From a virus, in the IMG/VR virus record IMGVR_UViG_3300033146_005170, positions 1 to 64,000 of that record: a stretch of 64,000 nucleotides of DNA. One strand, written 5' to 3'. Both the position numbers and the translations under genes were made by a program. Positions 1-64,000 of the stretch are shown in pieces. The notes below the pieces were generated by a model. The model did no database searches. It worked only from the letters and a program-made list of their open reading frames with translations, and was not told the DNA's origin. The first letter of the stretch is position 1. Each line of letters starts with the position of its first letter.

Positions 1-3000
1 GTCGATGGCTATGCTGAATGTTTAGAAGAAACAAGCTGTATTGGCTATGTCGCTAGTGGCTATATGGTCGATGGCTATGCTGAATGTAAAGAGGAAGCAA
101 ATGGTCAAGATCTTTATGGCAGTTGTATTCTTGAGAGCTCTAGTAGCTTAGATATTTTAGCAAAGATACTTAGTTCAAAAGCTATACTAGAAGGCTCTGC
201 TAAACTTAAAGGCTCTACAGGTCATAGAATAGCTGAATGGCTTTTTGAAACTGATTTAACTGATACTGTTTCTAATACTCCTACTTATGGTAAGAATTAT
301 GAAATATTGAATGGTTGTGTCAATGCTTTAAATCTTCAAGCTAATAGTGGTATGCACTTTGTTTTTAATGACTTACCATTTTCTTTAAATGATTACACTG
401 TTGATATAAATATTAAATTTGGACCCTTAATATCTGGTCTTGATGAGCGAATTTATAGAAACAGAGCTTTAGACTCTATAGAATATCTTTTTATAGATAC
501 TGATTTAAGTAGACTATATTATGGTCTTTCAGGATATGGTGGTTGGGTTCTTGTAGATATAAAACCTTATTCTAGTCATAGAATAACTTTTACTAAAGTT
601 CATAAGGACTCTTATTATTATATAGCTATTTATCTAGATGGTAATATGCTTACTAGCTTTAGTCGTAGCACAAATGTTGAATTATCCGATCCTAATGGAG
701 AAGTTAGCTTTGGATCTTATTTTCAAGTAGGCAATTACTATGACTCTACTAATATGCTTTATAAGTTAACTATTTATGATGAAGTTTTAAGACCTTTAAC
801 TTTACCAGAGTATAAAACTTGTAGCTTACTGTCCGGTAATACTGAAGTTAATATAAATATTCCAGTACCTTATTTTGAACAGCTATTTGATAATCACAGT
901 ATAGAAGATACTTATAATCATACTATTTTTGAGAGCTTTGTATATTTTGATTGTGTAGCTAGATCTTGTTTAATACCTGAACATGCAGGTATGTTTTTTG
1001 AAAATTTTAAGGCCAATGAGCAAAATTTTACTGTAGATCTAGATTTTATTATTTTTGATAAATTAGTCAATGTTCTATTTCATAATCATTATCTTATAGT
1101 TCTTTATGTCTATTATGATACTCTTGCTCTTTATATAGGTGATATTACTTTAGACTTAGATTATCAATTTTTTGAAAATACTTATTATAGTTTAAGATTT
1201 ACTCTAAGGCATCTTAATACTAATTTAGTTTTTGTAGAAGTATCAGTTAATGGTGAAATTATCTATAGTGCTGAAATTAGTCTTACTTGGCTAAATAATT
1301 CTAATAATTTATTTTATATAGGAGCTTATGATCACACTGTTTCAGGCTCAGATTATCTCTTTGACTACTCTTTAGAAGGTAGGCTCTTTTATTCTTTAAT
1401 TACTATAGGCACTTTGCCTCAACCAAAAGAATTTATTGATCGAGGTACTTCAGCTTGTGCAGCTGGTCAATCTGATTTATATTTACTTCCAACTATGACT
1501 TATAGTAAGGCTGATTTATCTGCAGAGGCTAGTATTTACTGTTATGGAGATCTTCATCTGGATATTGGACAAGCTAACTTATCTGCAGAGGCTAATTTAT
1601 ATATTCATTTAGCTACTTGGATTTGTGGTAAAAGTAGTTTAATAATAAAAGGTCAGAGTATTCCAGGGCCTAAAGGTCATTTATTTATAAATACAGAATT
1701 ATTAAGTCAAGCTAATTTAATTTGTTTTCCAGCTAATACAGTTGGTATTAAAGATATTTTTGGGGATGGCAGCTGTGAAATGTACTGGCCAGGAAATAAA
1801 TATTCAGATCCTCAATATCCTTTATCTTCTTATGGAAGTGAGGTAAATAGACCTGGTAGATTTAATTTAGCTTATTGGAGTGTACCTACTTTTAGTTGGG
1901 GTATGTACTATTCCTATGATGTTGCTAGTTGGCTAGGTGGTAGAGGTACTACTACACTTTCTCTATGGCTTACAAATGAAACAGACAATTTGATGCTTAC
2001 TCCTTATGAAATAGAAAATTCTTTTGATCCTGTAGAGCCCGGAGATTGTGGTTTTAATATTAGAGTTATAGATGGTGTTAATGATAGGAATTTAGTAATT
2101 GCTATTGGACATACTAGTAACCAAATTATTATTCCTTGGTTATGGGGATCTTATCAAGAAGAGGCTGATTGTCAAAGTCAAAGAGGCTATATACATTTAT
2201 TAATTCAAGTAACTAATCAACAGGCAGATATTTTTATTAACTATGATGAAAAACACTATAACTTATCTCTTCCACAGGCTACTTTTTCAAGTATAGCTTT
2301 ATATAGAATTGAAGGATTTTTAGATGAAATTAGATTCTTTAATAGGGTTTTAACTGATAAAGAAAGAGAAATTCTTTTTTATGAAAATGATCTTAAAAAT
2401 AGAGCTTATTTAGTAGGTGAAGGTCTTATAACAAGAGCTCATCCAGATAGAATGATTTGTCATATGCACTTTAGTAGGATAGGTACAGCTTTAAATAATG
2501 AAATAGTAAATGAAGTACCTTTTTATGTCAGGTCATTTAAAAAGAATCTGACAATAGCAACTAGATTTAGAGAACCAATGCAATTGGAGTTTACTGGTCA
2601 TCGGCCTGAGTTTACTTTACCTTCAGAAGAAGGTACCTTTAGAGGTATTTTTATTAATATCTATGAAAATGCTCCTGTTCTTTGGTTAAGTAGTCAGTCT
2701 CAATATAGTCTTTTTGGTTTTAAATGTTCCATAATTAATTACAGGTTAGAAATTATTATGGATTGCCTTGATCATACTTTAGAGTATCTTTCAGATGTTC
2801 TAGAGTTTTCTAGTTTTAATGACTTAGTAATAACTTATGACAATCAAAGAATTACTTTCTATCTTAACTCAGAACTAGTTTTAGATGCTCCTTGGGTTTC
2901 TAGAACTATGACAATTTACTACGGTGCTAAACAAGATATTTGGTATGGTAAAGGTGGAGGGCAATACTGCTTTATAGACGGTCTTGATTTTAAAGCATCT

Positions 3001-5739
3001 CATAATGTAATAAGATCTTGGTATAATTTACAGGCTAAAGACTATTTTAAAGAAGAACAAAGCTATCCTAATAGGTATATTAGAAGCTTAGGTTCTCGTG
3101 AGCAAACTCCCCCAGCTTTAGGCTATAGAAACTATTACAATACTGAGATTGGCCAATTTGACTTTGTTCATACCATAAATACAATAGCTACAAGTCAAGG
3201 CTATGACTTTTTACAGACAGATAGAAGACTTGCTACTTATGGCTATAGAGTAACTTCAAAAATTAGACCTAATTATTTTTACTTTTTTCTAAACTTTATT
3301 GACTTTAAAATAGATTTATCTAAGTATTTAAGATTTGCTATATTCTATACTTATAGAGACACTACAGATAGACTAATTATCCTGATTTATAACTACAAAG
3401 GTAGTGGTCTAGCTGATATGTCAGTTAATCTAGAAAGTATAACTGAAGTATCATTTAATCCAGAAGACTTTAAACTCACTGCTAATACAGGCTATTCTAG
3501 CAGTGTTAAACTTTTTAATGAATGTCATATAATGCTGGGAAATTATAGTCCTGAAGATATTATAGAGCTAGTAAATTCAAAGCAATCTGAACTTATTTTA
3601 AGTACCACAGGTAAGTGCCATTTAAGTTGTAAAGCTCTTTTATATGCTGCACCTAGAAGAGATTGGAGTGTTGGTCTTATAGCTACAATTAAGTTAAGTT
3701 ACAATGGCACTGCCATTGCTATTAGGCAAAAGTTAACTGGCCTATCTAATCTAACTGTAGCTAAAGCTTATCCTCTACAAGATCAAGGAGCTCGTTGTAG
3801 AATTAATACTAAAACTTATGTAAAAGCTAAAGAGGTTCATGATTATTACTATTATTCTAATACAAGAGCTTTAGATAATAAGCAGCTTTTACCTATTGAA
3901 TATTTAAAAAATAGTTTAACATGGGCTACTGGTTTTATTGCTAAAGATATTTATGGCAGATATTTAATAGCTAATGCTTCTTGGAACTTAGTTTCATTCA
4001 AAAGCTTCCCAAATGAAGTTTATACTTTAAATGGCTGGCGCCACGGTTGGACTAGTAAATATTATTCTGATGGTCTATTTGGTTTAGATATTGATGGCTC
4101 ATTTATTGGTATGTCTCATGCAGGTTATACTGATGGTTCAGGTACTAATTATATAGTTAATGATTCTGAAGAGCTTGGTTTGCCTTTAGGTACTGGTTGG
4201 CATGACATATTGTTTATTAATTCTAATTTATACTTTGTTAAAGACTCTAATGGCTCTCAAGTTCAGATTAAGCCTTCTAGAACAATCTTACTTAATAACA
4301 ATTGGATTTATGGCCTTTATGTTACAGATCATCAAACTACTTATCCTTCAAGTTGGATTCTTATGACTAATGATCTAAATAAAACTTACTATTTTGATGT
4401 TACTCTAGATGTTGCTGATATGATTGAATTTGGAGTGGATTTAGCTATTAAGATAGTTTATTGTCGTCGCTTATATTGGAATGAGAATGGTCAAGGTACT
4501 ACTCTTCTTAGTGTGTATAATTTTATAGTGATAGATCAAAATAATAACTTATGTTTAGTAGCTCCAGAGGGTAGCGCTTTAAATGAAACTTTAAATAATC
4601 AATTATTAGCCTTACCAGATGAGTATAGTCAGGTTGTACACATTGGGGCCTACTATTCCACACACTTTCTGGCTCTAGTTAATATAACTACTGGTAAGGT
4701 TGATTATATTGATCTTGAGTACTGGTGGGGTTCTACTAATTCTGAGCACCACACCACTGCTCAGGAGTGTATTGATAGATTAGAGAGTAAGTTTAATAAT
4801 GTTAGTAGTCCTGTACTATATGTAGGATATGTTCAAATTTGGCTTCCTGGTGGAATATGGGTTAAAAATTTATTCTGGCATACTAAAGATCAAGTTGGGC
4901 TGTTCTGGCATGAAAAAGAGCCTTATATCAGTAGTAGCCCTACTGATTATACAATTACTTTACCATTTGATGATATTAAGCATGCTTCTTTTTCTAATAT
5001 CAATTATATTACTATAACTAGAACTAATGGCTATGTCTATATCTATGACCTTGAAACTGGTCTTGAGATAAAAACAAGAGAGCAAAGATTTTTTCCTAAT
5101 AAGAATTTTATCTCAGTACAGACTCGTTTTGCAGCTATTCCTCCTAGTATAACAAAAGTAGAATGTAGATTAAATGGAACTGCTGGACTTATTAGCTATG
5201 CTAATGAAGATTTGTTAAATTTTGTTCATAATGTTCTAAAGATTAATCCTTCTAACTATCCAGAAGAAGACTTTAGTGAGGAAAAATATATTAGAGAAAC
5301 TAATCCTATTAATGATCCCTTAGGAATGCACATAGATTTGAACTATCAGCCTAAGTATCATTGGCATAGATATACTGAAACAGAAGTAATACAATCTCTA
5401 GGTCCAAAACTACCAGTTAAAATTCAGGTTAAGCAATATCTTTCTGGAATACTCTATAATAGCTCTAATGATCATGAAAAATGGGTATATGTTTTGATTT
5501 TAGACACCATAGGCACAATTCATGCCTATAGCACTTACTTATATGATGGTGTTTATAGTGCAGTTGGAGATTATAATTTATTTGATTTGCCTCAGCTAGG
5601 AGATCTAGACTACTTTAAAAATAGAAAAATTTCAATCAGGCAAGTAGAAACTGCTCACCGAGTTTTTCATTATGAGCTTATTGTTATAGATTATTTAGGC
5701 CTAGTACAAATAAGAACAATCGATTTAGGCGGTGTATAA
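1..5739 (+). CDS. Giant tail fibre/adhesin, 5'-truncated
   Basis: The frame is open from base 1 without a start codon, so the gene begins outside the window; about 1,912 codons are visible. A 22-residue repeat starting VDGYAEC occurs at bases 1 and 67. Four stretches resemble LamG/concanavalin-type beta sandwiches (about 250-830, 860-1420, 1840-2390, 2450-3020); the third closes with FLDEIRFFNRVLTDKE, typical of that fold. Runs of alternating A-x-L residues lie between them (about 1450-1740 and 3600-3850). Near 4190 a GTGWHD segment resembles RCC1-type repeats. Inferred role: a distal tail fibre or side fibre that binds host surface glycans. It overlaps the next gene by TAATG and heads a cluster of six tail genes. 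No catalytic motif was recognised. Confidence 0.7.
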   Translation, partial: VDGYAECLEETSCIGYVASGYMVDGYAECKEEANGQDLYGSCILESSSSLDILAKILSSKAILEGSAKLKGSTGHRIAEWLFETDLTDTVSNTPTYGKNYEILNGCVNALNLQANSGMHFVFNDLPFSLNDYTVDINIKFGPLISGLDERIYRNRALDSIEYLFIDTDLSRLYYGLSGYGGWVLVDIKPYSSHRITFTKVHKDSYYYIAIYLDGNMLTSFSRSTNVELSDPNGEVSFGSYFQVGNYYDSTNMLYKLTIYDEVLRPLTLPEYKTCSLLSGNTEVNINIPVPYFEQLFDNHSIEDTYNHTIFESFVYFDCVARSCLIPEHAGMFFENFKANEQNFTVDLDFIIFDKLVNVLFHNHYLIVLYVYYDTLALYIGDITLDLDYQFFENTYYSLRFTLRHLNTNLVFVEVSVNGEIIYSAEISLTWLNNSNNLFYIGAYDHTVSGSDYLFDYSLEGRLFYSLITIGTLPQPKEFIDRGTSACAAGQSDLYLLPTMTYSKADLSAEASIYCYGDLHLDIGQANLSAEANLYIHLATWICGKSSLIIKGQSIPGPKGHLFINTELLSQANLICFPANTVGIKDIFGDGSCEMYWPGNKYSDPQYPLSSYGSEVNRPGRFNLAYWSVPTFSWGMYYSYDVASWLGGRGTTTLSLWLTNETDNLMLTPYEIENSFDPVEPGDCGFNIRVIDGVNDRNLVIAIGHTSNQIIIPWLWGSYQEEADCQSQRGYIHLLIQVTNQQADIFINYDEKHYNLSLPQATFSSIALYRIEGFLDEIRFFNRVLTDKEREILFYENDLKNRAYLVGEGLITRAHPDRMICHMHFSRIGTALNNEIVNEVPFYVRSFKKNLTIATRFREPMQLEFTGHRPEFTLPSEEGTFRGIFINIYENAPVLWLSSQSQYSLFGFKCSIINYRLEIIMDCLDHTLEYLSDVLEFSSFNDLVITYDNQRITFYLNSELVLDAPWVSRTMTIYYGAKQDIWYGKGGGQYCFIDGLDFKASHNVIRSWYNLQAKDYFKEEQSYPNRYIRSLGSREQTPPALGYRNYYNTEIGQFDFVHTINTIATSQGYDFLQTDRRLATYGYRVTSKIRPNYFYFFLNFIDFKIDLSKYLRFAIFYTYRDTTDRLIILIYNYKGSGLADMSVNLESITEVSFNPEDFKLTANTGYSSSVKLFNECHIMLGNYSPEDIIELVNSKQSELILSTTGKCHLSCKALLYAAPRRDWSVGLIATIKLSYNGTAIAIRQKLTGLSNLTVAKAYPLQDQGARCRINTKTYVKAKEVHDYYYYSNTRALDNKQLLPIEYLKNSLTWATGFIAKDIYGRYLIANASWNLVSFKSFPNEVYTLNGWRHGWTSKYYSDGLFGLDIDGSFIGMSHAGYTDGSGTNYIVNDSEELGLPLGTGWHDILFINSNLYFVKDSNGSQVQIKPSRTILLNNNWIYGLYVTDHQTTYPSSWILMTNDLNKTYYFDVTLDVADMIEFGVDLAIKIVYCRRLYWNENGQGTTLLSVYNFIVIDQNNNLCLVAPEGSALNETLNNQLLALPDEYSQVVHIGAYYSTHFLALVNITTGKVDYIDLEYWWGSTNSEHHTTAQECIDRLESKFNNVSSPVLYVGYVQIWLPGGIWVKNLFWHTKDQVGLFWHEKEPYISSSPTDYTITLPFDDIKHASFSNINYITITRTNGYVYIYDLETGLEIKTREQRFFPNKNFISVQTRFAAIPPSITKVECRLNGTAGLISYANEDLLNFVHNVLKINPSNYPEEDFSEEKYIRETNPINDPLGMHIDLNYQPKYHWHRYTETEVIQSLGPKLPVKIQVKQYLSGILYNSSNDHEKWVYVLILDTIGTIHAYSTYLYDGVYSAVGDYNLFDLPQLGDLDYFKNRKISIRQVETAHRVFHYELIVIDYLGLVQIRTIDLGGV

Positions 5740-6704
5740 TGGCTTATATAACTGTAGATGAACCAAGTAATTTAAATGATTTAGTTGACTATCATCATTA
5801 TGTAAGTACCTGGAAAAATACTGATTTTCATATTGCTTTAACTAGAACTGGAGAAATAAAAGCCTGGGGAACCGCAGATGAAGCTGCCTTTAACGTTCCC
5901 TATGGAACTGGTTATAATAACTTGATTGCTACAGCTTATTATGATGGCCTATGCTTTATGGTACTAGATGGCACCGGCTTTTTGGTAGGCTGGCAGACTG
6001 TAGCTGTTGATGTCTGGACTACCCCACCTTTTAATACTGATTATCTACCTAAACCTAGATATGCTTTTGTTAAGCTTAAGTATATTTCAAGTGAGCATAA
6101 GCTTATAGCTATACGCTCAGATGGTGCCAGTATTATTTATCATAATGGCATAGATTATAGGAGTGATGATCTTGACAGAAGCACTGATTATTTAGACTAT
6201 AGTGAGTATGAATATAATATAAACGATAATATAACTGATGCTAATGTGGCTATTCTAGGCTATGATAAGTCTTTAGAAAAGTCTGTAGAAGACCTATTTG
6301 AGCAAGCTTTAATAAGTCTGCAAACAAAAGTAATAAGAACTACTAAGATTAAATTTGTTAACGCTGCTAGGCTTCAATGTATGCCTAAGTTTAGTGATAT
6401 AGGCTCTACTCTAAGTACTTATTCTATTTTAGAGGTCGCTGGTGGTACGTATGTTTATGGTCAAGGTCTACTATATGGGTCTATTGCTAAACTGATAATT
6501 GGAAAGACACCAGCTGTTTTTATTTCTGGAGATGCAAGACTTGTTTTAAAAACTACTTTAGAAATAGAACCTCTAGAACTTAGTGCTAAAGCTTCTTTAT
6601 TAATCAAAGCAAGTTCTTTAGCTTGTGTAGCTAGAAATTGGGATCTTTTAGAGCAGATAAGAGAGAGCTTAGGGATTTCCTCGTGTTCTTATCTGCATAA
6701 TTAA
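5739..6704 (+). CDS. RCC1-like tail protein
   Basis: 321 residues, starting at the TAATG overlap with the giant fibre gene. The N-terminal half has segments like IALTRTGEIKAWG and GTGYNNL...MVLDGTGFLVGW, which follow the RCC1/beta-propeller pattern of an exposed strand, D/TG turn and WG. The C-terminal third carries A-x-L repeats of the kind seen in the preceding and following tail genes. Inferred to be a virion tail-tip or fibre component. No enzyme motif is visible, and the RCC1 match rests on a few repeats read by eye. Confidence 0.5.
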   Translation: MAYITVDEPSNLNDLVDYHHYVSTWKNTDFHIALTRTGEIKAWGTADEAAFNVPYGTGYNNLIATAYYDGLCFMVLDGTGFLVGWQTVAVDVWTTPPFNTDYLPKPRYAFVKLKYISSEHKLIAIRSDGASIIYHNGIDYRSDDLDRSTDYLDYSEYEYNINDNITDANVAILGYDKSLEKSVEDLFEQALISLQTKVIRTTKIKFVNAARLQCMPKFSDIGSTLSTYSILEVAGGTYVYGQGLLYGSIAKLIIGKTPAVFISGDARLVLKTTLEIEPLELSAKASLLIKASSLACVARNWDLLEQIRESLGISSCSYLHN

Positions 6705-6732
6705 ATCAATATAAATTTATAGGAGACTTATT

Positions 6733-7137
6733 ATGGCTAACAATATGACAGACTATCTGGAAAAGAAACTTCTAGATCATACTCTTGGTGTAGGAGCTTT
6801 TACTATGCCTACGGTTTATTTGGCTTTGTTTACGGCTGATCCTGGAGAAACTGGAGATCTTACTAATGAAGTAGCAAATTCAGCTGCTTATGCTAGAGTT
6901 GAGATTAGTACCAAGTTTTCAGCGGCTACTAACGAAACTAGTGCTAATACAGCTGAGATTTCTTTTCCACAAGCAACAGGTGCATGGGGCATTGTTACTC
7001 ATATTGGCCTAATGGACACAGCTACTCACGGTGCAGGTAATATGATTTATCATGGTCAACTCACTGCTTCAAAAGATGTAGGCAATGGTGATACCTTTAA
7101 AATCGCTGTAGGCGATCTATCAATTACCTTGGCATAA
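6733..7137 (+). CDS. Small tail fibre protein, Gp80-like family
   Basis: 134 residues after a clear ribosome binding site (AGGAGAC). The opening MANNMTDYLEKKLLDHTLG, the VYLALFTADPG segment and the W(G)IVTHIGLMD...GNMIYHGQLTASK segment match a widespread phage family usually annotated as tail fibre (Gp80-like). It is the most conserved-looking member of the left-hand tail cluster and sits between two A-x-L repeat proteins. The molecular role of the family is not established; a structural location in the tail is likely. Confidence 0.7.
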   Translation: MANNMTDYLEKKLLDHTLGVGAFTMPTVYLALFTADPGETGDLTNEVANSAAYARVEISTKFSAATNETSANTAEISFPQATGAWGIVTHIGLMDTATHGAGNMIYHGQLTASKDVGNGDTFKIAVGDLSITLA

Positions 7138-7140
7138 GCT

Positions 7141-7974
7141 ATGGATATACTAGCCTCGGCTAGTCTCTTCGGCATTACTACGGTTGAGGTAGCTGGGGAG
7201 GCTTTTATTGCCCCAGTTAATCTTTCAGCTTTTGCTAGCTTACTCTTAACTAAACATGAATTAGGTCAATGCTTTTTAGAAAGTAATGCTAGTATTCTTT
7301 CTTATGGAACTACTTTTAAAATGGCTAAAAGCCAGTTGCGAGAGGCAGCTGATTTAGCTATTTTAGAGACAGTTGTTAACCCGAATACTCCAGCTTCTGC
7401 TTTTCTTAGAACTCAGTCTAGTGTTTTTATCATTCCAAATGTTAAATCTACTATTAAAATGGGCGCTAGTAAACTTTATGCTAAAGCTAATACTCATTGT
7501 GTACCTTTATATGAAGTAAGAGGTATACCAGAACCTTTATCTGAAAAAGCTTATTTAAAAAGACCTCCCGAGGCTATTTTAGATACTAAATCTGAACTAC
7601 TTTGTTTTGGTTATAAAGTTTTAAAATGTAATATATGCTTACCTGAAGAACCTACTATACCTATACTTGGTTCAAGTAAATTAAAATGCACTGCAGTTCC
7701 AATTCCAGTAGCTGGAGAAGTAAAAGGAGGTATAGCTTTATATGCTATACCAGAGTCTTTAGGAATAACCTTTAGCTACTTACACGCTAGAATGTCTATG
7801 GACTGGGTAAGAAATAATACTTGGAAAATAAATGAAATTTGTAGAATTCAACAGTGTTTATTAGATGCTGTTAGAGAGGTTATAGCAAGACAAGATAATT
7901 TTCTTCAACCTAATGATATTCAACCTTTATTTGATAAAGCTCAAGAATTAATTTATGAGGTGGGTGATGTATAG
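7141..7974 (+). CDS. A-x-L repeat tail protein
   Basis: 277 residues, starting 3 nt after the preceding stop without a strong Shine-Dalgarno, so probably translationally coupled. Most of the chain is built of short units such as ASASLFG, AFASLLL and GASKLYAKANT, alternating small and hydrophobic residues as in the flanking fibre proteins. The C-terminal 75 residues are different (RIQQCLLDAVREVIARQD...) and probably helical. Probable structural tail/fibre component; no enzymatic motif seen. Confidence 0.5.
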   Translation: MDILASASLFGITTVEVAGEAFIAPVNLSAFASLLLTKHELGQCFLESNASILSYGTTFKMAKSQLREAADLAILETVVNPNTPASAFLRTQSSVFIIPNVKSTIKMGASKLYAKANTHCVPLYEVRGIPEPLSEKAYLKRPPEAILDTKSELLCFGYKVLKCNICLPEEPTIPILGSSKLKCTAVPIPVAGEVKGGIALYAIPESLGITFSYLHARMSMDWVRNNTWKINEICRIQQCLLDAVREVIARQDNFLQPNDIQPLFDKAQELIYEVGDV

Positions 7975-8926
7975 TGGACAAGAAATAGTAGCTCAAGAAG
8001 AATGTAAAATTGTTCTTGCTGAATTTTTTGAGAGTATAAAATGTATAGACTATAAAAAACCAAAAGCTAATGATTCATACTATACAGCTATAAATATGAT
8101 TTTGATTAATGCTGAAACTGCTTACTATGATCCTTTAACTAAAACTCTTTCTACGATCAATTTTAGTGTTAGACCTTTAAATATTGCTCCTAATACTAGT
8201 TATAATTATTTATTTGAAGCTGAAGTACCTGAAGGAGTTACTGGTCTCGAAGTTATTATGCTTGCAGAGGAATATAAGAAGATAAGAATTATGCCTTTAC
8301 ATTACATAGAAGATTGTAATAGCTTTCCAGAGTATAACTATGACATAAATATTCCAAAACCTATACCTCTACCGCCTTTTAATTTTCCACCTTTAAATTT
8401 TCCACCTCCTAGTAGTCTGGATAGCAGTTACATAAGAAGTTTTTGTATTGAACCAGATAACTCTGTAAAAATAATCTTTATAGGCAAATTTTCAGGAATT
8501 AAGAACAATAGAGCTTATTTAGTTGGTGATACTTATTATGGCCCAATTAATTTTGAATTAAGCTTAGATGATACTTTAGTAGATTTAAACTCATATACTC
8601 TAGTTCCAACCATAGAAAAAGTTAAAAGTTTTGAACTAGATGGTAATGGTGAATATAAAATGGTAGAGAAAGAAGTACCAGGGGGTATTTTAACTTTTAA
8701 CAACACTGCAGATACTATTAAAACTTATGGCGCTTTAAACTGGGAAGCTATGATAGGTCCCTGCGGTAGACAACCTTATGAGTATAAACAATTCTCTTTT
8801 TGTTATGATGATTTAACTGGAGCAATTAAAGTAACCTACGAAACAGACTCTACTGAAATTATTAAACCTGATGATCAAGGCTGGTATGATCTAGGTACAG
8901 TTAAAATAAGGCCTAAAGATGACTAA
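7967..8926 (+). CDS. Tail-cluster protein with proline-rich linker
   Basis: The in-frame ATG at 7967 is chosen over the one at 7955 because GAGGTGG lies just upstream of 7967; the product is then 319 residues and overlaps the previous gene by 8 nt. A proline-rich linker (PKPIPLPPFNFPPLNFPP) near residues 125-145 separates an N-terminal beta-rich domain from a C-terminal domain. Its position among tail genes suggests a virion component. No known family recognised. Confidence 0.45.
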   Translation: MYSGQEIVAQEECKIVLAEFFESIKCIDYKKPKANDSYYTAINMILINAETAYYDPLTKTLSTINFSVRPLNIAPNTSYNYLFEAEVPEGVTGLEVIMLAEEYKKIRIMPLHYIEDCNSFPEYNYDINIPKPIPLPPFNFPPLNFPPPSSLDSSYIRSFCIEPDNSVKIIFIGKFSGIKNNRAYLVGDTYYGPINFELSLDDTLVDLNSYTLVPTIEKVKSFELDGNGEYKMVEKEVPGGILTFNNTADTIKTYGALNWEAMIGPCGRQPYEYKQFSFCYDDLTGAIKVTYETDSTEIIKPDDQGWYDLGTVKIRPKDD

Positions 8927-10253
8927 AACATTTTATATTCCAAGAGCTCCTAAATTAGAAGTTTTAAACTCTTATGGTACTTATGATTATTTCGTTTATC
9001 CTTGTTTTAGACCCTATAAACAAGGCTGTTTAGTTGAAGCTAAAGTTACTTGGTCTAAAAATAAGGGTTGGCTATTGTGTTTAAATACTACAGCTTCAGT
9101 AGGATATAATCAAAATGATGATTTACTTGTTGATGATTTAATATATAAATTTTATGATGGTCAAGGTACTAGAATCTATCCTAAACTTTGTGGCTATGGT
9201 AAAAATAATTATTATTCTATAAATTATCCAAAAGGTTATTATACTACTGAAGATACTTCAGGAGTTATTTGTACTCAAGATTATATTATTGACACTGTAC
9301 CTACTCTTTGTAATGGCACACAAATATATAATTTTCAAAGTAATCAATTTGAACCTAGTCTTAATATATATAATTCTTCTTGCCATACAGTGAGTAGACT
9401 TGCTGATGGCTCCGCTCAATGGCTTAATACTACTCCAGGTAATAAGGTTTGTATTAATGGCAATGAAGAAGACAAATACCTCTTGAGTTATCCTTGTGCA
9501 ACTTCTGGTTCTAGTTTAAAAGCTGGTCAATACCCTGTTCTAGGTCTTCCTATTGGTGGAGGTCAAGGAAAGCCTTACTATTCTGAACGATATACAAGAA
9601 AGTACTATATAGACTATAGTATGCAAGTATGGATTAAAGCAGAGATTCCAAATACTAATCTCTTTAGAATGTTTAAGATATTAAATCTTCAACAGGAAGT
9701 AAATCAGCAAGTAATTCAAGATGCTATAACTCTATACTCTTTTATAATTTTACTTAGGAGCTATATTTGGCTAGTTATTTTTGAAGTACCATATGGCTTA
9801 ATACAAGATAATGGTTGGCCAGATCCAGTATTTTTTAGTACTCCAGATAATAAATATGGCTTAGAGCCTTATTCAAAAGGTATTAAACTTTCTAGAAGTG
9901 CTTTAGCTAGATTAGACTCTTTTGAATTTATTCGTTGGGACTGGATATCGGTACAAGGAATTAGTAATGGTAGAGCTTGTAGATGGATGATGGTAGAAAC
10001 TTATAGAGAGCTCCGATATAGGTCAGTAACTATAGCTCCAGAAGAATGCCCTACAGATAAAGACTTAAATGAATTAAAAATAAATATAGTCACCACTGCT
10101 CTACCTTATATCTTTTACCCTATTCAATTAGGTAATTTAACTATAGATGTAGGTTTTCAAAGCTATGTTAAAAGAGTTAAATACCTTACCTCTAATGACA
10201 GTGTTCGTTATGGTACTTTTATTTATGAGCTTCCAAATGGAGGCCTAATTTAG
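8919..10253 (+). CDS. Unknown tail-cluster protein
   Basis: 444 residues, starting at an ATG that overlaps the preceding stop, and last in the rightward tail cluster. Rich in Tyr, Asn and Gly and beta-prone throughout, as many fibre or baseplate proteins are. A GGGQGKPYYSERYTRKYY segment sits near residue 210. No family recognised. The 3' end overlaps the convergent SbcC-like gene by 9 bp. Confidence 0.45.
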   Translation: MTKTFYIPRAPKLEVLNSYGTYDYFVYPCFRPYKQGCLVEAKVTWSKNKGWLLCLNTTASVGYNQNDDLLVDDLIYKFYDGQGTRIYPKLCGYGKNNYYSINYPKGYYTTEDTSGVICTQDYIIDTVPTLCNGTQIYNFQSNQFEPSLNIYNSSCHTVSRLADGSAQWLNTTPGNKVCINGNEEDKYLLSYPCATSGSSLKAGQYPVLGLPIGGGQGKPYYSERYTRKYYIDYSMQVWIKAEIPNTNLFRMFKILNLQQEVNQQVIQDAITLYSFIILLRSYIWLVIFEVPYGLIQDNGWPDPVFFSTPDNKYGLEPYSKGIKLSRSALARLDSFEFIRWDWISVQGISNGRACRWMMVETYRELRYRSVTIAPEECPTDKDLNELKINIVTTALPYIFYPIQLGNLTIDVGFQSYVKRVKYLTSNDSVRYGTFIYELPNGGLI

Positions 10254-10261
10254 GTCTCCAT
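10237..10261. terminator. Hairpin at the convergent gene ends
   Basis: A near-perfect inverted repeat has arms ATGGAGGCCTAA and TTAGGTCTCCAT around one base; the only mismatch can form a G-U pair in plus-strand RNA. It covers the stop codons of both convergent genes (plus-strand tail gene, minus-strand SbcC-like gene). There is no strong T-tract on either side, so a bidirectional terminator or 3'-end stabiliser is an inference from position and symmetry. Confidence 0.45.
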
Positions 10262-12116
10262 GGGTAATGTATATGAGTTGATTTTCTTGAGCTTTTAAAA
10301 TTTCCAAGAGTAATTTTTCTCTTGTACTATCAAAACTAGCAGCCACTTCATCTAAGATTAAAGTTCTAAAACTGCCAAGTCTAGATATTTGAGCTAAACT
10401 TAGTCTAAGAGCTAGACTAATAGAGTCTTGTTCTGAACCACTAAAGTATTCAAAATCTTCAATACCATAGTCACTGTTTATTTTTACCTTTTCATATTTA
10501 CCTTCTGAAAGGTAATTAACTATATTAGAAACATTTTTCTCTAATAGAGGTATAACATTTTGTCCAAAAGCTTTTCTATAATTATCTATAAACTTAAGAA
10601 AATTTTTAAGGCTATTATACTTAGTCTCTTGAAGCTTAAGTTTAAGTTCTAATCTTTCTGACTCTTTTTTTAGTCTTTTATAGGACTCGTGTGCTTCTTG
10701 AATTGCAGTTAGATGATTAGCCTCTCTCTTATAAGGCTCTATATCTATTTCTTCTGGAGCTTCTAAATTTTGAATTTTTTGCTTGATGTTTACTTGTTTT
10801 CTAATTTCTATAATATTTTTTAAAGGCTTAGCTTCTAATAGAGCATTTGGAACTTTATTATTTAATTCTAAATATCTATTATAAGTATCTTTATATCTTA
10901 ATGATATTAAGGCCTCCTCTATTTCAAGTAAACTTAGAGAAGGCTTTGTTATGCTATTTAGCTCTTGAACCAATTCATAAGCTTTATTTCTAGCTAAAGC
11001 TGCTTGATATTTTTCTTGAGATATTTCCATACTCTTTTTAAATTGATCTATGCTTTTTGGAGGTTTCTTAGGCCAAGGCTGTTCACAAGTTGGACAAGTA
11101 GCTGGTACACTCTTCCAAGTATTATAGAGTCTTTTTGCAGTGACTGTATCTTCATAAAGAAGTTTTAAGTTATCTTCTTTTTTTGGCTCAACATTTAGTT
11201 TTTCTAACTCTTTTTTAATATTTTGTATATTTTTATGAGTTATCTTGAGATTCATTAAGTCTTCTATTTGCATTGTGAAATACTCTGGCAATACTTTTAT
11301 ATCTTTTAATTTTTTCCTTAAAGTTAATTTTTCATTGATTAGATCATTTGTAGCTTTGATTTGGCTATTGTAAGCTATCTTTTCTTCATGTTCTTTTTCC
11401 TCTTGCTCAAGATCATAGTCAATGCCATGCCATTGTCTAATCAAAAGTCTATCTTTTTGATAAGCTTCTAGTTTAGTTTTATAAGCTCCATATTCTATTA
11501 GCTTATTTTCTAATTTTGCTTTGGCTAATTTTAATTGCTCAGATACATCTTCTATAGGCTTACCTAGATTAATAGAGCTTAAAGAATTCTTAGTATCTTC
11601 TAATAAACCTATTTCAAGTCTTAGAGCTATTTTAACTTCATCTTTAATAGCATCTAACTTATCTATTCTAAGAATTTTCTCTACTCTTTTTGTTCGCTCT
11701 AAAGGAGACAAGGCAGCGAAACTTCCTATTTCTTTTTGACCTATAAAAAAAGAAGTTTTAAATAACTCAGGAGTTAAACCATAGTGTTCAGTAACCCATT
11801 CAGATATACCTGTTTTATTTCTAGCAAGGATATTTCCAGTACTAAGATCTGTAACTAAAGCTAATTTATTGGTTCTTTCTATAACAAAATTATCAAGGTA
11901 TAGCTTTACTCCACCATCAGTTTGACCTTTTCTAATCCAATCTCTAGCTTTACCTCTAGTCATGGCTGTACCAAATAGTGCAAAGCCTATAGCCTCTACA
12001 ATAGTTGTTTTTCCTGTACCATTTCTGGCTTGGATTAAATTAAATCCAGGATCAAATTCAATTAACTTATAGTTAAAAAGTCTATAGTTAACAAGTTCAA
12101 GCTTTAATAAATTCAT
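10245..12116 (-). CDS. SbcC/gp46-like recombination nuclease ATPase subunit
   Basis: 623 residues. Walker A is ARNGTGKTT at about residues 30-38, two coiled-coil arms flank a zinc-hook CPTC at about 342, the ABC signature region is EYFSGSEQDSISLALRLSLAQ, and Walker B is LILDEVAASFD at about 588. This is the Rad50/SbcC architecture in its short phage form (T4 gp46, T5 D13). With the SbcD-like subunit it should resect DNA ends during recombination-dependent replication and repair. It overlaps sbcD by 20 bp, consistent with coupled translation of a complex. Confidence 0.92.
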   Translation of the reverse strand: MNLLKLELVNYRLFNYKLIEFDPGFNLIQARNGTGKTTIVEAIGFALFGTAMTRGKARDWIRKGQTDGGVKLYLDNFVIERTNKLALVTDLSTGNILARNKTGISEWVTEHYGLTPELFKTSFFIGQKEIGSFAALSPLERTKRVEKILRIDKLDAIKDEVKIALRLEIGLLEDTKNSLSSINLGKPIEDVSEQLKLAKAKLENKLIEYGAYKTKLEAYQKDRLLIRQWHGIDYDLEQEEKEHEEKIAYNSQIKATNDLINEKLTLRKKLKDIKVLPEYFTMQIEDLMNLKITHKNIQNIKKELEKLNVEPKKEDNLKLLYEDTVTAKRLYNTWKSVPATCPTCEQPWPKKPPKSIDQFKKSMEISQEKYQAALARNKAYELVQELNSITKPSLSLLEIEEALISLRYKDTYNRYLELNNKVPNALLEAKPLKNIIEIRKQVNIKQKIQNLEAPEEIDIEPYKREANHLTAIQEAHESYKRLKKESERLELKLKLQETKYNSLKNFLKFIDNYRKAFGQNVIPLLEKNVSNIVNYLSEGKYEKVKINSDYGIEDFEYFSGSEQDSISLALRLSLAQISRLGSFRTLILDEVAASFDSTREKLLLEILKAQENQLIYITHGDLN

Positions 12117-12966
12117 CTATTAACTCCTCTGTAAAGCCCTCTTTTAGAGCTGCTTGTTTAAATGAAGCAATTATATCAATATTGATATCTTTTTCTTCAA
12201 GTTTTAAATCTTTAATAGTAACATCTTTAGAAGTCTTTACATAATAGCAATGGCCTTCTAAAAGATTAATAGGCTCTTCATAAAGTAAATGAACTTTATC
12301 AGCTTGAGGTACCTCTTTTAGGGTATTATTAATAACATAATAACGTTTGCCTATTTGATTTATAGCTTGAGGTACAACACTGCCTAGATGAACAAAATTT
12401 TTAGATATTGAGGCAGAGTGTTCGTGGCCAGAATAGATTATAATATCTTTTGCAGCTGCTAAGTTATAAAGTTCATCTGTAAAGCTATTGTCATTGTCAT
12501 TATCCCAGTATTTTCTATTGCAGTGGGCTATAATAGTTCCCTTCTCTGGAGTTTTATGAATACATTCTTTCATAGCCTCTAAAAAGAGCTGTTGTGTATC
12601 TTGCCAAGCTACTATAGAAAAATTTTCTCCTATATAGCTTTGATTTGCTTTAATTAGAAATATGTACTCTAAAATTTCAAGTCTAGAAAAGGCAGTGTCT
12701 TTTTTTAACATTGGAATATCATGATTTCCTGCAACTATATAAACTAAAGGCACACGAGTTGTAACTGAAATTAACTTCATTAAATCTAAAGCCGTCGGTT
12801 CTGAACTATCAAAAACGTCACCGGCGAGTATTAGTTCTGTAGGATCTTCTTTTTGAAGTAATTCTTCCAGTATTTTTAGAGCTGCGTTATCCCAGATAGT
12901 AGGATCTCCATAAGTAGTTCTATGTTTTTTTCCTATATGAAGATCCCCAATTATCATTGTTTTCAT
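12097..12966 (-). CDS. SbcD/gp47-like recombination nuclease subunit
   Basis: Metallophosphoesterase with the full motif set: GDLHIG, GDVFDS, GNHD, a histidine motif in IIAHCNRKYW, and YSGHEH. Residues of these motifs bind two metal ions in Mre11/SbcD. The ATG at 12966 (289 residues) is chosen because AGAAGGGA lies just upstream; an upstream TTG would give a longer form but lies inside the preceding micro-ORF. It partners the SbcC-like ATPase encoded immediately downstream. Confidence 0.92.
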   Translation of the reverse strand: MKTMIIGDLHIGKKHRTTYGDPTIWDNAALKILEELLQKEDPTELILAGDVFDSSEPTALDLMKLISVTTRVPLVYIVAGNHDIPMLKKDTAFSRLEILEYIFLIKANQSYIGENFSIVAWQDTQQLFLEAMKECIHKTPEKGTIIAHCNRKYWDNDNDNSFTDELYNLAAAKDIIIYSGHEHSASISKNFVHLGSVVPQAINQIGKRYYVINNTLKEVPQADKVHLLYEEPINLLEGHCYYVKTSKDVTIKDLKLEEKDINIDIIASFKQAALKEGFTEELIDEFIKA

Positions 12967-13058
12967 TTTATGTCCCTTCTGAACCAAATAAATTGTAAAA
13001 TGGCATTAAAGATACTTGCTAGAGCGCCTAGTACTAAAAATGAGTAGACTACTGTCAT
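12963..13058 (-). CDS. 31-residue membrane micro-protein
   Basis: A short frame (MTVVYSFLVLGALASIFNAI...) linked by ATGA overlaps to the nuclease gene before it and the sbcD-like gene after it. The product is one hydrophobic helix with a basic tail (WFRRDIK). The double overlap argues for translation by coupling and against chance. Function unknown. Confidence 0.55.
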   Translation of the reverse strand: MTVVYSFLVLGALASIFNAILQFIWFRRDIK

Positions 13059-13486
13059 ACTTGCCACCATTTATATTCTTTACATTGTTTATAAAACTGA
13101 AGTTCTTCCCAACGCCAGCTAGCTTTTTTACTTTTTGCTTTAGCTAAAACTTCACTAAAAGGTACAAAATAAAATTCATTAGTAGGAATTCTATGAATAA
13201 TAAATATAGATTTTGCACCTGCAAAAGACCATCTTTGAGCATGTCCAATTTGTTTACTAGAAATATTTTTTAATGGAAATCTAGCTACATCATTTGAAGA
13301 TTTAATTTCTACAAGATAAGTTTGTCCATTATAGATCGCTAAGCGATCTGAAGGCTGATTAGTAACCAAATTTCTAGCTGCATGGGTATCTATAAATTTA
13401 TAAAAGACAAATGACTTTGTCAATGCCATTTCTTCTTTGTATAAGTTATCAAAGATTTTCTCAGTGTCTTTACCATCGTTTCTCAT
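13055..13486 (-). CDS. PD-(D/E)XK nuclease, possible Holliday junction resolvase
   Basis: The ATG at 13486 is preferred because AGGAGG precedes it by 6 nt; the product is 143 residues. The motif PSDRLAIYNGQTYLVEIKSS gives Asp47, Glu60 and Lys62, the D...ExK core of this nuclease superfamily, followed by a helix with Gln79 and His82 (SSKQIGHAQRW) as in RecU/Hjc-type resolvases. It lies next to the SbcCD pair, fitting a role in resolving recombination intermediates. A restriction-type nuclease of the same fold is the alternative. Confidence 0.65.
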   Translation of the reverse strand: MRNDGKDTEKIFDNLYKEEMALTKSFVFYKFIDTHAARNLVTNQPSDRLAIYNGQTYLVEIKSSNDVARFPLKNISSKQIGHAQRWSFAGAKSIFIIHRIPTNEFYFVPFSEVLAKAKSKKASWRWEELQFYKQCKEYKWWQV

Positions 13487-13871
13487 AGATTTCCTCCTGA
13501 TAGATCCCATTAAAATGAATTACAGTGATAAGAGCATAGCCCCTAAAGAACTTTTCTGGTAACTTTACACCCTCAATGTCAAAATAAGTTCTATGAATTA
13601 TTAAAATTTCAGGTCTAAATTGCATCAAAGATTTAACCCCTCCAAAATGAATATCTGTAGTTCTTTTTGGATAGATAAAATGCCAAGCTTTTGGAAGAGC
13701 TATAAGCTGTTTATAGTTCTTAATAGTCTCCCAAGTACGCTTACCTACAAATACATTTTGATCTTTAATAAGATTTCTTAGCCATTTTTTATCTTCAGGA
13801 GGTCCCCAAGCAACGCTACCATCATAACTAGCATAGCAGTTATTTTTTGATAAAAGTAATACTCCAAGCAT
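13470..13871 (-). CDS. Dihydrofolate-reductase-like protein
   Basis: 133 residues, shorter than usual DHFR (about 160). The segment PPEDKKWLRNL...NVFVGKRTWETI matches the DHFR alignment W..P.D..WF...T...V.MGR.TWESI, and ILIIHRTYF sits where the IMVIGGG nucleotide loop is expected, but the GG is missing. It could regenerate tetrahydrofolate for the nearby TS-fold enzyme. The missing glycine loop and short C-terminus leave activity uncertain. SD GAGGAT precedes the ATG. Confidence 0.5.
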   Translation of the reverse strand: MLGVLLLSKNNCYASYDGSVAWGPPEDKKWLRNLIKDQNVFVGKRTWETIKNYKQLIALPKAWHFIYPKRTTDIHFGGVKSLMQFRPEILIIHRTYFDIEGVKLPEKFFRGYALITVIHFNGIYQEEIYEKRW

Positions 13872-13874
13872 CTG

Positions 13875-14042
13875 TTAATCCTCAAAGATAAATACTACTG
13901 GTATAATTAAGGTTACAGTCAAAATAGCAAAGAAAAATCTTATAAAGCCTACACCTTCTAAATCCATTTTATCATAGTGAGCAGTTAGAAAAGCACCAGT
14001 AAGTAATAGTCCTACCGCTAAATAGCCAATAACAAATATCAT
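13875..14042 (-). CDS. 55-residue two-helix membrane protein
   Basis: Starts in an ATGA overlap with the basic protein upstream. Two hydrophobic segments (IFVIGYLAVGLLLTGAFL and IRFFFAILTVTLIIPVVF) are joined by AHYDKMDLEGVG, so both ends probably lie on the same side of the membrane. A holin-like topology is conceivable, but the location inside the replication operon argues against a lysis role. Function unknown. Confidence 0.6.
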   Translation of the reverse strand: MIFVIGYLAVGLLLTGAFLTAHYDKMDLEGVGFIRFFFAILTVTLIIPVVFIFED

Positions 14043-14347
14043 TTTTTATTCCTTTTAGGTAAATTTATGTGATATTTCACAGTTAAGTAGTAACAAATAT
14101 CATCATATTGTTGCTGCTGCTCTGTAGTTAATTTTTTTCTTATATAATAAACTTTCCAGAGCTCTACTACTTGATCTTTAGTCTTAGTTTCCAAGAGATC
14201 TATAGTTTTAGATTTTCTAGTGACAGTTCCTAATTTTCTTCTTGTAGTTTTAAAATTGAAAGAAATAGGTTTTGTCTTCTTTTCTTTTTCTTTTCTCTCT
14301 TTTCTTATGGCTTTCATAGTAAAGCCTACTTTGAGTCCTTCTAGCAT
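14039..14347 (-). CDS. Lysine-rich basic protein, unknown
   Basis: 102 residues with a very basic N-terminal half (KAIRKERKEKEKKTKP), then a more ordinary helical half. AAGGA lies 8 nt before the ATG, directly after the stop of the preceding gene. Nucleic-acid binding is plausible from charge alone. No family recognised. Confidence 0.5.
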   Translation of the reverse strand: MLEGLKVGFTMKAIRKERKEKEKKTKPISFNFKTTRRKLGTVTRKSKTIDLLETKTKDQVVELWKVYYIRKKLTTEQQQQYDDICYYLTVKYHINLPKRNKK

Positions 14348-14740
14348 CTAAAATTCCTTTACTTCTACGAGATCTCCTAAAGAAATTAGACTAGACCAAT
14401 TTTCTTCAAGATCTATTTCCTGACGAAAAGCTTTAAATAGAGTAACTCGATCTATCTTTTCTGTGATATTATATTTTTTAGTAAGATAGCTAGCTATCAA
14501 GGCTCCATTAAAAATTTTTAAATTACTAGTTATGAGTAAATTAAGCTCTCCTTTCCTATAAGATTCAAAAGCATACTTACCGTAATGATCATAGCCTTCG
14601 CTCTTTTCATAGCCATCACTTAGCAATTTATCATTAGTTTCTTGTAAATCACTAACTAAAGCTATTATATCATCATCCGTATTTAAAATAGGTGGATTAA
14701 GTAAATTTCGACTACCAGATTTAAAAGCTTTTATAAACAT
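14348..14740 (-). CDS. Conserved-looking phage protein, unknown
   Basis: 130 residues after a strong GGAGGT site. The segments YGKYAFESYRKGELNLLIT and YNITEKIDRVTLFKAFR look conserved in type. Flanked by the dCMP deaminase and a basic protein in the nucleotide-metabolism operon. Function unknown. Confidence 0.55.
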   Translation of the reverse strand: MFIKAFKSGSRNLLNPPILNTDDDIIALVSDLQETNDKLLSDGYEKSEGYDHYGKYAFESYRKGELNLLITSNLKIFNGALIASYLTKKYNITEKIDRVTLFKAFRQEIDLEENWSSLISLGDLVEVKEF

Positions 14741-15135
14741 TGCTCTACCTCCATATATTGTGAGAGGTATTCTAGTACCTCTTCATATTCTTCTTTCACT
14801 GCTCCATATACCAATTTTGCTGGCTTATGGCCAATAATATTCTTTGCACATTCCCAGCAAGGAGCTAAAGTAACATAAAAAGTTGAACCTTTTGTTTGTC
14901 TAACTGATACTTGGCGAATAGCATTCATTTCAGCATGATGAACTCGCCAGTGCTCAGTATTTCCATCCTCATCCTCACATCTATTGCTATCGCCTTCGAT
15001 AGTGCCATTTACGCCCATAGAAATAAGTCTTTTATCTTTAACTATTAGACAAGCTACTTGAGCTTTTTTACAAGAAGATTGTGTAGCAGCGAGTTCTGCA
15101 AAAGTTATCCAAAAATCATCTCCCCATCTACTCAT
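14731..15135 (-). CDS. dCMP deaminase
   Basis: 134 residues with the cytidine/deoxycytidylate deaminase zinc site: HAE at 67-69 (zinc His and proton-shuttle Glu) and PCWEC with Cys93 and Cys96. Expected to convert dCMP to dUMP, feeding thymidylate synthesis and lowering the unmodified dCMP pool. The ATGA overlap with the TS-fold gene immediately upstream places the two enzymes in one translational unit. Confidence 0.88.
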   Translation of the reverse strand: MSRWGDDFWITFAELAATQSSCKKAQVACLIVKDKRLISMGVNGTIEGDSNRCEDEDGNTEHWRVHHAEMNAIRQVSVRQTKGSTFYVTLAPCWECAKNIIGHKPAKLVYGAVKEEYEEVLEYLSQYMEVEQCL

Positions 15136-15959
15136 GTTACAACCTTCACTCTAAAAATAGCCTCTGGTTTAACTTTGTATTCAGGAACTTTTATACTATC
15201 AATAAAATCATCCTTGTCTTTTCTAACTTTTTTAATAGTCCATTCAGGGTCTATTTCTACTCTATAAGTACTAGGCTTAGCAGACCTTTTCATATACTCA
15301 ACAACTGCATCATATTGGTTTTCATAAACATGAAGATGGGCTATAGAATAAAAAAGTTCTCCTACACCTACTTTTAAAGTATTAGCTAAAAGGTTACTTA
15401 AAATAGTGTACATCATAATATCATAAGGTAAGCCTAAATAGGCATCATTACTTCGCAAAGTTAAATGGCAATTAAGCTGGCCTTCTATGATATTAAATAC
15501 AGCTGTATAAGGACAAGGTACATTTTTATGTTGAAATACTAAGTCTGATGGATGCCAAGACATTAAAACTTGTTGTCTTGATGAAGGATCTCTACTTAGA
15601 TTTAGTAAAATCTGATTAATCTGATTAAAACCATAAGCTGTAGCCCATCTATAACCATAAGCTCCTTTAACTATACCTGGAGAGTCTTCAAAAGCTTTCC
15701 AAATACTAGTGTATCTATTAATCCATTCAGTTTCTTGAGTTCCAGATAAAAACCAAGTAACCTCAGCAGCTCCAGTTCTAGGATACATTTTTCTAATGTT
15801 TGACAATGGCCAATAGTTCATATTCCATCTAAAAGCATAACCATGTGCAGCTGTTATGCTTGAATTAGTTCTTTGGTTTTTTTGAACCTTTCCATGTTTG
15901 CTAAGATACCTAAATACCTTTCTATGAAGATAGTCAAAATTATTTTCCAGCTGAAACAT
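15132..15959 (-). CDS. Thymidylate-synthase-fold enzyme with dCMP-type Asp (putative dCMP hydroxymethylase or methylase)
   Basis: 275 residues. Catalytic core: Glu66 (AEVTWFLSG), nucleophile Cys149 (NVPCPYTA), phosphate-binding RSND 169-172, then LGLPYDI and His210/Tyr212 (HLHVY). Spacings match E. coli TS exactly (C146-R166-N177-H207-Y209 against C149-R169-D180-H210-Y212). The Asn177 equivalent, which selects dUMP, is Asp180 here. T4 dCMP hydroxymethylase has Asp at the same place (Asp179), and Asn-to-Asp TS mutants prefer dCMP. The substrate is therefore inferred to be dCMP, giving 5-hydroxymethyl- or 5-methyl-dCMP with methylene-THF. A plain dTMP synthase is less likely. Confidence 0.8.
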   Translation of the reverse strand: MFQLENNFDYLHRKVFRYLSKHGKVQKNQRTNSSITAAHGYAFRWNMNYWPLSNIRKMYPRTGAAEVTWFLSGTQETEWINRYTSIWKAFEDSPGIVKGAYGYRWATAYGFNQINQILLNLSRDPSSRQQVLMSWHPSDLVFQHKNVPCPYTAVFNIIEGQLNCHLTLRSNDAYLGLPYDIMMYTILSNLLANTLKVGVGELFYSIAHLHVYENQYDAVVEYMKRSAKPSTYRVEIDPEWTIKKVRKDKDDFIDSIKVPEYKVKPEAIFRVKVVT

Positions 15960-17859
15960 CTAAAGCCCTTTCTATATTTTTAGGAGAAAAATCTCCTTTA
16001 AGTTCAATTTGATCTGCAAAATTAATACCTATACTAGCTTCAGCTATTAGTGGTACTGAAAAGCCTCTAGGAGTTCTTTCCATTATTTCAACTGCTTGTT
16101 TTATAAGCTCTGAAGCTTTTTCTTTCTTACAAGACCATACAAATTCATCGTGTACAGGAGCAATAAATTTATAATCTTCGTGAAATAAAAGATTTGATTC
16201 ATCTAGAGATAGCATACTAAGTTTCATAAGCTCACCAGCTGAGCCTTGAATAGTAAAATTTAGACCTTGATTTTCTGCTGATTTTGCTAGAGCTTTTATA
16301 GGACTGGCTATATCTGGTAAACGTCTTCTTCTACCAAAGATAGTAAGAACATATTTATTAGTCTTTAAAAAAGCCATAATCTTATTTACATAGTCATAAA
16401 AATAGCCTTTATAACCTAGTTTATGTGCAGCTAGAAAATTTTCAGCCTCAGCTTCACTACAGTTTAGTAAATCAAATTTACTTAATCTAGCAGCTCCAGC
16501 TAAATAAAGAGCAGCGAAGTTTAGAGTTTTACCCTTTTGACGATTAGCTTTCTGCTCTTTATCACCTTTGTTTATTAGCTCTTTCATTTTATCATAGTCT
16601 AAACCACTAATATTGGTTCCAGATAAAGTGTGCATATCTTTTTTGGTACGATAACCATCTATTAACTTAGGATCTTGAGAAACATGAGCAGCTATACGCA
16701 TTTCTATCTGTGACCAGTCAATAGAAACAATACAGTCGTGATTAAATTTTGAAAAAGGTACTATTACTTTTCTTACTTTAACACCCTCACCTCTTTTACT
16801 TAATTGTTGAAGATTTGGTGCTTGCATAGAAAATCGACCTGTCACTGTACCTGTTTGTCTAATTTGTGAATGAATTTTACCATCAGGGTATATTAACTTT
16901 GGATAAGGCTTATAATAAAGCTTAAGTCTAGTTTCAACTTTTCTAATTTCACTAAAAGCCTTAATGACCTTATGAGTTTCGCCATATTTAGCTTCAAGTT
17001 CAAATAGTGACTCTTTATCTGTACTAGGAACACCAGTCTTTTTAGACACTTTATGTGGCTGTAGACCTAAATCTTTAAATAAAAATTTAGAGACTTGAGC
17101 TGGACTATTAAGATTAATATTAGCCAATTCAGGAAATTCATCCAATAACCTATTCTTAATCTCAATATCTTCAGCTTGAATTTTATCAAGCATGGCTAAA
17201 TCAACTTGTTGGCCTTGGCGATAGTGCTTAGCAACAATTTTGATTAAATCCATTTCAAATAATCTATAATAATCCATATTAACATAGTCTAGATAAAATT
17301 TATAAAGCTTTAAAGTCCAAATAGTATCAGACATACCATAATCAAAACCTTCTTCTGCAGTTATGTCTTTCATAGTTCCATTGCCAACGGTTTCAGCATA
17401 TGAAGGCATAACATGACCAAAAAGCCTTTTTACACTAGGTTTTAAACCTTGGGCATTATTTTCATTTGCTAAGACTCCCATAATCATGGTATCAAGAAGT
17501 TCTCCTTTAAAGTCATAGCCATGGTTTAAAAAAATGCCATATTCAAAAGCCAAGTTATGTCCTACCATTTGTTTACAATCTTTTAAGATCTTAGGTAAAT
17601 AGTCATAACTTAATCTTAAGTCTTCTCCCTCTTGTTTATGATTAAAATCAAAATAAAATTCTAAGCCATCTTCTAAGTACAGCTGTAGAGATACCATTTT
17701 AGACTCTAGTTGATTAAGAGGTCTTTGTTTAGGCGAAAGATCCATAAACCAAGCATTTTCATAAGGATTATAGGTCTCTATATCAACAGAGTAAAGAGTC
17801 TCTTTAGAATTCTCCAAGGCTTTTAAAGCCTCATTAATATTTGTTTTATTTATAATCAT
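15940..17859 (-). CDS. Family A DNA polymerase with 3'-5' exonuclease domain
   Basis: 639 residues. Exo I is VDIETYNP (Asp26, Glu28); Exo II is NLAFEYGIF, with Glu in place of the usual Asp; Exo III is YGMSD. The polymerase domain has RQTGTVTGRFSMQAPNLQQL, motif A DWSQIEMRI, motif B RQKGKTLNFAALYLAG (Phe at the E. coli 762 position) and motif C VHDEF. The 5' nuclease is encoded separately by the adjoining gene (ATGA overlap), the usual phage arrangement. Main replicative polymerase. Confidence 0.93.
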   Translation of the reverse strand: MIINKTNINEALKALENSKETLYSVDIETYNPYENAWFMDLSPKQRPLNQLESKMVSLQLYLEDGLEFYFDFNHKQEGEDLRLSYDYLPKILKDCKQMVGHNLAFEYGIFLNHGYDFKGELLDTMIMGVLANENNAQGLKPSVKRLFGHVMPSYAETVGNGTMKDITAEEGFDYGMSDTIWTLKLYKFYLDYVNMDYYRLFEMDLIKIVAKHYRQGQQVDLAMLDKIQAEDIEIKNRLLDEFPELANINLNSPAQVSKFLFKDLGLQPHKVSKKTGVPSTDKESLFELEAKYGETHKVIKAFSEIRKVETRLKLYYKPYPKLIYPDGKIHSQIRQTGTVTGRFSMQAPNLQQLSKRGEGVKVRKVIVPFSKFNHDCIVSIDWSQIEMRIAAHVSQDPKLIDGYRTKKDMHTLSGTNISGLDYDKMKELINKGDKEQKANRQKGKTLNFAALYLAGAARLSKFDLLNCSEAEAENFLAAHKLGYKGYFYDYVNKIMAFLKTNKYVLTIFGRRRRLPDIASPIKALAKSAENQGLNFTIQGSAGELMKLSMLSLDESNLLFHEDYKFIAPVHDEFVWSCKKEKASELIKQAVEIMERTPRGFSVPLIAEASIGINFADQIELKGDFSPKNIERALDVSAGK

Positions 17860-18584
17860 AGCATTATTCCTTTTCTACCGCAGTAAGCTATAATATCTTT
17901 TTTAGCTCCTATACAGGTATCTATTTCTTTAGGCTCTATAGGCGTTGCTAGCTTCCAAGACATACAGGCTTGTTCAGTCATCATTTTAGGATCATAATCA
18001 CAATTTCCAATTGAAAAATGGTGATTGTACAGCTCTCTATCACTAAAAGTTAGCTTATTCCAAGCTGCTTTTCCAAAGCCTTTTTTACCTGGAATTTTAT
18101 CTGAAGGATCTCCAACTAAAGTTTTATATAGATCAATATGTCCTGGTATGCAATTGAATTTAACTCCCACAAGTTCTCTAGTTACTTTAGTGGTGGCATT
18201 TAAAAGAATTTCTACTTCTTTATTTATTAAAGGCCAAAGATCTTTGTCATTAGAGATAACTATATCTCCTTTTTTGGCATTTAGTCTTAGATAATCATCT
18301 GCTTCAGCATCATTTATATAAAGAACTTTATTTTTAGTGTAGCAAAGGGCCATACCAATACAGTTCTTTAAAACCTCAAAATAAACTGGATCTTCACCCA
18401 TATTACGCCCTTTTTTATAGTCAGCAAAAATTTCTCTTCTAGCTTTTCTAGAAGTTGGGGTATCACTAACTAAAGTCATAGGCTCGTGTTTACGTTTTAA
18501 AAGAAGATCATACATAAGTTGATAAGGATTACCTCCTCCATGATAGATTCTTTTAATGTAATTATTTAGATCAATATAAATCAT
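17856..18584 (-). CDS. 5'-3' exonuclease / flap endonuclease
   Basis: The ATG at 18584 (242 residues) is taken because GGAG is well spaced from it and almost touches the ATG two codons earlier. Motifs: IYIDLNNY, RKARREIFADYKKGR, NDAEADDYL, SNDKDLWPL and the helix-hairpin-helix LVGDPSDKIPGKKGFGKA. These are the acidic metal site and DNA-binding HhH of the Pol I N-domain/T5 FEN family. It should remove RNA primers and 5' flaps for the polymerase encoded next to it. Confidence 0.9.
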   Translation of the reverse strand: MIYIDLNNYIKRIYHGGGNPYQLMYDLLLKRKHEPMTLVSDTPTSRKARREIFADYKKGRNMGEDPVYFEVLKNCIGMALCYTKNKVLYINDAEADDYLRLNAKKGDIVISNDKDLWPLINKEVEILLNATTKVTRELVGVKFNCIPGHIDLYKTLVGDPSDKIPGKKGFGKAAWNKLTFSDRELYNHHFSIGNCDYDPKMMTEQACMSWKLATPIEPKEIDTCIGAKKDIIAYCGRKGIML

Positions 18585-18861
18585 CACCATTCTCCGCTAA
18601 ATAGGCTTCTATATAATCGATATAGTCTTGCCATACTTCTAAATTATTTTTTGGCGTACGAGGATCTACAGTTTCTATCTTATGATAAAAATACTCTAGT
18701 AACGTTTCCAAATCATAAAGATTAGCAAGACCACCTTTAGAAGTAACTACAGAGCCAACAACTGCATCTTGACACTTATGCAATTGTTGTCTAACGCTAC
18801 TTCTACTTTTACCATTTCGTAGTACTATAAAGTCTACTAATGAATTACTTAATGTTGCCAT
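18571..18861 (-). CDS. Unknown 96-residue protein
   Basis: Overlaps the kinase-like gene upstream and the flap exonuclease downstream. The N-terminus (LVDFIVLRNGKSRSSVRQQLHKC) might form a small helical DNA-binding unit; the C-terminus is acidic (EAYLAENGDDLY). No family recognised. The upstream site is weak (GGATTT), so translation is probably coupled. Confidence 0.5.
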   Translation of the reverse strand: MATLSNSLVDFIVLRNGKSRSSVRQQLHKCQDAVVGSVVTSKGGLANLYDLETLLEYFYHKIETVDPRTPKNNLEVWQDYIDYIEAYLAENGDDLY

Positions 18862-19340
18862 TTTAAATCCAACATAGTAATTTTAATCTCTGGCATATTT
18901 GCTTTTACAAAACCAAGAGCGTCATGATAGGCTTCTCTAATTTGATCATATCCATAAGCTTCAAAAGGATCATTTTTATCATACTCTTCAAAAGGAGTAT
19001 TAGTAAGATAGATAATTTCATCTATCTCTGGTTTAACAATACTTTTATAAAGATTAAGAATAATCAAAGGTGGCATATTACCTAGTAAATAGCCTTGATA
19101 AACGAGCATGCTAAGCATACCTCTATCAGCAATCAACTGTATAGGATTTTTTCTCCAGTCTTGCCAAAACTGCATTTCATTGGCAAAGAATAAAAAAGTA
19201 GCTGCTGTACCTTCTATATTAGACTTAAGTAATAAGTCTCTAAAAACCCCATTTGGTAAATGTAATTTTTCTAAATTAGAGTTATTAACAAGAGTGGTTT
19301 TGCCACATTTATCTGGGCCTTCTACTAAAATTATTCCCAC
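18849..19340 (-). CDS. Deoxynucleoside monophosphate (dTMP-type) kinase
   Basis: 163 residues with GTG start after AAGGAG. The P-loop is EGPDKCGKTT (residues 7-16), and ADRGMLSMLVYQG matches the DR..S..AYQG signature of thymidylate kinases. Shorter than cellular TMPK (about 210). It should phosphorylate dTMP and possibly the 5-modified dCMP made by the TS-fold enzyme, the role T4 gp1 plays for hydroxymethyl-dCMP. Substrate range is inferred. Confidence 0.75.
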   Translation of the reverse strand: MGIILVEGPDKCGKTTLVNNSNLEKLHLPNGVFRDLLLKSNIEGTAATFLFFANEMQFWQDWRKNPIQLIADRGMLSMLVYQGYLLGNMPPLIILNLYKSIVKPEIDEIIYLTNTPFEEYDKNDPFEAYGYDQIREAYHDALGFVKANMPEIKITMLDLKWQH

Positions 19341-19527
19341 GAATTTCTCCTTGATAGGTTATACAGTCTAGTGCTAGCAATATGAAAGGATTTTTAGAGC
19401 ACTTAGAACTAAGTGCTCCTTTTCTTATTTTTTCAAGCTTATTATAAGTTTGAGAAAAAAGACCTTGTCTATGTCTATAAACAGCAACGGCTGCTTCTAC
19501 AGCTGAATATGCCATTGCCATTACCAT
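19309..19527 (-). CDS. Unknown 72-residue protein with MVMAMA start
   Basis: Three in-frame ATGs at the start (MVMAMAYS) come from a short AATGGC-type hexamer run that overlaps the upstream stop; any could be used, and 19527 gives the longest form. The C-terminal 11 codons overlap the GTG of the kinase gene and contain its ribosome binding site. Basic C-terminus (NNFSRRPR). Function unknown. Confidence 0.45.
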   Translation of the reverse strand: MVMAMAYSAVEAAVAVYRHRQGLFSQTYNKLEKIRKGALSSKCSKNPFILLALDCITYQGEIRGNNFSRRPR

Positions 19528-19688
19528 TCTCTTAGAATTTCATCAACTTCATCAGCACTTGTAGCTACAGAGAGTAGATCATGAGCAGCTTCAAGGCCAT
19601 TAATAAGACCAGGTCCCCAAGTTGGATTTTCTCTTTCAATATAATCAAATAGAGCTTCCAAAATTTCAATGCAAGTTATATTATCCAT
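19521..19688 (-). CDS. Unknown 55-residue acidic protein
   Basis: The ATG at 19688 is used because AAGGAT precedes it; a longer form from 19706 would overlap the basic gene further. Sequence MDNITCIEILEALFDYIERE... is helical and acidic, ending EVDEILREW. Overlaps both neighbours by a few bases. No family recognised. Confidence 0.5.
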   Translation of the reverse strand: MDNITCIEILEALFDYIERENPTWGPGLINGLEAAHDLLSVATSADEVDEILREW

Positions 19689-19827
19689 TTTTAATCCTTT
19701 TAGCATTAGCTTTACGTCTGGCTTTTTCTTTACGCCTATTTTTCAACTTTCTTGTTCTAATCGATGGCCTAGTAAATACTGAGCCATCTGGTCTTTCTCT
19801 TCTACCTTTACCTTCTAGTTTTTTCAT
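19681..19827 (-). CDS. 48-residue highly basic protein
   Basis: Starts at an ATGA overlap with the upstream 215-residue gene and ends overlapping the start of the next. About 40 percent Lys/Arg (TRKLKNRRKEKARRKANAKR). Likely binds nucleic acid or a polymerase by charge, but nothing more specific can be read. Confidence 0.5.
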   Translation of the reverse strand: MKKLEGKGRRERPDGSVFTRPSIRTRKLKNRRKEKARRKANAKRIKNG

Positions 19828-20471
19828 ACTATACCTACTTTTTCAAAAGTTGCTTTAGAGTATCTAAAACCTTGTTTTGAAACAGTTCTTTCTACACCAA
19901 TTTTAGTGATAATTTCCGTCATCTTATAGCCTTCTTTAGTCAGCTCTTTAATATAATCTGCAAAGGCAAATTTAGATGCTGGAGACAAAGAAATTTTTGT
20001 AAGCTTTTCGCCTTCATCAGCATAATCCCACTGAAAATAAATTTCATACCTAGCCTGAATTTTCATTTTTTCTGGCTCACCTGCTTTTGCTTTTTCTTCC
20101 ATCAATAGCTCTTGCATTGATCGACCTGCAGTGTCAGTATGACCATCAAAACTTTCAGCAACTAGATTAGAACTTTCATCCCAAAGCTGCCATACAGGCT
20201 TGCCTCCTTCAATTACTACTTCAATTGATGGATGAACACTATTGTCTGTTTTGTTAAGAAGTTCAGACCCATCAAGAATGAAGTAAGGCATAAAAGATGC
20301 AATTGTATCCAAACCTTCGAACTCGGGATTTGCAGCTTGCATAGCTGAGCTTGAAGTAGCTGCTACTGGTGTAGCTGCATTTCCTGTAACCATTACTTCT
20401 GTAGCTGGTTGTTCACTAACTTTTGTCTCTTCTGTTGCATTTACATCCAACTCTCTAATATCTCTAGCCAT
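19824..20471 (-). CDS. Unknown protein with disordered N-terminus; replication-operon leader gene
   Basis: 215 residues. The first 50 are Ala/Thr/Ser rich and probably disordered; the rest is mixed (FMPYFILDGSELL..., ARYEIYFQWDYADEG, FAFADYIKELTKEGYKMTEI). First gene after a good promoter, so probably abundant. A single-stranded DNA-binding role would fit its place among replication genes, but there is no recognised OB motif, and that is only a guess from context. Confidence 0.5.
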   Translation of the reverse strand: MARDIRELDVNATEETKVSEQPATEVMVTGNAATPVAATSSSAMQAANPEFEGLDTIASFMPYFILDGSELLNKTDNSVHPSIEVVIEGGKPVWQLWDESSNLVAESFDGHTDTAGRSMQELLMEEKAKAGEPEKMKIQARYEIYFQWDYADEGEKLTKISLSPASKFAFADYIKELTKEGYKMTEIITKIGVERTVSKQGFRYSKATFEKVGIV

Positions 20472-20498
20472 AACTAATCCTTAAAATAAATTTGTAGT

Positions 20499-20514
20499 GA
20501 AGTTCGAAAACTTC
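20499..20514 (-). promoter_or_regulatory. UUCG-type hairpin in a 5' leader
   Basis: GAAGTT-TTCG-AACTTC on the minus strand, a 6-bp stem with a stable tetraloop. It sits about 30 nt upstream of the 20471 start and just downstream of the promoter at 20531-20568. It may protect the 5' end of the message. Confidence 0.4.
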
Positions 20515-20530
20515 TCTATCAATTTATTTA

Positions 20531-20568
20531 TAATAATATTATATCATAAGATTTATTATGAGTAACAC
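20531..20568 (-). promoter_or_regulatory. Phage promoter, copy A
   Basis: TATAAT at 20543-20538 with GTGTTAC exactly 18 nt upstream, sharing the spacer pattern AAATCTTATGA with the other copies of this family. Predicted start near 20531, about 60 nt before the 215-residue gene. It lies directly after the stop of the sigma-factor gene, so it can boost the downstream nucleotide-metabolism genes. Confidence 0.6.
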
Positions 20569-20572
20569 AAAC

Positions 20573-21142
20573 TTAAATCTTTGCCATTAAATTAAATTTT
20601 AAGGCTATGACTAATTTTTCTTTTGGACTAAGTTTTTTAAGTCCTCTTATAACAAAGTCAAAATTATCTTCTTGTTCTACTATTTCTAAAGTATCTTCTG
20701 TATTATGATCAATATGATCTAGCTCAGTAAGCCCACACTTATCAGTTTGAAGTTCTAAAACTTGAATTATTAAATGTTTATTCATTCCTAACTCTTTAGC
20801 AATTAAATTAGCATCAGGGATAAAATCATGAATTTTTGCAAAGTCTTCAATAAATTTGTAAACTTTAAATCTATTATAGACAATATGACTTGGCAGTTTT
20901 AATACTCTAGATCTAGAGGTAAGAGCATATGTAATAGCTTGTTTTATCCAAAAGCCTGCATAAGTAGAGAACTTAGTACCATAAGAAGGATCATAATGCT
21001 CTATAGCATTTAGTAAGCCAATACTACCTTCTTGAATAAGATCTTGAAAGTCTAAGCCTTTACTTGTTTTTCGATATTTATTAGCTATTATTTTCACTAA
21101 ATATAAGTAATCTTCTACTAGGTCATTTATAAATGGGTCCAC
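20573..21142 (-). CDS. Sigma-70 family factor lacking region 4.2
   Basis: 189 residues. Region 2 is clear: DFQDLIQEGSIGLLNAIE (31-48), then YDPSYGTKFSTYAGFWIKQA and LKLPSHIV. Region 3-like helices follow (DANLIAKELGMNKHLI). LKKLSPKEKLVIALKFNL (168-185) corresponds to the start of region 4, LSPREREVL.LRFGL, but the frame stops four codons later and the -35-binding HTH is absent; no coding continuation is visible downstream. It should bind core RNA polymerase and melt -10 elements, perhaps needing a partner for -35 contact. Overlaps the SNF2 helicase gene by 16 bp. Confidence 0.85.
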   Translation of the reverse strand: MDPFINDLVEDYLYLVKIIANKYRKTSKGLDFQDLIQEGSIGLLNAIEHYDPSYGTKFSTYAGFWIKQAITYALTSRSRVLKLPSHIVYNRFKVYKFIEDFAKIHDFIPDANLIAKELGMNKHLIIQVLELQTDKCGLTELDHIDHNTEDTLEIVEQEDNFDFVIRGLKKLSPKEKLVIALKFNLMAKI

Positions 21143-22560
21143 TCTCTTATCTCCTTTTCAGTTATACGATTATCGAAAAATACAGATACTTCTTCTTTAC
21201 CACTAAGAACTTGTTTAATAAAATCTATATTAGTTTTTATACCTCTAAATAAAGCTACTGCTGGTGTATTTTTAGCAATTAGAACAAAAATATTCACTTC
21301 CTCAGTTTGACCTGGTCTATGAACTCTATCTTGTCCTTGAAAAAATCCATCTACTTCATGATCAAGTTCAGCAAAAATTACATTATGAGCTTGTTGAAGA
21401 TCTAGACCTACTCCTGCTGATTTAGGATTAGCCAAAAGGCATTGAACTTTTTTTGATTTAAAAAGTCTAACTGCTTCATCTTTCTTTTTAGCAGATACTC
21501 TTCCGTGTAATTCTGTAAAAGTTATTTTTTTATTTATAAGCAGCTCTTTCATTAAGTCCATATTAGCATGGAAATGTCCAAAAAGTATAAATTGTTCTGT
21601 ACCTAAATCATCAATTAAATTGCTTAAAACCTCCAAATAAGCTGATGGTTCTTTGGAATCTACTAACTTAGGATTAAACATAGCTCTTCTAGCTTCCATC
21701 ATTAAAGCTGAGCCTTGTAAATAGACCAATTCTTTACTTACATCTTTAAGTTCTAAAAAGCCAAAACTAATAAGTTCACGTAGATTTTTTTCATGCTTTT
21801 CAGCTAAACTAAACTGCTTTATAATCAGTCTTTTTTTAGGCAAGTCTTTTAAAACATCTTTTTTTAATAGTCTTCTACTAAATTTATTTAGCATATTACC
21901 TAATTCTGTTAGTCTTCTCCAACCAGTTATCAAAGGAAAACCATCTTTACCTTTACCCCTAATGACATGAATTCTTTCAAAGTTCTTTTTAGTCACATAA
22001 ACTGCAGGTTTTATTAATTGAAAAATATGAAATAAATCTCTTGGATCTTTAGTTAAAGGTGTACCATTCATTACAGTGACATACTTTGCTTTAAAGGCTA
22101 AAGCTTGAACTACACCAAAACGATTCATTCTACCTGTAGAAGTAGATCTTTTGACTTCTCCAATTTTTACATTTTTAGATTCATCTATGGTAACAATATT
22201 CCAGGGAAATTTTTTAAGCTTTTCATAGTCTCTTACAACTAAATCATAGCTTATAATAACAATATTATGAGCCTCAATATTAAGTTTAGAACGTTGTTTA
22301 ATTGTACCTTTATACTTTAAAGCTTTTAAATTAGTATCAAAATACTCATAAATTTTATCATACCAAGTATCTAGCAATATTGGAGGTACAATTACTAAAG
22401 CCTTGCCACCTTCAGTCTCTAAAACATAAGTAATTAGTAAAAGAGCTCCAAAAGTTTTACCAACTCCAGGATCATGTAAAAGAGCTCCTTTTTGTTTATG
22501 TAAAAGATATTTAAAATCTTCTAACTGATAGTCATATGGATCTAATTTTATCTTAGTCAT
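21127..22560 (-). CDS. SNF2-type DEAD-like helicase
   Basis: 477 residues. Motif I is HDPGVGKT (29-36), Ia IVPPILLDTW, II TIDESK, III MNGTPLTKDP, V NPKSAGVGLDLQ and VI QGQDRVHRPGQ (about 405). These are SNF2/RapA-like translocase motifs as found in phage helicases. Likely moves on double-stranded DNA to remodel protein-DNA complexes or forks during replication. Followed by the sigma-factor gene with overlapping ends. Confidence 0.88.
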   Translation of the reverse strand: MTKIKLDPYDYQLEDFKYLLHKQKGALLHDPGVGKTFGALLLITYVLETEGGKALVIVPPILLDTWYDKIYEYFDTNLKALKYKGTIKQRSKLNIEAHNIVIISYDLVVRDYEKLKKFPWNIVTIDESKNVKIGEVKRSTSTGRMNRFGVVQALAFKAKYVTVMNGTPLTKDPRDLFHIFQLIKPAVYVTKKNFERIHVIRGKGKDGFPLITGWRRLTELGNMLNKFSRRLLKKDVLKDLPKKRLIIKQFSLAEKHEKNLRELISFGFLELKDVSKELVYLQGSALMMEARRAMFNPKLVDSKEPSAYLEVLSNLIDDLGTEQFILFGHFHANMDLMKELLINKKITFTELHGRVSAKKKDEAVRLFKSKKVQCLLANPKSAGVGLDLQQAHNVIFAELDHEVDGFFQGQDRVHRPGQTEEVNIFVLIAKNTPAVALFRGIKTNIDFIKQVLSGKEEVSVFFDNRITEKEIREWTHL

Positions 22561-22562
22561 AG

Positions 22563-25307
22563 TTACTCCATAAAATTATCTAATACAATATTCTCTTTAG
22601 AGGCTAGATAAGTATTAATGCCTATAATAGCTCTATGCTTACCTTTTATAATCTTATCAGATCTATGAATCTTAACAGTTACATAAGACTTTTTAGACAT
22701 TTGAGAGGCAAAGCTAACTCTATCTGTTAAATATACACTAATCTTATTTTTATGAATATAGGCAGATAGATTATTATAGCAAGCCATAATATCTAAATAG
22801 AGTATTCCATTTTCAATAAGATAATGCCTATCTTTCATGAGTATCAAATCTCCAACAGTGATATTCATAAGATCTGCTATATCATTCATAATTGTAAGAC
22901 TTTGAGCTATGTCATCCATTGATTTCATTTCTTGATAAACAAGATTAGCTTCAGAAGTACAACTTTTAATATAGCTATTCATAGCAACTTGCATTTTGTC
23001 TACAAGAGCTTCATCACTAGTATAAAGTAAAACATACTGCTGCAGGTAGTCCATTACAGTGATTAGATTGGCTATATTCCTTCTAGGACGATTTTCAAAT
23101 ACTTGCTTATATTTATTTTCTAGATCTTTGTCATAAGCAAGAATTTTGTCTACAAATTCTTCAGGTCTTATGCGCATAACAAATTCTAAAAAATGAGCAC
23201 CAATAATTTCTACATTAAGTCGTTTCATATTTTCTAAAGCTTCAGATCTTCTTTTTGTATGTGTTACTTTATCCATATGAATTAAAATAATTCTATCTTG
23301 AACTGCACCTTCATTTATTTGTTGCTCACCAATTATTGCTAAAGGAGCTAGGAAAGGTGTTTCTTCTATAGTTCTAGACCTGGTACCTCTAGATTCAAAA
23401 CTTTTATTATAAGAAGCTCTAATAGCTTGAGATACTTGACCTTCTTCTCCTCTTTTAGAAGTATTTGCAGAAGGCTTAAATTCATCAAAAATTAAAGGCA
23501 TAAGATTAGTTGAGCTACAAAATTTATTCATAGAGAAAGCTGTAGTTGAGCTAATGCTAGGAAAAGAAGGTCTTTCTGGTGCAAACAGTCTATGTAGTTG
23601 TAACATTGTTTGAGTTTTACCAGAGCCGTGAGTACCTGTTACAAATAAACTTGGCATAGGCTCATTTAAAGTCATACAATGTGGACTAAAGAAAGCTGAA
23701 AAGAACCAAGTAGTTAAAGGTACTATTACTTCATTTGCATTCATATCTAAAAAAGTATTAAAGAAAGTAATTATCTGATCTGCTCTAGGTGGTTCTGTAG
23801 AAGTAAAATTCAATTTAGTCCTAGTAGTGACAGAAGAATCTGTAGTAGACTTAATCTTATCAATAGTATTGTTTAAAGACATAGAGCCTTCATGAGTTAC
23901 ATAGTGCCATTCATCTTTATACCAATATAAACCAGTATAGCTTATCTCCCTTATCTTTTTGTGATCACTTTCGTGCATGATAGCTAGTTTTAGCATCTGT
24001 AAATCCTTATCTGTTCCAACATAGGCCATTCGCATTCCACAAAGTTTAGCAAATAATGCTCTAGAAGTAAAAGCCTCATCTGTAAATTCTTTTATTTCAT
24101 CTTGACAACTAGGACTACTAAATTTAGCCAAAAACTTACTCTTGTCTTCATAGCTAGCGTCCATTTTAACAGTCTCAGAAATTAATTCAATAGTAAAGTT
24201 TGAAAGTCTTCTTGGAGCATCTTCTAGACCTTCTCCTATATAGTAGTACTCTCCATCTTTAATCAATATACCTTCGTATACTGAAGCATTTGCTTCTCCT
24301 GTTTTAATTTCACAAGAGTTACAATCTACGTTATCTACACAACTAAGCATCATTTTGCAACCAAATTTAAACTTATCTGGTGCTTCTTTAGCATAGTCAT
24401 ATAGACCTCTAAAATGTTGTTCAAAAGCAGTAGGTGTCTTATACTGCGTAGATCTATAAGTTTGAATAAACATTCTATTATAAGAAACTATCTGATCAAT
24501 TGTCCAACCTTTAGCAATACCGTAGCTAATAGCTTGCATAGTAAGTAAATTACTGTTTACATTACCTTTAATATCAGAGTTTTCAGCTAGCTTTCTTACA
24601 CAAATAGGTGTAGCAGTTTCTAGTACGACATTATCTGGTACTGGTTTACCTATTTTAACTAGATCAACTAATTTTTTAGTAGATTGAAACCAAGAAACAA
24701 GCAGTTCATTTTTCTTATTCTTTTTAAATTTAGGTGGATATTCTCCAGGCTTAGTAACTAGCTGTTTAATTTGATCAGCAGTTATACCATTAAAAAGAGC
24801 CTCAGGTATCCAAACCTTATAGTTACCATTTTCTCTTTTTACATTTGTACGGCGCCATTGTCGTCCTTTACCTTGAGAATAAACAGCTAAATCTAGAGAA
24901 CTAATAGTTGGTAAACTATCATTGAGCCTAATAGCTAAATTTTTATATCTTAAAGGTAGAGCTTTTACAAACTTAGGATCCATATATAAATTAGGGTTTA
25001 GTTCAAAATGAAAACCTTTACCACCACTGGCGTAAATTCTATAGTCTTCAGCTTCTAAATGATATGTAGCCTTAAAATAAGCTAATACTTCTCTAAGATC
25101 AGCTAAAGCTTCAGTTAAATTAGGGCTATCAAAATCTAAATAAAAAGGTCCCCAATACTCTTGCTCTTCTCCACTTGCTTCTACATCCTCTTGTCTATAT
25201 TTTACGTATAATACAGACTCATATTTAGCATTTTCTGGAATTTGCTCTTCAGGTACGCATTTCCACTTCTCTTTATGCTCAATATGGTAATATTTTAAAC
25301 TGTGCAT
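22563..25307 (-). CDS. AEP-type primase-helicase fusion
   Basis: 914 residues. The N-terminal archaeo-eukaryotic primase-like domain has YLDFDS (Asp58, Asp60), SGGKGFHF (94-101) and QWRRTNVKRENG. A Cys cluster follows near residues 320-340 (GCKMMLSCVDNVDCNSCE). The C-terminal half is a P-loop ATPase with GTHGSGKTQT near residue 560 and LIFDEFKP as Walker B. This combines primer synthesis and fork unwinding in one protein. It lies between the dUTPase-like gene and the SNF2 helicase. The start has only a weak GGGGT site. Confidence 0.8.
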   Translation of the reverse strand: MHSLKYYHIEHKEKWKCVPEEQIPENAKYESVLYVKYRQEDVEASGEEQEYWGPFYLDFDSPNLTEALADLREVLAYFKATYHLEAEDYRIYASGGKGFHFELNPNLYMDPKFVKALPLRYKNLAIRLNDSLPTISSLDLAVYSQGKGRQWRRTNVKRENGNYKVWIPEALFNGITADQIKQLVTKPGEYPPKFKKNKKNELLVSWFQSTKKLVDLVKIGKPVPDNVVLETATPICVRKLAENSDIKGNVNSNLLTMQAISYGIAKGWTIDQIVSYNRMFIQTYRSTQYKTPTAFEQHFRGLYDYAKEAPDKFKFGCKMMLSCVDNVDCNSCEIKTGEANASVYEGILIKDGEYYYIGEGLEDAPRRLSNFTIELISETVKMDASYEDKSKFLAKFSSPSCQDEIKEFTDEAFTSRALFAKLCGMRMAYVGTDKDLQMLKLAIMHESDHKKIREISYTGLYWYKDEWHYVTHEGSMSLNNTIDKIKSTTDSSVTTRTKLNFTSTEPPRADQIITFFNTFLDMNANEVIVPLTTWFFSAFFSPHCMTLNEPMPSLFVTGTHGSGKTQTMLQLHRLFAPERPSFPSISSTTAFSMNKFCSSTNLMPLIFDEFKPSANTSKRGEEGQVSQAIRASYNKSFESRGTRSRTIEETPFLAPLAIIGEQQINEGAVQDRIILIHMDKVTHTKRRSEALENMKRLNVEIIGAHFLEFVMRIRPEEFVDKILAYDKDLENKYKQVFENRPRRNIANLITVMDYLQQYVLLYTSDEALVDKMQVAMNSYIKSCTSEANLVYQEMKSMDDIAQSLTIMNDIADLMNITVGDLILMKDRHYLIENGILYLDIMACYNNLSAYIHKNKISVYLTDRVSFASQMSKKSYVTVKIHRSDKIIKGKHRAIIGINTYLASKENIVLDNFME

Positions 25308-25319
25308 TTATTTACCCCA

Positions 25320-25892
25320 TTATAAAGGTAGACGACTAGTTTGTACCTTTAGATATGTATCTTCTAAATAGTTATAAGTTTCTTCAAAAGTCCAAGCTTT
25401 ATCTAGACAGTGTACTAAAAAAGCATTATCTTCAATAGGCTGGAGATTAGTACCCCAGTTTTTAAAGTATTCTCCTTGCTTATAGCCATAATCTTGACGA
25501 AGTTTATTTAAAGCTTGTTTACCAAGAATATAATTAACAACTGCCGGATTTTGATTAACTATTAACCTAATAGCTTGATTATATTGATCTGTAGTAAAGG
25601 TGTAGGTTAGCTTTCTAAGAAAAAGGTAATCAGACTCTGCTGGTGCAAGCTCTATAATCGGCTTAAGAGGTTGCTTTTTGTAATAGGCAACATTAATTAT
25701 AAAGATAACTATATCTGCCATTTCAATTAGGATATTTAACTCGTCTCTGTCTACTTTTTTCCAGTCAGCATAACCTAAACTAGCAGTTAGTTCTCCAATT
25801 TCTTCTAAACCTGCAAGCCACATTACTTCAGCATTAGAGTCCATAGTCTTTTGCCAAGCAAATTGTCTTGTGATTATATCTGAAATATTCAT
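25320..25892 (-). CDS. All-alpha dUTPase/dCTPase-like pyrophosphatase
   Basis: 190 residues. WLAGLEEIGELTASLGYADWKK followed by ELNILIEMADIVIFI carries the paired E..E and E..D metal-binding helices of the dimeric dUTPase/MazG-like superfamily. Substrate could be dUTP, dCTP or both. Considered with the dCMP-type TS enzyme, a T4 gp56-like dCTP/dUTP pyrophosphatase role is attractive but inferred. The start follows AAAGGATAAATA. Confidence 0.65.
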   Translation of the reverse strand: MNISDIITRQFAWQKTMDSNAEVMWLAGLEEIGELTASLGYADWKKVDRDELNILIEMADIVIFIINVAYYKKQPLKPIIELAPAESDYLFLRKLTYTFTTDQYNQAIRLIVNQNPAVVNYILGKQALNKLRQDYGYKQGEYFKNWGTNLQPIEDNAFLVHCLDKAWTFEETYNYLEDTYLKVQTSRLPL

Positions 25893-25973
25893 TATTTATC
25901 CTTTAATATGTATATTAAAATATTATATAATAAGCTATAAAATAAGATGTACGAAGAGAAAAATTAGGGAGTC

Positions 25974-26054
25974 AAAAAAGAGGGTGGAGCAGCCAAACCT
26001 TTTTAGGGTTAATTTATTTTATCGCCAAACAAACTTAAATTTAAGCTCCACCCC
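25974..26054 (-). terminator. Large structured terminator-like RNA
   Basis: On the minus strand GGGTGGAGC (26053-26045) pairs perfectly with GCTCCACCC (25990-25982), followed at once by TCTTTTTT. The 54-nt interior holds two small hairpins: palindromic CTTAAATTTAAG, and AACC-CTAAAAA-GGTT. It lies between the stop of the 57-residue gene (26091) and the dUTPase-like gene. Termination by the closing stem plus U-tract is likely; a regulatory, ligand- or protein-responsive attenuator is possible. Confidence 0.55.
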
Positions 26055-26090
26055 TTATAGTGTAATTAAAAGAACATGGCTAGTTTAATG

Positions 26091-26264
26091 TCATTTACCT
26101 TTCGGACAGCGCTCTCCATAACAAGGATCATTACCAACAAGAACTTCTGGAGTTTGATTTAAAAGTCCTCGTAAGTATCTCCACATAGGAAGCCTTCTTT
26201 TTTTGGCTTCCTTCTGTAAAATTTCTTTTAATTCTACAGGAATGGCTATATGAGTATATTTCAT
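26091..26264 (-). CDS. 57-residue possible ribbon-helix-helix protein
   Basis: Starts in an ATGA overlap with the preceding gene. HIAIPVELKEILQKEAKKRRLPMWRYLRGLL has the strand-helix-helix look of small RHH DNA-binding proteins, followed by a tail with two cysteines (DPCYGERC). Possible regulator; the fold is judged by pattern only. An A/T-rich inverted repeat (AGGAAGCC ... GGCTTCCT) lies inside the gene. Confidence 0.45.
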   Translation of the reverse strand: MKYTHIAIPVELKEILQKEAKKRRLPMWRYLRGLLNQTPEVLVGNDPCYGERCPKGK

Positions 26265-26617
26265 TTAAAAAAATCCTTTAAAGAACTTAATTTTTTAGCT
26301 GGCTTAATAAACTCAGCTCTTTTATAGAAAGTACCTTTTTTAGATTCATTCCAACAAGAACTGTCAATATGAAAAGTACTATCTTTATTTATTACAAAAG
26401 CAAAGTCAAGATTATTCATACTTCTTACAAATCTAGCATTGCCTTTACGAATTTGTATAAAACAACCTTCTTTAAGAGCCTTATCTATTTTATCTGAAGA
26501 TAGAATAGAAATTTTAACAGGCTCTTGATTAAAATTTTGAATTACTTCTTTTCTTAAAATGAAGGTATTTAAAACTAGAGCATAGACTATTAATATGACA
26601 ATAATTACTGATTTCAT
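26261..26617 (-). CDS. Membrane-anchored protein, unknown
   Basis: The ATG at 26617 is chosen because AGGAGA sits 5 nt upstream; product 118 residues. The N-terminus KSVIIVILIVYALVLNTFIL is a single membrane anchor, and the remaining 90 residues with two Cys form a small external or cytoplasmic domain. Lies directly downstream of a larger membrane-anchored surface protein, with which it may act. Function unknown. Confidence 0.5.
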   Translation of the reverse strand: MKSVIIVILIVYALVLNTFILRKEVIQNFNQEPVKISILSSDKIDKALKEGCFIQIRKGNARFVRSMNNLDFAFVINKDSTFHIDSSCWNESKKGTFYKRAEFIKPAKKLSSLKDFFK

Positions 26618-26618
26618 A

Positions 26619-27686
26619 TCAGTCTCCTGCACTTACACATTCATTATAAGGTATACCTTGGCCCTGAGCTAAGCATTCTGCTTCTGTACGTTTATCAGCA
26701 CAACAGTGTTTATGAAAACTGTCGTGAATTTCTCTACGTACTTCATAACCCTCATAGTCTTTAAAGCATTTAACCATTGGACCTCTATAATATACGTGAT
26801 CATCAACATGATCAATAACTGTAAGATTCCAATCACCTACACCAGAATAATTTTTTACTATTTGCTTTCCATCATAGACTAAAGTAACTTTATTAGTTGC
26901 TTTATTTCTGTCCCATTTATATCTAGAAGTATAAGCAGCATAGTGTGTTTGATTATCTGCACAGATGCAAGGTTCAGGCTCTGGACAAAAATCTACTTTC
27001 TTAACATTAAGATAATCTAAAGCTGTATAAGTAGTAAGGGTAGATTGTTCATCACCAAACATAACATACATAATATCAGCTAAAGCTTTAAATCTAAATA
27101 CGGTGGTATTACTATCATAAGGATTAAAACCGTCTTGCCAACTCCATTGATAAGGTGCATTTATATAAGTATTTGGGGTTTCTGAAACAGCTAGTCTTAT
27201 AGTATTAGAAACTACAGCGGCTACTTTAGCTCTAAGTTCATACCAGCTATCTTTTTCAAGATTTAGTCTTTTATGAGCTATTCTTTTACCATTATATTTA
27301 TAAGAACAATTAAGCTCGCCATTCTCTACTGTAAGAATTGCGTTTTCAGGTTCCCAGTCTAGTAAAGTTTGGTTTTTGTCGTCAAAGGTAGTATAATAAA
27401 CATACCTAGGTTCTGTATTATTACAATCGGGAGGCTCCGGACAATCTGGTGGTTCAGGACAAGTACAATTGCATTCTGGTGGTTCAGGACAAGTACAGTT
27501 GCATTCTGGTGGTTCAGGACAATCTGGCTCATTAAAAGTAAGCCAATTAATTTGGTCTATAATCTGCTCTAAAGAGGAACTATAGCTTAAAGTAGTTCTA
27601 GGGCCTAAAGTTATAGGATTTATAAAGTATAAGCTTAAAGCTACAAGAAAAAAGGTTGCAATAGCGCCAAATAAGAAGTTTTTCAT
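26619..27686 (-). CDS. Membrane-anchored Cys/Pro-repeat protein with lectin-like domain
   Basis: The ATG at 27686 is preferred over an in-frame GTG three codons upstream (TAGGTG fits the ATG); 355 residues. Order: membrane anchor or signal (NFLFGAIATFFLVALSLYF), a CPEPPECNCT repeat from a 30-bp tandem repeat (residues about 52-90), then a beta-rich carbohydrate-binding-like domain (WYELRAKVAAVVSNTIRLAVS), and a Cys-containing C-terminus. Predicted to be displayed on the infected cell; superinfection exclusion or adhesion is a guess. Confidence 0.5.
   Translation of the reverse strand: MKNFLFGAIATFFLVALSLYFINPITLGPRTTLSYSSSLEQIIDQINWLTFNEPDCPEPPECNCTCPEPPECNCTCPEPPDCPEPPDCNNTEPRYVYYTTFDDKNQTLLDWEPENAILTVENGELNCSYKYNGKRIAHKRLNLEKDSWYELRAKVAAVVSNTIRLAVSETPNTYINAPYQWSWQDGFNPYDSNTTVFRFKALADIMYVMFGDEQSTLTTYTALDYLNVKKVDFCPEPEPCICADNQTHYAAYTSRYKWDRNKATNKVTLVYDGKQIVKNYSGVGDWNLTVIDHVDDHVYYRGPMVKCFKDYEGYEVRREIHDSFHKHCCADKRTEAECLAQGQGIPYNECVSAGD
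27451..27525. repeat. 30-bp tandem repeat coding CPEPPECNCT
   Basis: Two nearly identical 30-bp units (27451-27480, 27481-27510) and a partial third inside the surface-protein gene. Each codes a 10-residue Cys/Pro segment on the minus strand. Copy number may vary between isolates. Confidence 0.7.
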
Positions 27687-27969
27687 TGGTAACACCTATT
27701 AAAGGAATTAAGAGCCTAAAAAGGCTCTAAAGGAGATAGTAAATGCACAAAACTTGAGGAGAAGGCACTTACCGCCAGCACTAGTTTAAAGCAAGAAAAA
27801 AGACTGCACTGGGCGGTTGTGGGGTGTGGTAACTTGCTATTCTCAAGAAAATACCAGCCGTTGAGTAGGCAGCAAAAAATATCAAAAAACGCCTATAGTT
27901 ACTCTTACCATCGTGAAGTGATTGACACCCCTAAACATGAAGCCTAAGAAGGCTTCACTATTAGAAGTG
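27687..27969 (-). other. 283-nt non-coding stretch, possible structured RNA
   Basis: No frame with a credible start and length was found. It is less AT-rich than its surroundings. Minus-strand features are AGAGCC-TTTTTA-GGCTCT (27728-27711) near the surface gene start, and an ACCGCC(C)AG ... CTGGCGGT stem with one bulge enclosing a T6 run (about 27768-27818). It could hold a small RNA or a long regulatory leader. Nothing else recognised. Confidence 0.35.
27938..27957 (-). terminator. Hairpin after the SAP-like gene
   Basis: TGAAGCC-TTCTTA-GGCTTCA, a perfect 7-bp stem starting 12 nt after the stop codon at 27970. The following T-tract is weak (TGTTTAG), so intrinsic termination may be incomplete. 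Confidence 0.5.
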
Positions 27970-28485
27970 TTAAACTTCTTTAGGAGTCTCTTCAGCCTCA
28001 GCATCAGGAGCATCAGGAGCATCTTCAGGAATACCTGCTGGCTCTTCATTATTTGTTTCAGGATTAGGATCCTCAACTTTTTTCTTTCTAGCTCTAGCCA
28101 CAACCGGACGGCCTTTGCTTTTCAACCAATTTGCATACCAAGCAATAGAATTTGAGGTAGTCTCAACGCCTTCAGTTTCTTTCAGGTACCTAGCAAGTTC
28201 CGTATAGCTAAGTTCTGCCAAACTTTCATCTTGCAGTACTTTTATAGTATGATAAGCTTTTGTATTAGGATTCTCTCCTAGGGAGCCTCGCTTTGTCTTT
28301 TTAACGATAACGCCCTCATCATCAAGAGCAAAACCATTCTCATCTAGAAATTCTACCATAGCCTCTCGATCATCAATCTCATTATAATGATTAACGATTT
28401 TTTCCATCAGACGTTCTTTTGAGTCCTTGTCTTCCACCTCTAGCCCTAAACCAGCTGCTCTAGCTATCAACTGTACTTTTGTCAT
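27970..28485 (-). CDS. SAP-like/winged-helix-like DNA-binding candidate, paralogue of 36547-36888
   Basis: The ATG at 28485 is used because AAGGAAA precedes it; 171 residues. The N-terminus TKVQLIARAAGLGLEVEDKDSKERLMEKI resembles a SAP/HeH helix-extended loop-helix. The central domain (KVLQDESLAELSYTELARYL...TTSNSIAWYANWLKSKGRPVVARAR) is clearly related to that of the 113-residue protein at 36547-36888. The C-terminus is acidic Pro/Glu-rich. Has its own promoter (copy B) and a 3' hairpin, so it is a separate transcription unit. Possible regulator. Confidence 0.55.
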   Translation of the reverse strand: MTKVQLIARAAGLGLEVEDKDSKERLMEKIVNHYNEIDDREAMVEFLDENGFALDDEGVIVKKTKRGSLGENPNTKAYHTIKVLQDESLAELSYTELARYLKETEGVETTSNSIAWYANWLKSKGRPVVARARKKKVEDPNPETNNEEPAGIPEDAPDAPDAEAEETPKEV

Positions 28486-28526
28486 AGTATTTCCTTTTAT
28501 GTTTTTCAAAGTTACTTTAGCTTTGA

Positions 28527-28564
28527 TATTATTATTATAACGTGAGTTTTAATACAAGTTACAC
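28527..28564 (-). promoter_or_regulatory. Phage promoter, copy B
   Basis: TATAAT at 28539-28534 and GTGTAAC 18 nt upstream, with spacer end AAAACTCACGT. Predicted start near 28527, 42 nt before the gene starting at 28485. The early transcript contains TATCAAAGC, also present at copy C. Confidence 0.7.
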
Positions 28565-28567
28565 AAT

Positions 28568-28771
28568 TCAAAATTTATCATTTTGAACTAGTCTTACTAT
28601 AGCTTCATATACCTCCTTTGCATAGTTGCTTTTTTCAAAAAACCAATTTGACTCTCCAGCGGCAGTGATGAACTTAATACTTTTATCAAGCTGAATTATC
28701 TCAACTGCCAGATTCAAATTAAAAATATTTTTATCATTATATGGGTTTACAAACCAGCCATTAAATTTCAT
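28568..28771 (-). CDS. Unknown 67-residue protein
   Basis: Begins immediately after the ligase stop (TAAATG), with the ligase 3' end GAGGAT as likely ribosome binding site. Sequence MKFNGWFVNPYNDKNIF... shows no known motif. Last gene before the promoter region of the next unit. Confidence 0.45.
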   Translation of the reverse strand: MKFNGWFVNPYNDKNIFNLNLAVEIIQLDKSIKFITAAGESNWFFEKSNYAKEVYEAIVRLVQNDKF

Positions 28772-29713
28772 TTAAAAATCCTCAAGTTGTTTTAATAAGC
28801 ACTCTTCTGGTAGTTTATCATCATACCAACGAACAAATACTCCATGCCTAAGTTTTTTATTCTTGGTTACATCATTAGCTCGAACTGTTAAAACCTTATG
28901 TTTAAGTTTTCCGTCTATAGCCAGTTGAGTTGCTTCTGCTCGACTGTTTAGATCTCCTAAAGAAGTAATTTTACCAATAGGATATATAGCTCCATGATGG
29001 TATACAGCGACTTCTAAAGCTCCTATCATACCTTCAAATTTACCTTTTCCAGGAGTAGTACCTATAACAAAACAATCAACTTCTAATTGCTTTTTGACTT
29101 TAGTCCAGCCTTTTTCATACCTTACTAAGTCATGTTTAAGCATAATACCTTCTCCATTATGCTCCATAATATCATTCCAAAGTCTTTTATAATTGTTAAT
29201 ACTCCAAGATCTGGCATGATAAACATGGTCATCTCCATAAATAAAAGGACTTTTTAAAATTTGAGGTTTTAGACTATCAAACATAAAAGTTCTAATAGTT
29301 TCTCTTCTAGTTAAGTAACTCTCATTAAAAATATTAAATCCAGCCCATCTTTGAACATCAAAGATTATGATTTTTAAATCTTCTGAAACTATTCCTTTTG
29401 AACCTAGTTCTGATTGAGTAGCATTCCAACTATTCTCTGCTATTACTAGAGCTTCAACGTCTAAAATAGTATCATTGGGTAAATTCATTTTCTCTAATTG
29501 AGAAATTATATGAGGAATTTGTTCTGCCTTATTATGACCACCTCTAGTATGAGCATAATACTTATTTTCCACCTTAGATAAAATAAGCCTATGCCCATCA
29601 AATTTTTCTTCTACATAGATATGTGGCAGTTTAGCTAATACGCTAACTCCATCTATATTGATAGACTTTCCTGCTGATAAAAAATTACCGTATTTAGAAC
29701 TTTTAAAAGACAT
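28772..29713 (-). CDS. ATP-dependent DNA ligase
   Basis: 313 residues. The nucleotidyltransferase motif I is EEKFDGHR with catalytic Lys37; later motifs include HTRGG (III), LDVEALV (IIIa/IV), NGEGIMLKH and KGWTKVKK (V). An OB-like tail follows (IGTTPGKGKFEGMIGALEVAV). Seals nicks after flap removal during phage replication; compact, as is usual for phage ligases. It overlaps the preceding 86-residue gene by 11 bp. Confidence 0.92.
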   Translation of the reverse strand: MSFKSSKYGNFLSAGKSINIDGVSVLAKLPHIYVEEKFDGHRLILSKVENKYYAHTRGGHNKAEQIPHIISQLEKMNLPNDTILDVEALVIAENSWNATQSELGSKGIVSEDLKIIIFDVQRWAGFNIFNESYLTRRETIRTFMFDSLKPQILKSPFIYGDDHVYHARSWSINNYKRLWNDIMEHNGEGIMLKHDLVRYEKGWTKVKKQLEVDCFVIGTTPGKGKFEGMIGALEVAVYHHGAIYPIGKITSLGDLNSRAEATQLAIDGKLKHKVLTVRANDVTKNKKLRHGVFVRWYDDKLPEECLLKQLEDF

Positions 29714-29963
29714 AGTTATCTCCTTTTATAAACTCGCATACCTCTTCAGCTAAATCTCTTATATAGGTAGTTTCGCAGGTATCTTCATAATCGCTGCACA
29801 TTGCCACGACACCATCGCATATTTCTGTGATCCCCATAATTTGCAATACATCTAAATAAACTGAGACTGTTCCTATTGAATATTCAGATAATATAGCTTT
29901 AAAGGTATTATGCTCTATAAGATCATTTAAGGTTATCTTATTCTGAGTCAAAGTCAGAGCCAT
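29703..29963 (-). CDS. Unknown 86-residue acidic protein
   Basis: Strong AAGGAGG site upstream; ends inside the start of the ligase gene. Contains three Cys (EICDGVVAMC...ETCETT) and an acidic C-terminus. No family recognised. Co-transcribed with ligase. Confidence 0.5.
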   Translation of the reverse strand: MALTLTQNKITLNDLIEHNTFKAILSEYSIGTVSVYLDVLQIMGITEICDGVVAMCSDYEDTCETTYIRDLAEEVCEFIKGDNYVF

Positions 29964-30198
29964 TAAAGCCTCCTTCTATATTTGGTTCATAGCTTTTACC
30001 ACCTACAAAATCTCCATCAGGAGTAACATTATAGGTTTTACCACCCACAAAATCTCCATCAGGTGTAACATTATAAGTTTTGCTTTCTACAAAGTCTCCA
30101 TCAGGTGTAATATTATAAGTATCACTGTTGAGAAGCCTACCTTCAGGTGTCATTGTCAATGCCATTATGGCAATACTTATAGATAAGGCTTTTTTCAT
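29938..30198 (-). CDS. Small secreted repeat protein
   Basis: 86 residues. N-terminus KKALSISIAIMALTM is a short signal-like hydrophobic stretch, then three full units of the 14-residue repeat TYNVTPDGDFVGGK and a degenerate fourth. The repeat alternates polar strand and D/G turns. Probably exported or surface-attached; a host-surface or decoy role is only speculation. GGAGG precedes the start. Confidence 0.5.
   Translation of the reverse strand: MKKALSISIAIMALTMTPEGRLLNSDTYNITPDGDFVESKTYNVTPDGDFVGGKTYNVTPDGDFVGGKSYEPNIEGGFNGSDFDSE
30001..30126. repeat. 42-bp tandem repeat, three copies
   Basis: Contiguous units 30001-30042, 30043-30084 and 30085-30126 inside the secreted repeat gene. The first two are most alike and the third more diverged. 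Unit length is 14 codons, so the frame is preserved if copy number changes. Confidence 0.8.
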
Positions 30199-30199
30199 A

Positions 30200-30697
30200 T
30201 TATACTTCCTCCTCTAGAACTACTTCATTAGCTTTTAAAGGTCTTGCAAAAGCCCAACGAGCACCAGCTATACCTTTATAGGCTGAAAACTTAGTATCAG
30301 ATATATAACCCTTAAATACAGTCGGTATCCAGTTGTCTGATTCATCATCTCTAACCATAATGACTTTATTAATATTAGAGTTATCTAAGTACCATTCAGG
30401 CTTTTCTCTATATTTATAACCTTGCATCCAAAGTTGATGACTGCTAGTTACTGGCATCCAATCTTCAGAATTTTCTAAAGCAATTTCTATAGACTTACCC
30501 AAAGCCTTAGCTTTGCGAGCCTCAAAAAACTCATCTTCAATAACATAGTAAGTTGGACTATCAAACATAATATTTATAGGTTGAGCTTTATCATATTTAA
30601 CCCAAATATTCTCAGCAGCGTTATACCACCATAGATTGCCATTATTGGCCCAATGCTTAAATATTGGCCAAAGTTGTTTAGCTCTTTCTTTTGTCAT
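30200..30697 (-). CDS. Conserved-type phage protein, unknown
   Basis: 165 residues, opening with TKERAKQLWPIFKHWANNGNLWWYN, with several Trp-rich segments (EDWMPVTSSHQLWMQGYKYREKPEWYL). Resembles small phage proteins often seen in early regions, without known function. Its 3' end carries the GAGGAGG site of the secreted repeat gene. Confidence 0.55.
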   Translation of the reverse strand: MTKERAKQLWPIFKHWANNGNLWWYNAAENIWVKYDKAQPINIMFDSPTYYVIEDEFFEARKAKALGKSIEIALENSEDWMPVTSSHQLWMQGYKYREKPEWYLDNSNINKVIMVRDDESDNWIPTVFKGYISDTKFSAYKGIAGARWAFARPLKANEVVLEEEV

Positions 30698-30960
30698 AAT
30701 AAGTCCTCCAATTTATTTTCATTACCTAACAGCTCTCTAATATCTTCTCTTAGTCTTTTTATAGTAGTAGAACCTTCTGCTACTAAAAGACAATGTGCAT
30801 AACCAATCCATCTGTTCATTTTAGCAATATCCCAAATAGATTTATTATTATAAAGGGTTATTAAGAGTTCATTAGCTTTACTGCAGTGTCTGTCTGAAAT
30901 AGACAAACTGTAGTCTAAAATAGCTAGAGTATCTGCTAGCTGTTTCTTTTTCTTTTTCAT
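30694..30960 (-). CDS. Unknown 88-residue helical protein
   Basis: Begins KKKKKQLADTLAILDYSL and ends KRLREDIRELLGNENKLEDLL. Overlaps the next gene by 4 bp (ATGA-type coupling) and the Cys-pair micro-protein upstream. No family recognised. Confidence 0.5.
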   Translation of the reverse strand: MKKKKKQLADTLAILDYSLSISDRHCSKANELLITLYNNKSIWDIAKMNRWIGYAHCLLVAEGSTTIKRLREDIRELLGNENKLEDLL

Positions 30961-31106
30961 TTTTCCATCCTTACTAGAATACCAAATCTAGAGTTAAAAA
31001 TTCTAGAAGCCTTTATATAACCAGCACGTTTCCAGAGTTCTCTGAAATAACAAACTGGACAACTTAGTTTATTAACCCTAGTAGGGGTTAAAATTACTTT
31101 AGGCAT
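30957..31106 (-). CDS. 49-residue CxxC protein
   Basis: A short frame overlapping both neighbours (8 bp with the 78-residue gene, ATGA with the 88-residue gene). Contains LSCPVCYFRELWKRAGY, one CxxC pair, and a basic C-terminal half. Possible metal- or nucleic-acid-binding peptide; function unknown. Confidence 0.5.
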   Translation of the reverse strand: MPKVILTPTRVNKLSCPVCYFRELWKRAGYIKASRIFNSRFGILVRMEK

Positions 31107-31335
31107 TGTTAAGTTTATAGCTATCTTCAGCTAGTAACCAAAGTCTATTTTCTGACATATAAGCTTCTTCTTTAGACTCATATTCTCTGCCAACTTTAGG
31201 TAGCTTCCAAGTTTTTGATTTTTTATCAAACCAAATTTCTTGATCGTCAATGCCATAGGCACCAACTTTGATATAGTCAATGCCATTGACATTGTAGTGC
31301 CAACTAGCATCCCCATGATAGTTTCTAAACTTCAC
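31099..31335 (-). CDS. Unknown 78-residue protein, GTG start
   Basis: GTG start with AAGGAG 5 nt upstream. Sequence MKFRNYHGDASWHYNVNGIDYIKVGAYG continues to EIWFDKKSKTWKLP, perhaps a small beta domain. The ribosome binding site lies in a 46-bp tandem duplication shared with the end of the GNAT-like gene. Confidence 0.5.
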   Translation of the reverse strand: MKFRNYHGDASWHYNVNGIDYIKVGAYGIDDQEIWFDKKSKTWKLPKVGREYESKEEAYMSENRLWLLAEDSYKLNNA

Positions 31336-31422
31336 TTTTTCTCCTTAGTAGATTGAGGTGAAGGAGTATTGTAGCATTCACTTTTTCTCCTTAGTAGATT
31401 AGGATGAAGGAATATTGTAGCA
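31331..31422. repeat. 46-bp tandem duplication carrying a ribosome binding site
   Basis: Two units (31331-31376, 31377-31422) with only a few mismatches. Each contains, on the minus strand, CTACTAAGGAGAAAAAGTGAA, i.e. a Shine-Dalgarno plus GTG. Because 46 is not a multiple of 3, the duplication changes the reading frame at the C-terminus of the GNAT-like gene. Confidence 0.85.
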
Positions 31423-31697
31423 TCCATAAGTTCCCAAAATATTATAGCCTCAGGAATTACATCTAAAGCAACAAGTTCTAAATGGCTAAACAGTTGTTTT
31501 AATAGAGCTCTTCCATGCCCTTGTCTCATAGGTGAAATTAAGATATTATATATCCTAGCTTCACCATCTGAGATATAAAAGCATATTATTCCAATATCTA
31601 AGCCTTTATACAGAACTTGATATTCTTTTAACTCAGGCTTTTCTAAATCTTTACAAATAAAACTTAGCTTATAGGGCCGAGTAGCCATAGCTAGCAT
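31332..31697 (-). CDS. GNAT-like acetyltransferase, C-terminus altered by a duplication
   Basis: 121 residues. ISPMRQGHGRALLKQLF matches the acetyl-CoA pyrophosphate loop (Q/RxxGxG/A), followed by IPEAIIFWELM as in GNAT motif B. The last 15 residues (CYNTPSPQSTKEKK) are produced by frame-shifted reading of the second 46-bp repeat unit. Start is uncertain (31697 or 31688; neither has a good site). The target of acetylation cannot be inferred. Confidence 0.55.
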   Translation of the reverse strand: MLAMATRPYKLSFICKDLEKPELKEYQVLYKGLDIGIICFYISDGEARIYNILISPMRQGHGRALLKQLFSHLELVALDVIPEAIIFWELMDATIFLHPNLLRRKSECYNTPSPQSTKEKK

Positions 31698-31899
31698 TTC
31701 TTACATTTTTCCAGAAATAGCTTCCAACACTGTCAGCATCTCTAAGACCCTCATAGACCTCAAATGGAACATCATAATACTCATATTCTTTACCACTTAC
31801 AAAGGTAATAAATAGAGAATTAGTTTGGCTATTGTAACCAATACTAGCTATATTGCTGCTTTCTACCTCAGTAGAATGATCCATACGTGGTTTTGACAT
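31669..31899 (-). CDS. KTSC-domain protein
   Basis: The ATG at 31899 is chosen: AAAGGAG precedes it and promoter copy E lies just upstream; product 76 residues. ESSNIASIGYNSQTNSLFITF, then GKEYEYYDVPFEVYEGL and SVGSYFWKNVR match the KTSC domain (PF13619), a small beta-rich domain common in phages and of unknown function. Overlaps the GNAT-like gene. Confidence 0.7.
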   Translation of the reverse strand: MSKPRMDHSTEVESSNIASIGYNSQTNSLFITFVSGKEYEYYDVPFEVYEGLRDADSVGSYFWKNVRNASYGYSAL

Positions 31900-31922
31900 T
31901 TTTAACTCCTTTAATATATATA

Positions 31923-31960
31923 TACTATAATTATATAATGAGTTTTTTAATGGGTTATTC
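31923..31960 (-). promoter_or_regulatory. Phage promoter, copy E
   Basis: TATAAT at 31935-31930 with GAATAAC at the expected distance (18-nt spacer ending AAAACTCATTA). Predicted start near 31923, about 24 nt before the KTSC gene. Its -35 part overlaps the 3' end of the sigma-region-4-like gene. Confidence 0.55.
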
Positions 31961-32191
31961 GTAGTATCTTTTGACTTTAACTTGTAATTTTGAGATGGCA
32001 ATATCATAAACTCGCCATATTCTTTGTCGAGAGATTTGAAGAATTTCTGCTATTTCAGCTACATCATAAGGTCTGTCCTCTAGTTGTATATCTAGAGAAC
32101 ATTTACCTTTTTTATTTCTGTATTCGCAGAAGATTTTTTTGCAGTCTTTGGACGTGTCCGCATGCTCAGGGCATACATCCATAGGTTTCAT
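31955..32191 (-). CDS. Stand-alone sigma-region-4-like HTH protein with Cys cluster
   Basis: 78 residues. C-terminal YDVAEIAEILQISRQRIWRVYDIAISKLQ (43-70 region) follows the region 4.2 pattern YTLEEIG..LGVSRERVRQIE.KAL.KL. The N-terminal part has four Cys (7, 17, 22, 31) that could bind a metal. Similar Cys-HTH proteins occur in other phages. As the phage sigma factor at 20573-21142 lacks this HTH, this protein could supply -35 recognition, or act as an independent regulator. Physical partnership is inferred only. Confidence 0.7.
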   Translation of the reverse strand: MKPMDVCPEHADTSKDCKKIFCEYRNKKGKCSLDIQLEDRPYDVAEIAEILQISRQRIWRVYDIAISKLQVKVKRYYE

Positions 32192-32192
32192 A

Positions 32193-32438
32193 TTACTCTT
32201 CTTTAACTGGTTTAGTCATGAATTCAGTAAGTTTAACCAAACTGGCATCATCATTATCAACAGCGTAACGAAGCATAGTAAGAGTATCAGCAGCTTTAGC
32301 ACTGTTTAGATTAAATTCAGTAACAAGATCTGATACTAATAGTTTAATTGGTTCATTTGACTCATCTTGGCCGATTTCTACTAGAGCTGCTCCAGCCTTA
32401 GCAAGAGCCTCAACAAAATTTTTGTAAGCATCTATCAT
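32193..32438 (-). CDS. Unknown 81-residue helical protein
   Basis: Follows AAAGGATTATT. Sequence MIDAYKNFVEALAKAGAALVEIG... is helical and acidic. It lies between a probable virion-type gene and the HTH gene, 1 nt before the latter. No family recognised. Confidence 0.5.
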   Translation of the reverse strand: MIDAYKNFVEALAKAGAALVEIGQDESNEPIKLLVSDLVTEFNLNSAKAADTLTMLRYAVDNDDASLVKLTEFMTKPVKEE

Positions 32439-32447
32439 AATAATCCT

Positions 32448-33071
32448 TTAAGAAATAGTGACAGTTCTTTTTCTGCCATAATTGTAGTCTGCATCTCTAA
32501 GACATACAGAAATAATATCTCCTGGGCTAGGAGCAACAGAGTAAACGTGAGCAACATGAGGTGTTGAAGGAGTACCTAAATCTGTTTTTGTAGTTTCATT
32601 AAATACTACTGGCGTACCAGAGTTCCAATCAAGAGTAATATCAGTAGATGTTGAGGCCTCAATAATTGGTCTTGTTTGTTGCTGAATAAGATAGTCAATA
32701 TCTAGCTCAGTATCATCTTCAAATACGATAGTACTTGAAGTTACATTTTTAAAACCTAGAGCTTCAAAGTACAGTCTGTAGTTATTCTTAATTAGAATGT
32801 GATCTGCTTGCTCTTTAAAAAGTCCTGCATCAAAAATAATTGGTAAATTTGAAGTTTTTAAATCAATATTACCATTACCTTGATCATCTAGTAACTTACC
32901 AATTCTAGATAATGCGGCTAGATTTAGATAGAATTCATTTACTCCTCCTGAGCCATCGTCTGTACCTATTGTTAGCCAATTACCAGCAAGAGCTACCTCT
33001 CTTGCTACTACTGGATCTGCATATATAGTTGAGAAAATATCTCCACGAAGAAGTATTCCTGTTTGTGCCAT
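32448..33071 (-). CDS. Probable virion or surface protein, unknown
   Basis: The ATG at 33071 is preferred because GAAAGGAC precedes it (an in-frame TTG lies five codons earlier); 207 residues. TGTDDGSGGVNEFYLNLAALSRIGKLLDDQGNGNIDLKTSNLP and later Thr/Ser-rich beta segments recall phage structural proteins. Together with the next two upstream genes it forms a minus-strand block of larger genes away from the late operon. Confidence 0.45.
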   Translation of the reverse strand: MAQTGILLRGDIFSTIYADPVVAREVALAGNWLTIGTDDGSGGVNEFYLNLAALSRIGKLLDDQGNGNIDLKTSNLPIIFDAGLFKEQADHILIKNNYRLYFEALGFKNVTSSTIVFEDDTELDIDYLIQQQTRPIIEASTSTDITLDWNSGTPVVFNETTKTDLGTPSTPHVAHVYSVAPSPGDIISVCLRDADYNYGRKRTVTIS

Positions 33072-33092
33072 TTTTTGTCCTTTCAAATTTAA

Positions 33093-33968
33093 TTATACCT
33101 TAGGTAAACTATCAAGCTGTACGTATTTATTATGTTCTCTATAGACCATTAAAGTTCGAACAGTGATTTTATCTATAGGTTTATAGCTTAAAATTCTATA
33201 TTTTGAAGCTGCTTGGTACTCTAAAGTACACCAATAAAAGTCACCTTGGATATTGAGAACTCCTTTTAGCTGGAATTCTTCTCTGTTTAACTCTATAAAA
33301 TCAAAGTTATTGGTGAACTCAATGTCATCATCTGGACCATAGGTATCATAAGGACCATTAGGTTCATAAATTATATATTCTGGCTTGGATATATAAGGTC
33401 TACCATCTGATATTCTATAAAAATAAGTTCCTACTCTTTTACTAGCAAGAACTAAAGGTTTTACTTGTATATAATCTTTTGTATAGTATCCAGATGGTAA
33501 TTTCCACAGTGGTGGACCTTTCAAGACATAACATTCTTCTGGAGTATAAATTTCAAGAGTGGAATCTTGAGGATCAAGTATTGTATCATTATAAGGAACT
33601 GATGGCCTAGAAGGTATTGAATAGTTCATAAATGGCGAGACTTCAGACCAGTTCCAAGGTTTTGTATTAAAGCATAGAACATATAGCTTAGTAGCATCCA
33701 TTTTCATACAAGGAGAAGTGCTAAATACATTACCTATAAGATTAATATTAAGTTCTAAGGGCTTTGCAGGGACATTGCCATCAGCATTGGTAATGACATT
33801 GACATTGCCATTGAAAGTGGCGATTCCTAAGCCTAAAGGTACATTAAATTTAGGAATAGCTTGTGAAGCTACAGTTTGATCCTCAAAAACTATTGTTTCT
33901 TCTATATATGAGCGTTGCTGGTCCCATAAATCAGCATTACCATCCCATAGACCTAGATTACCATCCAT
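33093..33968 (-). CDS. Unknown beta-rich protein with W-D-G-N repeat start
   Basis: 291 residues after TAAGGAG. Begins MDGNLGLWDGNADLWDQQ, and has an NGNVNVITNADGNV segment encoded by a CATTGC/CATTGA hexamer run at 33774-33830. Tyr/Pro-rich beta segments follow (GYYTKDYIQVKPL, YEPNGPYDTYGPDDD). Appearance fits a structural protein. No family recognised. Confidence 0.45.
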   Translation of the reverse strand: MDGNLGLWDGNADLWDQQRSYIEETIVFEDQTVASQAIPKFNVPLGLGIATFNGNVNVITNADGNVPAKPLELNINLIGNVFSTSPCMKMDATKLYVLCFNTKPWNWSEVSPFMNYSIPSRPSVPYNDTILDPQDSTLEIYTPEECYVLKGPPLWKLPSGYYTKDYIQVKPLVLASKRVGTYFYRISDGRPYISKPEYIIYEPNGPYDTYGPDDDIEFTNNFDFIELNREEFQLKGVLNIQGDFYWCTLEYQAASKYRILSYKPIDKITVRTLMVYREHNKYVQLDSLPKV

Positions 33969-33979
33969 TTATGTACTCC

Positions 33980-35347
33980 TTAGAGATCATCTATATTGTT
34001 TAATAAATTTTCAATATCTTCTGGGTAATCCTCGACTTCACTTATAAAATCATCTTCAAATTCACTTACTAACTGCCAATCCTCTTCGGTTTTCGGATAT
34101 TCATACTTAGAAAGTTTGTCAAAGAAAACTATAGGCTTTGGTTTCTGGTATTTGCGTCTATACTTTAAGAACTCAAAATAAACATTTTTCGTAATTCTAG
34201 TGCTTAAATTTTTATAGTTCTTAAGCCAATGTAGCAGAGTATATTCATTAAAATGGGACTTAACAAAACCTCTTGGCAAAGGCAAATATGATAGCCATTG
34301 TGGCCACAAGCATACTGTCTTAGTAGCATTATCAATAACCCAGTCACCATGCAATAAAGGTGTCAGATTAGTAGCCAAAACGGCCTCAACTTTAAAAAGT
34401 CTAGAAAAATAAACTGGTACATATCGAATACGGCCAGCCTCTGTATCTACATAATATGGCTTATTAAGTTTAGGGATAAAGTTAAATCTCTTAACGGTAG
34501 GTTGATAATCACCATATCTTATAGTACCCTTAGCCGGACCAAAATCTTTAAGATAGCCTTTATATTTATAGCTTGAGTCATCCCAAAAGAAATAAACAAA
34601 GGAACTATCTACAGTGGTTAGTTTTTCTTCTCCATAGAGTTCTTTTCTAATTTGTATTAATATATTATTGATAGTTTTTTGAGACTTATTGAATTTATTT
34701 AACGTTTGTTCTAGTTGAGTAAATAGAGGTTTTTCTTCTTCGGGTATCTCTTTTAACTGAACTATTTTTCTTTTAACTTGATCCATTGTCCAAGAATAGT
34801 TTTCTCCGCCATCCCAACTAGAATTAACTTCAACAGTTGGTGCTGAATCTAGAGCCTCAGCATAAAAGATAAGTATTTCTTTGGCTTTTTTTAAGCCATT
34901 TTTAATGTTCTTTTCTGAATAGTTAGGAATTCTAGTTCTATAAATTCTTGATGACCAAAGAGAGAGCAGTAGGAGATAATAAGGATTGCTATAATACTCT
35001 AAAGCTTTTTCTTTTATAGTATTATAAGTTATATCTTGTAAATCACCTAAAGATAAATAGGTATTTGCCCACTTTGCAAGAATAAATTCTTTTTTTGGGT
35101 TTAAATTCCTATTATTAGTTCCTCCTAAATCTAGATCTTCTGCAGTTAGGCCTTCCTTTATTGCTGCTTCTCGCAGTGTTTTTATTCTAGACTCTACTAC
35201 ACCTAAATCTAGGTTTTCAAAAGTGAGGTTTTTAAGAATTAATATTATATCCTCTCTATATCTATAACCTAAAGAGAATAGTAGTTTTTGTCTTTTTGCT
35301 TTACTTTGTCTAAAAAAAGTGGTAGTGGACTGGTTATGTTTGGACAT
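33980..35347 (-). CDS. Unknown 455-residue protein
   Basis: First gene downstream of the 1.1-kb gene-free region, with promoter copy G 46 nt upstream and AGGAGC before the ATG. Basic N-terminus (MSKHNQSTTTFFRQSKAKRQK), helical first half, Trp/Tyr-rich second half, acidic C-terminus (EDDFISEVEDYPEDIENLLNN). Position beside a repeat-rich region makes an origin-related or early role possible, but nothing in the sequence shows it. Confidence 0.5.
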   Translation of the reverse strand: MSKHNQSTTTFFRQSKAKRQKLLFSLGYRYREDIILILKNLTFENLDLGVVESRIKTLREAAIKEGLTAEDLDLGGTNNRNLNPKKEFILAKWANTYLSLGDLQDITYNTIKEKALEYYSNPYYLLLLSLWSSRIYRTRIPNYSEKNIKNGLKKAKEILIFYAEALDSAPTVEVNSSWDGGENYSWTMDQVKRKIVQLKEIPEEEKPLFTQLEQTLNKFNKSQKTINNILIQIRKELYGEEKLTTVDSSFVYFFWDDSSYKYKGYLKDFGPAKGTIRYGDYQPTVKRFNFIPKLNKPYYVDTEAGRIRYVPVYFSRLFKVEAVLATNLTPLLHGDWVIDNATKTVCLWPQWLSYLPLPRGFVKSHFNEYTLLHWLKNYKNLSTRITKNVYFEFLKYRRKYQKPKPIVFFDKLSKYEYPKTEEDWQLVSEFEDDFISEVEDYPEDIENLLNNIDDL

Positions 35348-35392
35348 TGGATATGCTCCTAGTATTGTATTTTAATATTATATTATACTATA

Positions 35393-35430
35393 ATATTATA
35401 TTATACTATAAGATGTTTTATTGGGTACTC
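35393..35430 (-). promoter_or_regulatory. Phage promoter, copy G
   Basis: TATAAT at 35405-35400 and GAGTACC with an 18-nt spacer (AATAAAACATCTTATAG). Several ATTATA repeats nearby blur the exact -10. Start near 35393, 46 nt before the 455-residue gene. Confidence 0.5.
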
Positions 35431-35479
35431 GGTACTAAATATGGGTATTTGGTATTAGGCTGTTTACTTATGGAGACTT

Positions 35480-35514
35480 GCCTAGCGATAGGCGCCTAGC
35501 GCCTAGTGCCTAGC
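35480..35514. repeat. Five contiguous heptamers (GCCTAGC iterons)
   Basis: Exact 7-bp phasing: GCCTAGC, GATAGGC (near-inverted), GCCTAGC, GCCTAGT, GCCTAGC. GC-rich island in AT-rich surroundings; looks like a protein-binding array. Confidence 0.75.
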
Positions 35515-35520
35515 GCTTGT

Positions 35521-35690
35521 TGCAATACTTTTAAGGGGATCTGTTATTGCAGTACTTTTAAGGGATTTGCCATTGCAGTATTTTTAGGAAGATTTGCCAT
35601 TGCAGTATTTTTAGGAAGATTTGCTATTGCAGTATTTTTAGGAAGATTTGCCATTGCTATTGCCATTGCCATTGCCATTGCCATTGCAGT
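35521..35690. repeat. 27-bp tandem repeats followed by (TGCCAT)n
   Basis: Five units at 35521, 35548 (26 bp), 35574, 35601 and 35628, the last three almost identical. Then TGCTAT, four TGCCAT hexamers (35661-35684) and the start of another unit. No unique spacers, so this is not a CRISPR array. Confidence 0.85.
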
Positions 35691-36280
35691 GTTTTATTTA
35701 GGGAAAACATACGATGTTTTGATAAATTGATTCATTTTAAATAGTCAAAAAAAATAAAATTAAAAGTCCATTGACACATGCGAATATGTTCGATAAAAAA
35801 TTTTTTTGCGTTTTTTAAAAATTGTTTATTTTTTAAGCAGGTTTTATCTATACTTGTTACTTACAGTGACGTTAAGTGAGCCAGTAAGTTTAAATGAAAA
35901 TTAAACTGCAAAAAAATAAAATGTTTCGATATCCGCGTGTGTCAACCGCACTTTTTTTTTATTATTTTTATATATTTAATTATAATCTTTATTATATTAT
36001 ATATATATTATATAAACACCACTGCAGAGGCATAGTTATTATTAGTAAAAAAGCTCACTGTGAATAAAGTGCTGCAATGTCAATGGCAATAGCAATAGCA
36101 ATGGCATCTAGTATCTCATTTTAGAATTTCAAATGAGCTTGAATCATTATGGATCCCCAGAAACAGAGCAATTTTTCCTGTCTAAGGAGAAGAATTTTTT
36201 CCATAATCAAAAAACAATATTGCGTTGTTGACGTAGATATAGCGAGTATCACTATAAAAATAGCTATAAAAAATAGTTAT

Positions 36281-36379
36281 ATTTAGAATAGTATACTTGA
36301 GTTTAAATTGGGGGTTTTGAATATCATACTTAAGGGGATTTAGAATAGTATACTTGAGTTTAAACTGGGGGTTTTGAAT
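36281..36379. repeat. 42-bp direct repeat, two copies, 57-bp period
   Basis: 36281-36322 and 36338-36379 differ at one base. Core features are TAGAATAGTATACTTGAG and a GGGGGTTTTGAAT end. Between them lies ATACTTAAGGGG, similar to the 27-bp units upstream. Confidence 0.85.
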
Positions 36380-36425
36380 TGTTTTATTTTTGCCTATTTA
36401 GTGATTCTATAGATTTATAAAGAAT

Positions 36426-36452
36426 AAAAAAAGGACGACTGTTCAGTCGTCC
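36426..36452 (-). terminator. Rho-independent terminator
   Basis: On the minus strand GGACGACTG-AA-CAGTCGTCC (9-bp perfect stem) is followed directly by T7. The stop codon of the 35-residue gene lies inside the stem. It ends the unit transcribed from promoter copy C. Confidence 0.9.
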
Positions 36453-36550
36453 ATCTTGAATATGGCGAGTATTAGATACCTTAGGTTTATTATTCCGTAG
36501 ATTAAGGCCACCACCACAAGAAGGGCGGAGGCGAAGATTAGCCCGCTCAT
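36443..36550 (-). CDS. 35-residue membrane micro-protein
   Basis: Starts in an ATGA overlap with the 113-residue gene and ends inside the terminator hairpin. MSGLIFASALLVVVALIYG... is one membrane helix with a short basic/acidic tail (FKMDD). Coupled translation and the exact fit to the terminator make it a real gene. Function unknown. Confidence 0.65.
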   Translation of the reverse strand: MSGLIFASALLVVVALIYGIINLRYLILAIFKMDD

Positions 36551-36888
36551 GAGGAGATTCTAATTCTTCTTGGAAGCTCCCATTCTTCCTTTTTCTTAGA
36601 GACATAGGATGCGATACTCTTACTTGTGGTTTTTGCTTCAGGCATAATTTGTCTGATGGCCTCGGCAATCATTCCGTAGTCCGCGGCGATAAACTTCTCG
36701 TCTTTGAGAATTGCCTTTGCCAATTCCTGAACAGTTCCGGACTTATTCGTCTCCAGTTCAATGATTTTAGCGACCAACTCTTCTTTGGTGGACTTCATAA
36801 GTTCTTCCTTACGGGCCTCTGGGTTGTCAAGGTCTACGCCCTGATACTTTTCTACGATGTCTTCTACAGTTGGGATTGTGATAGTCAT
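36547..36888 (-). CDS. Winged-helix-like candidate, paralogue of 27970-28485
   Basis: 113 residues. The second half (ELAKAILKDEKFIAADYGMIAEAIRQI...TTSKSIASYVSKKKEEW) aligns with the central domain of the 171-residue protein: K.(I/V)L.DE, Y...A, TTS.SIA.Y, and a basic end. The acidic/helical N-terminus differs. Higher GC than its surroundings. Own promoter with an operator-like palindrome, so possibly autoregulated. Confidence 0.55.
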   Translation of the reverse strand: MTITIPTVEDIVEKYQGVDLDNPEARKEELMKSTKEELVAKIIELETNKSGTVQELAKAILKDEKFIAADYGMIAEAIRQIMPEAKTTSKSIASYVSKKKEEWELPRRIRISS

Positions 36889-36948
36889 AATTGACTCCTT
36901 TTATATTTAGTACAGTCTGTTATAAAAATAACACCTCTTGCTTTGATA

Positions 36949-36986
36949 CATTATAATTATAACGTAAGCTTCACTATGTGTTACAC
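36949..36986 (-). promoter_or_regulatory. Phage promoter, copy C
   Basis: TATAAT at 36961-36956, GTGTAAC 18 nt upstream with spacer end GAAGCTTACGT, initial transcript region TATCAAAGC. Start near 36949, 61 nt before the 113-residue gene. Confidence 0.7.
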
Positions 36987-36994
36987 ATAGTGAA
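36970..36994. promoter_or_regulatory. Operator-like palindrome over the -35 region of promoter C
   Basis: Perfect 11-bp arms TTCACTATGTG and CACATAGTGAA separated by TTA. It covers the GTGTAAC element, so a dimeric protein bound here would block polymerase. Absent from the other promoter copies. Confidence 0.65.
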
Positions 36995-37002
36995 ACACAC
37001 GA

Positions 37003-37287
37003 TTATTTCGACCAGTTAAAATCCGCCCCGGAATTCCAAAGCTCGAAATAAATACTGTCCAAATCGATGTTAAATCGTTTTGCCAATACCGGTAGGAAAT
37101 CGTACCAGAAATACACGCCGCTTTCCGGCTTCAGTTCATCGAATATTGTTATCCCGACACAATAGAATCCGCTTTTGTGTTCCTCGATATTCAAGTCCAT
37201 CAGTATAGATGAAATTTTTCCCTTGCCCATTTTGAATTGGACGTCTGTTGTTTCGTATTCCATTTCGAATGGCACTGTCATTGTCAT
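37003..37287 (-). CDS. Unknown 94-residue protein, related to 37913-38383
   Basis: AAGGAG lies 7 nt before the ATG. The C-terminal YFWYDFLPVLAKRFNIDLDSIYFELWNSG resembles the C-terminus of the 156-residue protein at 37913-38383 (FWFDYIPKLSKVASIDEDDLKYRLWLEG). Less AT-rich than neighbouring genes. Has its own promoter (copy D). Function unknown. Confidence 0.5.
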   Translation of the reverse strand: MTMTVPFEMEYETTDVQFKMGKGKISSILMDLNIEEHKSGFYCVGITIFDELKPESGVYFWYDFLPVLAKRFNIDLDSIYFELWNSGADFNWSK

Positions 37288-37306
37288 TTCTAACTCCTTT
37301 TTTGAT

Positions 37307-37344
37307 ATATCATATTATAACACGAGTTTTATTAAAGGTTACCT
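37307..37344 (-). promoter_or_regulatory. Phage promoter, copy D
   Basis: TATAAT at 37319-37314, AGGTAAC 18 nt upstream, spacer end AAAACTCGTGT. Predicted start near 37307, only about 20 nt before the 94-residue gene. Confidence 0.65.
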
Positions 37345-37465
37345 ATGGGATTTTACCGATGCCCCTGGGATTGCCCTTGCCCAATACAAAAGGGGTTGCC
37401 ATAGGTATTTACTAAATGCCTATGGGATTGCCATTGCCCAGTACAAAAGGGATATTGGAGGAGAA
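37341..37465. repeat. Hairpin-forming CCTATGGGATTGCC repeat element
   Basis: This is the main content of the 323-nt gap 37288-37610. Two related units, each with GGGATTGCC.TTGCCCA.TACAAAAGGG, lie at about 37369-37394 and 37422-37450. The first is enclosed by arms ACCTATGG (37341) and CCATAGGT (about 37398) with an inner CCCCT/AGGGG pair, giving a long nested hairpin. The rest of the gap (37466-37591) shows no gene. Confidence 0.5.
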
Positions 37466-37591
37466 AAGCAGAATTTCCCTTATGTCTTAAACTTATTAGG
37501 GAAAATAAAGCTAGATGCGATAATATTACTAAATTATTTCATTAAGCTTTAAATTATATAAAAAGTATCCCAGAATTGCACTGGATTTGCT

Positions 37592-37617
37592 AAAAAATGT
37601 AGCAAATTTGCTACATT
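37592..37617. terminator. Palindromic terminator
   Basis: AATGTAGCAAA paired with TTTGCTACATT, an 11-bp perfect palindrome with T-runs on both outer sides (T6 after it on the minus strand). The TAG stop of the 89-residue gene lies within it. Confidence 0.75.
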
Positions 37618-37880
37618 TTCTTTATTTCTTCTAAGAAATCTTCAGTAAATGCACTATTTGGTGCATCTGACTGCATCTTCTTTAAGAAAATAGCTGTTTT
37701 ATACTTAAAAATCTCCATTTTTACCTTAGAAATTTCCAGTTTTCCTTGAGCTATATAGTCTATTGTGGCTACTATTTCACCTAATAGAATATGTGCCTCT
37801 CTTAAGTTATCACTGCTTTCTAGCTCAATATCAGCTAAAATTTTAGCTAAGATCAGCAACTTATTGTAATAATTCATCAT
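37611..37880 (-). CDS. Unknown 89-residue helical protein
   Basis: AAAGGAG precedes two adjacent ATGs (37880 used). Leu/Ile/Glu/Lys-rich and probably all-helical (ILLGEIVATIDYIAQGKLEISKVKMEIFKYK). Last gene of its transcription unit, ending in the terminator palindrome. No family recognised. Confidence 0.5.
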   Translation of the reverse strand: MMNYYNKLLILAKILADIELESSDNLREAHILLGEIVATIDYIAQGKLEISKVKMEIFKYKTAIFLKKMQSDAPNSAFTEDFLEEIKKM

Positions 37881-37912
37881 CTATCTCCTTTAGATAGTAA
37901 TGGCCTAAGCCA

Positions 37913-38383
37913 TTACTTATATTGAGGGTAAAAACCCTCTAGCCAGAGTCTATATTTTAGGTCATCTTCATCAATTGAAGCTACTTTACTGAGCTTTGGA
38001 ATATAGTCAAACCAAAAGTCAAACCAAAAGTCTTCATAGTTATCGAAACCTAAGTCATGCTTTATAGGATTTTTAGCTTTTTCTAAAGTAACCCCCATAA
38101 ATTTATGGCTTTTATTGCCCCAAGTAGCCTCTAGATTAAACAAAGGGCCTTTAAGATTCAAGTACATAACCTGGTCATAGTATTCTCCGGCGGTGTAAGT
38201 CCAACTGTGAAGCCACTCTTCTTCATAAGTCCAGCTTCTGGGTTGTGGGGTATAGTTAAGAGATTGCAAAACACCATCTCTTACTAGTAATGAGCCTTCA
38301 AAAGTGAGAAAAGATCCCGGAGGAAGCTCCGTCATGATCTCTTCGTACATGTAGCTTTCGCTTTTTGGGATGTAAAGTTCCAT
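37913..38383 (-). CDS. Unknown 156-residue protein
   Basis: GGAGACGTAA precedes the ATG. Trp/Tyr/Phe-rich, with FWFDFWFDYIPKLSKVASIDEDDLKYRLWLEG near the C-terminus, shared in pattern with the 94-residue protein at 37003-37287. Part of the variable small-gene region; function unknown. Confidence 0.5.
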   Translation of the reverse strand: MELYIPKSESYMYEEIMTELPPGSFLTFEGSLLVRDGVLQSLNYTPQPRSWTYEEEWLHSWTYTAGEYYDQVMYLNLKGPLFNLEATWGNKSHKFMGVTLEKAKNPIKHDLGFDNYEDFWFDFWFDYIPKLSKVASIDEDDLKYRLWLEGFYPQYK

Positions 38384-38418
38384 TTACGTCTCCTTAAGTT
38401 TGATTTGGTGTTGCCACC

Positions 38419-38907
38419 TCAATGACCTCGAAGAGAGGCCATCAAGCTAGTAATTTTACCTGACAAACAGCCATTTGCATAGTCTCTTATTTTGGGGTAT
38501 CTAACCCCATAAGATCTGATTGCTTTTCTAAGAAAATCCTGGCTATTTTCCCTAGCCACCATTATTCTTATTAAGCCCTTGTAATCTCCTTTGGCTTTCA
38601 TATCCAGTAATTCTCTAAAAGCCATAACACTGTTCTCTTCCGGCTCTAGAGTACTAAGAATATAAATTATAGCATGATCTGCTATGGCTGGTTCTTTTAT
38701 TACCCTTTCTAATAGGTCTGCTCTATATTCTTTGATTTCTGCTTTTGTCGGGTTTAGCTTAACCGCATACCCTCTAAAAGAATCTTTGAAACTCTTTAAA
38801 TCTAGAGTAAAACCAGCAGGCACAATTGCCTGCTTTAGAATGTGTAATCTTGACAACTCATTTTTACATGTTGCCACTTCCCCATCGGGGAACAGTATCT
38901 TTACCAT
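38419..38907 (-). CDS. Unknown 162-residue protein
   Basis: AAAGGAG lies 6 nt before the ATG. Begins MVKILFPDGEVATCKNEL; the rest is helical and basic (FRGYAVKLNPTKAEIKEYRADLLERVIKEP). Overlaps the 85-residue gene by 7 bp. No family recognised. Confidence 0.5.
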   Translation of the reverse strand: MVKILFPDGEVATCKNELSRLHILKQAIVPAGFTLDLKSFKDSFRGYAVKLNPTKAEIKEYRADLLERVIKEPAIADHAIIYILSTLEPEENSVMAFRELLDMKAKGDYKGLIRIMVARENSQDFLRKAIRSYGVRYPKIRDYANGCLSGKITSLMASLRGH

Positions 38908-39158
38908 TCTAGCTCCTTTTTTACACTAGTCAATTCTCTAGCTAGACAATTTTCTAGAGCTTCTTGTTGTGCCATATGCTTGCTTCTCAGGTCGGAGTTA
39001 ACGTATTTAAAATACGTACCATACTCCAGTTCTCCCCTAAAATCATACTTATGTACACTATACTCTCTGCCTTCCTTATCCCGGCAGACGTAATTAGGGG
39101 TTATACAGATTACTCTGTAACCCCTAGTTTCGAATTCTTTAATCATATCTTTAATCAT
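38901..39158 (-). CDS. Unknown 85-residue protein
   Basis: GGAGAAGTAGTT precedes the first ATG. MIKDMIKEFETRGYRVICITPNYVCRDKEGREYSVHKYDF could form a small alpha/beta domain; basic and acidic residues are mixed. Preceded by a copy of the shared early leader (CTTTATTC-TCAGGCAACATCC type) at about 39171-39197. Confidence 0.5.
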   Translation of the reverse strand: MIKDMIKEFETRGYRVICITPNYVCRDKEGREYSVHKYDFRGELEYGTYFKYVNSDLRSKHMAQQEALENCLARELTSVKKELEW

Positions 39159-39205
39159 AACTACTTCTCCTTTATTCTCTCAGGCAACATCCAGTTAATT
39201 AGCTT

Positions 39206-39559
39206 TTAAAGCCAAGCAAAGTAGGTGTATCTCCTAATAAGGAATTCTTCAAACAGCGCAAAGTCTTCAGCTGACCAGGAGGCCTTTGTGCTTTTTCGCC
39301 ATTGCTCATAACCTTTTCTAGTTACATAGCTACCGCCATAATCCCTTAAGATGGCAAAACCTACAACAGCCAGATTATCTAGCAGAAAATAGCCAGTTTC
39401 TTCTAGCCTAGTATCAAAGTCATCTTCTCTAATAGCCGGTTGACTTTGCTCCTTTTCAATTTCTGCTTGTGGTAAGTAGAAGATAGCCGCTTCCATGGCT
39501 ATCTTATACAACAATATGCTCTTTCGGCTCTTTATACTTGACTTAAAACAAAACTGCAT
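39206..39559 (-). CDS. Unknown 117-residue protein
   Basis: Starts in a TAATG overlap with the 156-residue gene; AGGAGG in that gene's last codons is the likely ribosome binding site. Contains a hydrophobic LLDNLAVVGFAIL stretch and a Trp-containing C-terminus (YTYFAWL). No family recognised. Confidence 0.45.
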   Translation of the reverse strand: MQFCFKSSIKSRKSILLYKIAMEAAIFYLPQAEIEKEQSQPAIREDDFDTRLEETGYFLLDNLAVVGFAILRDYGGSYVTRKGYEQWRKSTKASWSAEDFALFEEFLIRRYTYFAWL

Positions 39560-40029
39560 TACTTTTCCTCCTCTTCATATTCCTTCCTCACCTCGAGCCA
39601 TGCCAGTTCTTCGAGCTTGAGCCATTTAGACCCAAGCTCGTCTTTACCGCAAACGGCCTTGTCATCCCAGATGCCGTTTGTTGAAGCTGCAGCAGCGTAC
39701 TTTAGATCCCATCTAGAGTTATATTCAGCCGCTGTAGTTAGGCTAAACTTGTTATGGATTTTATGGCGCATCATAAAAAATATTAACATAAGACCCCAGG
39801 TTTTGTACGAAATATTCGTAAACTCTTTTGCCGTAATGGTAGGGAAGTACAAATCCCTTTGCAGCCTTATAGGCTTGGTCTTCAGCTCGATCAAGCCCAT
39901 TCTCAACAGCTGTTCTGCTGCCTCCTGTAAGTTCTCAGGAATTTTAGGAGCCAGCAGCTCCTTACACCTTTTGTCCAAAAGGCGAGCTGCTTGTTGCAGC
40001 TGCTCTTTTAATCTAGTATCAACTTCCAT
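39559..40029 (-). CDS. Unknown 156-residue protein
   Basis: Helical N-terminus (RLKEQLQQAARLLDKRCKELLAPK), a hydrophobic WGLMLIFFMM stretch, and a strongly acidic C-terminal EYEEEEK. Preceded by the complete 107-bp repeat. The SD is weak (GAGGATTCAACT). No family recognised. Confidence 0.45.
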   Translation of the reverse strand: MEVDTRLKEQLQQAARLLDKRCKELLAPKIPENLQEAAEQLLRMGLIELKTKPIRLQRDLYFPTITAKEFTNISYKTWGLMLIFFMMRHKIHNKFSLTTAAEYNSRWDLKYAAAASTNGIWDDKAVCGKDELGSKWLKLEELAWLEVRKEYEEEEK

Positions 40030-40042
40030 AGTTGAATCCTCG

Positions 40043-40149
40043 CTTTATTCTTTCAGGCAACATCCAGTTATTGAGTGTTCATTAACACTATAGAGCACAC
40101 TACAATAGTGTACTCTAACTGTTAATGATCAGGTAATATTTACCTGATC
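40043..40149. repeat. 107-bp direct repeat, copy 1
   Basis: 106 of 107 bases match 40404-40510. It contains, on the minus strand, a 3' gene end with a perfect palindrome (40127-40149), an inverted repeat GAGTACACTA-TTG-TAGTGTGCTC, GTGTTAATGAACAC, and the leader ending ATAAAG. It follows the 84-residue gene and precedes the 156-residue gene. Confidence 0.95.
40127..40149 (-). terminator. Palindrome containing a stop codon, copy 1
   Basis: Arms GATCAGGTAA and TTACCTGATC with a 3-nt centre. The TAA of the 84-residue gene (codons ATC AGG TAA) is part of the arm. No T-run follows, so it is a 3'-end hairpin and not a classic terminator. Confidence 0.6.
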
Positions 40150-40394
40150 CTCTTTCCGTATAGGCTATGAAGCTCCGAGATGACTTCGTTAATCATCTCT
40201 TGTTTATGCTTGTAATATCCGGTATTATCCGAATACTTAAACTGACCCTTGCTGTCATAAGTGACAGTCTTGGTCACTTCATAAGTTTCTGGCGAGAATG
40301 ATATACGTATGATATACGTGTCTCCGCTATTTACCTTCATTGCTCTCGTAATATCAAAAGATGTTTTGATGTTCAAGTTATGGGGGATTACCAT
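40140..40394 (-). CDS. Unknown 84-residue protein bracketed by 107-bp repeats
   Basis: Preceded by AAGGAGTAAGAA. MVIPHNLNIKTSFDITRAMKVNSG and IIRISFSPETYEVTKTVTYDS suggest a beta sheet followed by helices. The gene and its flanking repeat form a 361-bp unit that could be gained or lost by recombination between the repeats. It ends KRIR, like the HTH protein's KIR, because the repeat supplies both 3' ends. Confidence 0.55.
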   Translation of the reverse strand: MVIPHNLNIKTSFDITRAMKVNSGDTYIIRISFSPETYEVTKTVTYDSKGQFKYSDNTGYYKHKQEMINEVISELHSLYGKRIR

Positions 40395-40403
40395 TTCTTA
40401 CTC

Positions 40404-40510
40404 CTTTATTCTTTCAGGCAACATCCAGTTATTGAGTGTTCATTAACACTATAGAGCACACTGCAATAGTGTACTCTAACTGTTAATGATCAGGTAATAT
40501 TTACCTGATC
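40404..40510. repeat. 107-bp direct repeat, copy 2
   Basis: Differs from copy 1 at a single base (CACACTGCAAT for CACACTACAAT). It lies between the 42-residue HTH gene and the 84-residue gene; its palindrome (40488-40510) holds the stop codon of the HTH gene. Confidence 0.95.
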
Positions 40511-40629
40511 TTTCTCAGTACGTAATAAACCGTACTTTGTGAAACTGCCATATACTTGGCAATAATCGCTGCTTTTATTCCTCGGTGGTACATACGGCAT
40601 ATTAAGCCGTTCCTTTTTTGCTTTGACAT
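40501..40629 (-). CDS. 42-residue HTH protein
   Basis: AAAGGAG lies 8 nt before the ATG. RGIKAAIIAKYMAVSQSTVYYVLRK is a resolvase/terminase-small-type helix-turn-helix with little else attached, and the N-terminus is basic (MSKQKRNG). Probably a small DNA-binding regulator; candidate targets are the palindromes of the 107-bp repeat or the divergent region at 40.9 kb. The target is a guess. Confidence 0.6.
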   Translation of the reverse strand: MSKQKRNGLICRMYHRGIKAAIIAKYMAVSQSTVYYVLRKIR

Positions 40630-40653
40630 TAAACTGTCTCCTTTATTCTTTCA
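40630..40653 (-). promoter_or_regulatory. Shared early leader motif
   Basis: One of five copies of GGAT-TTRCCTGAAAGAA-AAGGAG (minus strand) directly before gene starts: near 39171-39197, 40043-40067, 40404-40427, 40630-40653 and 40861-40888. It ends in the Shine-Dalgarno site. Possibly a translation enhancer or regulator-binding leader. Confidence 0.5.
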
Positions 40654-40675
40654 GGTAACATCCCGTAAAGGTTAA

Positions 40676-40765
40676 TTAGCGAAGGTAATTAACTACAAAG
40701 AATAAAACTATGGCATAAAGCCATGTTGTTATAGCAGCTATAGTAACTATGTCTATTATCTTCAT
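40676..40765 (-). CDS. 29-residue membrane micro-protein
   Basis: ATGA overlap with the 31-residue frame upstream. MKIIDIVTIAAITTWLYAIVLFFVVNYLR is a single membrane helix ending in Arg. Supported mainly by the overlap and composition. Confidence 0.45.
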   Translation of the reverse strand: MKIIDIVTIAAITTWLYAIVLFFVVNYLR

Positions 40766-40857
40766 AATAGGCCTCTCTTTACTAAGACGCTAGTAACTCG
40801 TACTAGCGTCTTAGTGCTTACATTAAAGCTTTTTAGGTAATTAAACCATTCAGCCAT
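40762..40857 (-). CDS. 31-residue leader peptide candidate
   Basis: First frame of the leftward early unit, with AAGGAG 6 nt before the ATG. MAEWFNYLKSFNVSTKTLVRV... is basic and amphipathic. A 15-bp perfect hairpin lies inside the coding sequence, so it could be a regulatory leader peptide and not a functional protein. Confidence 0.45.
   Translation of the reverse strand: MAEWFNYLKSFNVSTKTLVRVTSVLVKRGLL
40781..40815 (-). promoter_or_regulatory. 15-bp perfect hairpin in the early leader
   Basis: ACTAAGACGCTAGTA and TACTAGCGTCTTAGT separated by ACTCG. Unusually long and perfect for this genome, with no T-tract, located inside the 31-residue frame. Possible RNase III site or attenuator. Confidence 0.55.
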
Positions 40858-41031
40858 GACTTTCTCCTTAGTTCTTTCAGGTAATATCCTATTAATACTT
40901 AGGCGGGTGCCATACTTAATTATGTGTACACTGTATACACACTTATTAGTCCCCTGCTTCGCCCGGAAAATTTTTCAAATTCTCTAGAAGGGGCTACCAC
41001 TAAATAAGCTTAACATTAGTATATAGGCATT
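40858..41031. promoter_or_regulatory. Divergent intergenic region
   Basis: Separates the leftward small-gene operon from the rightward virion operon. Holds one leader-motif copy and TGTGTA...TACACA (40923-40941), an operator-like inverted repeat. I see no convincing -35/-10 pair for the plus-strand late operon, so late transcription may use an unrecognised promoter type. Confidence 0.4.
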
Positions 41032-42978
41032 ATGAATTTTTTACCAATAAATATGCAAAGATCTAATATAAAAACAGCTGTTAAACCTCCATATTCTGGA
41101 TGGGTTTCTGAATATGCGAGATTTATGGAACATTATCCGGATGTTGTAGATTGGATTGATAGTTTACCAGATGAAATTTTTCCCTTAAACGGTAAAGTTG
41201 CAAGTATCAAATATGACTATATAAGTTTACTAGTAGCTGAGAGAACCATGCCAGATGTACATCATAAGGATAGAAAAAGGTTTAAGATTAGGTATGAGAC
41301 TACTAGTCAAGGGTCATGTATGATTCTTATTGATGGATGGTGTACTTGGTGGATTGAAACTTTATTTCAAGATGACTGGTGTCAGTTCAGTACTAAAGCA
41401 CACGCTGCAGCTGTAGGAGATTTAGATGTTTGGCTAGGAGATAGCCCTAATTTTAAATCTTTACGTCATGATAAAGTTAGTGTTCAAGCTAAAGCTCCAG
41501 AAGGAAATATGTACAACACTGCTCTAGACTATGTAGTTGGAAATAGTCTTTGTCAAATAGAAGCATATAAAATAGTGCCAGATATTTGGACCATTCCTCT
41601 TGAACCAGCTATTAGTTATACTCTTAAACCTAATACAGTTCCTTGGTATAAATTTCCTCCAAGAAATAGTCTATATACCACTGCAGGTAATGCTACAGAT
41701 ATTTTTGAACAAGCTAGCTTTGATTTTAAATGTTTATTTGGTACTAAAGCTTTTTTACCATCTATTGGTAAATTTATAGAATTTTATTGGTATTTTCTGA
41801 ATGAGTGGCGTGGACCTTACTACTCTAGATTTAAGGGTATTTTTGAAGATTGTGTTTTTAATGCTTCTCAGGTAAATTGTACCAAAGCAATAAAATGTAA
41901 CTTCTGGGATATTAACAAAGCTGCTGATCCATATTATAAGATAAATTTTCAGACTGCCGAGGAGTCTACTTTTGCCACTAATTGGGCTAGTATTTTTGGT
42001 ACTGGTCAGTTTATAAATAGTTGTATACGTCAAGATCAAATAGATGTTAGCTATACAGATACAAAAGTAGAAGCTTGTTGGTTAGAGGATATCGATGGCT
42101 ATGTAAGTGGAGAATTAATTAGAGTAAAGGCTATTAAACTTAAAGTTGCAGGTGAACTAATACTAAAAGGAGCTAATATTGAAGATGGGGAATTAACAGG
42201 TTCTAAATTTGATATTAGAGGCTTATACCTTAGAAATAGTTCAATACATACCTCTGGAGATATGCTACTTGATGATAGTCGCTTAATAGATAGCGTTGTC
42301 AATGCCAGTACAGGTGCCTATGCCATTAAAGGTTTAGGTATGGACAATAGTACTTTAAGTTTACAGACTGGAGCTATTTTAGAAAACAGTTCAGTAGTTG
42401 GAGGTAGTACCTTGCTACTTGGGCAAAATGTTGTTTTCAAAAGTAGTGCAGTGGCTAATGGAGGTACCTTAACCATTGGGGAAGGAACTCAGCTAGAAGG
42501 TTGTTTTTTATCAGTGGCTCAAAACACAACTGTAGTTGATAATATTACCCTTATAGGGGTTGATCTAGGTTTAAAAACTCATTGGGGTTATGCAGATGAT
42601 ATGGGAGGAGAGATAACTCATATGGGATTAAGTAGACAAACTCAAGCTACTTATGGCATACCCGTTACAAGTATAAATCTTAATCAATGCATAATAAAAC
42701 ACTCAGATTATTGGGCTTTGACTTCTGGAGCTAGATCTGAATTTGAGCTTTTTAAAGACTATGTTTTAGCCTATGACAAGTTGCTTTATCCAAGTAGTGG
42801 AGGAACTAGTAATGAGGCCGAAAAACTTTGGGTAGCAAAAGACCAAATAAGTGATAGCACACTGCAAGAATTAAAAACTTTAGAAGTGAATATACTAGGT
42901 TGTGAAAAACATAAGTGGTGGTATCCAATAAGCTATCCTTATGATCTAAATACAATAGTTGATCCAAGGAGACCATAG
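41032..42978 (+). CDS. Beta-helix-like protein, first gene of the late operon
   Basis: 648 residues. The N-terminal half is globular and Trp-rich (GWCTWWIETLFQDDWCQF). From about residue 350 it is a ladder of short strands (SGELIRVKAIKLKVAGELILKGANIEDGELTGSKFDIRG is typical in pattern) as in right-handed beta-helix tailspike or adhesin proteins. A position upstream of the terminase genes is unusual for a fibre. Weak ribosome binding site (ATAGGC). Structural role inferred; no catalytic site seen. Confidence 0.5.
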   Translation: MNFLPINMQRSNIKTAVKPPYSGWVSEYARFMEHYPDVVDWIDSLPDEIFPLNGKVASIKYDYISLLVAERTMPDVHHKDRKRFKIRYETTSQGSCMILIDGWCTWWIETLFQDDWCQFSTKAHAAAVGDLDVWLGDSPNFKSLRHDKVSVQAKAPEGNMYNTALDYVVGNSLCQIEAYKIVPDIWTIPLEPAISYTLKPNTVPWYKFPPRNSLYTTAGNATDIFEQASFDFKCLFGTKAFLPSIGKFIEFYWYFLNEWRGPYYSRFKGIFEDCVFNASQVNCTKAIKCNFWDINKAADPYYKINFQTAEESTFATNWASIFGTGQFINSCIRQDQIDVSYTDTKVEACWLEDIDGYVSGELIRVKAIKLKVAGELILKGANIEDGELTGSKFDIRGLYLRNSSIHTSGDMLLDDSRLIDSVVNASTGAYAIKGLGMDNSTLSLQTGAILENSSVVGGSTLLLGQNVVFKSSAVANGGTLTIGEGTQLEGCFLSVAQNTTVVDNITLIGVDLGLKTHWGYADDMGGEITHMGLSRQTQATYGIPVTSINLNQCIIKHSDYWALTSGARSEFELFKDYVLAYDKLLYPSSGGTSNEAEKLWVAKDQISDSTLQELKTLEVNILGCEKHKWWYPISYPYDLNTIVDPRRP

Positions 42979-43368
42979 ATGCTTATAGATGACAATATTT
43001 ATAGAGCCTTGCTAAGAATAAAAAATAAACCAGAAACTGCAGATTTATTAGTTGATCCAGAGTGTAAAGAAGACTTATTAAGCCTGCTATTAGTAGACTC
43101 TGATTCTGATGAATTTAGTTTGCAACAGGAATTTGAGTCCTCTTATAAACTAGTTAAAGACTATATTAACAATATGGATAAAATTACCAGTAAAGAGGAT
43201 TTAGATGTTTTAAAAGAAGCTCAAAAGTTTTTGACTTTTTTATTACGGAATGAAGAAAAACTTGCTAGTGTTGAAGAGGTAAAGAGATTTAAGGAGACTG
43301 TTCTTGAGGCCTTAGACGCTGCCAGTCCTGAGTTGAGAGACCAAGTTATTGCTGGATTAGCTCAATGA
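42979..43368 (+). CDS. Putative terminase small subunit
   Basis: 129 residues after CAAGGAGACC. All-helical and acidic, with no clear HTH. The assignment rests on position: immediately upstream of, and overlapping by 4 bp, the large terminase gene. A different packaging accessory protein is possible. Confidence 0.45.
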   Translation: MLIDDNIYRALLRIKNKPETADLLVDPECKEDLLSLLLVDSDSDEFSLQQEFESSYKLVKDYINNMDKITSKEDLDVLKEAQKFLTFLLRNEEKLASVEEVKRFKETVLEALDAASPELRDQVIAGLAQ

Positions 43369-44978
43369 ATCCGTATATTACTAACTTTAGGTCTGAACTT
43401 ATGGGTCGATATGGTTTGTTAAGTCATGGGCAAAGTAATTCTGAATGGATTGAACAAAATACAAAGTTATCAGGTAGAAATTTTAGCTTTGAAGGGCATG
43501 AGTTTCAGAGACAGATCTTAGATGATGAATGCCAACATCTGGTAGTGAAAAAGTGTTCTCAGGTAGGTTTGACTGAAGTTATTATACGTTGGGTATTGGC
43601 TTTTTTAGCTAGAAATCAGGGTCTAACTACTATCATGACTCAGCCAACTAGAATGATGGCTTTAAATTTTTCCACTACTAGAGTTGATGAGATAATAAAA
43701 GAGTCGCCACTGTTGAATAATCTTTTAGATCGTAAAGTAGATAGTAAAGAGCTTAAAAAGCTAAGTAAATCATATTTGTATATAAAAGGAACTATAGGTA
43801 GCTCATCGGCTATTTCAGTGCCTGCTGATGCTATTATTACTGATGAATATGACTTTAGCGATATGGCCGTAGTAGGTAAATATAATTCTAGACTTTCACA
43901 TTCAAAATATAAGATAATAAAAAGGTTCTCTACGCCTACTATACCTGACTTTGGAGTAACTAAAGAATTTGAGCTCTCGACTAAAAATCAAAGGCTACAA
44001 AAGTGTCCAAGTTGCAATCATTGGAACAATCATGACTTTTTTAAGGATGTCAAGATATTTCATCCTAAGTTTTATGGTGTGCCAATTGACAATATTCAAT
44101 TAGACGACCTATTAGAGATAGGTCCTGATCAAATAAAAATGCAGTGTCAAAAATGCGGTAGAGCCTTAGACTACACAGACTACACTGCTCAAGAGTGGGT
44201 TGAAGAACATCCAGGAAGATATATTCATGGTTATCAAGTTAGACCTTGGCATACTGAAACTCAGAAACCTTTTGATCTTCTTCGGTCTAGAGAAGACTAT
44301 GAACTTTACTCTGACTGGGTTAATTTTGGTTTAGGTGAGGATTATATTGATGCTAGTCAGATTTTTGATTTGAAAAAGATTACCGCTAGTAGCTTTCCTG
44401 TTTCTGACCATTTTGGGATGTTCTTAGGGATTGATTTTGGTAAGAAATGCTATTTAGCAATGGGCTTTCCTATTGACAATTCTATTATTATTTCTCTTTA
44501 TGAAGAGCTTAGTGAAGATAATGTTAAAGCTAGGGTTAAAGAGTTAATTAGAAGCTATTATATTGCTGGTATGGTTTTAGATGCCTTACCTCAAACTAAG
44601 TTGTCTTCTGATATTAGGAGTTTGCTACCTGGTAAGGCCTACACTGCTTACTACTCAGATAGTCAAAAAGATTATTTTGCCTTAAGAGCCAATAATAAAG
44701 ATGTTTCTATAGCTAGAACTCAGCTCTATGATAAGGTTTTAGGTCTAGATGAGATTATTATAAATGACACTGCACAACTTGAAACCTTTAAAAAGCATAT
44801 GCAAGGAATGATAAAACAAAGACTTAAAGACAATGAAGTTGAAGCTGTTAGATATGTAAAGGTAAAACCAGATCATTATTTACACGCTGTAGGATACTTA
44901 AAAACAGCTATAGATATCTTTGGAGCGAGTCAATCTCATATTGTAAAGCCTACTGTAACCACGACTAAAATGCAGTAG
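43365..44978 (+). CDS. terL: Terminase large subunit, GpA type
   Basis: 537 residues. ATPase domain: KKCSQVGLTE (62-71) as the GpA-family Walker A, and DAIITDEYDFSD as Walker B. A zinc-ribbon-like insert has CPSC and CQKC. The C-terminal nuclease begins LGIDFGKK and contains VLDALPQ. Cuts concatemers and pumps DNA into proheads through the portal encoded next. GpA-type terminases usually make cohesive ends, so cos packaging is suggested but not shown. Confidence 0.9.
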   Translation: MNPYITNFRSELMGRYGLLSHGQSNSEWIEQNTKLSGRNFSFEGHEFQRQILDDECQHLVVKKCSQVGLTEVIIRWVLAFLARNQGLTTIMTQPTRMMALNFSTTRVDEIIKESPLLNNLLDRKVDSKELKKLSKSYLYIKGTIGSSSAISVPADAIITDEYDFSDMAVVGKYNSRLSHSKYKIIKRFSTPTIPDFGVTKEFELSTKNQRLQKCPSCNHWNNHDFFKDVKIFHPKFYGVPIDNIQLDDLLEIGPDQIKMQCQKCGRALDYTDYTAQEWVEEHPGRYIHGYQVRPWHTETQKPFDLLRSREDYELYSDWVNFGLGEDYIDASQIFDLKKITASSFPVSDHFGMFLGIDFGKKCYLAMGFPIDNSIIISLYEELSEDNVKARVKELIRSYYIAGMVLDALPQTKLSSDIRSLLPGKAYTAYYSDSQKDYFALRANNKDVSIARTQLYDKVLGLDEIIINDTAQLETFKKHMQGMIKQRLKDNEVEAVRYVKVKPDHYLHAVGYLKTAIDIFGASQSHIVKPTVTTTKMQ

Positions 44979-45033
44979 GCTGCCATTAATTTACTTTGTT
45001 TCATTATATAGCAATAAATGTTAGGAGAGCCAG

Positions 45034-46446
45034 ATGGCTATTTTGTTAAAAAATTTCTTTAAAGGTGCTAAACCTAGTGCTAAGCCTAAGTCTAGATCTC
45101 CTTTAAAAGAAGGGGATAAATATTCTCCTATACCTTATAACTCTTATACAGATCCAAGTTCTTTAAGAAACTCTGGAGATACCCAAACAGTTATTAAAAA
45201 TCTTCAAAATTATGATCCTGATTTTGGTAATGCTATTTGGGCTATCTTAAGGTTTTCAGATACACCACTTAAAATAATCTTTAGAAAAGATAAAGGGGAA
45301 TTTGATGCTAAAAAGACTCTAGAGTTTATTAATTTAATTACTAATACTTGGGTTTCTAGTACTAATGCTCCTAGTCCTCGTGAGTTAGGGACTAATATTA
45401 TTCAACAACTATTCATGTTTGGAGGTGTAGGTGCTGAGGTTATATTAGACGAATTCAAATTACCTACTAGAACAGTTTTAGTCGCTGCGAAAGAGTTAGA
45501 ATGGAAAAAATCTAATGGATCTTTTATACCAATTCAAATGAATCAAGGAAAAGAGATTAAGTTAGACATTCCTACTTTTTTCTATACTGCTACAGATCTT
45601 CATCCTGATCAGGCAGCAGCTGATTCACCATTACTTTCTGCAGTACAAGCAGCAGTATTTAAACAACAAGTAATTACTGATATTCAAAGAGTTATTAGAC
45701 GGGCAGGCTATCCAAGACATAAAGTTACTATTTTAGAAGAAATTCTTAGATCTAATGCACCAGCTAATATTAGAACTGATCCTGATGAGTTAGAGAAGTG
45801 GCTTATAAAACAAAAAGAGAGTATATCTGAAGGTTTAGCTAAACTAAAGCCAGAAGATGCCATAGTTATTTTTGATTCTATTGAGATTGACTATCTATCA
45901 ACAGGTTCTAATACTACAGTTGATTTTAAACCTATTGTGGAAATTTTAGATGGGCAATTAACTTCTTCTTTAAGAGTATTGCCTAGTATACTAGGTAAGT
46001 CAGGTATGGGTGGTTCTTCACAAAATATAGCCTCAGTTGAATCTATGTTATTTATTAACACTGTCACCTACTTGCAGAATAGGGCTGCCAAATTACTAAG
46101 TCAAATTTATACTATTATGGCTAGATTACAAGGTATGAAGGGTCTTATTGAGGTTACTTATGAGCCAGTTAATCTAAGACCAGATCTTGAGCTAGAGCCT
46201 CAGAGATTGGCAAAACAGAATAGAATTTTACAGCTTCAAAGCTTTGGGCATATAACTGACTCTGAAGCCGCTTTAGAACTAGGTATTTTACATGAACCTA
46301 CAGAAGAACTTTCAGGTACTAGATTTTTAGATAGTAAGCCTGGAACTGATACAGAAAACATCTCTGCTAATACTGATCCTTTGGGTCGTAGTATTACAGG
46401 AGGTGATGGTTCTGGGGATACCAGAGGTAATGAATCAAGTTCATAG
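45034..46446 (+). CDS. Portal protein
   Basis: 470 residues after TTAGGAGAGCC. Sequence features of portal families: an N-terminal arm with basic and Pro residues, YDPDFGNAIWAILRF, a ...TDLHPDQAAADSPLLSAVQAAVFKQQ region, and a C-terminal helical part ending in a Gly/Ser-rich tail. It lies between terminase and prohead protease, the standard portal position. Forms the dodecameric DNA entry vertex. Confidence 0.8.
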   Translation: MAILLKNFFKGAKPSAKPKSRSPLKEGDKYSPIPYNSYTDPSSLRNSGDTQTVIKNLQNYDPDFGNAIWAILRFSDTPLKIIFRKDKGEFDAKKTLEFINLITNTWVSSTNAPSPRELGTNIIQQLFMFGGVGAEVILDEFKLPTRTVLVAAKELEWKKSNGSFIPIQMNQGKEIKLDIPTFFYTATDLHPDQAAADSPLLSAVQAAVFKQQVITDIQRVIRRAGYPRHKVTILEEILRSNAPANIRTDPDELEKWLIKQKESISEGLAKLKPEDAIVIFDSIEIDYLSTGSNTTVDFKPIVEILDGQLTSSLRVLPSILGKSGMGGSSQNIASVESMLFINTVTYLQNRAAKLLSQIYTIMARLQGMKGLIEVTYEPVNLRPDLELEPQRLAKQNRILQLQSFGHITDSEAALELGILHEPTEELSGTRFLDSKPGTDTENISANTDPLGRSITGGDGSGDTRGNESSS

Positions 46447-46458
46447 AAAGGAAATAAT

Positions 46459-47517
46459 ATGGGAAAGAGACCTACAGAAGGTGCTTTTAAGGTAGAAACA
46501 GTATTTATAGACAGAAAACCCACTGCATATAATACTATTTTTTCTGAGGGAGCTTTGAGTCAAGTTGCTAATCATATCAATGAAAATGGCTTGCCATTGT
46601 TATTGAGTCATAACAGTGGTAGATTGCCATCAGGTCAATGGTATGAGGCTAATAATACTACAGAACAAGTGATTGCTAAATTTTTTATTCCTAAAGAGAT
46701 TAGAGAATTTGAAGATGTTAAAACTCGTATTGATACAGGCATTTTAGATAGTGTATCAATTGGTTTTAGTGCTAAGAAACATACTTGTTCTATTTGTAAT
46801 AATGACATAAATAACTATCAAGAGTGTCCACACATTCCAGGTAGAGAGTATGAAATTAGAGATGATCCTAAAGGACCAGTAGTAGGTAAAGAAACTTGCT
46901 ATGTAATTCTTGATGAGCTTAGTGTTTCAGAAGGTAGTTTGGTATACTCTGGAGCTGTAAAAAGTGCCAAAGTTATTAAGTCTTCTGATAAAGCAGAGTT
47001 TTTTGAAAAGAATCACTTTGAGTTTGCTGACGGTCAGCTAAAATTAGAGGCTATCCATACAAAGCATTCTCTACAAAGCTTAAATGAACAAAAAGACCCA
47101 GAAGGAAAATTGATGGATGAGAAAACATTTAAAGAGCTTCAGACTAAGCATCTAGAGCTTCAAGAAAAGTTTACAGAACTTCGTCAGACTAATCTAACTG
47201 TACAAGAGAAAGTTCTAAGCTTGAGAACTGAAGTACAGGAGTATAAAGATAAAGCTGAGAAGTATGATACTATCGTGGCTAGTTTGGAAACAAAAGAGGC
47301 TGAGCATAAAAAACTCTTTGCTGACTTTGCCGAAGCTGTTGAGAAACTAGCTGCTCCTTTTAAAGTTGACTATAAAGCTCCAGATAACTCTGAAGATTTG
47401 CTTGCTGACTTTGAAACATATATGGAAAAAGCAAAAGCTTTGCCATCAGGTCGTCAGTCTGTTAGTGAGCCTGACTCAATTGAATATGCCGCTCCAGAAG
47501 CTGCGTATAAAGTATAA
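46459..47517 (+). CDS. Prohead protease fused to scaffold
   Basis: 352 residues after AAAGGAAAT. The N-terminal 180 residues resemble prohead proteases (LPLLLSHNSGRLPSGQW, DTGILDSVSIGFSAKKH) with a Cys/His insert (CSICNNDINNYQECPH) that may bind zinc. The C-terminal region from residue 219 is a coiled coil (KTFKELQTKHLELQEKFTEL) typical of scaffolding. Expected to cleave itself and the capsid protein during maturation. Catalytic residues could not be assigned confidently. Confidence 0.75.
   Translation: MGKRPTEGAFKVETVFIDRKPTAYNTIFSEGALSQVANHINENGLPLLLSHNSGRLPSGQWYEANNTTEQVIAKFFIPKEIREFEDVKTRIDTGILDSVSIGFSAKKHTCSICNNDINNYQECPHIPGREYEIRDDPKGPVVGKETCYVILDELSVSEGSLVYSGAVKSAKVIKSSDKAEFFEKNHFEFADGQLKLEAIHTKHSLQSLNEQKDPEGKLMDEKTFKELQTKHLELQEKFTELRQTNLTVQEKVLSLRTEVQEYKDKAEKYDTIVASLETKEAEHKKLFADFAEAVEKLAAPFKVDYKAPDNSEDLLADFETYMEKAKALPSGRQSVSEPDSIEYAAPEAAYKV
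47113..47517 (+). CDS. Internal in-frame scaffold protein candidate
   Basis: In-frame ATG (codon 219 of the protease gene) with GAAGGA 6-7 nt upstream, at the exact start of the coiled-coil region (MDEKTFKEL...). Would give a free 134-residue scaffold, as Nu3 is made from inside lambda gene C. No separate scaffold gene is visible. Confidence 0.5.
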   Translation: MDEKTFKELQTKHLELQEKFTELRQTNLTVQEKVLSLRTEVQEYKDKAEKYDTIVASLETKEAEHKKLFADFAEAVEKLAAPFKVDYKAPDNSEDLLADFETYMEKAKALPSGRQSVSEPDSIEYAAPEAAYKV

Positions 47518-47528
47518 AGGGGAATTAA

Positions 47529-47900
47529 ATGTATCCAGAACTACTCTATAAAGGCCAGTATACGCTGAAAAGAGTTCTAACAATGCCAATGGTGCCTAGT
47601 CTTACAAAAGATGATATAGGTAAACTTGTTTCTCTTGATTCTACAGGTACAGTTAGACTAGCACTTGAAGACGCTGTCTTTTTTGGTGTACTTAGAACAG
47701 TCAACAACAATGACAATATCTGTACGGTTGATTTTTCTGGAGTTCATCAGTTTAAATCTACGGCTGGTATCGATGCAGGTAAAGCAGTTGTTCCAGGAGG
47801 TACTCCTGAAAATGTAAAAGAAGGTACAGGAGCTACTAAAGCTGTCACTTTGACTCAAGTTGCCGCAGGTGAGCTTGTTTCTGTATTTTTTCTAAACTAA
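47529..47900 (+). CDS. Capsid decoration protein, DUF2190-like
   Basis: 123 residues after AAGGGGAATTAA. Gly/Val/Thr-rich small beta protein (VPSLTKDDIGKLVSLDSTGTVRLALEDA...FFGVLRTV, AGKAVVPGGTPENVKEGTG) of the kind encoded just before the major capsid gene in many phages. Likely stabilises the capsid surface. Family assignment is by pattern and position. Confidence 0.6.
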   Translation: MYPELLYKGQYTLKRVLTMPMVPSLTKDDIGKLVSLDSTGTVRLALEDAVFFGVLRTVNNNDNICTVDFSGVHQFKSTAGIDAGKAVVPGGTPENVKEGTGATKAVTLTQVAAGELVSVFFLN

Positions 47901-47910
47901 GGAGCTTTAA

Positions 47911-49071
47911 ATGAAATTTAAACGAAAAGCAGTAGCTAAAGCTACTGAAGTTAGACTTAGCCCAAGTATGTATGCCGAAGCAGCAGCTTTGAAGCTTACT
48001 TTTTCTCAGTATCTTGAAAGACTTAATCCGTCTCAGCCTGGTGATACTCTTGATGCTTTTGAGCGTCAGCTTCAGAAGTTTGGTATTGTTACTCAGTCAA
48101 TTCCTGAAAAAGGTATTTATGCATCCACTGTAGAGCAGTTCTTGAAAGCCTCAGAGGAGTATACTTATGCAGACAATCAACCACTGCAAACTGATGTACC
48201 TGAGTCTAGAATTTTGTTTCCAGAGTTTATCTCTAGGGTAGCTCGAGTAGCTTTGTTAAAAGATCAAGATTATGATGTTAATAATCTTTTGGCTACTACT
48301 CGTGTTATTCCTAATACCACTTTTAAAGAGCTGTGGATTGACACTACTCCAGGTAAATCAGATCAGCCAGATCGTACTCAATATGAGATGGGTAGAGTTG
48401 GTGAGTTTGGTACTTTTCCAAGAGTACAGATTAAATGGTCTGAAACAGCTAAAAGTGTCTATAAAAGAGGTGTACAGATAGACATGTCTTATGAGTTTCA
48501 GCGAGAAGCTACTATGGATATTCTTGCTATTGTTATCTCTCGTATCATGATGACTCAGTCTATGGATCTATTTAAGAAAGCTCTTGCAATTGGTTTTAAT
48601 GGTACTACAGTTGTTGAATCTAGTAGCCTAGACCCAGCCGCTACAGGTAATACGATCACTTACACTGCTTGGCTTAAGTGGACAGCCAGCTTTAAGCCTT
48701 ATAGCTGTGGTGTATACTATTGTTCTCTTGATACTGCATTGAAAATCATTATGATGGAAAAACCTGATGTTGATCCAGTAGCTATGATGGCAGCATTGAA
48801 ACAAGGGCCTGTAGATCAGAAGATCAGTCTTTCTAGAGGTATGTGGGATAACGTAACTATTTTCCCAATGACAGATGGATCTATTCCAGATGACTATATC
48901 TTTACTCTTGATAAAAACTATGCTCTTGAGAGAGTTATTCAAGCAGGTACAGATATCCAAGAGTCAGAGCGTATCATTACACAGCAGTTTGATTCAATTG
49001 TTATCTCTATCTCTGATGAGATTAGTAGAATTTTCTCTGATGCAACTTTTGTATTGCATCTATCAGACTAA
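47911..49071 (+). CDS. Major capsid protein
   Basis: 386 residues with AAGGAGC site, following protease/scaffold and decoration genes. An N-terminal helical segment of about 90 residues is followed by a long E-loop-like region (RTQYEMGRVGEFGTFPRVQIKWSETAKSVYKRGVQIDMSYEFQRE), then P- and A-domain-like sequence. Consistent with an HK97 fold. Main shell protein; the high-quality site and slightly higher GC fit strong expression. Confidence 0.8.
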   Translation: MKFKRKAVAKATEVRLSPSMYAEAAALKLTFSQYLERLNPSQPGDTLDAFERQLQKFGIVTQSIPEKGIYASTVEQFLKASEEYTYADNQPLQTDVPESRILFPEFISRVARVALLKDQDYDVNNLLATTRVIPNTTFKELWIDTTPGKSDQPDRTQYEMGRVGEFGTFPRVQIKWSETAKSVYKRGVQIDMSYEFQREATMDILAIVISRIMMTQSMDLFKKALAIGFNGTTVVESSSLDPAATGNTITYTAWLKWTASFKPYSCGVYYCSLDTALKIIMMEKPDVDPVAMMAALKQGPVDQKISLSRGMWDNVTIFPMTDGSIPDDYIFTLDKNYALERVIQAGTDIQESERIITQQFDSIVISISDEISRIFSDATFVLHLSD

Positions 49072-49080
49072 GGAGAGATA

Positions 49081-49338
49081 ATGAAAGTTAAAGCTAAAGA
49101 TCCCAGTAAAGTTTACTGGGATAAAACTCAAGATAAAGTAATTCACGGTAAAAAGACTGTAGTTGTAAAAGCTACTGGTTTGATTAGAGAGCTTATTAAC
49201 TCTGGAGCTCTAGTTGAAGTCTTTGAGGATAATGAGTCTCAAGTAGGTGTTGTAGATAGCAATAAGCTTAATCCTGAAAACACTGCTACTGGCAAGGCTA
49301 AAGAAAATACTTTTAACAAGTCAAAAGAAACTGCCTAG
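49081..49338 (+). CDS. Small protein after the capsid gene
   Basis: 85 residues after AAGGAGAG. Lys-rich N-terminus (MKVKAKDPSKVYWDKTQDKVIHGKKTVVVKATG) and a disordered Asn/Lys/Thr tail. Probably a head or connector accessory; no family recognised. Confidence 0.45.
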   Translation: MKVKAKDPSKVYWDKTQDKVIHGKKTVVVKATGLIRELINSGALVEVFEDNESQVGVVDSNKLNPENTATGKAKENTFNKSKETA

Positions 49339-49345
49339 TTTTTAT

Positions 49346-49367
49346 CTAAAGGTCATTAGACCTTTAG
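49346..49367 (+). promoter_or_regulatory. 9-bp hairpin between head genes
   Basis: CTAAAGGTC-ATTA-GACCTTTAG, perfect stem, ending 14 nt before the next ATG and just before its AAGGA site. No T-tract. It may set mRNA stability or translation between capsid and connector genes. Confidence 0.5.
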
Positions 49368-49381
49368 AGTAAGGACTAACT

Positions 49382-49780
49382 ATGACATTAACTTTTTCTT
49401 TTATAAGATCTTTATCTGGAGCTAGCGAGGCAGAATTGCCTGATGTTGTTTTAGAGGACTTACAAGTAATAGATATAGCTAATACTTGGTATGATTCCTT
49501 AGACAATACTATAACAGATCCAATTTCTGAAAATATTGCCTTATATTATAAAGGCTATAAATGTATTGTACTTTTAGAACTATACTTACTCACTGCCTTA
49601 CCTGAAAAAATTAAGGACAATTTTAATGAGTTGACTCGATTTGATACTATTAAAGATGTTATTGCTTTAGCTAAGCAAAAGCTTTTAGAATTAGAAAATC
49701 CAGTAAATACTCTAGGGAACATTACTCGCTTTGATATAGTTTCTCCAACTATTGATCCGGTGACTCAAGAAGGTCGTTAA
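49382..49780 (+). CDS. Putative head-tail adaptor
   Basis: 132 residues after AAGGACTAAC. Helical (DTIKDVIALAKQKLLELENPV). Called from position: first gene after the head genes in a capsid, adaptor, closure, terminator order. No diagnostic motif. Confidence 0.4.
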   Translation: MTLTFSFIRSLSGASEAELPDVVLEDLQVIDIANTWYDSLDNTITDPISENIALYYKGYKCIVLLELYLLTALPEKIKDNFNELTRFDTIKDVIALAKQKLLELENPVNTLGNITRFDIVSPTIDPVTQEGR

Positions 49781-49781
49781 A

Positions 49782-50393
49782 ATGAACATTCATAGTGTTC
49801 GTAGAAGATTTCAGCATAAAGTAGATTTTTTTATACCGAGTAAATATACTGGTAATATATTTCAAGGCTTTTATAGCTTACAGCAGGATCCCCTAAATAG
49901 CGAAAGATTTTTATTATATATAACTATTTCTTTTAAACCTAATATAGTGGGTCATTTAATTTTTATTAAAAATCAACCTTGGCTAGTTCACAGATTTTTT
50001 AAAGAGGTAGTTAATTTATCTCTATACGAGTATCTATTAATGCCTACTAATGATATGCTAGATATTCTAGTTATTAGACAAAGTGTAAATGCTCTTGGAA
50101 CTTCTAATACAGAAATAAGTACTGATGGGAATAACTTTTTACTTGATGGGAATAGTCTTTTTATTCCTAATAATAGAGTACATTGTATTCTAGATACTTT
50201 TAGTAGAAAAGAAAGGATTAATCCCACTGTTCAACCTGCTGATGCCTATGAAAGAACTTTTTTCATAGCTAGATCACAAATGATAGATTACCAAGTTCCT
50301 ATAGCAGTTTACTATAAAGGGATAAGATTTAAAGTTATGTCTAAGACTCCATATGATGGTGCCGTAGAACTTAGAGCTACACAGGAATTATAA
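49782..50393 (+). CDS. Putative neck / head-closure protein
   Basis: 203 residues, 1 nt after the previous stop. Beta-rich (KVDFFIPSKYTGNIFQGFYSL, IAVYYKGIRFKVMSKTPYDG), as small barrel-type head-closure proteins are. Assigned by gene order. Stop overlaps the next start. Confidence 0.4.
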   Translation: MNIHSVRRRFQHKVDFFIPSKYTGNIFQGFYSLQQDPLNSERFLLYITISFKPNIVGHLIFIKNQPWLVHRFFKEVVNLSLYEYLLMPTNDMLDILVIRQSVNALGTSNTEISTDGNNFLLDGNSLFIPNNRVHCILDTFSRKERINPTVQPADAYERTFFIARSQMIDYQVPIAVYYKGIRFKVMSKTPYDGAVELRATQEL

Positions 50394-51049
50394 TGGCCAC
50401 TAAAATAGCTAGAGTAGAGGATGTTATTACCAGTATTCAATATATAGCTAATGACTTTGCTCTGGCTAATAATCTTGAATTTGCTGATACTTCTTCTGTT
50501 GAAGCAGCTAATGACTTAATTCAGCAAAGTAAGAATTTATTAATTCTTGTTTTTGAGTCTTTAAAACAAGAAACTTTTAGTACTTTTTCTTTTAGACTTT
50601 TTGTTTCTTTTGCTTCTGAAATAGATGCTAATTCCTCTAAAACTGGTATAGTTTTAGCCTCTTTTATGTCTTTATTACCTAGGTTTTCTAGAGTAATTAT
50701 TTATGATGCTGATGGTCTAAGAAAACCAGTGTCTGAATTTTATGATACAGGTGTAAGGTTTGTAGTTCAAAATATAGTTCAGAAACAAATGTCTAAGCCA
50801 CAAATGAGGAATAACTTATTGTCTATCGAATTTACTCTTTTAGGTTTAGCGAATAAAGCTATGTTACAGTATTGTAATTTATTCAGTAAGTTAGCTCTAG
50901 ACGAACAAGCTAGCTTAAGAGTTAATTTACATAGAGAGATACTAGACACTGCAGAACTTCAAGGAGGTGGTTTTTATCCTGGTTCAGGAGTTAATCCTAG
51001 TCAGACTAGTTATCCTTATTCAATTATTTCAGTTAGGGGTCAAGTATGA
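50393..51049 (+). CDS. Putative tail-completion protein
   Basis: 218 residues beginning at a TAATG overlap. Mixed helix/strand pattern (DVITSIQYIANDFALANNLEF; FSFRLFVSFASEIDANS). In siphovirus operons the tail terminator usually occupies this place. No family motif recognised. Confidence 0.35.
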   Translation: MATKIARVEDVITSIQYIANDFALANNLEFADTSSVEAANDLIQQSKNLLILVFESLKQETFSTFSFRLFVSFASEIDANSSKTGIVLASFMSLLPRFSRVIIYDADGLRKPVSEFYDTGVRFVVQNIVQKQMSKPQMRNNLLSIEFTLLGLANKAMLQYCNLFSKLALDEQASLRVNLHREILDTAELQGGGFYPGSGVNPSQTSYPYSIISVRGQV

Positions 51050-52641
51050 GTTATAATAGAGTTAATTGGCAGGATTTACCTAATATAGATACACCTGTTA
51101 ATGCTGATAATTTAAACCGAATGGATGAGGCTATAGCTAATTTAGATAGCTTTTTAGTTCCTAGCGTAGGTACTAGTGAACCTATAGTAATGCCAGATGG
51201 TAGCATTAGACACTATAGTGGTACTCATTATTTTCCTATCTATATATCAACTACAGGTGACGATAACGACACTGATGGTTCTCAAGCTAAACCTTTTAAA
51301 ACTTTTGATGGTATTGTGCAGTTTCTTCAGTCCATAGCAAGTGGTCGTATGGTAGAAGTTTATATGGAAGATGGTGAGTACATTTGGATTACTACTGGTT
51401 GGGAGTATATTACTTTAGCTGGTTTGAGAATTCGAAGTATATCAAATAATCCAGCAAATTGTAAAATTATCTCTAATGGTAGTTGTTACTCTTTAGGCTT
51501 TTTAGAACCTGCATTTATAAATATTAAAAGAGTTACTATAGATGTACAATCGACAGGTGGAACCTTATGGTTTGGTATGCTTTGGCAAGCAAGATTTTAT
51601 GGCTGTCCTATTACTTGTGATAGTGATTGGGGAGTAGTAGGTTCTTGGGTAAATTTATTTGTTTTATTTGATGGCTCACCAGACTATGAAATTAAATTAA
51701 TAGATGGGAAGCCTCTTGTATATAACAATAATAGTGGCTTTGTTAGGATTATGTTTGATGATGGTCATTATCTAAATAACCCAACTGTTGAAGCTAATTG
51801 GATTAGTAGGCCAGTAGTATTACCAGATGGATCAGTTTTAAATCCTCAAGCTATTGTTGGGTTAAGTAATCTTGTATATACTGATTTACCTGATATAACT
51901 GGCGAGCCACCTACAGCTCAAACCTTTATGAACTATACTGAGAAAAAACCATATTGGTGGACTGGAGATGAGTATATTACCTTTCCTGAAGGTGAGCAAA
52001 GTCAACTGCAAAAAACCGATACTTATTACCCTAGTTGGTACTTATTAGGTAGAAATCCTGATAATTATAAAGCTCCAGGGAAGTACGCTGTAGATTTGAG
52101 TTATAGTAGCCAAAGTGGCAATGCCAATGGCGCTTCCGGAGGTTATTCATTTACTGTAGGTTATAATGTTAAGGCTACTAAAAATTATTCAAAAGCAAGC
52201 GGGTATTTAACAGAGGCCACTGGTTATTGTGCCTATGCACATGGCTTTAAGGCTTATGCTATAGAGGATTATACAGTAGCAATAGGCTATGGTGTTAAAG
52301 CAACAGCTGAATATCAGATTGCTTATGGTTACTATAATCTTGGTGAGTCTGATTCTTTATTTGAAGTTGGAGTAGGCCAGAGTGACTCTGCTAGAGCTAA
52401 TGGCCTAGCTGTTAAACAGGATGGAACAGTTAGAGCGCAAAAAAGTACTGTAGAAGCTATTAAAAATGCTCCAGAAACAGTCTTAGTAACTAAAGAATTT
52501 TTAGACTCAAATGCTGGAACTTCTTCAGATAGACCTAATTTAACTAGTGCTAGTGGTAATGCTTTTTTTGATACTGACTTAGGTAAACCTATTTGGTTTA
52601 ATGGTACTGATTGGGTTGATGCTAGTGGAACTTTAGTATGA
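51046..52641 (+). CDS. Fibre protein with YadA-like head repeats
   Basis: 531 residues, ATGA overlap with the previous gene. N-terminus VNWQDLPNIDTPVNADNLNRMDEAI is a common phage-fibre attachment motif; a beta-helix-like middle follows (YMEDGEYIWITTGWEYITLAGLRIRS). From about residue 350 come YadA/collagen-adhesin-like repeats (YSFTVGYNVKAT, TEATGYCAYAHGFKAYA, YTVAIGYGVKATAEY). C-terminal trimer tip is typical (GNAFFDTDLGKPIWFNGTDWVD). Probably a trimeric head- or neck-attached fibre. Confidence 0.65.
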   Translation: MSYNRVNWQDLPNIDTPVNADNLNRMDEAIANLDSFLVPSVGTSEPIVMPDGSIRHYSGTHYFPIYISTTGDDNDTDGSQAKPFKTFDGIVQFLQSIASGRMVEVYMEDGEYIWITTGWEYITLAGLRIRSISNNPANCKIISNGSCYSLGFLEPAFINIKRVTIDVQSTGGTLWFGMLWQARFYGCPITCDSDWGVVGSWVNLFVLFDGSPDYEIKLIDGKPLVYNNNSGFVRIMFDDGHYLNNPTVEANWISRPVVLPDGSVLNPQAIVGLSNLVYTDLPDITGEPPTAQTFMNYTEKKPYWWTGDEYITFPEGEQSQLQKTDTYYPSWYLLGRNPDNYKAPGKYAVDLSYSSQSGNANGASGGYSFTVGYNVKATKNYSKASGYLTEATGYCAYAHGFKAYAIEDYTVAIGYGVKATAEYQIAYGYYNLGESDSLFEVGVGQSDSARANGLAVKQDGTVRAQKSTVEAIKNAPETVLVTKEFLDSNAGTSSDRPNLTSASGNAFFDTDLGKPIWFNGTDWVDASGTLV

Positions 52642-52784
52642 AAAGAGTAGTTAGATGGATCTTAGTTTTAATTTTTATACTATGGTTTGGTGTTTTTTTA
52701 GTGGCCTGTACAGTTATTATAAATTCTAGTATAGATAAAGAAGAAGAAGTTAATGGCTCTACTTCTTTTGAACTTGCAATATAA
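52638..52784 (+). CDS. 48-residue membrane or lipoprotein-like protein
   Basis: ATGA overlap with the fibre gene. MKRVVRWILVLIFILWFGVFLVACTVII has a positive start, a hydrophobic core and LVAC, a possible lipobox, followed by an acidic stretch (DKEEE). Pairs with the lipoprotein gene next door. Confidence 0.55.
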   Translation: MKRVVRWILVLIFILWFGVFLVACTVIINSSIDKEEEVNGSTSFELAI

Positions 52785-52794
52785 GGAGCATTTT

Positions 52795-53271
52795 ATGTTA
52801 AGATTAATTTTAGTTATCCTAGGAATTATTTTTCTAGGCTGTGGTGGAGATACAGAGAGTTCTTCTACATATTATATTGATGGTAATGGTACTATACCGC
52901 CACTTGAACAAAATCAAACTATTAAGCCTGATGGTAATGTTCAAAGTGTCGAGGTTAGTGATAGTGGGCTTTTAATTATGTGTAATGAAGGTTCTTCTTG
53001 TACAGTTACCATAGGAGATAACAATGGAAATCTTTTGGAAGGTAACACAGGCAAAACTAGTGTTTCTGGCTCTAATTTGGATTATACTTATTGGTATCAG
53101 TATAATGGGGGTTCTTGTTGTATTACTTGTGGTGAATGTGCTGATGAGAATATTACCGTTCCAGACATCAATGTAACCGAGGTAATACCAGATTGTTCTA
53201 GTGACTTTAGTGGAGGTGTTTGCTCATGTGATATTTCAAATAGCTTTTGTGGTCAAATAAGCGGTTCTTGA
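52795..53271 (+). CDS. Cys-rich lipoprotein in the tail operon
   Basis: The ATG at 52795 is used because AAGGAG lies 5 nt upstream; an earlier in-frame ATG at 52753 would lose the signal peptide. MLRLILVILGIIFLGCGGD is a clear lipoprotein signal with lipobox LGCG. The mature 140 residues are polar, beta-prone and hold about ten Cys (SCCITCGEC, GGVCSCDIS). Expected in the cell envelope, not the virion. Superinfection exclusion (as for T5 Llp) is the leading guess. Confidence 0.65.
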   Translation: MLRLILVILGIIFLGCGGDTESSSTYYIDGNGTIPPLEQNQTIKPDGNVQSVEVSDSGLLIMCNEGSSCTVTIGDNNGNLLEGNTGKTSVSGSNLDYTYWYQYNGGSCCITCGECADENITVPDINVTEVIPDCSSDFSGGVCSCDISNSFCGQISGS

Positions 53272-53353
53272 GTAACCGCAGTTAGAGACTGTCCAAGTAT
53301 AGTCTTTTAACCAATTATCAATTGTAAGCAATAAAATCATAGGAGGCCTAATT

Positions 53354-54184
53354 ATGGCATCACAATCAAAAACTCAAGATTTCTTTATTGGAGATCTAGA
53401 CCTTCGTCTTTCATTTGATCTAACTAAAGCAGGGGAACTTTCTCCAGCAGAAACTGTTGGTCTTATGACTCAATGTACAGTAAGTATGGTAACTAATGAG
53501 GTTAAGCTAAATGCAGGTTTTCCACAGCGTACTTATGCTAATGCTGTTGCTTCTAGAGATCTGACTATTACTGGTAATCTTAGTGAGTATACAGCATCTA
53601 ACTTGGCTATGCTTTATGGTGATAAAGAAGCTTACTTGGAGTCTCTTAGTGCAACAGAGGCTGAAACAACTCTATCTGCTGATGTTCTTGCAGCTGCTAC
53701 AACTCTAGCTGTTGTAGATTCTTCTGACTTTGCAGTTGGTGATGTTGTTTATATTGTAAGTGCTGATGACTCTAATGATGTATATGTAGCTAATGTTTCT
53801 AGTCTACCAGATGCTACATCTATTGAAATTTCTTATGGTTTGCCAAGAGGTTTTGTTAGTGGTTCACGAGTAGTTAAAGGTCAAGCTATTGAGCTTGGTT
53901 CTGCTGATACTGTTCCACCAATGACTCTTCAAGTTCTTGGTATTATGCCTCTTGATGGTGAGCCATTTATCTATGACATCTGGAAAGGCACTATTTCAGG
54001 TACAGTAGAGGTAGCTACTTCTACAGATGCTTTTGGTAGCTTGGCTTATACAATCAGTCCACTTACACCTTCTATTAAGGAAATTGAATGTGGTGTATTT
54101 GGTGATGATGCAGCTAAGAAAGCAGTTGTCAAGCACTTCAAGCAGGGTAGACTTCTCAAGAGTCTTTCTGGTACAACCTGTTAA
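53354..54184 (+). CDS. Major tail protein
   Basis: 276 residues after TAGGAGGCC. Beta-rich tube-protein pattern (DFFIGDLDLRLSFDLTKAGELSPAETVGLM...NEVKLNAGFPQRTYANAVASRDLTITGNLSEYTASNLAMLYG) with an Ig-like insert near residues 115-165. Directly upstream of the tail chaperone pair and tape measure gene, the usual siphovirus order. Forms the tail tube. Confidence 0.75.
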   Translation: MASQSKTQDFFIGDLDLRLSFDLTKAGELSPAETVGLMTQCTVSMVTNEVKLNAGFPQRTYANAVASRDLTITGNLSEYTASNLAMLYGDKEAYLESLSATEAETTLSADVLAAATTLAVVDSSDFAVGDVVYIVSADDSNDVYVANVSSLPDATSIEISYGLPRGFVSGSRVVKGQAIELGSADTVPPMTLQVLGIMPLDGEPFIYDIWKGTISGTVEVATSTDAFGSLAYTISPLTPSIKEIECGVFGDDAAKKAVVKHFKQGRLLKSLSGTTC

Positions 54185-54189
54185 AAATT

Positions 54190-54254
54190 CTCACCTTCGG
54201 GTGAGATAGTTTAAAAAGGCCTTCAATGTCCGCTGAAGGTCTCTTTAAACTATC
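54190..54254 (+). promoter_or_regulatory. Double hairpin between tail tube and chaperone genes
   Basis: First CTCACC-TTCG-GGTGAG (54190-54205). Then a long stem GATAGTTTAAA (54205-54215) with TTTAAACTATC (54244-54254), continued by GGCCTTCA/TGAAGGTC (one G-U) around an 8-nt loop. No T-tract follows, so it probably acts as a 3' stabiliser or partial attenuator separating high tube from low chaperone expression. Confidence 0.7.
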
Positions 54255-54270
54255 TAGTAAGGCGGACATT

Positions 54271-54618
54271 ATGAATGAAGAATTAATTCTAAATTATACA
54301 AACTCTACAGAGAAAAAACCTTTTAAGCTAACCTATGGGGTACATAAAGAATTACAGAATTATTTAATGAAGGATAATAACTTATTTAATATTTTCACTG
54401 ATACTGTAATAGCCGATGAGATTCTTAAAATAGCTTTATCAGATAGAAATTCTCAAGGCCAAATTGTAAAAGAGTTTGTTGATTTTGATAGTATAGAATA
54501 TTTAGATCTTAGGGCTCTTTTAGAGCTTATTTTTGATTATTTTCAAAATTTTTTTCTAGAGAATCAATTGAAAGTGGAGAAAGCAATTCAGAAACTAACT
54601 CCTCAGACTACAGCTTAA
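54271..54618 (+). CDS. Tail assembly chaperone (gpG-like)
   Basis: 115 residues from the ATG at 54271, which has AAGGCGG upstream. An in-frame ATG at 54226 lies in the loop of a strong hairpin and is rejected. Helical protein (KELQNYLMKDNNLFNIFTD) ending LTPQTTA. The U7 at 54549-54555 provides a -1 slippery site. Binds the tape measure protein during tail assembly, by analogy with lambda gpG. Confidence 0.7.
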   Translation: MNEELILNYTNSTEKKPFKLTYGVHKELQNYLMKDNNLFNIFTDTVIADEILKIALSDRNSQGQIVKEFVDFDSIEYLDLRALLELIFDYFQNFFLENQLKVEKAIQKLTPQTTA

Positions 54619-54899
54619 TTGAAGGTCTTTTAGATAAACCTTTTGATGAACTATTACTCTGGTTATATAACTATAGACCAGATAAAGTAATAGAGGCTAG
54701 TTATTTATCTACAAGACAAGAATTACTAACTGCAGCACAACTTAAGATTGAGATCACCAATTTTAAGTACTCCGATATGTTTAAATTAATAGCAAGAGCT
54801 AATGGTAATGAAGTTAAAGGTCATAAAAATAGTAAACCTAGTAAAGAGCTTCCTAAAGCGGACTTCAATACTATAGCTGCCTTTATTGGAGCAATGTAA
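54271..54899 (+). CDS. Frameshifted tail chaperone (gpGT-like)
   Basis: A -1 shift at T TTT TTT (54549-54555, zero frame AAT TTT TTT CTA) joins the gpG frame to an open frame that runs 114 more codons to TAA at 54897-54899, total about 209 residues. The downstream frame has no suitable start codon of its own, and its stop overlaps the tape measure ATG. This is the conserved G/GT arrangement of siphoviruses. Confidence 0.75.
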
Positions 54900-57800
54900 T
54901 GCAATTAAATGTTAGTACTTTTATAAATCAGTTAAAGATATCTAATAGAGAAAACCCTGATTTATTTACTTCTATCTACTATAGAGGGAATAAATTAATT
55001 TTAAATTTAGAAAGTTCTATAGGTTCTATAGGTCTTTATACTTTTGAATTAGATAGACCAGTAAGAGATGTTAGACATCTTTTGAATAAAGAGGCTACTT
55101 ATGTTAAACCTCTTAGTCAAATGCCTGAAGGTTCTAGTCTTGAATTATTAGAGTTAAAAAGAACTTTAGCAGTAGGTAAGCCTAAGAGTAGATATGGTAG
55201 TGATAATTTATCTTTTTTAGATTCTCTTAAATATAGTAGTCTTGATAAAGTAGTTAATGAATTCACTGCTTTGGCTGTAACTAATGAGATTAAACTAGGT
55301 AAGACTTCTTTAAATACCTTTGATAATTCTGAAAATGCTAGAAGGTATCATAGAATAGAAGCTCTTTGGAATAAATATGCCAGAGCTAATAAGATAGCTT
55401 ATGATAAACCTATGGCTAAGAATCTTTTAAAGACTGTTAATTCTTTAGTACATAAAAGTTTAGAGCAAAGTTCTATTAATCCTGTAGTAGCTACTAAAGT
55501 ACCAAAGCAGATTCAAGCTAAATTTAAAAAGGAAAGTATTCAACAGTCTAAAAATAGTAAACAAGCTAGTATTTTATATCAAAAAAAGATAGATAATTAT
55601 AAGCAAGCTAGACTTGAAGAATACAAAAAGCCTGAGATTCATACTTTAAAGTATAATTTTCTTGTAGATAAATATGGCCTACAGCAGAAAGCTTTAAAAG
55701 TAGGTAATGAGTATGTTTTATTTTCTAAAAAAGGTATATCTGAAGGAGAAGTAGCTAGTCTAGCTGCAAACTTAAAACATGCTTTTGGTTCTTATCCTAA
55801 AGAGTATATAAATTTTAAAGTAATTACACCTGAAAAGGCTATTAAAGCTAAAGTTACACCTAGAGAGAGCTTTGTTTATAAACCTACTGAACTAGGCTAT
55901 GAACAAGTTCAGGCTGGTATAGAGTCTGATATTTTAGAATATCCTAACTATGAGCCTATAGAAGTTGAGGTTAATGGCAAAAAATATACTAAGAAACCTG
56001 TAAGTCAAAGAACTTATGTTTATAGAGCTATGCAGAAATTAGTTCCTCAAGATAAGGAAATAGATCTATTAACTAAACAAGAACAACATAGTCTTCAACA
56101 AAAAGCTATTAAGTCTAAAGCCTATAAACAGTATTTGGAATTAGCTTCTGAAACTTTAAAAGCTTTCAGTAACCCTTTTGATAGCTATGCAACTACTAGT
56201 TGGAACTTAAATAGGTTAACTTATGAAGACTTAGCTCAGATAGCCAATAATTTAGATAGACCTAATAAGTATAAAGAGTTTCTTAACTATGATGCTTTTG
56301 TTGGAAAAACTCCTAAAGATCTTTTTAGCTTTGGTACTAGAAGAGCTATTATAAAAAATGCTATAGATCTTCAGTTTAAAAATAGTCCAGAGGAAGAGCT
56401 ATTAAAGAAAAAGAAAGATCAAGCCATTAAAGTTGCTAGTAAATTTGGAATTTCTAAAGATATTATTGAAAATGAACTTGAAAATATTGATCCTAAACAA
56501 GGTATTAAACTTCTTAATAATATTGAGGATTTTTTTAATGAATCAGATTATTTAAGAAAAACTCAAGATATGTCTAAACTAGATAGGTATAAAGGAACTA
56601 TTAAAAACTATGATGACTTTAAATCTATTGCTAAAAGTTTTGGTAAATCTTTTACTAAAAATCCAAAAGAAATTAAAAGTTTAGGTCTATTAACTCGTTA
56701 TGCAAGAAATCCTATTCTTAATCTTGAAGGCCATATTAGAAAAGAGGTAGTTGATAGTACTATATATCATGCTATTAGACAAGCTCATAGTTTTAATAAG
56801 TTAGCAGATAATTCTCCTTTAAGTCCTAAGTATCTAGATGACTTCACTGCACTATTAGCTGATGAGGATAGGCTTAGACTGCTTAAGCTATTTAAAAAAT
56901 TAGACTCTTATCCTATTACTAAACAAGCTATAAAACAGACTTTTGGCAGTGATAGAGCTATTATAGAGGCTCTATCTAAAAGAGATGATCAAGGTAGAAG
57001 AGCTATTGATAAAGCTATAGCTTTTAAAGATGGCGAGCCAGTAACTTCTGAAAAGCTTACTTCATTCATTGACTATGGGAGTAACTTAGAACTAGAGGCT
57101 CATCAAAAGGATGACATACAAAGAACTTTTGAAAGTTTGATTTTAGAAGAGCAGCATAATGAAAGACAAGCAAGAGAAAAAGGGGTTGCCTATAAAAGTA
57201 AAACAAGGGCAGAACTTTTTAATCAAGCTACTAGTCAAGTTAAAACTTTAGGAGTATTTGATGATAGCCTAGAAACTATTTCTTATTTAGATAAAGTATT
57301 TAGAACTGGAAAACCCTCTGTATCTGATATTTTAACAGCTACTGAGACTTTAAAACTGTGGAAACCAGAACTATTTGAAACTAAGTCTTTAGGTACTTCT
57401 AAAGAATTTTTAAAACCAGGATTTTTGAAAAGGCAAGTTAATAATCTTTATAGTGAATTAATGAATTATAATTTTGATATATCTAATGATCCCAAGAATA
57501 TTTTTATTCGTTTGAGTCCTGAACTAGTTAAAAGACTTAATTCTATGTCTGAAAGTACTTATTACAAGCTTTGGCAAAGTTCTAAAGGTACACAATTTGA
57601 TCCAGGATTAATTAAATTTAGTACTAATAAGGCTGAGTATGGGCCATTAAAACAGCATAAGGAACAACTTACTAAGCTAGTTTTTCCTGAAGATAATCTA
57701 GAAAGAACTGCTTATTATCGGACTAGAATTTTAAAATTACTAGATCCAGTAAAGATTAAAGGTGTGAATAAAAAGCTTTATAGTGAATTACAAGACTATT

Positions 57801-60800
57801 ATGCCTCAACTAATGTGCTTACTACTAAGGATCTCAGTTTATATAATTTTTTAGAAGATAACTTATATGCACCAGAAAAAGGTCTAGAGTATTTGAATTT
57901 AGGAAGTATAAATCCTAATGAACTAATTGAACAAGTACTATATCCACAAAAGACTAAACAAGGAGTTTTAGCTCCAGTTAAAGATCCAAGGCATATAGGT
58001 GAGGTTAGTAAGACTCTTCTAAGTGATGTTCTTCCTAGTGATAAGGCTAAGCTTACTAGACTTAATAGAGGTAAAGCAGCTGCCGCTTTAAGCGATAAAA
58101 GAAACTTTTCTAGATTTCAAGCTCTTGGTAAAGGTTTTTTTGAGACTCAAAATATAGATGATCTTTTAGATGGTTTAAAAGGTCCTAAAGGTCTTACGGA
58201 AGCATTTTCTAGAGCAGCAACTGCCAAGATAGACTTAGTAGCTAATAAAGGCTTTAAGGCCTTTAAAGATACTACTTTTGGTTTAGAAGATTTTAAGGCT
58301 CTTAAAAATTTAACAGTTCCAGAAATAGAACAACGCATTAATGATATTTTTATTGGAGGTAAAAAGTATATTAGGGAGCAATATAATCTAGGAAGATATA
58401 CAAATGCTAAAGCTGGTTATGAAGCTTTAGAAAGTTTAGTTAAAAGACTTCATAGTGCAAGTTCTCTTACTGGCTTTGATATTAAAACTAATCAAGAATT
58501 TTTATTTGATCTTTTTGACTATGATAAAGATCTTTTAACTAAATTAAAGACTAAAAGTTTAACAAAGTATTTAGATATTTATAGAAGTAGCCAACCTGTA
58601 CCACAACTTAGAAGTGGAGATATTTTAGCTGATTATCAGGCTAGCACTTTAAGGGCCATTGAAAAAAGTGTTTTGGCTGAAGTTCTTCCTGGTGGAGGTT
58701 CAGCCTTTGATATTAAACACGCTGTTAAAGATGCCTCTTTTGATTCTACTTCTTTTGAATCTAGACGTTTAGTTGCTTTGAGAGAAACTTATAATAAATC
58801 TCTACCTTATGCTGATGAGCTAAAATTAGGTTATAATCCAGAAGGTCTTAAGCCCTCTAGACCTTTTCCTTTTAGACGTCAATGGAAATTAGGAAGTATA
58901 GGTGAGTTTTGGAATACTGAAAGTACTATGCTTATGCAGGAGTCATTTGCTTCTCCAGAAAAAATAAGAGATTATTTAACTCAGAAAAGGTTAAGCCTAC
59001 AGACTGAAGTAGATTTATACTTGAGTTTAAGTCCAGAAAAAAGAAAGCTTTATTTTAAAAAGCCTCCTTGGGACAGGGTTTTAGATTTTAATGTTCTTTT
59101 AGAAAGGGAATTAGATTATCCTGGGGGTCAGTTAAGTTATAATAAAAAGTATAGACCTTGGCTAGTACCTGAAGAGCCAAAAAGAAAACCTATAGTTCCA
59201 CAAAAAGAAGAGGTATTAGTAGGTACTAAAATTCATAAGCCTAAAACTACTACAAAAAATTCTGATGACGCTTGGTCTTCATTTTTTAAAAAGCACGGTA
59301 CTAAATTTAGTACTGGAGGCAAAGTACCTGGTAAAGGGCATATTGATGAAGTACCAGCATTGTTAACTAAGGGAGAAGTAGTTTTAGATGTAGCTACTTC
59401 AGAAAAACTAGGTATTAAAACTCAAGATGATTATAATAGATTTAAGAAAAAAGTAGCCTCTGGACCTGTAGTTAAATTTGCTAGAGGTGGAATTGTTGAT
59501 GCAGATAAATTAGCTGCCTCTTTAGATAAGCGTTTTACAGGATTAGATTTTGGTTCTCCAGAAGATGTAAATAAATTTACTAAAGTTTTAACTAGTTTAA
59601 ATAAAGGCTTAGCTAAGTTGGGTACAACTATAGATCAAAGAACAGCTTTTACTAATGCAGCTATAGAAAGTATTATGCAAAAAGGTAAGGGTGTACCAAC
59701 TAGTTACACTGCCAGTGAATTAAGACTAGATATTGAAGCTAATCAATTAGAATTTCATTTAAAAAGTGGTAAGGCTCTAGATCAGTTTACTGATATTTCA
59801 GGTCAAAATATAAACTATGATACTGCAAGAGGTTATATTTCTAGACTTGAGGCTAAAGGTCTTAATGTAAATAAAGCTAAATTATATAGTGCTTCAATAG
59901 AGGCTCAAAGAGCTGGATTTTCTGTTAGTGAATTTGAAAGTATGTTGAAAGGGGAGTTTACTGAGCCTATTCTAGCCAAGTTTCAAAATATGAGTGCTTT
60001 AGATAGTAGCTTACTTAAAACAGAATTACCAAATAGTATTACTAAAGGTTTAAAAGAAGCTCTTAAGTTCGCTGCTCCAGAAACTCCAAGTCTAGATAGT
60101 TTTGATAAGTTATTTGTTAAATTAGAAAAAGATGCTCCTCTACTTAAAAGAATTACAGGCATAGACTTTAGAGGTATAGATGATGTTTTACAAAGAGCAG
60201 GAAAAACTTTAAATACAGAAAATAGACTTCAAGAGTTTCATACTAGAGCTAAAGCTTTTGACTTTGAAAAGGTATCTATACCTAAAGGTACAGTTAGTGA
60301 ACTCTATGAAATGCAAGATGTTTTATCTGGTGTTAACAAAGCCTTTAAAGAAATTGAGCATATAGGAGATACTAAAGCTAGAATAGGTTTTCAAGAGTTT
60401 ACTACTGGAATAAGAGAATCTAGATCTATTAAAGAGCATGCTAATGCAAGAGCTAGAGAAATGGCAGCTTTGACTAAACAAAATGCTCTATTTGCAGCTT
60501 CTTATATTGGTATTAATTCAGTTCAACAACTTTTTGGTAATACTTTACAATTTCTTGGGGACTTTGATGATGCTTTAAAAAATCTTCAAGCTATTACTGG
60601 TGATACTTCAGAAGGCCTTAATGTAATGTCAAAGGCCATTAAGCAAGTATCAACTGATACTAAATTTTCAGCTTTAGAAATTTCTGGAGCTGCCACTATT
60701 CTTGGTCAAGCAGGTTTTAGTGCTACCGGTATTCAAAAATCTTTACAAGGGAATGTAGAATTAGCAACAGCAACTGGCTCTAAATTGGAAGACTCTACAC

Positions 60801-63800
60801 AAGTTTTAACTTCAGCTTTGACTATTTGGGATACTTCATTAACAGAGTCTAAAAAATTAGCTAATGAATTCACTGCAGCGATTAATGAATCAAAACTAGA
60901 TATTAATTCCTTAGCTTTGACTTTACAATATGCTGGTAATATTGCAGCTTCAGCTGATGTATCTATTACTGATTTAGTAACTTCAACTTCATTACTTAAA
61001 GATGCAGGTATTAAAAGAGGTTCAACGCTAGGTACAGGCCAACGACTTTTAATTAGTGACTTTGCTAATCCTACTAAAAAGTTTGCAGAGTCTCTAAATG
61101 ATGCAGGCATTTCTATAGTGAAGTTTCAAGATGCTTTTAAATCTAAAGGTTTTCAAGGTGCTTTAAAGATGATGAAAGAGGCAGGCTATGGCTTGGCTTC
61201 TGCGTCTAAAGGTATGGAAGTAAGAGAAAAATCTATATACTTAGCCTTAATTAATCAGTTAGATCAATTTGATACTTTTAGAGAAAGTATATCTGGTACA
61301 GAGGCAGCGACAGTTGCCAATGTAGTACAGATGAGTGCTATTGGTAATAAATTTAAAAATATGGTTAACTCTTGGCAGATTGCAGCAAATGACACTGTTG
61401 ATAATGCTAGTGGTCTATTTAGAAGTGCCTTAGATGCTTTAACTATTAAGCAAGAAAAACCTAATCCTAGAGAGACTTTTATTAATCTTAATAGAGATAT
61501 GTCTAAGGGAGAAAAGCCTTTTACAGAGAGTTCTTTAGTAGGTGCAGGTTTAGAACTAGGTCTAGCAGGTTTAGTGGCTGGTACAGCAGCTAAAGAGTAT
61601 ATAGGTACTACTTTAACTAACCTACCTAGAGTAGGTGGAGCTGTAGGTAAGTATGGTGCTTTGGGTTTAACAACTTTAGGAGCAGGCTTGGCTGGAGCTA
61701 CTTTTGCTCCTGAAGGGAATTCTATGGAGGGAGCCATAGAAGCAATATTACCAGCTTTAGCTTATGAGGGTATGATTAATAAAATAGAAGCTAGAAATGA
61801 AGCTATTAATCAAGGTGCTAGGGGTACTAAAATTTCTGGTATTAGGAAAACTGGTTTAGGCGTGGCAGCTGGACTATTAGTAAATGCTTTTTCTGGTGGT
61901 ACAGAATCTGATAGTGCGTGGACTAGAGCTCTTGCTTCTGGAACTGAATTTGGAGTAACTGGAGCTTTAGTTTCTAAAAATCCTCTAGCAACTGTTGGGT
62001 CAGCAATAGTTGGAGCAGTCTATGGTGCTCTTAATGAACCTAATAGACCTGAGAATGGTTTGTTTCAAGTTCTAGGTAATACTTCTAATGCTCTTAAGTC
62101 TTTAAATACAGAAATAGAAGCAGTGTCTAAGTTTTCAAGACAAGTAGTTAGTCAGCAAAATTCAGCCTATAAGATTTTTAGTGAAGATGATCTAGGCACT
62201 ATTGAATTAAAAAAGAGAGGGGTTATTTCTCAAGCTACTGAATTAGTAGATAATATTCAAGGTCTTGAAGGAACTGTAGCGTCTTTATCTGGTGAAGATG
62301 TAGTTAGAAGTATAGTTGATTCTCTTAAAAATATAACCCCAGAAAAAATAAAAGCTGTCAATGAGGGTAAGGAAGTTTATAGAGTTAATAGACTAGTAGT
62401 TAATGAAGCAGGTACTCTAGAACTAAAACAACTAGAGTATGGAGGTAGTTTTCAAGGACTAGTATCTAAACTAATGGAAGAAGCCGTTAGTGTTACAACA
62501 AATCAAGTAGATAAACTTACTCAAAAGAAATTATTTCCAGTAATTGATAGTTTAAATACTGATAAATTAGAATCTTTAGCCGACAATGCTAAAACTCAAG
62601 ATGAACGTTTAACCCTATTTACTCAAGCTATTAAGCCTATTATAGATATTAGAAAGTCTAATCCAGCCTTTACAGAGAGAAATCAAGATGAATTAATTAA
62701 TCTTATGGAACAGGCAAGAAATGCAACTGCCACTTCAATTTTTGAAGGTAGAAATGCTGAGGCTTGGAAAACCGTTTGGAAAATGGATAAGCAAATTGAC
62801 TCTTTTAAAAGAAGTCTTAATACAGCAGCTACAAGTATTAAAACTCTTCCAGAAAGTATAAACTATGCAAAAGCTGTAATAGATAGATTGAAAGCTGAAG
62901 GTCTCTCAGATAAGGAAATAAGGAGTAGTACAAAATATAAACTTGCTAGAGAGAAATATGTTGATCTAGAAAGATCAAGAGGAGATATAGGCTATTTAGT
63001 AGAACAAGCTAGAGATGGTAGAATTAGGCTAGATGACTTTCAGAAAAAGTCTAATAAGATTTATAAATCTATTTTAACCACTGCTAGTACTAATATTGAA
63101 GATATGATTTTAAATCAAGGAGTTACTCTTACTAATTTATCTGTACAAGTAGCTAAAAATCTCACTGCCTTAGATACAAAAGCTTTGGCCTCTATGAGAA
63201 GTTCTATGGGCACTTGGGGTAAGGATATTGTACCTTTAAGCAATAAAGAAATTATGTCTTTAGGTAAGGATTTAATAACAGCTGATGTAGGTAATAAAGC
63301 TTTAGAAATGTCTAAAGTTCCTCTTGATAAAAGACAAGATATTAAGCTTAGAGATATTAGACAGATAAGTGCTTTAAATGTTAATTTAGCTTCTAAAGAA
63401 GTAGTTCTTGCTGATAAGACTAGAGCTATAGTTAGCAATAAAGTTGAGAATCTTTTAACTGGTTTTATTAAAAATGTTGTTAGCCAGTCTTCATCTGAAG
63501 GTCTAGGGTATTCTGAATATAGACTCTTTAATCAATTTGATAAGTTTGCCAAAAAACTAGGTTATAAAAGTTTACAAACTGCAGATAAATCAAGGCTGGG
63601 CTATTATGAGTTAAAAAATTTAAGTTATCCTGAACTTACTAGTGTTTTTAATGAAACAACTTTAGATAAACTTAATAAGCTTGGAGAGAGAACCCTTGAA
63701 GCTCTTAAGTTAAGTAAAAAAAGAGCTGAAAGAGATGTACAAACTAAAAAAGCTCAAGCTGTAGAAGATACAGAGACTAATTATCTACGTGGAGCTCAAA

Positions 63801-64000
63801 AAATAGCTAGAGATTATATTAGAGGAGATAAGAAAATAGCTTTAGCTAGAGCTAGAGGTTTAGAAGATATTAATAAACAAGCTGAACGTGGTATGATAGA
63901 TCTTCGTAAAGGTCATAAAAGAGGTATGGAAGACCTAGCCATTGCTGAACGAAGAGGCTGGCAAGATATAGCTATAGCTACTGAGAGGGGTCTTCAAGAT
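54899..64000 (+). CDS. Tape measure protein, 3'-truncated (at least 3,034 residues)
   Basis: Open to the window end, starting at a TAATG overlap. Residues 1-1450 are mostly Lys-rich helical/coiled sequence. Near 1471 there is the common tape measure motif STGGKVPGKGHIDEVPALL. About 1860-2170 forms a TP901-type core (GDFDDALKNLQAITG, LEISGAATILGQAGFSATG); hydrophobic segments lie at about 2210-2390. From 63788 (residue 2964) regular 11-residue units RGxxDI... run off the edge. At about 0.15 nm per residue, a tail of at least 450 nm is implied. Carries no visible peptidase. Confidence 0.9.
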   Translation, partial: MQLNVSTFINQLKISNRENPDLFTSIYYRGNKLILNLESSIGSIGLYTFELDRPVRDVRHLLNKEATYVKPLSQMPEGSSLELLELKRTLAVGKPKSRYGSDNLSFLDSLKYSSLDKVVNEFTALAVTNEIKLGKTSLNTFDNSENARRYHRIEALWNKYARANKIAYDKPMAKNLLKTVNSLVHKSLEQSSINPVVATKVPKQIQAKFKKESIQQSKNSKQASILYQKKIDNYKQARLEEYKKPEIHTLKYNFLVDKYGLQQKALKVGNEYVLFSKKGISEGEVASLAANLKHAFGSYPKEYINFKVITPEKAIKAKVTPRESFVYKPTELGYEQVQAGIESDILEYPNYEPIEVEVNGKKYTKKPVSQRTYVYRAMQKLVPQDKEIDLLTKQEQHSLQQKAIKSKAYKQYLELASETLKAFSNPFDSYATTSWNLNRLTYEDLAQIANNLDRPNKYKEFLNYDAFVGKTPKDLFSFGTRRAIIKNAIDLQFKNSPEEELLKKKKDQAIKVASKFGISKDIIENELENIDPKQGIKLLNNIEDFFNESDYLRKTQDMSKLDRYKGTIKNYDDFKSIAKSFGKSFTKNPKEIKSLGLLTRYARNPILNLEGHIRKEVVDSTIYHAIRQAHSFNKLADNSPLSPKYLDDFTALLADEDRLRLLKLFKKLDSYPITKQAIKQTFGSDRAIIEALSKRDDQGRRAIDKAIAFKDGEPVTSEKLTSFIDYGSNLELEAHQKDDIQRTFESLILEEQHNERQAREKGVAYKSKTRAELFNQATSQVKTLGVFDDSLETISYLDKVFRTGKPSVSDILTATETLKLWKPELFETKSLGTSKEFLKPGFLKRQVNNLYSELMNYNFDISNDPKNIFIRLSPELVKRLNSMSESTYYKLWQSSKGTQFDPGLIKFSTNKAEYGPLKQHKEQLTKLVFPEDNLERTAYYRTRILKLLDPVKIKGVNKKLYSELQDYYASTNVLTTKDLSLYNFLEDNLYAPEKGLEYLNLGSINPNELIEQVLYPQKTKQGVLAPVKDPRHIGEVSKTLLSDVLPSDKAKLTRLNRGKAAAALSDKRNFSRFQALGKGFFETQNIDDLLDGLKGPKGLTEAFSRAATAKIDLVANKGFKAFKDTTFGLEDFKALKNLTVPEIEQRINDIFIGGKKYIREQYNLGRYTNAKAGYEALESLVKRLHSASSLTGFDIKTNQEFLFDLFDYDKDLLTKLKTKSLTKYLDIYRSSQPVPQLRSGDILADYQASTLRAIEKSVLAEVLPGGGSAFDIKHAVKDASFDSTSFESRRLVALRETYNKSLPYADELKLGYNPEGLKPSRPFPFRRQWKLGSIGEFWNTESTMLMQESFASPEKIRDYLTQKRLSLQTEVDLYLSLSPEKRKLYFKKPPWDRVLDFNVLLERELDYPGGQLSYNKKYRPWLVPEEPKRKPIVPQKEEVLVGTKIHKPKTTTKNSDDAWSSFFKKHGTKFSTGGKVPGKGHIDEVPALLTKGEVVLDVATSEKLGIKTQDDYNRFKKKVASGPVVKFARGGIVDADKLAASLDKRFTGLDFGSPEDVNKFTKVLTSLNKGLAKLGTTIDQRTAFTNAAIESIMQKGKGVPTSYTASELRLDIEANQLEFHLKSGKALDQFTDISGQNINYDTARGYISRLEAKGLNVNKAKLYSASIEAQRAGFSVSEFESMLKGEFTEPILAKFQNMSALDSSLLKTELPNSITKGLKEALKFAAPETPSLDSFDKLFVKLEKDAPLLKRITGIDFRGIDDVLQRAGKTLNTENRLQEFHTRAKAFDFEKVSIPKGTVSELYEMQDVLSGVNKAFKEIEHIGDTKARIGFQEFTTGIRESRSIKEHANARAREMAALTKQNALFAASYIGINSVQQLFGNTLQFLGDFDDALKNLQAITGDTSEGLNVMSKAIKQVSTDTKFSALEISGAATILGQAGFSATGIQKSLQGNVELATATGSKLEDSTQVLTSALTIWDTSLTESKKLANEFTAAINESKLDINSLALTLQYAGNIAASADVSITDLVTSTSLLKDAGIKRGSTLGTGQRLLISDFANPTKKFAESLNDAGISIVKFQDAFKSKGFQGALKMMKEAGYGLASASKGMEVREKSIYLALINQLDQFDTFRESISGTEAATVANVVQMSAIGNKFKNMVNSWQIAANDTVDNASGLFRSALDALTIKQEKPNPRETFINLNRDMSKGEKPFTESSLVGAGLELGLAGLVAGTAAKEYIGTTLTNLPRVGGAVGKYGALGLTTLGAGLAGATFAPEGNSMEGAIEAILPALAYEGMINKIEARNEAINQGARGTKISGIRKTGLGVAAGLLVNAFSGGTESDSAWTRALASGTEFGVTGALVSKNPLATVGSAIVGAVYGALNEPNRPENGLFQVLGNTSNALKSLNTEIEAVSKFSRQVVSQQNSAYKIFSEDDLGTIELKKRGVISQATELVDNIQGLEGTVASLSGEDVVRSIVDSLKNITPEKIKAVNEGKEVYRVNRLVVNEAGTLELKQLEYGGSFQGLVSKLMEEAVSVTTNQVDKLTQKKLFPVIDSLNTDKLESLADNAKTQDERLTLFTQAIKPIIDIRKSNPAFTERNQDELINLMEQARNATATSIFEGRNAEAWKTVWKMDKQIDSFKRSLNTAATSIKTLPESINYAKAVIDRLKAEGLSDKEIRSSTKYKLAREKYVDLERSRGDIGYLVEQARDGRIRLDDFQKKSNKIYKSILTTASTNIEDMILNQGVTLTNLSVQVAKNLTALDTKALASMRSSMGTWGKDIVPLSNKEIMSLGKDLITADVGNKALEMSKVPLDKRQDIKLRDIRQISALNVNLASKEVVLADKTRAIVSNKVENLLTGFIKNVVSQSSSEGLGYSEYRLFNQFDKFAKKLGYKSLQTADKSRLGYYELKNLSYPELTSVFNETTLDKLNKLGERTLEALKLSKKRAERDVQTKKAQAVEDTETNYLRGAQKIARDYIRGDKKIALARARGLEDINKQAERGMIDLRKGHKRGMEDLAIAERRGWQDIAIATERGLQD
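63788..64000 (+). repeat. 11-residue (33-nt) RG repeats in the tape measure gene
   Basis: Six full units and part of a seventh: RGAQKIARDYI, RGDKKIALARA, RGLEDINKQAE, RGMIDLRKGHK, RGMEDLAIAER, RGWQDIAIATE, RGLQD. Phasing is exact at protein level while DNA has diverged. Hendecad spacing fits an extended coiled coil. The array continues beyond the window. Confidence 0.85.

Follow-up and report, generated by a model that had tools for sequence, protein, structure and literature searches.

The TS-family gene of this virus probably encodes a dCMP methylase of the Xp12 type, whose product, 5-methyl-dCMP, would replace dC in the phage DNA. The enzyme would be a divergent member of a known, rarely recognised enzyme type. 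This reading is built on the fold of the 275 amino acid protein, its catalytic residues, an Asp at the base-selecting position, an Asn/Pro motif around the catalytic Cys, an adjoining deaminase gene and a genome in which no second TS was found; from these we infer the substrate, the methyl product, the replacement in DNA and the thymidylate route, and for the function, motif and context weigh more than the tree. Positions below are those of the window, the whole 64,000 nucleotide stretch analysed (positions 1 to 64,000 of IMG/VR virus record IMGVR_UViG_3300033146_005170). The gene and the codons that bear on its specificity are:

15132-15959, minus strand, predicted dCMP 5-methyltransferase using methylene-THF, TS fold, 275 amino acids (Pfam PF00303, Thymidylat_synt, 4.3e-48; AF2; Foldseek)
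15420-15422, minus strand, codon of D180, the base selector (E. coli TS N177; T4 gp42 D179; alignments)
15510-15512, minus strand, codon of P150 at Cys+1 (E. coli TS H147; motif tabulation; position 147 is linked to cytosine modification, PMC8670742)
15513-15515, minus strand, codon of the catalytic C149 (E. coli TS C146; alignments)
15522-15524, minus strand, codon of N146 at Cys-3 (L in TS, D in the T4 and SPO1 hydroxymethylases, N in the NP phage group defined below; motif tabulation)

The initial annotation had located the gene correctly; it is encoded by the minus strand, in a long replication operon of that strand, and the opposite strand has many stops there. The virus record is 74,014 bases long and probably represents a whole genome assembled as a circle; its first 60 bases are repeated identically at its end. 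The window is strongly depleted in CpG (odds 0.30 at 33% GC) with no excess of TpG/CpA, and the corresponding CpG odds of a sister virus, JALWRR010000076.1, are 0.47 at 37% GC.

The AF2 model of the protein has a pLDDT of 91.7, its top Foldseek matches are all TS (TM 0.83-0.88 to E. coli TS), and the crystal structure of L. casei TS N229D:dCMP (PDB 1njc) is among its structural matches. The TS fold and the catalytic Cys, Arg and His/Tyr place it in the TS superfamily PF00303. Alignments bear out the proposal, made from the sequence alone, that C149, R169, D180, H210 and Y212 correspond at identical spacing to E. coli TS C146, R166, N177, H207 and Y209, and they show that D169 and E58 of that enzyme are retained as D172 and E66; the equivalents of ThyA Y94 and W80 are shared as well. 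The protein differs from ThyA in having Asp for Asn177, Pro for His147, Asn for Leu143, Phe for Trp83 and His for Asp205, so that the canonical dTMP synthase signature of Asn 177, His 147 and Leu 143 is replaced by D180, P150 and N146.

In TS, Asn177 is the dUMP selector, and Asp mutants favour dCMP (PMC8670742). The Asp reported at this position in the initial annotation aligns with both E. coli N177 and T4 Asp179. By these alignments D180 is not a chance substitution, because Asp is kept by the syntenic sister virus, whose TS homologue is 45% identical, and by all annotated phage relatives examined. Asn occupies the selector site in 78 of 78 readable viral TS from an independent scan whose seed was a Bacillus phage enzyme, and the one distant match returned by an IMG/VR search with the 275 amino acid query alone also has the canonical Asn. 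Asp was found in 80/80 members of the A1-seeded scan, a count that the search pattern GLPYD itself imposes in part and that was excluded from the evidence. In the MetaGPA study no TS positions were more strongly associated with cytosine-modified viral contigs than 177 (Asp) and 147 (PMC8670742), and the protein departs from TS at both (D180 and P150). Because of the selector Asp, these two positions and the N229D:dCMP structural match, the enzyme very likely acts on dCMP. The earlier prediction of a 5-substituted dCMP product, not dTMP, draws support from the same observations, from the behaviour of the TS mutants and from similarity to the Xp12-type group. We note that a second viral TS group (23 loci) combines Asp177 with an otherwise canonical Leu and His, lacks a deaminase/DHFR module nearby, and is possibly another origin of dCMP specificity.

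The nature of the group added is suggested by the residues flanking the catalytic Cys. Asp145 of T4 dCMP hydroxymethylase, at Cys-3, primes the water for its attack; the D145N enzyme has no activity, and the TS residue at this place is Leu (PMC6400193). In our tabulated alignments Cys-3 is Asp in T4 gp42, in 80/80 gp42 relatives and in SPO1 gp29 (the scan yielded no gp29 relatives), and likewise in five D177 enzymes of phages with 5hmC-carbamoyltransferase homologues, namely those of Xp15, Effie, MD-2021a and BF503P2 (two); these five have the S-N-Y and C-T motifs of T4 as well. The two enzymes of Bacteroides phage BF503P2 are encoded by different hydroxymethylase-type TS genes (14456-15262 and 17336-18016 in that phage) beside its carbamoyltransferase homologue. 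Cys-3 is Leu in the canonical viral TS of the Bacillus phage-seeded scan. It is Asn in the present protein, in its sister virus homologue and in 54/57 loci of a D177 group whose catalytic Cys is followed by Pro, here called the NP group for its Asn and Pro (some of the 57 loci are on contigs that are near copies). Like the present protein, this group keeps a TS-like C-terminal tail (PEVIE, MPVAI) that T4 gp42 lacks. Positions Cys-3, Cys+1 and 177 appear, in the sequences tabulated, to separate TS (L/H/N), dCMP hydroxymethylases (D/T/D) and the Xp12-type group (N/P/D). We did not find this three-way rule, the contrast in TS gene number described below or the sister genome stated in the papers cited.

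A dCMP hydroxymethylase like T4 gp42, in which water rather than hydride attacks the methylene intermediate to give 5-hydroxymethyl-dCMP and THF, was weighed first and dropped on Cys-3, Cys+1, the C-terminal tail and genome content; we regard it as unlikely. The comparison with T4 in the initial annotation holds for the TS fold, the catalytic Cys and the selector Asp (D180 = D179), but T4 Asp145 is Asn146 here, the residue found in the inactive T4 mutant, and the Xp12 dCMP methyltransferase is the better analogue. Beyond the shared Asp, a hydroxymethylase would fit the MetaGPA 5hmC/carbamoyl phages, in which a dCMP deaminase likewise accompanies the TS homologue (PMC8670742); their cytosine-modification cluster (TS, phosphoribosyl-ATP-PPase and dCMP deaminase) has Asp177, a changed position 147, the deaminase and MafB19 domain matches in common with this genome. 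Against it, the ORFs tested yielded neither a glycosyl- nor a carbamoyltransferase, no 5hmC-carbamoyltransferase homologue was found in the loci searched, NP loci included, and the hydroxymethylase motif is absent: the two residues before the catalytic Tyr are G-A rather than S-N, and Cys+1 is Pro rather than Thr. The Gly in question is G99 at the place of T4 S94, where Ser or Thr is expected of the T4 type, a difference that is weak alone, AXL1 having Ser here. The combination typical of SPO1-type dUMP hydroxymethylases, an Asn selector with Asp at Cys-3, is also absent.

Pairwise scores rank phage AXL1 (147 bits) above E. coli TS (106) and T4 gp42 (50 bits, 23% identity). The T4 clade is fully separated in the trees (100/100), and the protein groups with the NP class in trees built three ways, with weak support (80/24, 88/82 and 33/72); a tree joining it to the T4 clade, as a hydroxymethylase would allow, is not rejected (p 0.27).

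The NP group includes gp63, the TS of phage AXL1, and the present enzyme has the N-x-P-C-P motif and Asp selector of that protein. AXL1 and Xp12 both belong to the genus Bosavirus (Bradleyvirinae) (PMC11946847) and have nearly identical gene orders (PMC9206674). 5-Methylcytosine makes up 100% of the cytosine in Xp12 DNA (PMC7653180), and a THF-dependent deoxycytidylate methyltransferase is made in Xp12-infected cells (PMC8543423). AXL1 DNA is cut by only 5/31 restriction enzymes, in a pattern that resembles Xp12, and among NP-type phages restriction resistance is known to us for AXL1, DLP4, PaMx28 and PaMx74 only (PMC9206674). With AXL1 as a stand-in for Xp12, the NP-type TS is the probable source of the Xp12 dCMP methyltransferase activity; we found no paper assigning a gene to that activity, and the published Xp12 (MT664984) qPCR primer had no match in IMG/VR. 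To our knowledge base composition among NP-type phages is known for Xp12 only, which is placed there through its AXL1 proxy. The present virus is itself distant from these phages, with a TS about 29-34% identical to those of Xp12's genus mates, a C-terminus 6-7 residues longer than in relatives, and an AT-rich, unrelated genome.

Genes near the TS gene, and others that may act with it, are:

13055-13510, minus strand, RecU/Holliday-junction-resolvase-like nuclease, last gene of the conserved module (Pfam RecU 4.1e-7; PHROG 843 6.1e-15)
13470-13871, minus strand, short degenerate DHFR-like protein, 133 amino acids (Pfam DHFR_1 E=0.0027, below cut-off; 38% in the sister virus)
14731-15135, minus strand, dCMP deaminase family protein with HAE and PCxxC motifs, 4-base overlap with the TS gene (Pfam 2.8e-20; PHROG 174 7.8e-32; alignment; 61% in the sister virus)
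15940-17859, minus strand, family A DNA polymerase, directly upstream of the TS gene in the same operon (Pfam DNA_pol_A 9.2e-82)
18849-19340, minus strand, dTMP-kinase-like protein, candidate kinase for dTMP or 5-methyl-dCMP (PHROG 761 6.7e-10; Pfam 1.5e-5, below cut-off)
25320-25892, minus strand, all-alpha NTP pyrophosphatase-like protein (dUTPase_2/MazG class), about 10 kb from the TS gene (Pfam dUTPase_2 7.4e-4, below cut-off; PHROG 173 8.5e-5)

As expected of the Xp12 type, a dCMP-deaminase family gene adjoins the TS gene, and its product may deaminate dCMP or methylated dC nucleotides. This protein has GVNG in place of the described allosteric motif G(Y/W)N(A/G), because of which regulation by dCTP/dTTP may be lost, and the tryptophan-bearing segment of the AXL1 deaminase is missing from it. 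Among the NP loci, 53/57 have a dCMP deaminase and 38/57 a DHFR, and most have an NTP pyrophosphatase gene upstream and a nuclease of the kind found after DHFR in annotated phages. The present genome has the deaminase and the nuclease gene after DHFR in common with AXL1, but differs in that its NTP pyrophosphatase gene, which lies directly upstream of TS in most NP modules, is not adjacent (its product is a possible remover of dCTP/dUTP), its DHFR is degenerate, and an extra gene, 14348-14740 (PHROG 15166, 1.2e-20; no match in the sister virus), is inserted between the deaminase and DHFR-like genes. The DHFR-like protein keeps W22, D27 and G43, which are common to the module DHFRs, and its single-sequence fold prediction has a pLDDT of 36. 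A DHFR in the cluster would point to a reaction that yields dihydrofolate, as methylation does, an argument of little weight here given the degenerate state of the gene.

If the enzyme is a dCMP methylase, Cys149 would attack C6 of dCMP, Asp180 would recognise and protonate the cytosine ring, and methylene-THF would give first the carbon and then a hydride, yielding 5-methyl-dCMP and dihydrofolate. The product would be phosphorylated and take the place of dC in the phage DNA, where 5-methylcytosine could protect against host nucleases. The adjoining deaminase would meanwhile produce uracil or thymine nucleotides, possibly from methylated dC nucleotides, and lead to thymidylate, a link that the initial annotation did not draw.

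The number of TS genes is consistent with such a route. In the present genome and in 9/9 NP phages there is a single TS-family gene and ThyX is absent, unlike in T4, Effie and MD-2021a, which have a second TS beside the hydroxymethylase-type enzyme, and in Xp15, which has ThyX instead. A methylase would explain the single gene because its product can be deaminated to thymidylate, so that the phage may need no other TS; a hydroxymethylase would not explain it. Thymidylate may come from methylated dC nucleotides through the deaminase; a simpler alternative is that phage dUMP feeds the host TS. A 1982 paper on Xp12 is reportedly titled 'A new thymidylate biosynthesis', and the Xp12 deaminase forms dTTP from 5-methyl-dCTP without the host (PMC12088426).

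Slightly less probable than a hydroxymethylase is a dUMP-dependent thymidylate synthase that draws its substrate from the adjoining deaminase and tolerates Asp180. Deaminase, TS and DHFR form the textbook dTMP pathway, AXL1 is annotated in this way (PMC9206674), and this is the sole TS in the genome; the selector Asp, however, favours dCMP in TS mutants and in T4 gp42, H147 is replaced too, and D180 and P150 are conserved together in the sister virus and throughout a diverse group, which is no sporadic loss. Least probable is a dCMP enzyme that adds another C5 group, or whose methyl product serves the thymidylate route only and is kept out of DNA: the overlapping deaminase gene, the lack of a second TS and the absence of a directly assayed enzyme as precedent for Asn at Cys-3 would suit it, but Xp12, of the genus of the NP member AXL1, replaces all of its cytosine with 5mC (PMC7653180).

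The sister virus (71,673 bp; terminase 63%, portal 66%, PolA 61%) is syntenic over most of its length. Its TS homologue keeps the D, N and P residues, and it also has the deaminase, RecU-like nuclease, DHFR-like and dUTPase_2/MazG-like genes. The MAG that contains it bears the label Asgard group archaeon, so that it is either an Asgard virus or mis-binned. A sigma-70 region 2 protein (20573-21142, Pfam 4.4e-17; 45% in the sister virus) is encoded by both viruses and argues for a bacterial host.

More tentatively, the enzyme and the deaminase may constitute a reversed thymidylate pathway, in which cytosine is methylated and then deaminated to supply both 5-methylcytosine and thymine; the Xp12 scheme might then be widespread among phages with a gene annotated as TS, reaching a lineage whose sister genome is Asgard-binned. 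A phage gene labelled TS appears here to have been rebuilt for dCMP, most likely to make 5-methyl-dCMP for the phage DNA as in Xp12. Phage DNA modification decides sensitivity to restriction and CRISPR and is also a source of enzymes for epigenetics. If assays confirm the residue rule, many phage 'thymidylate synthases' could be reassigned from sequence, 5-methylcytosine phages, uncultured ones included, would become predictable, and the 1982 reports of a separate Xp12 thymidylate route would become testable across many phages.
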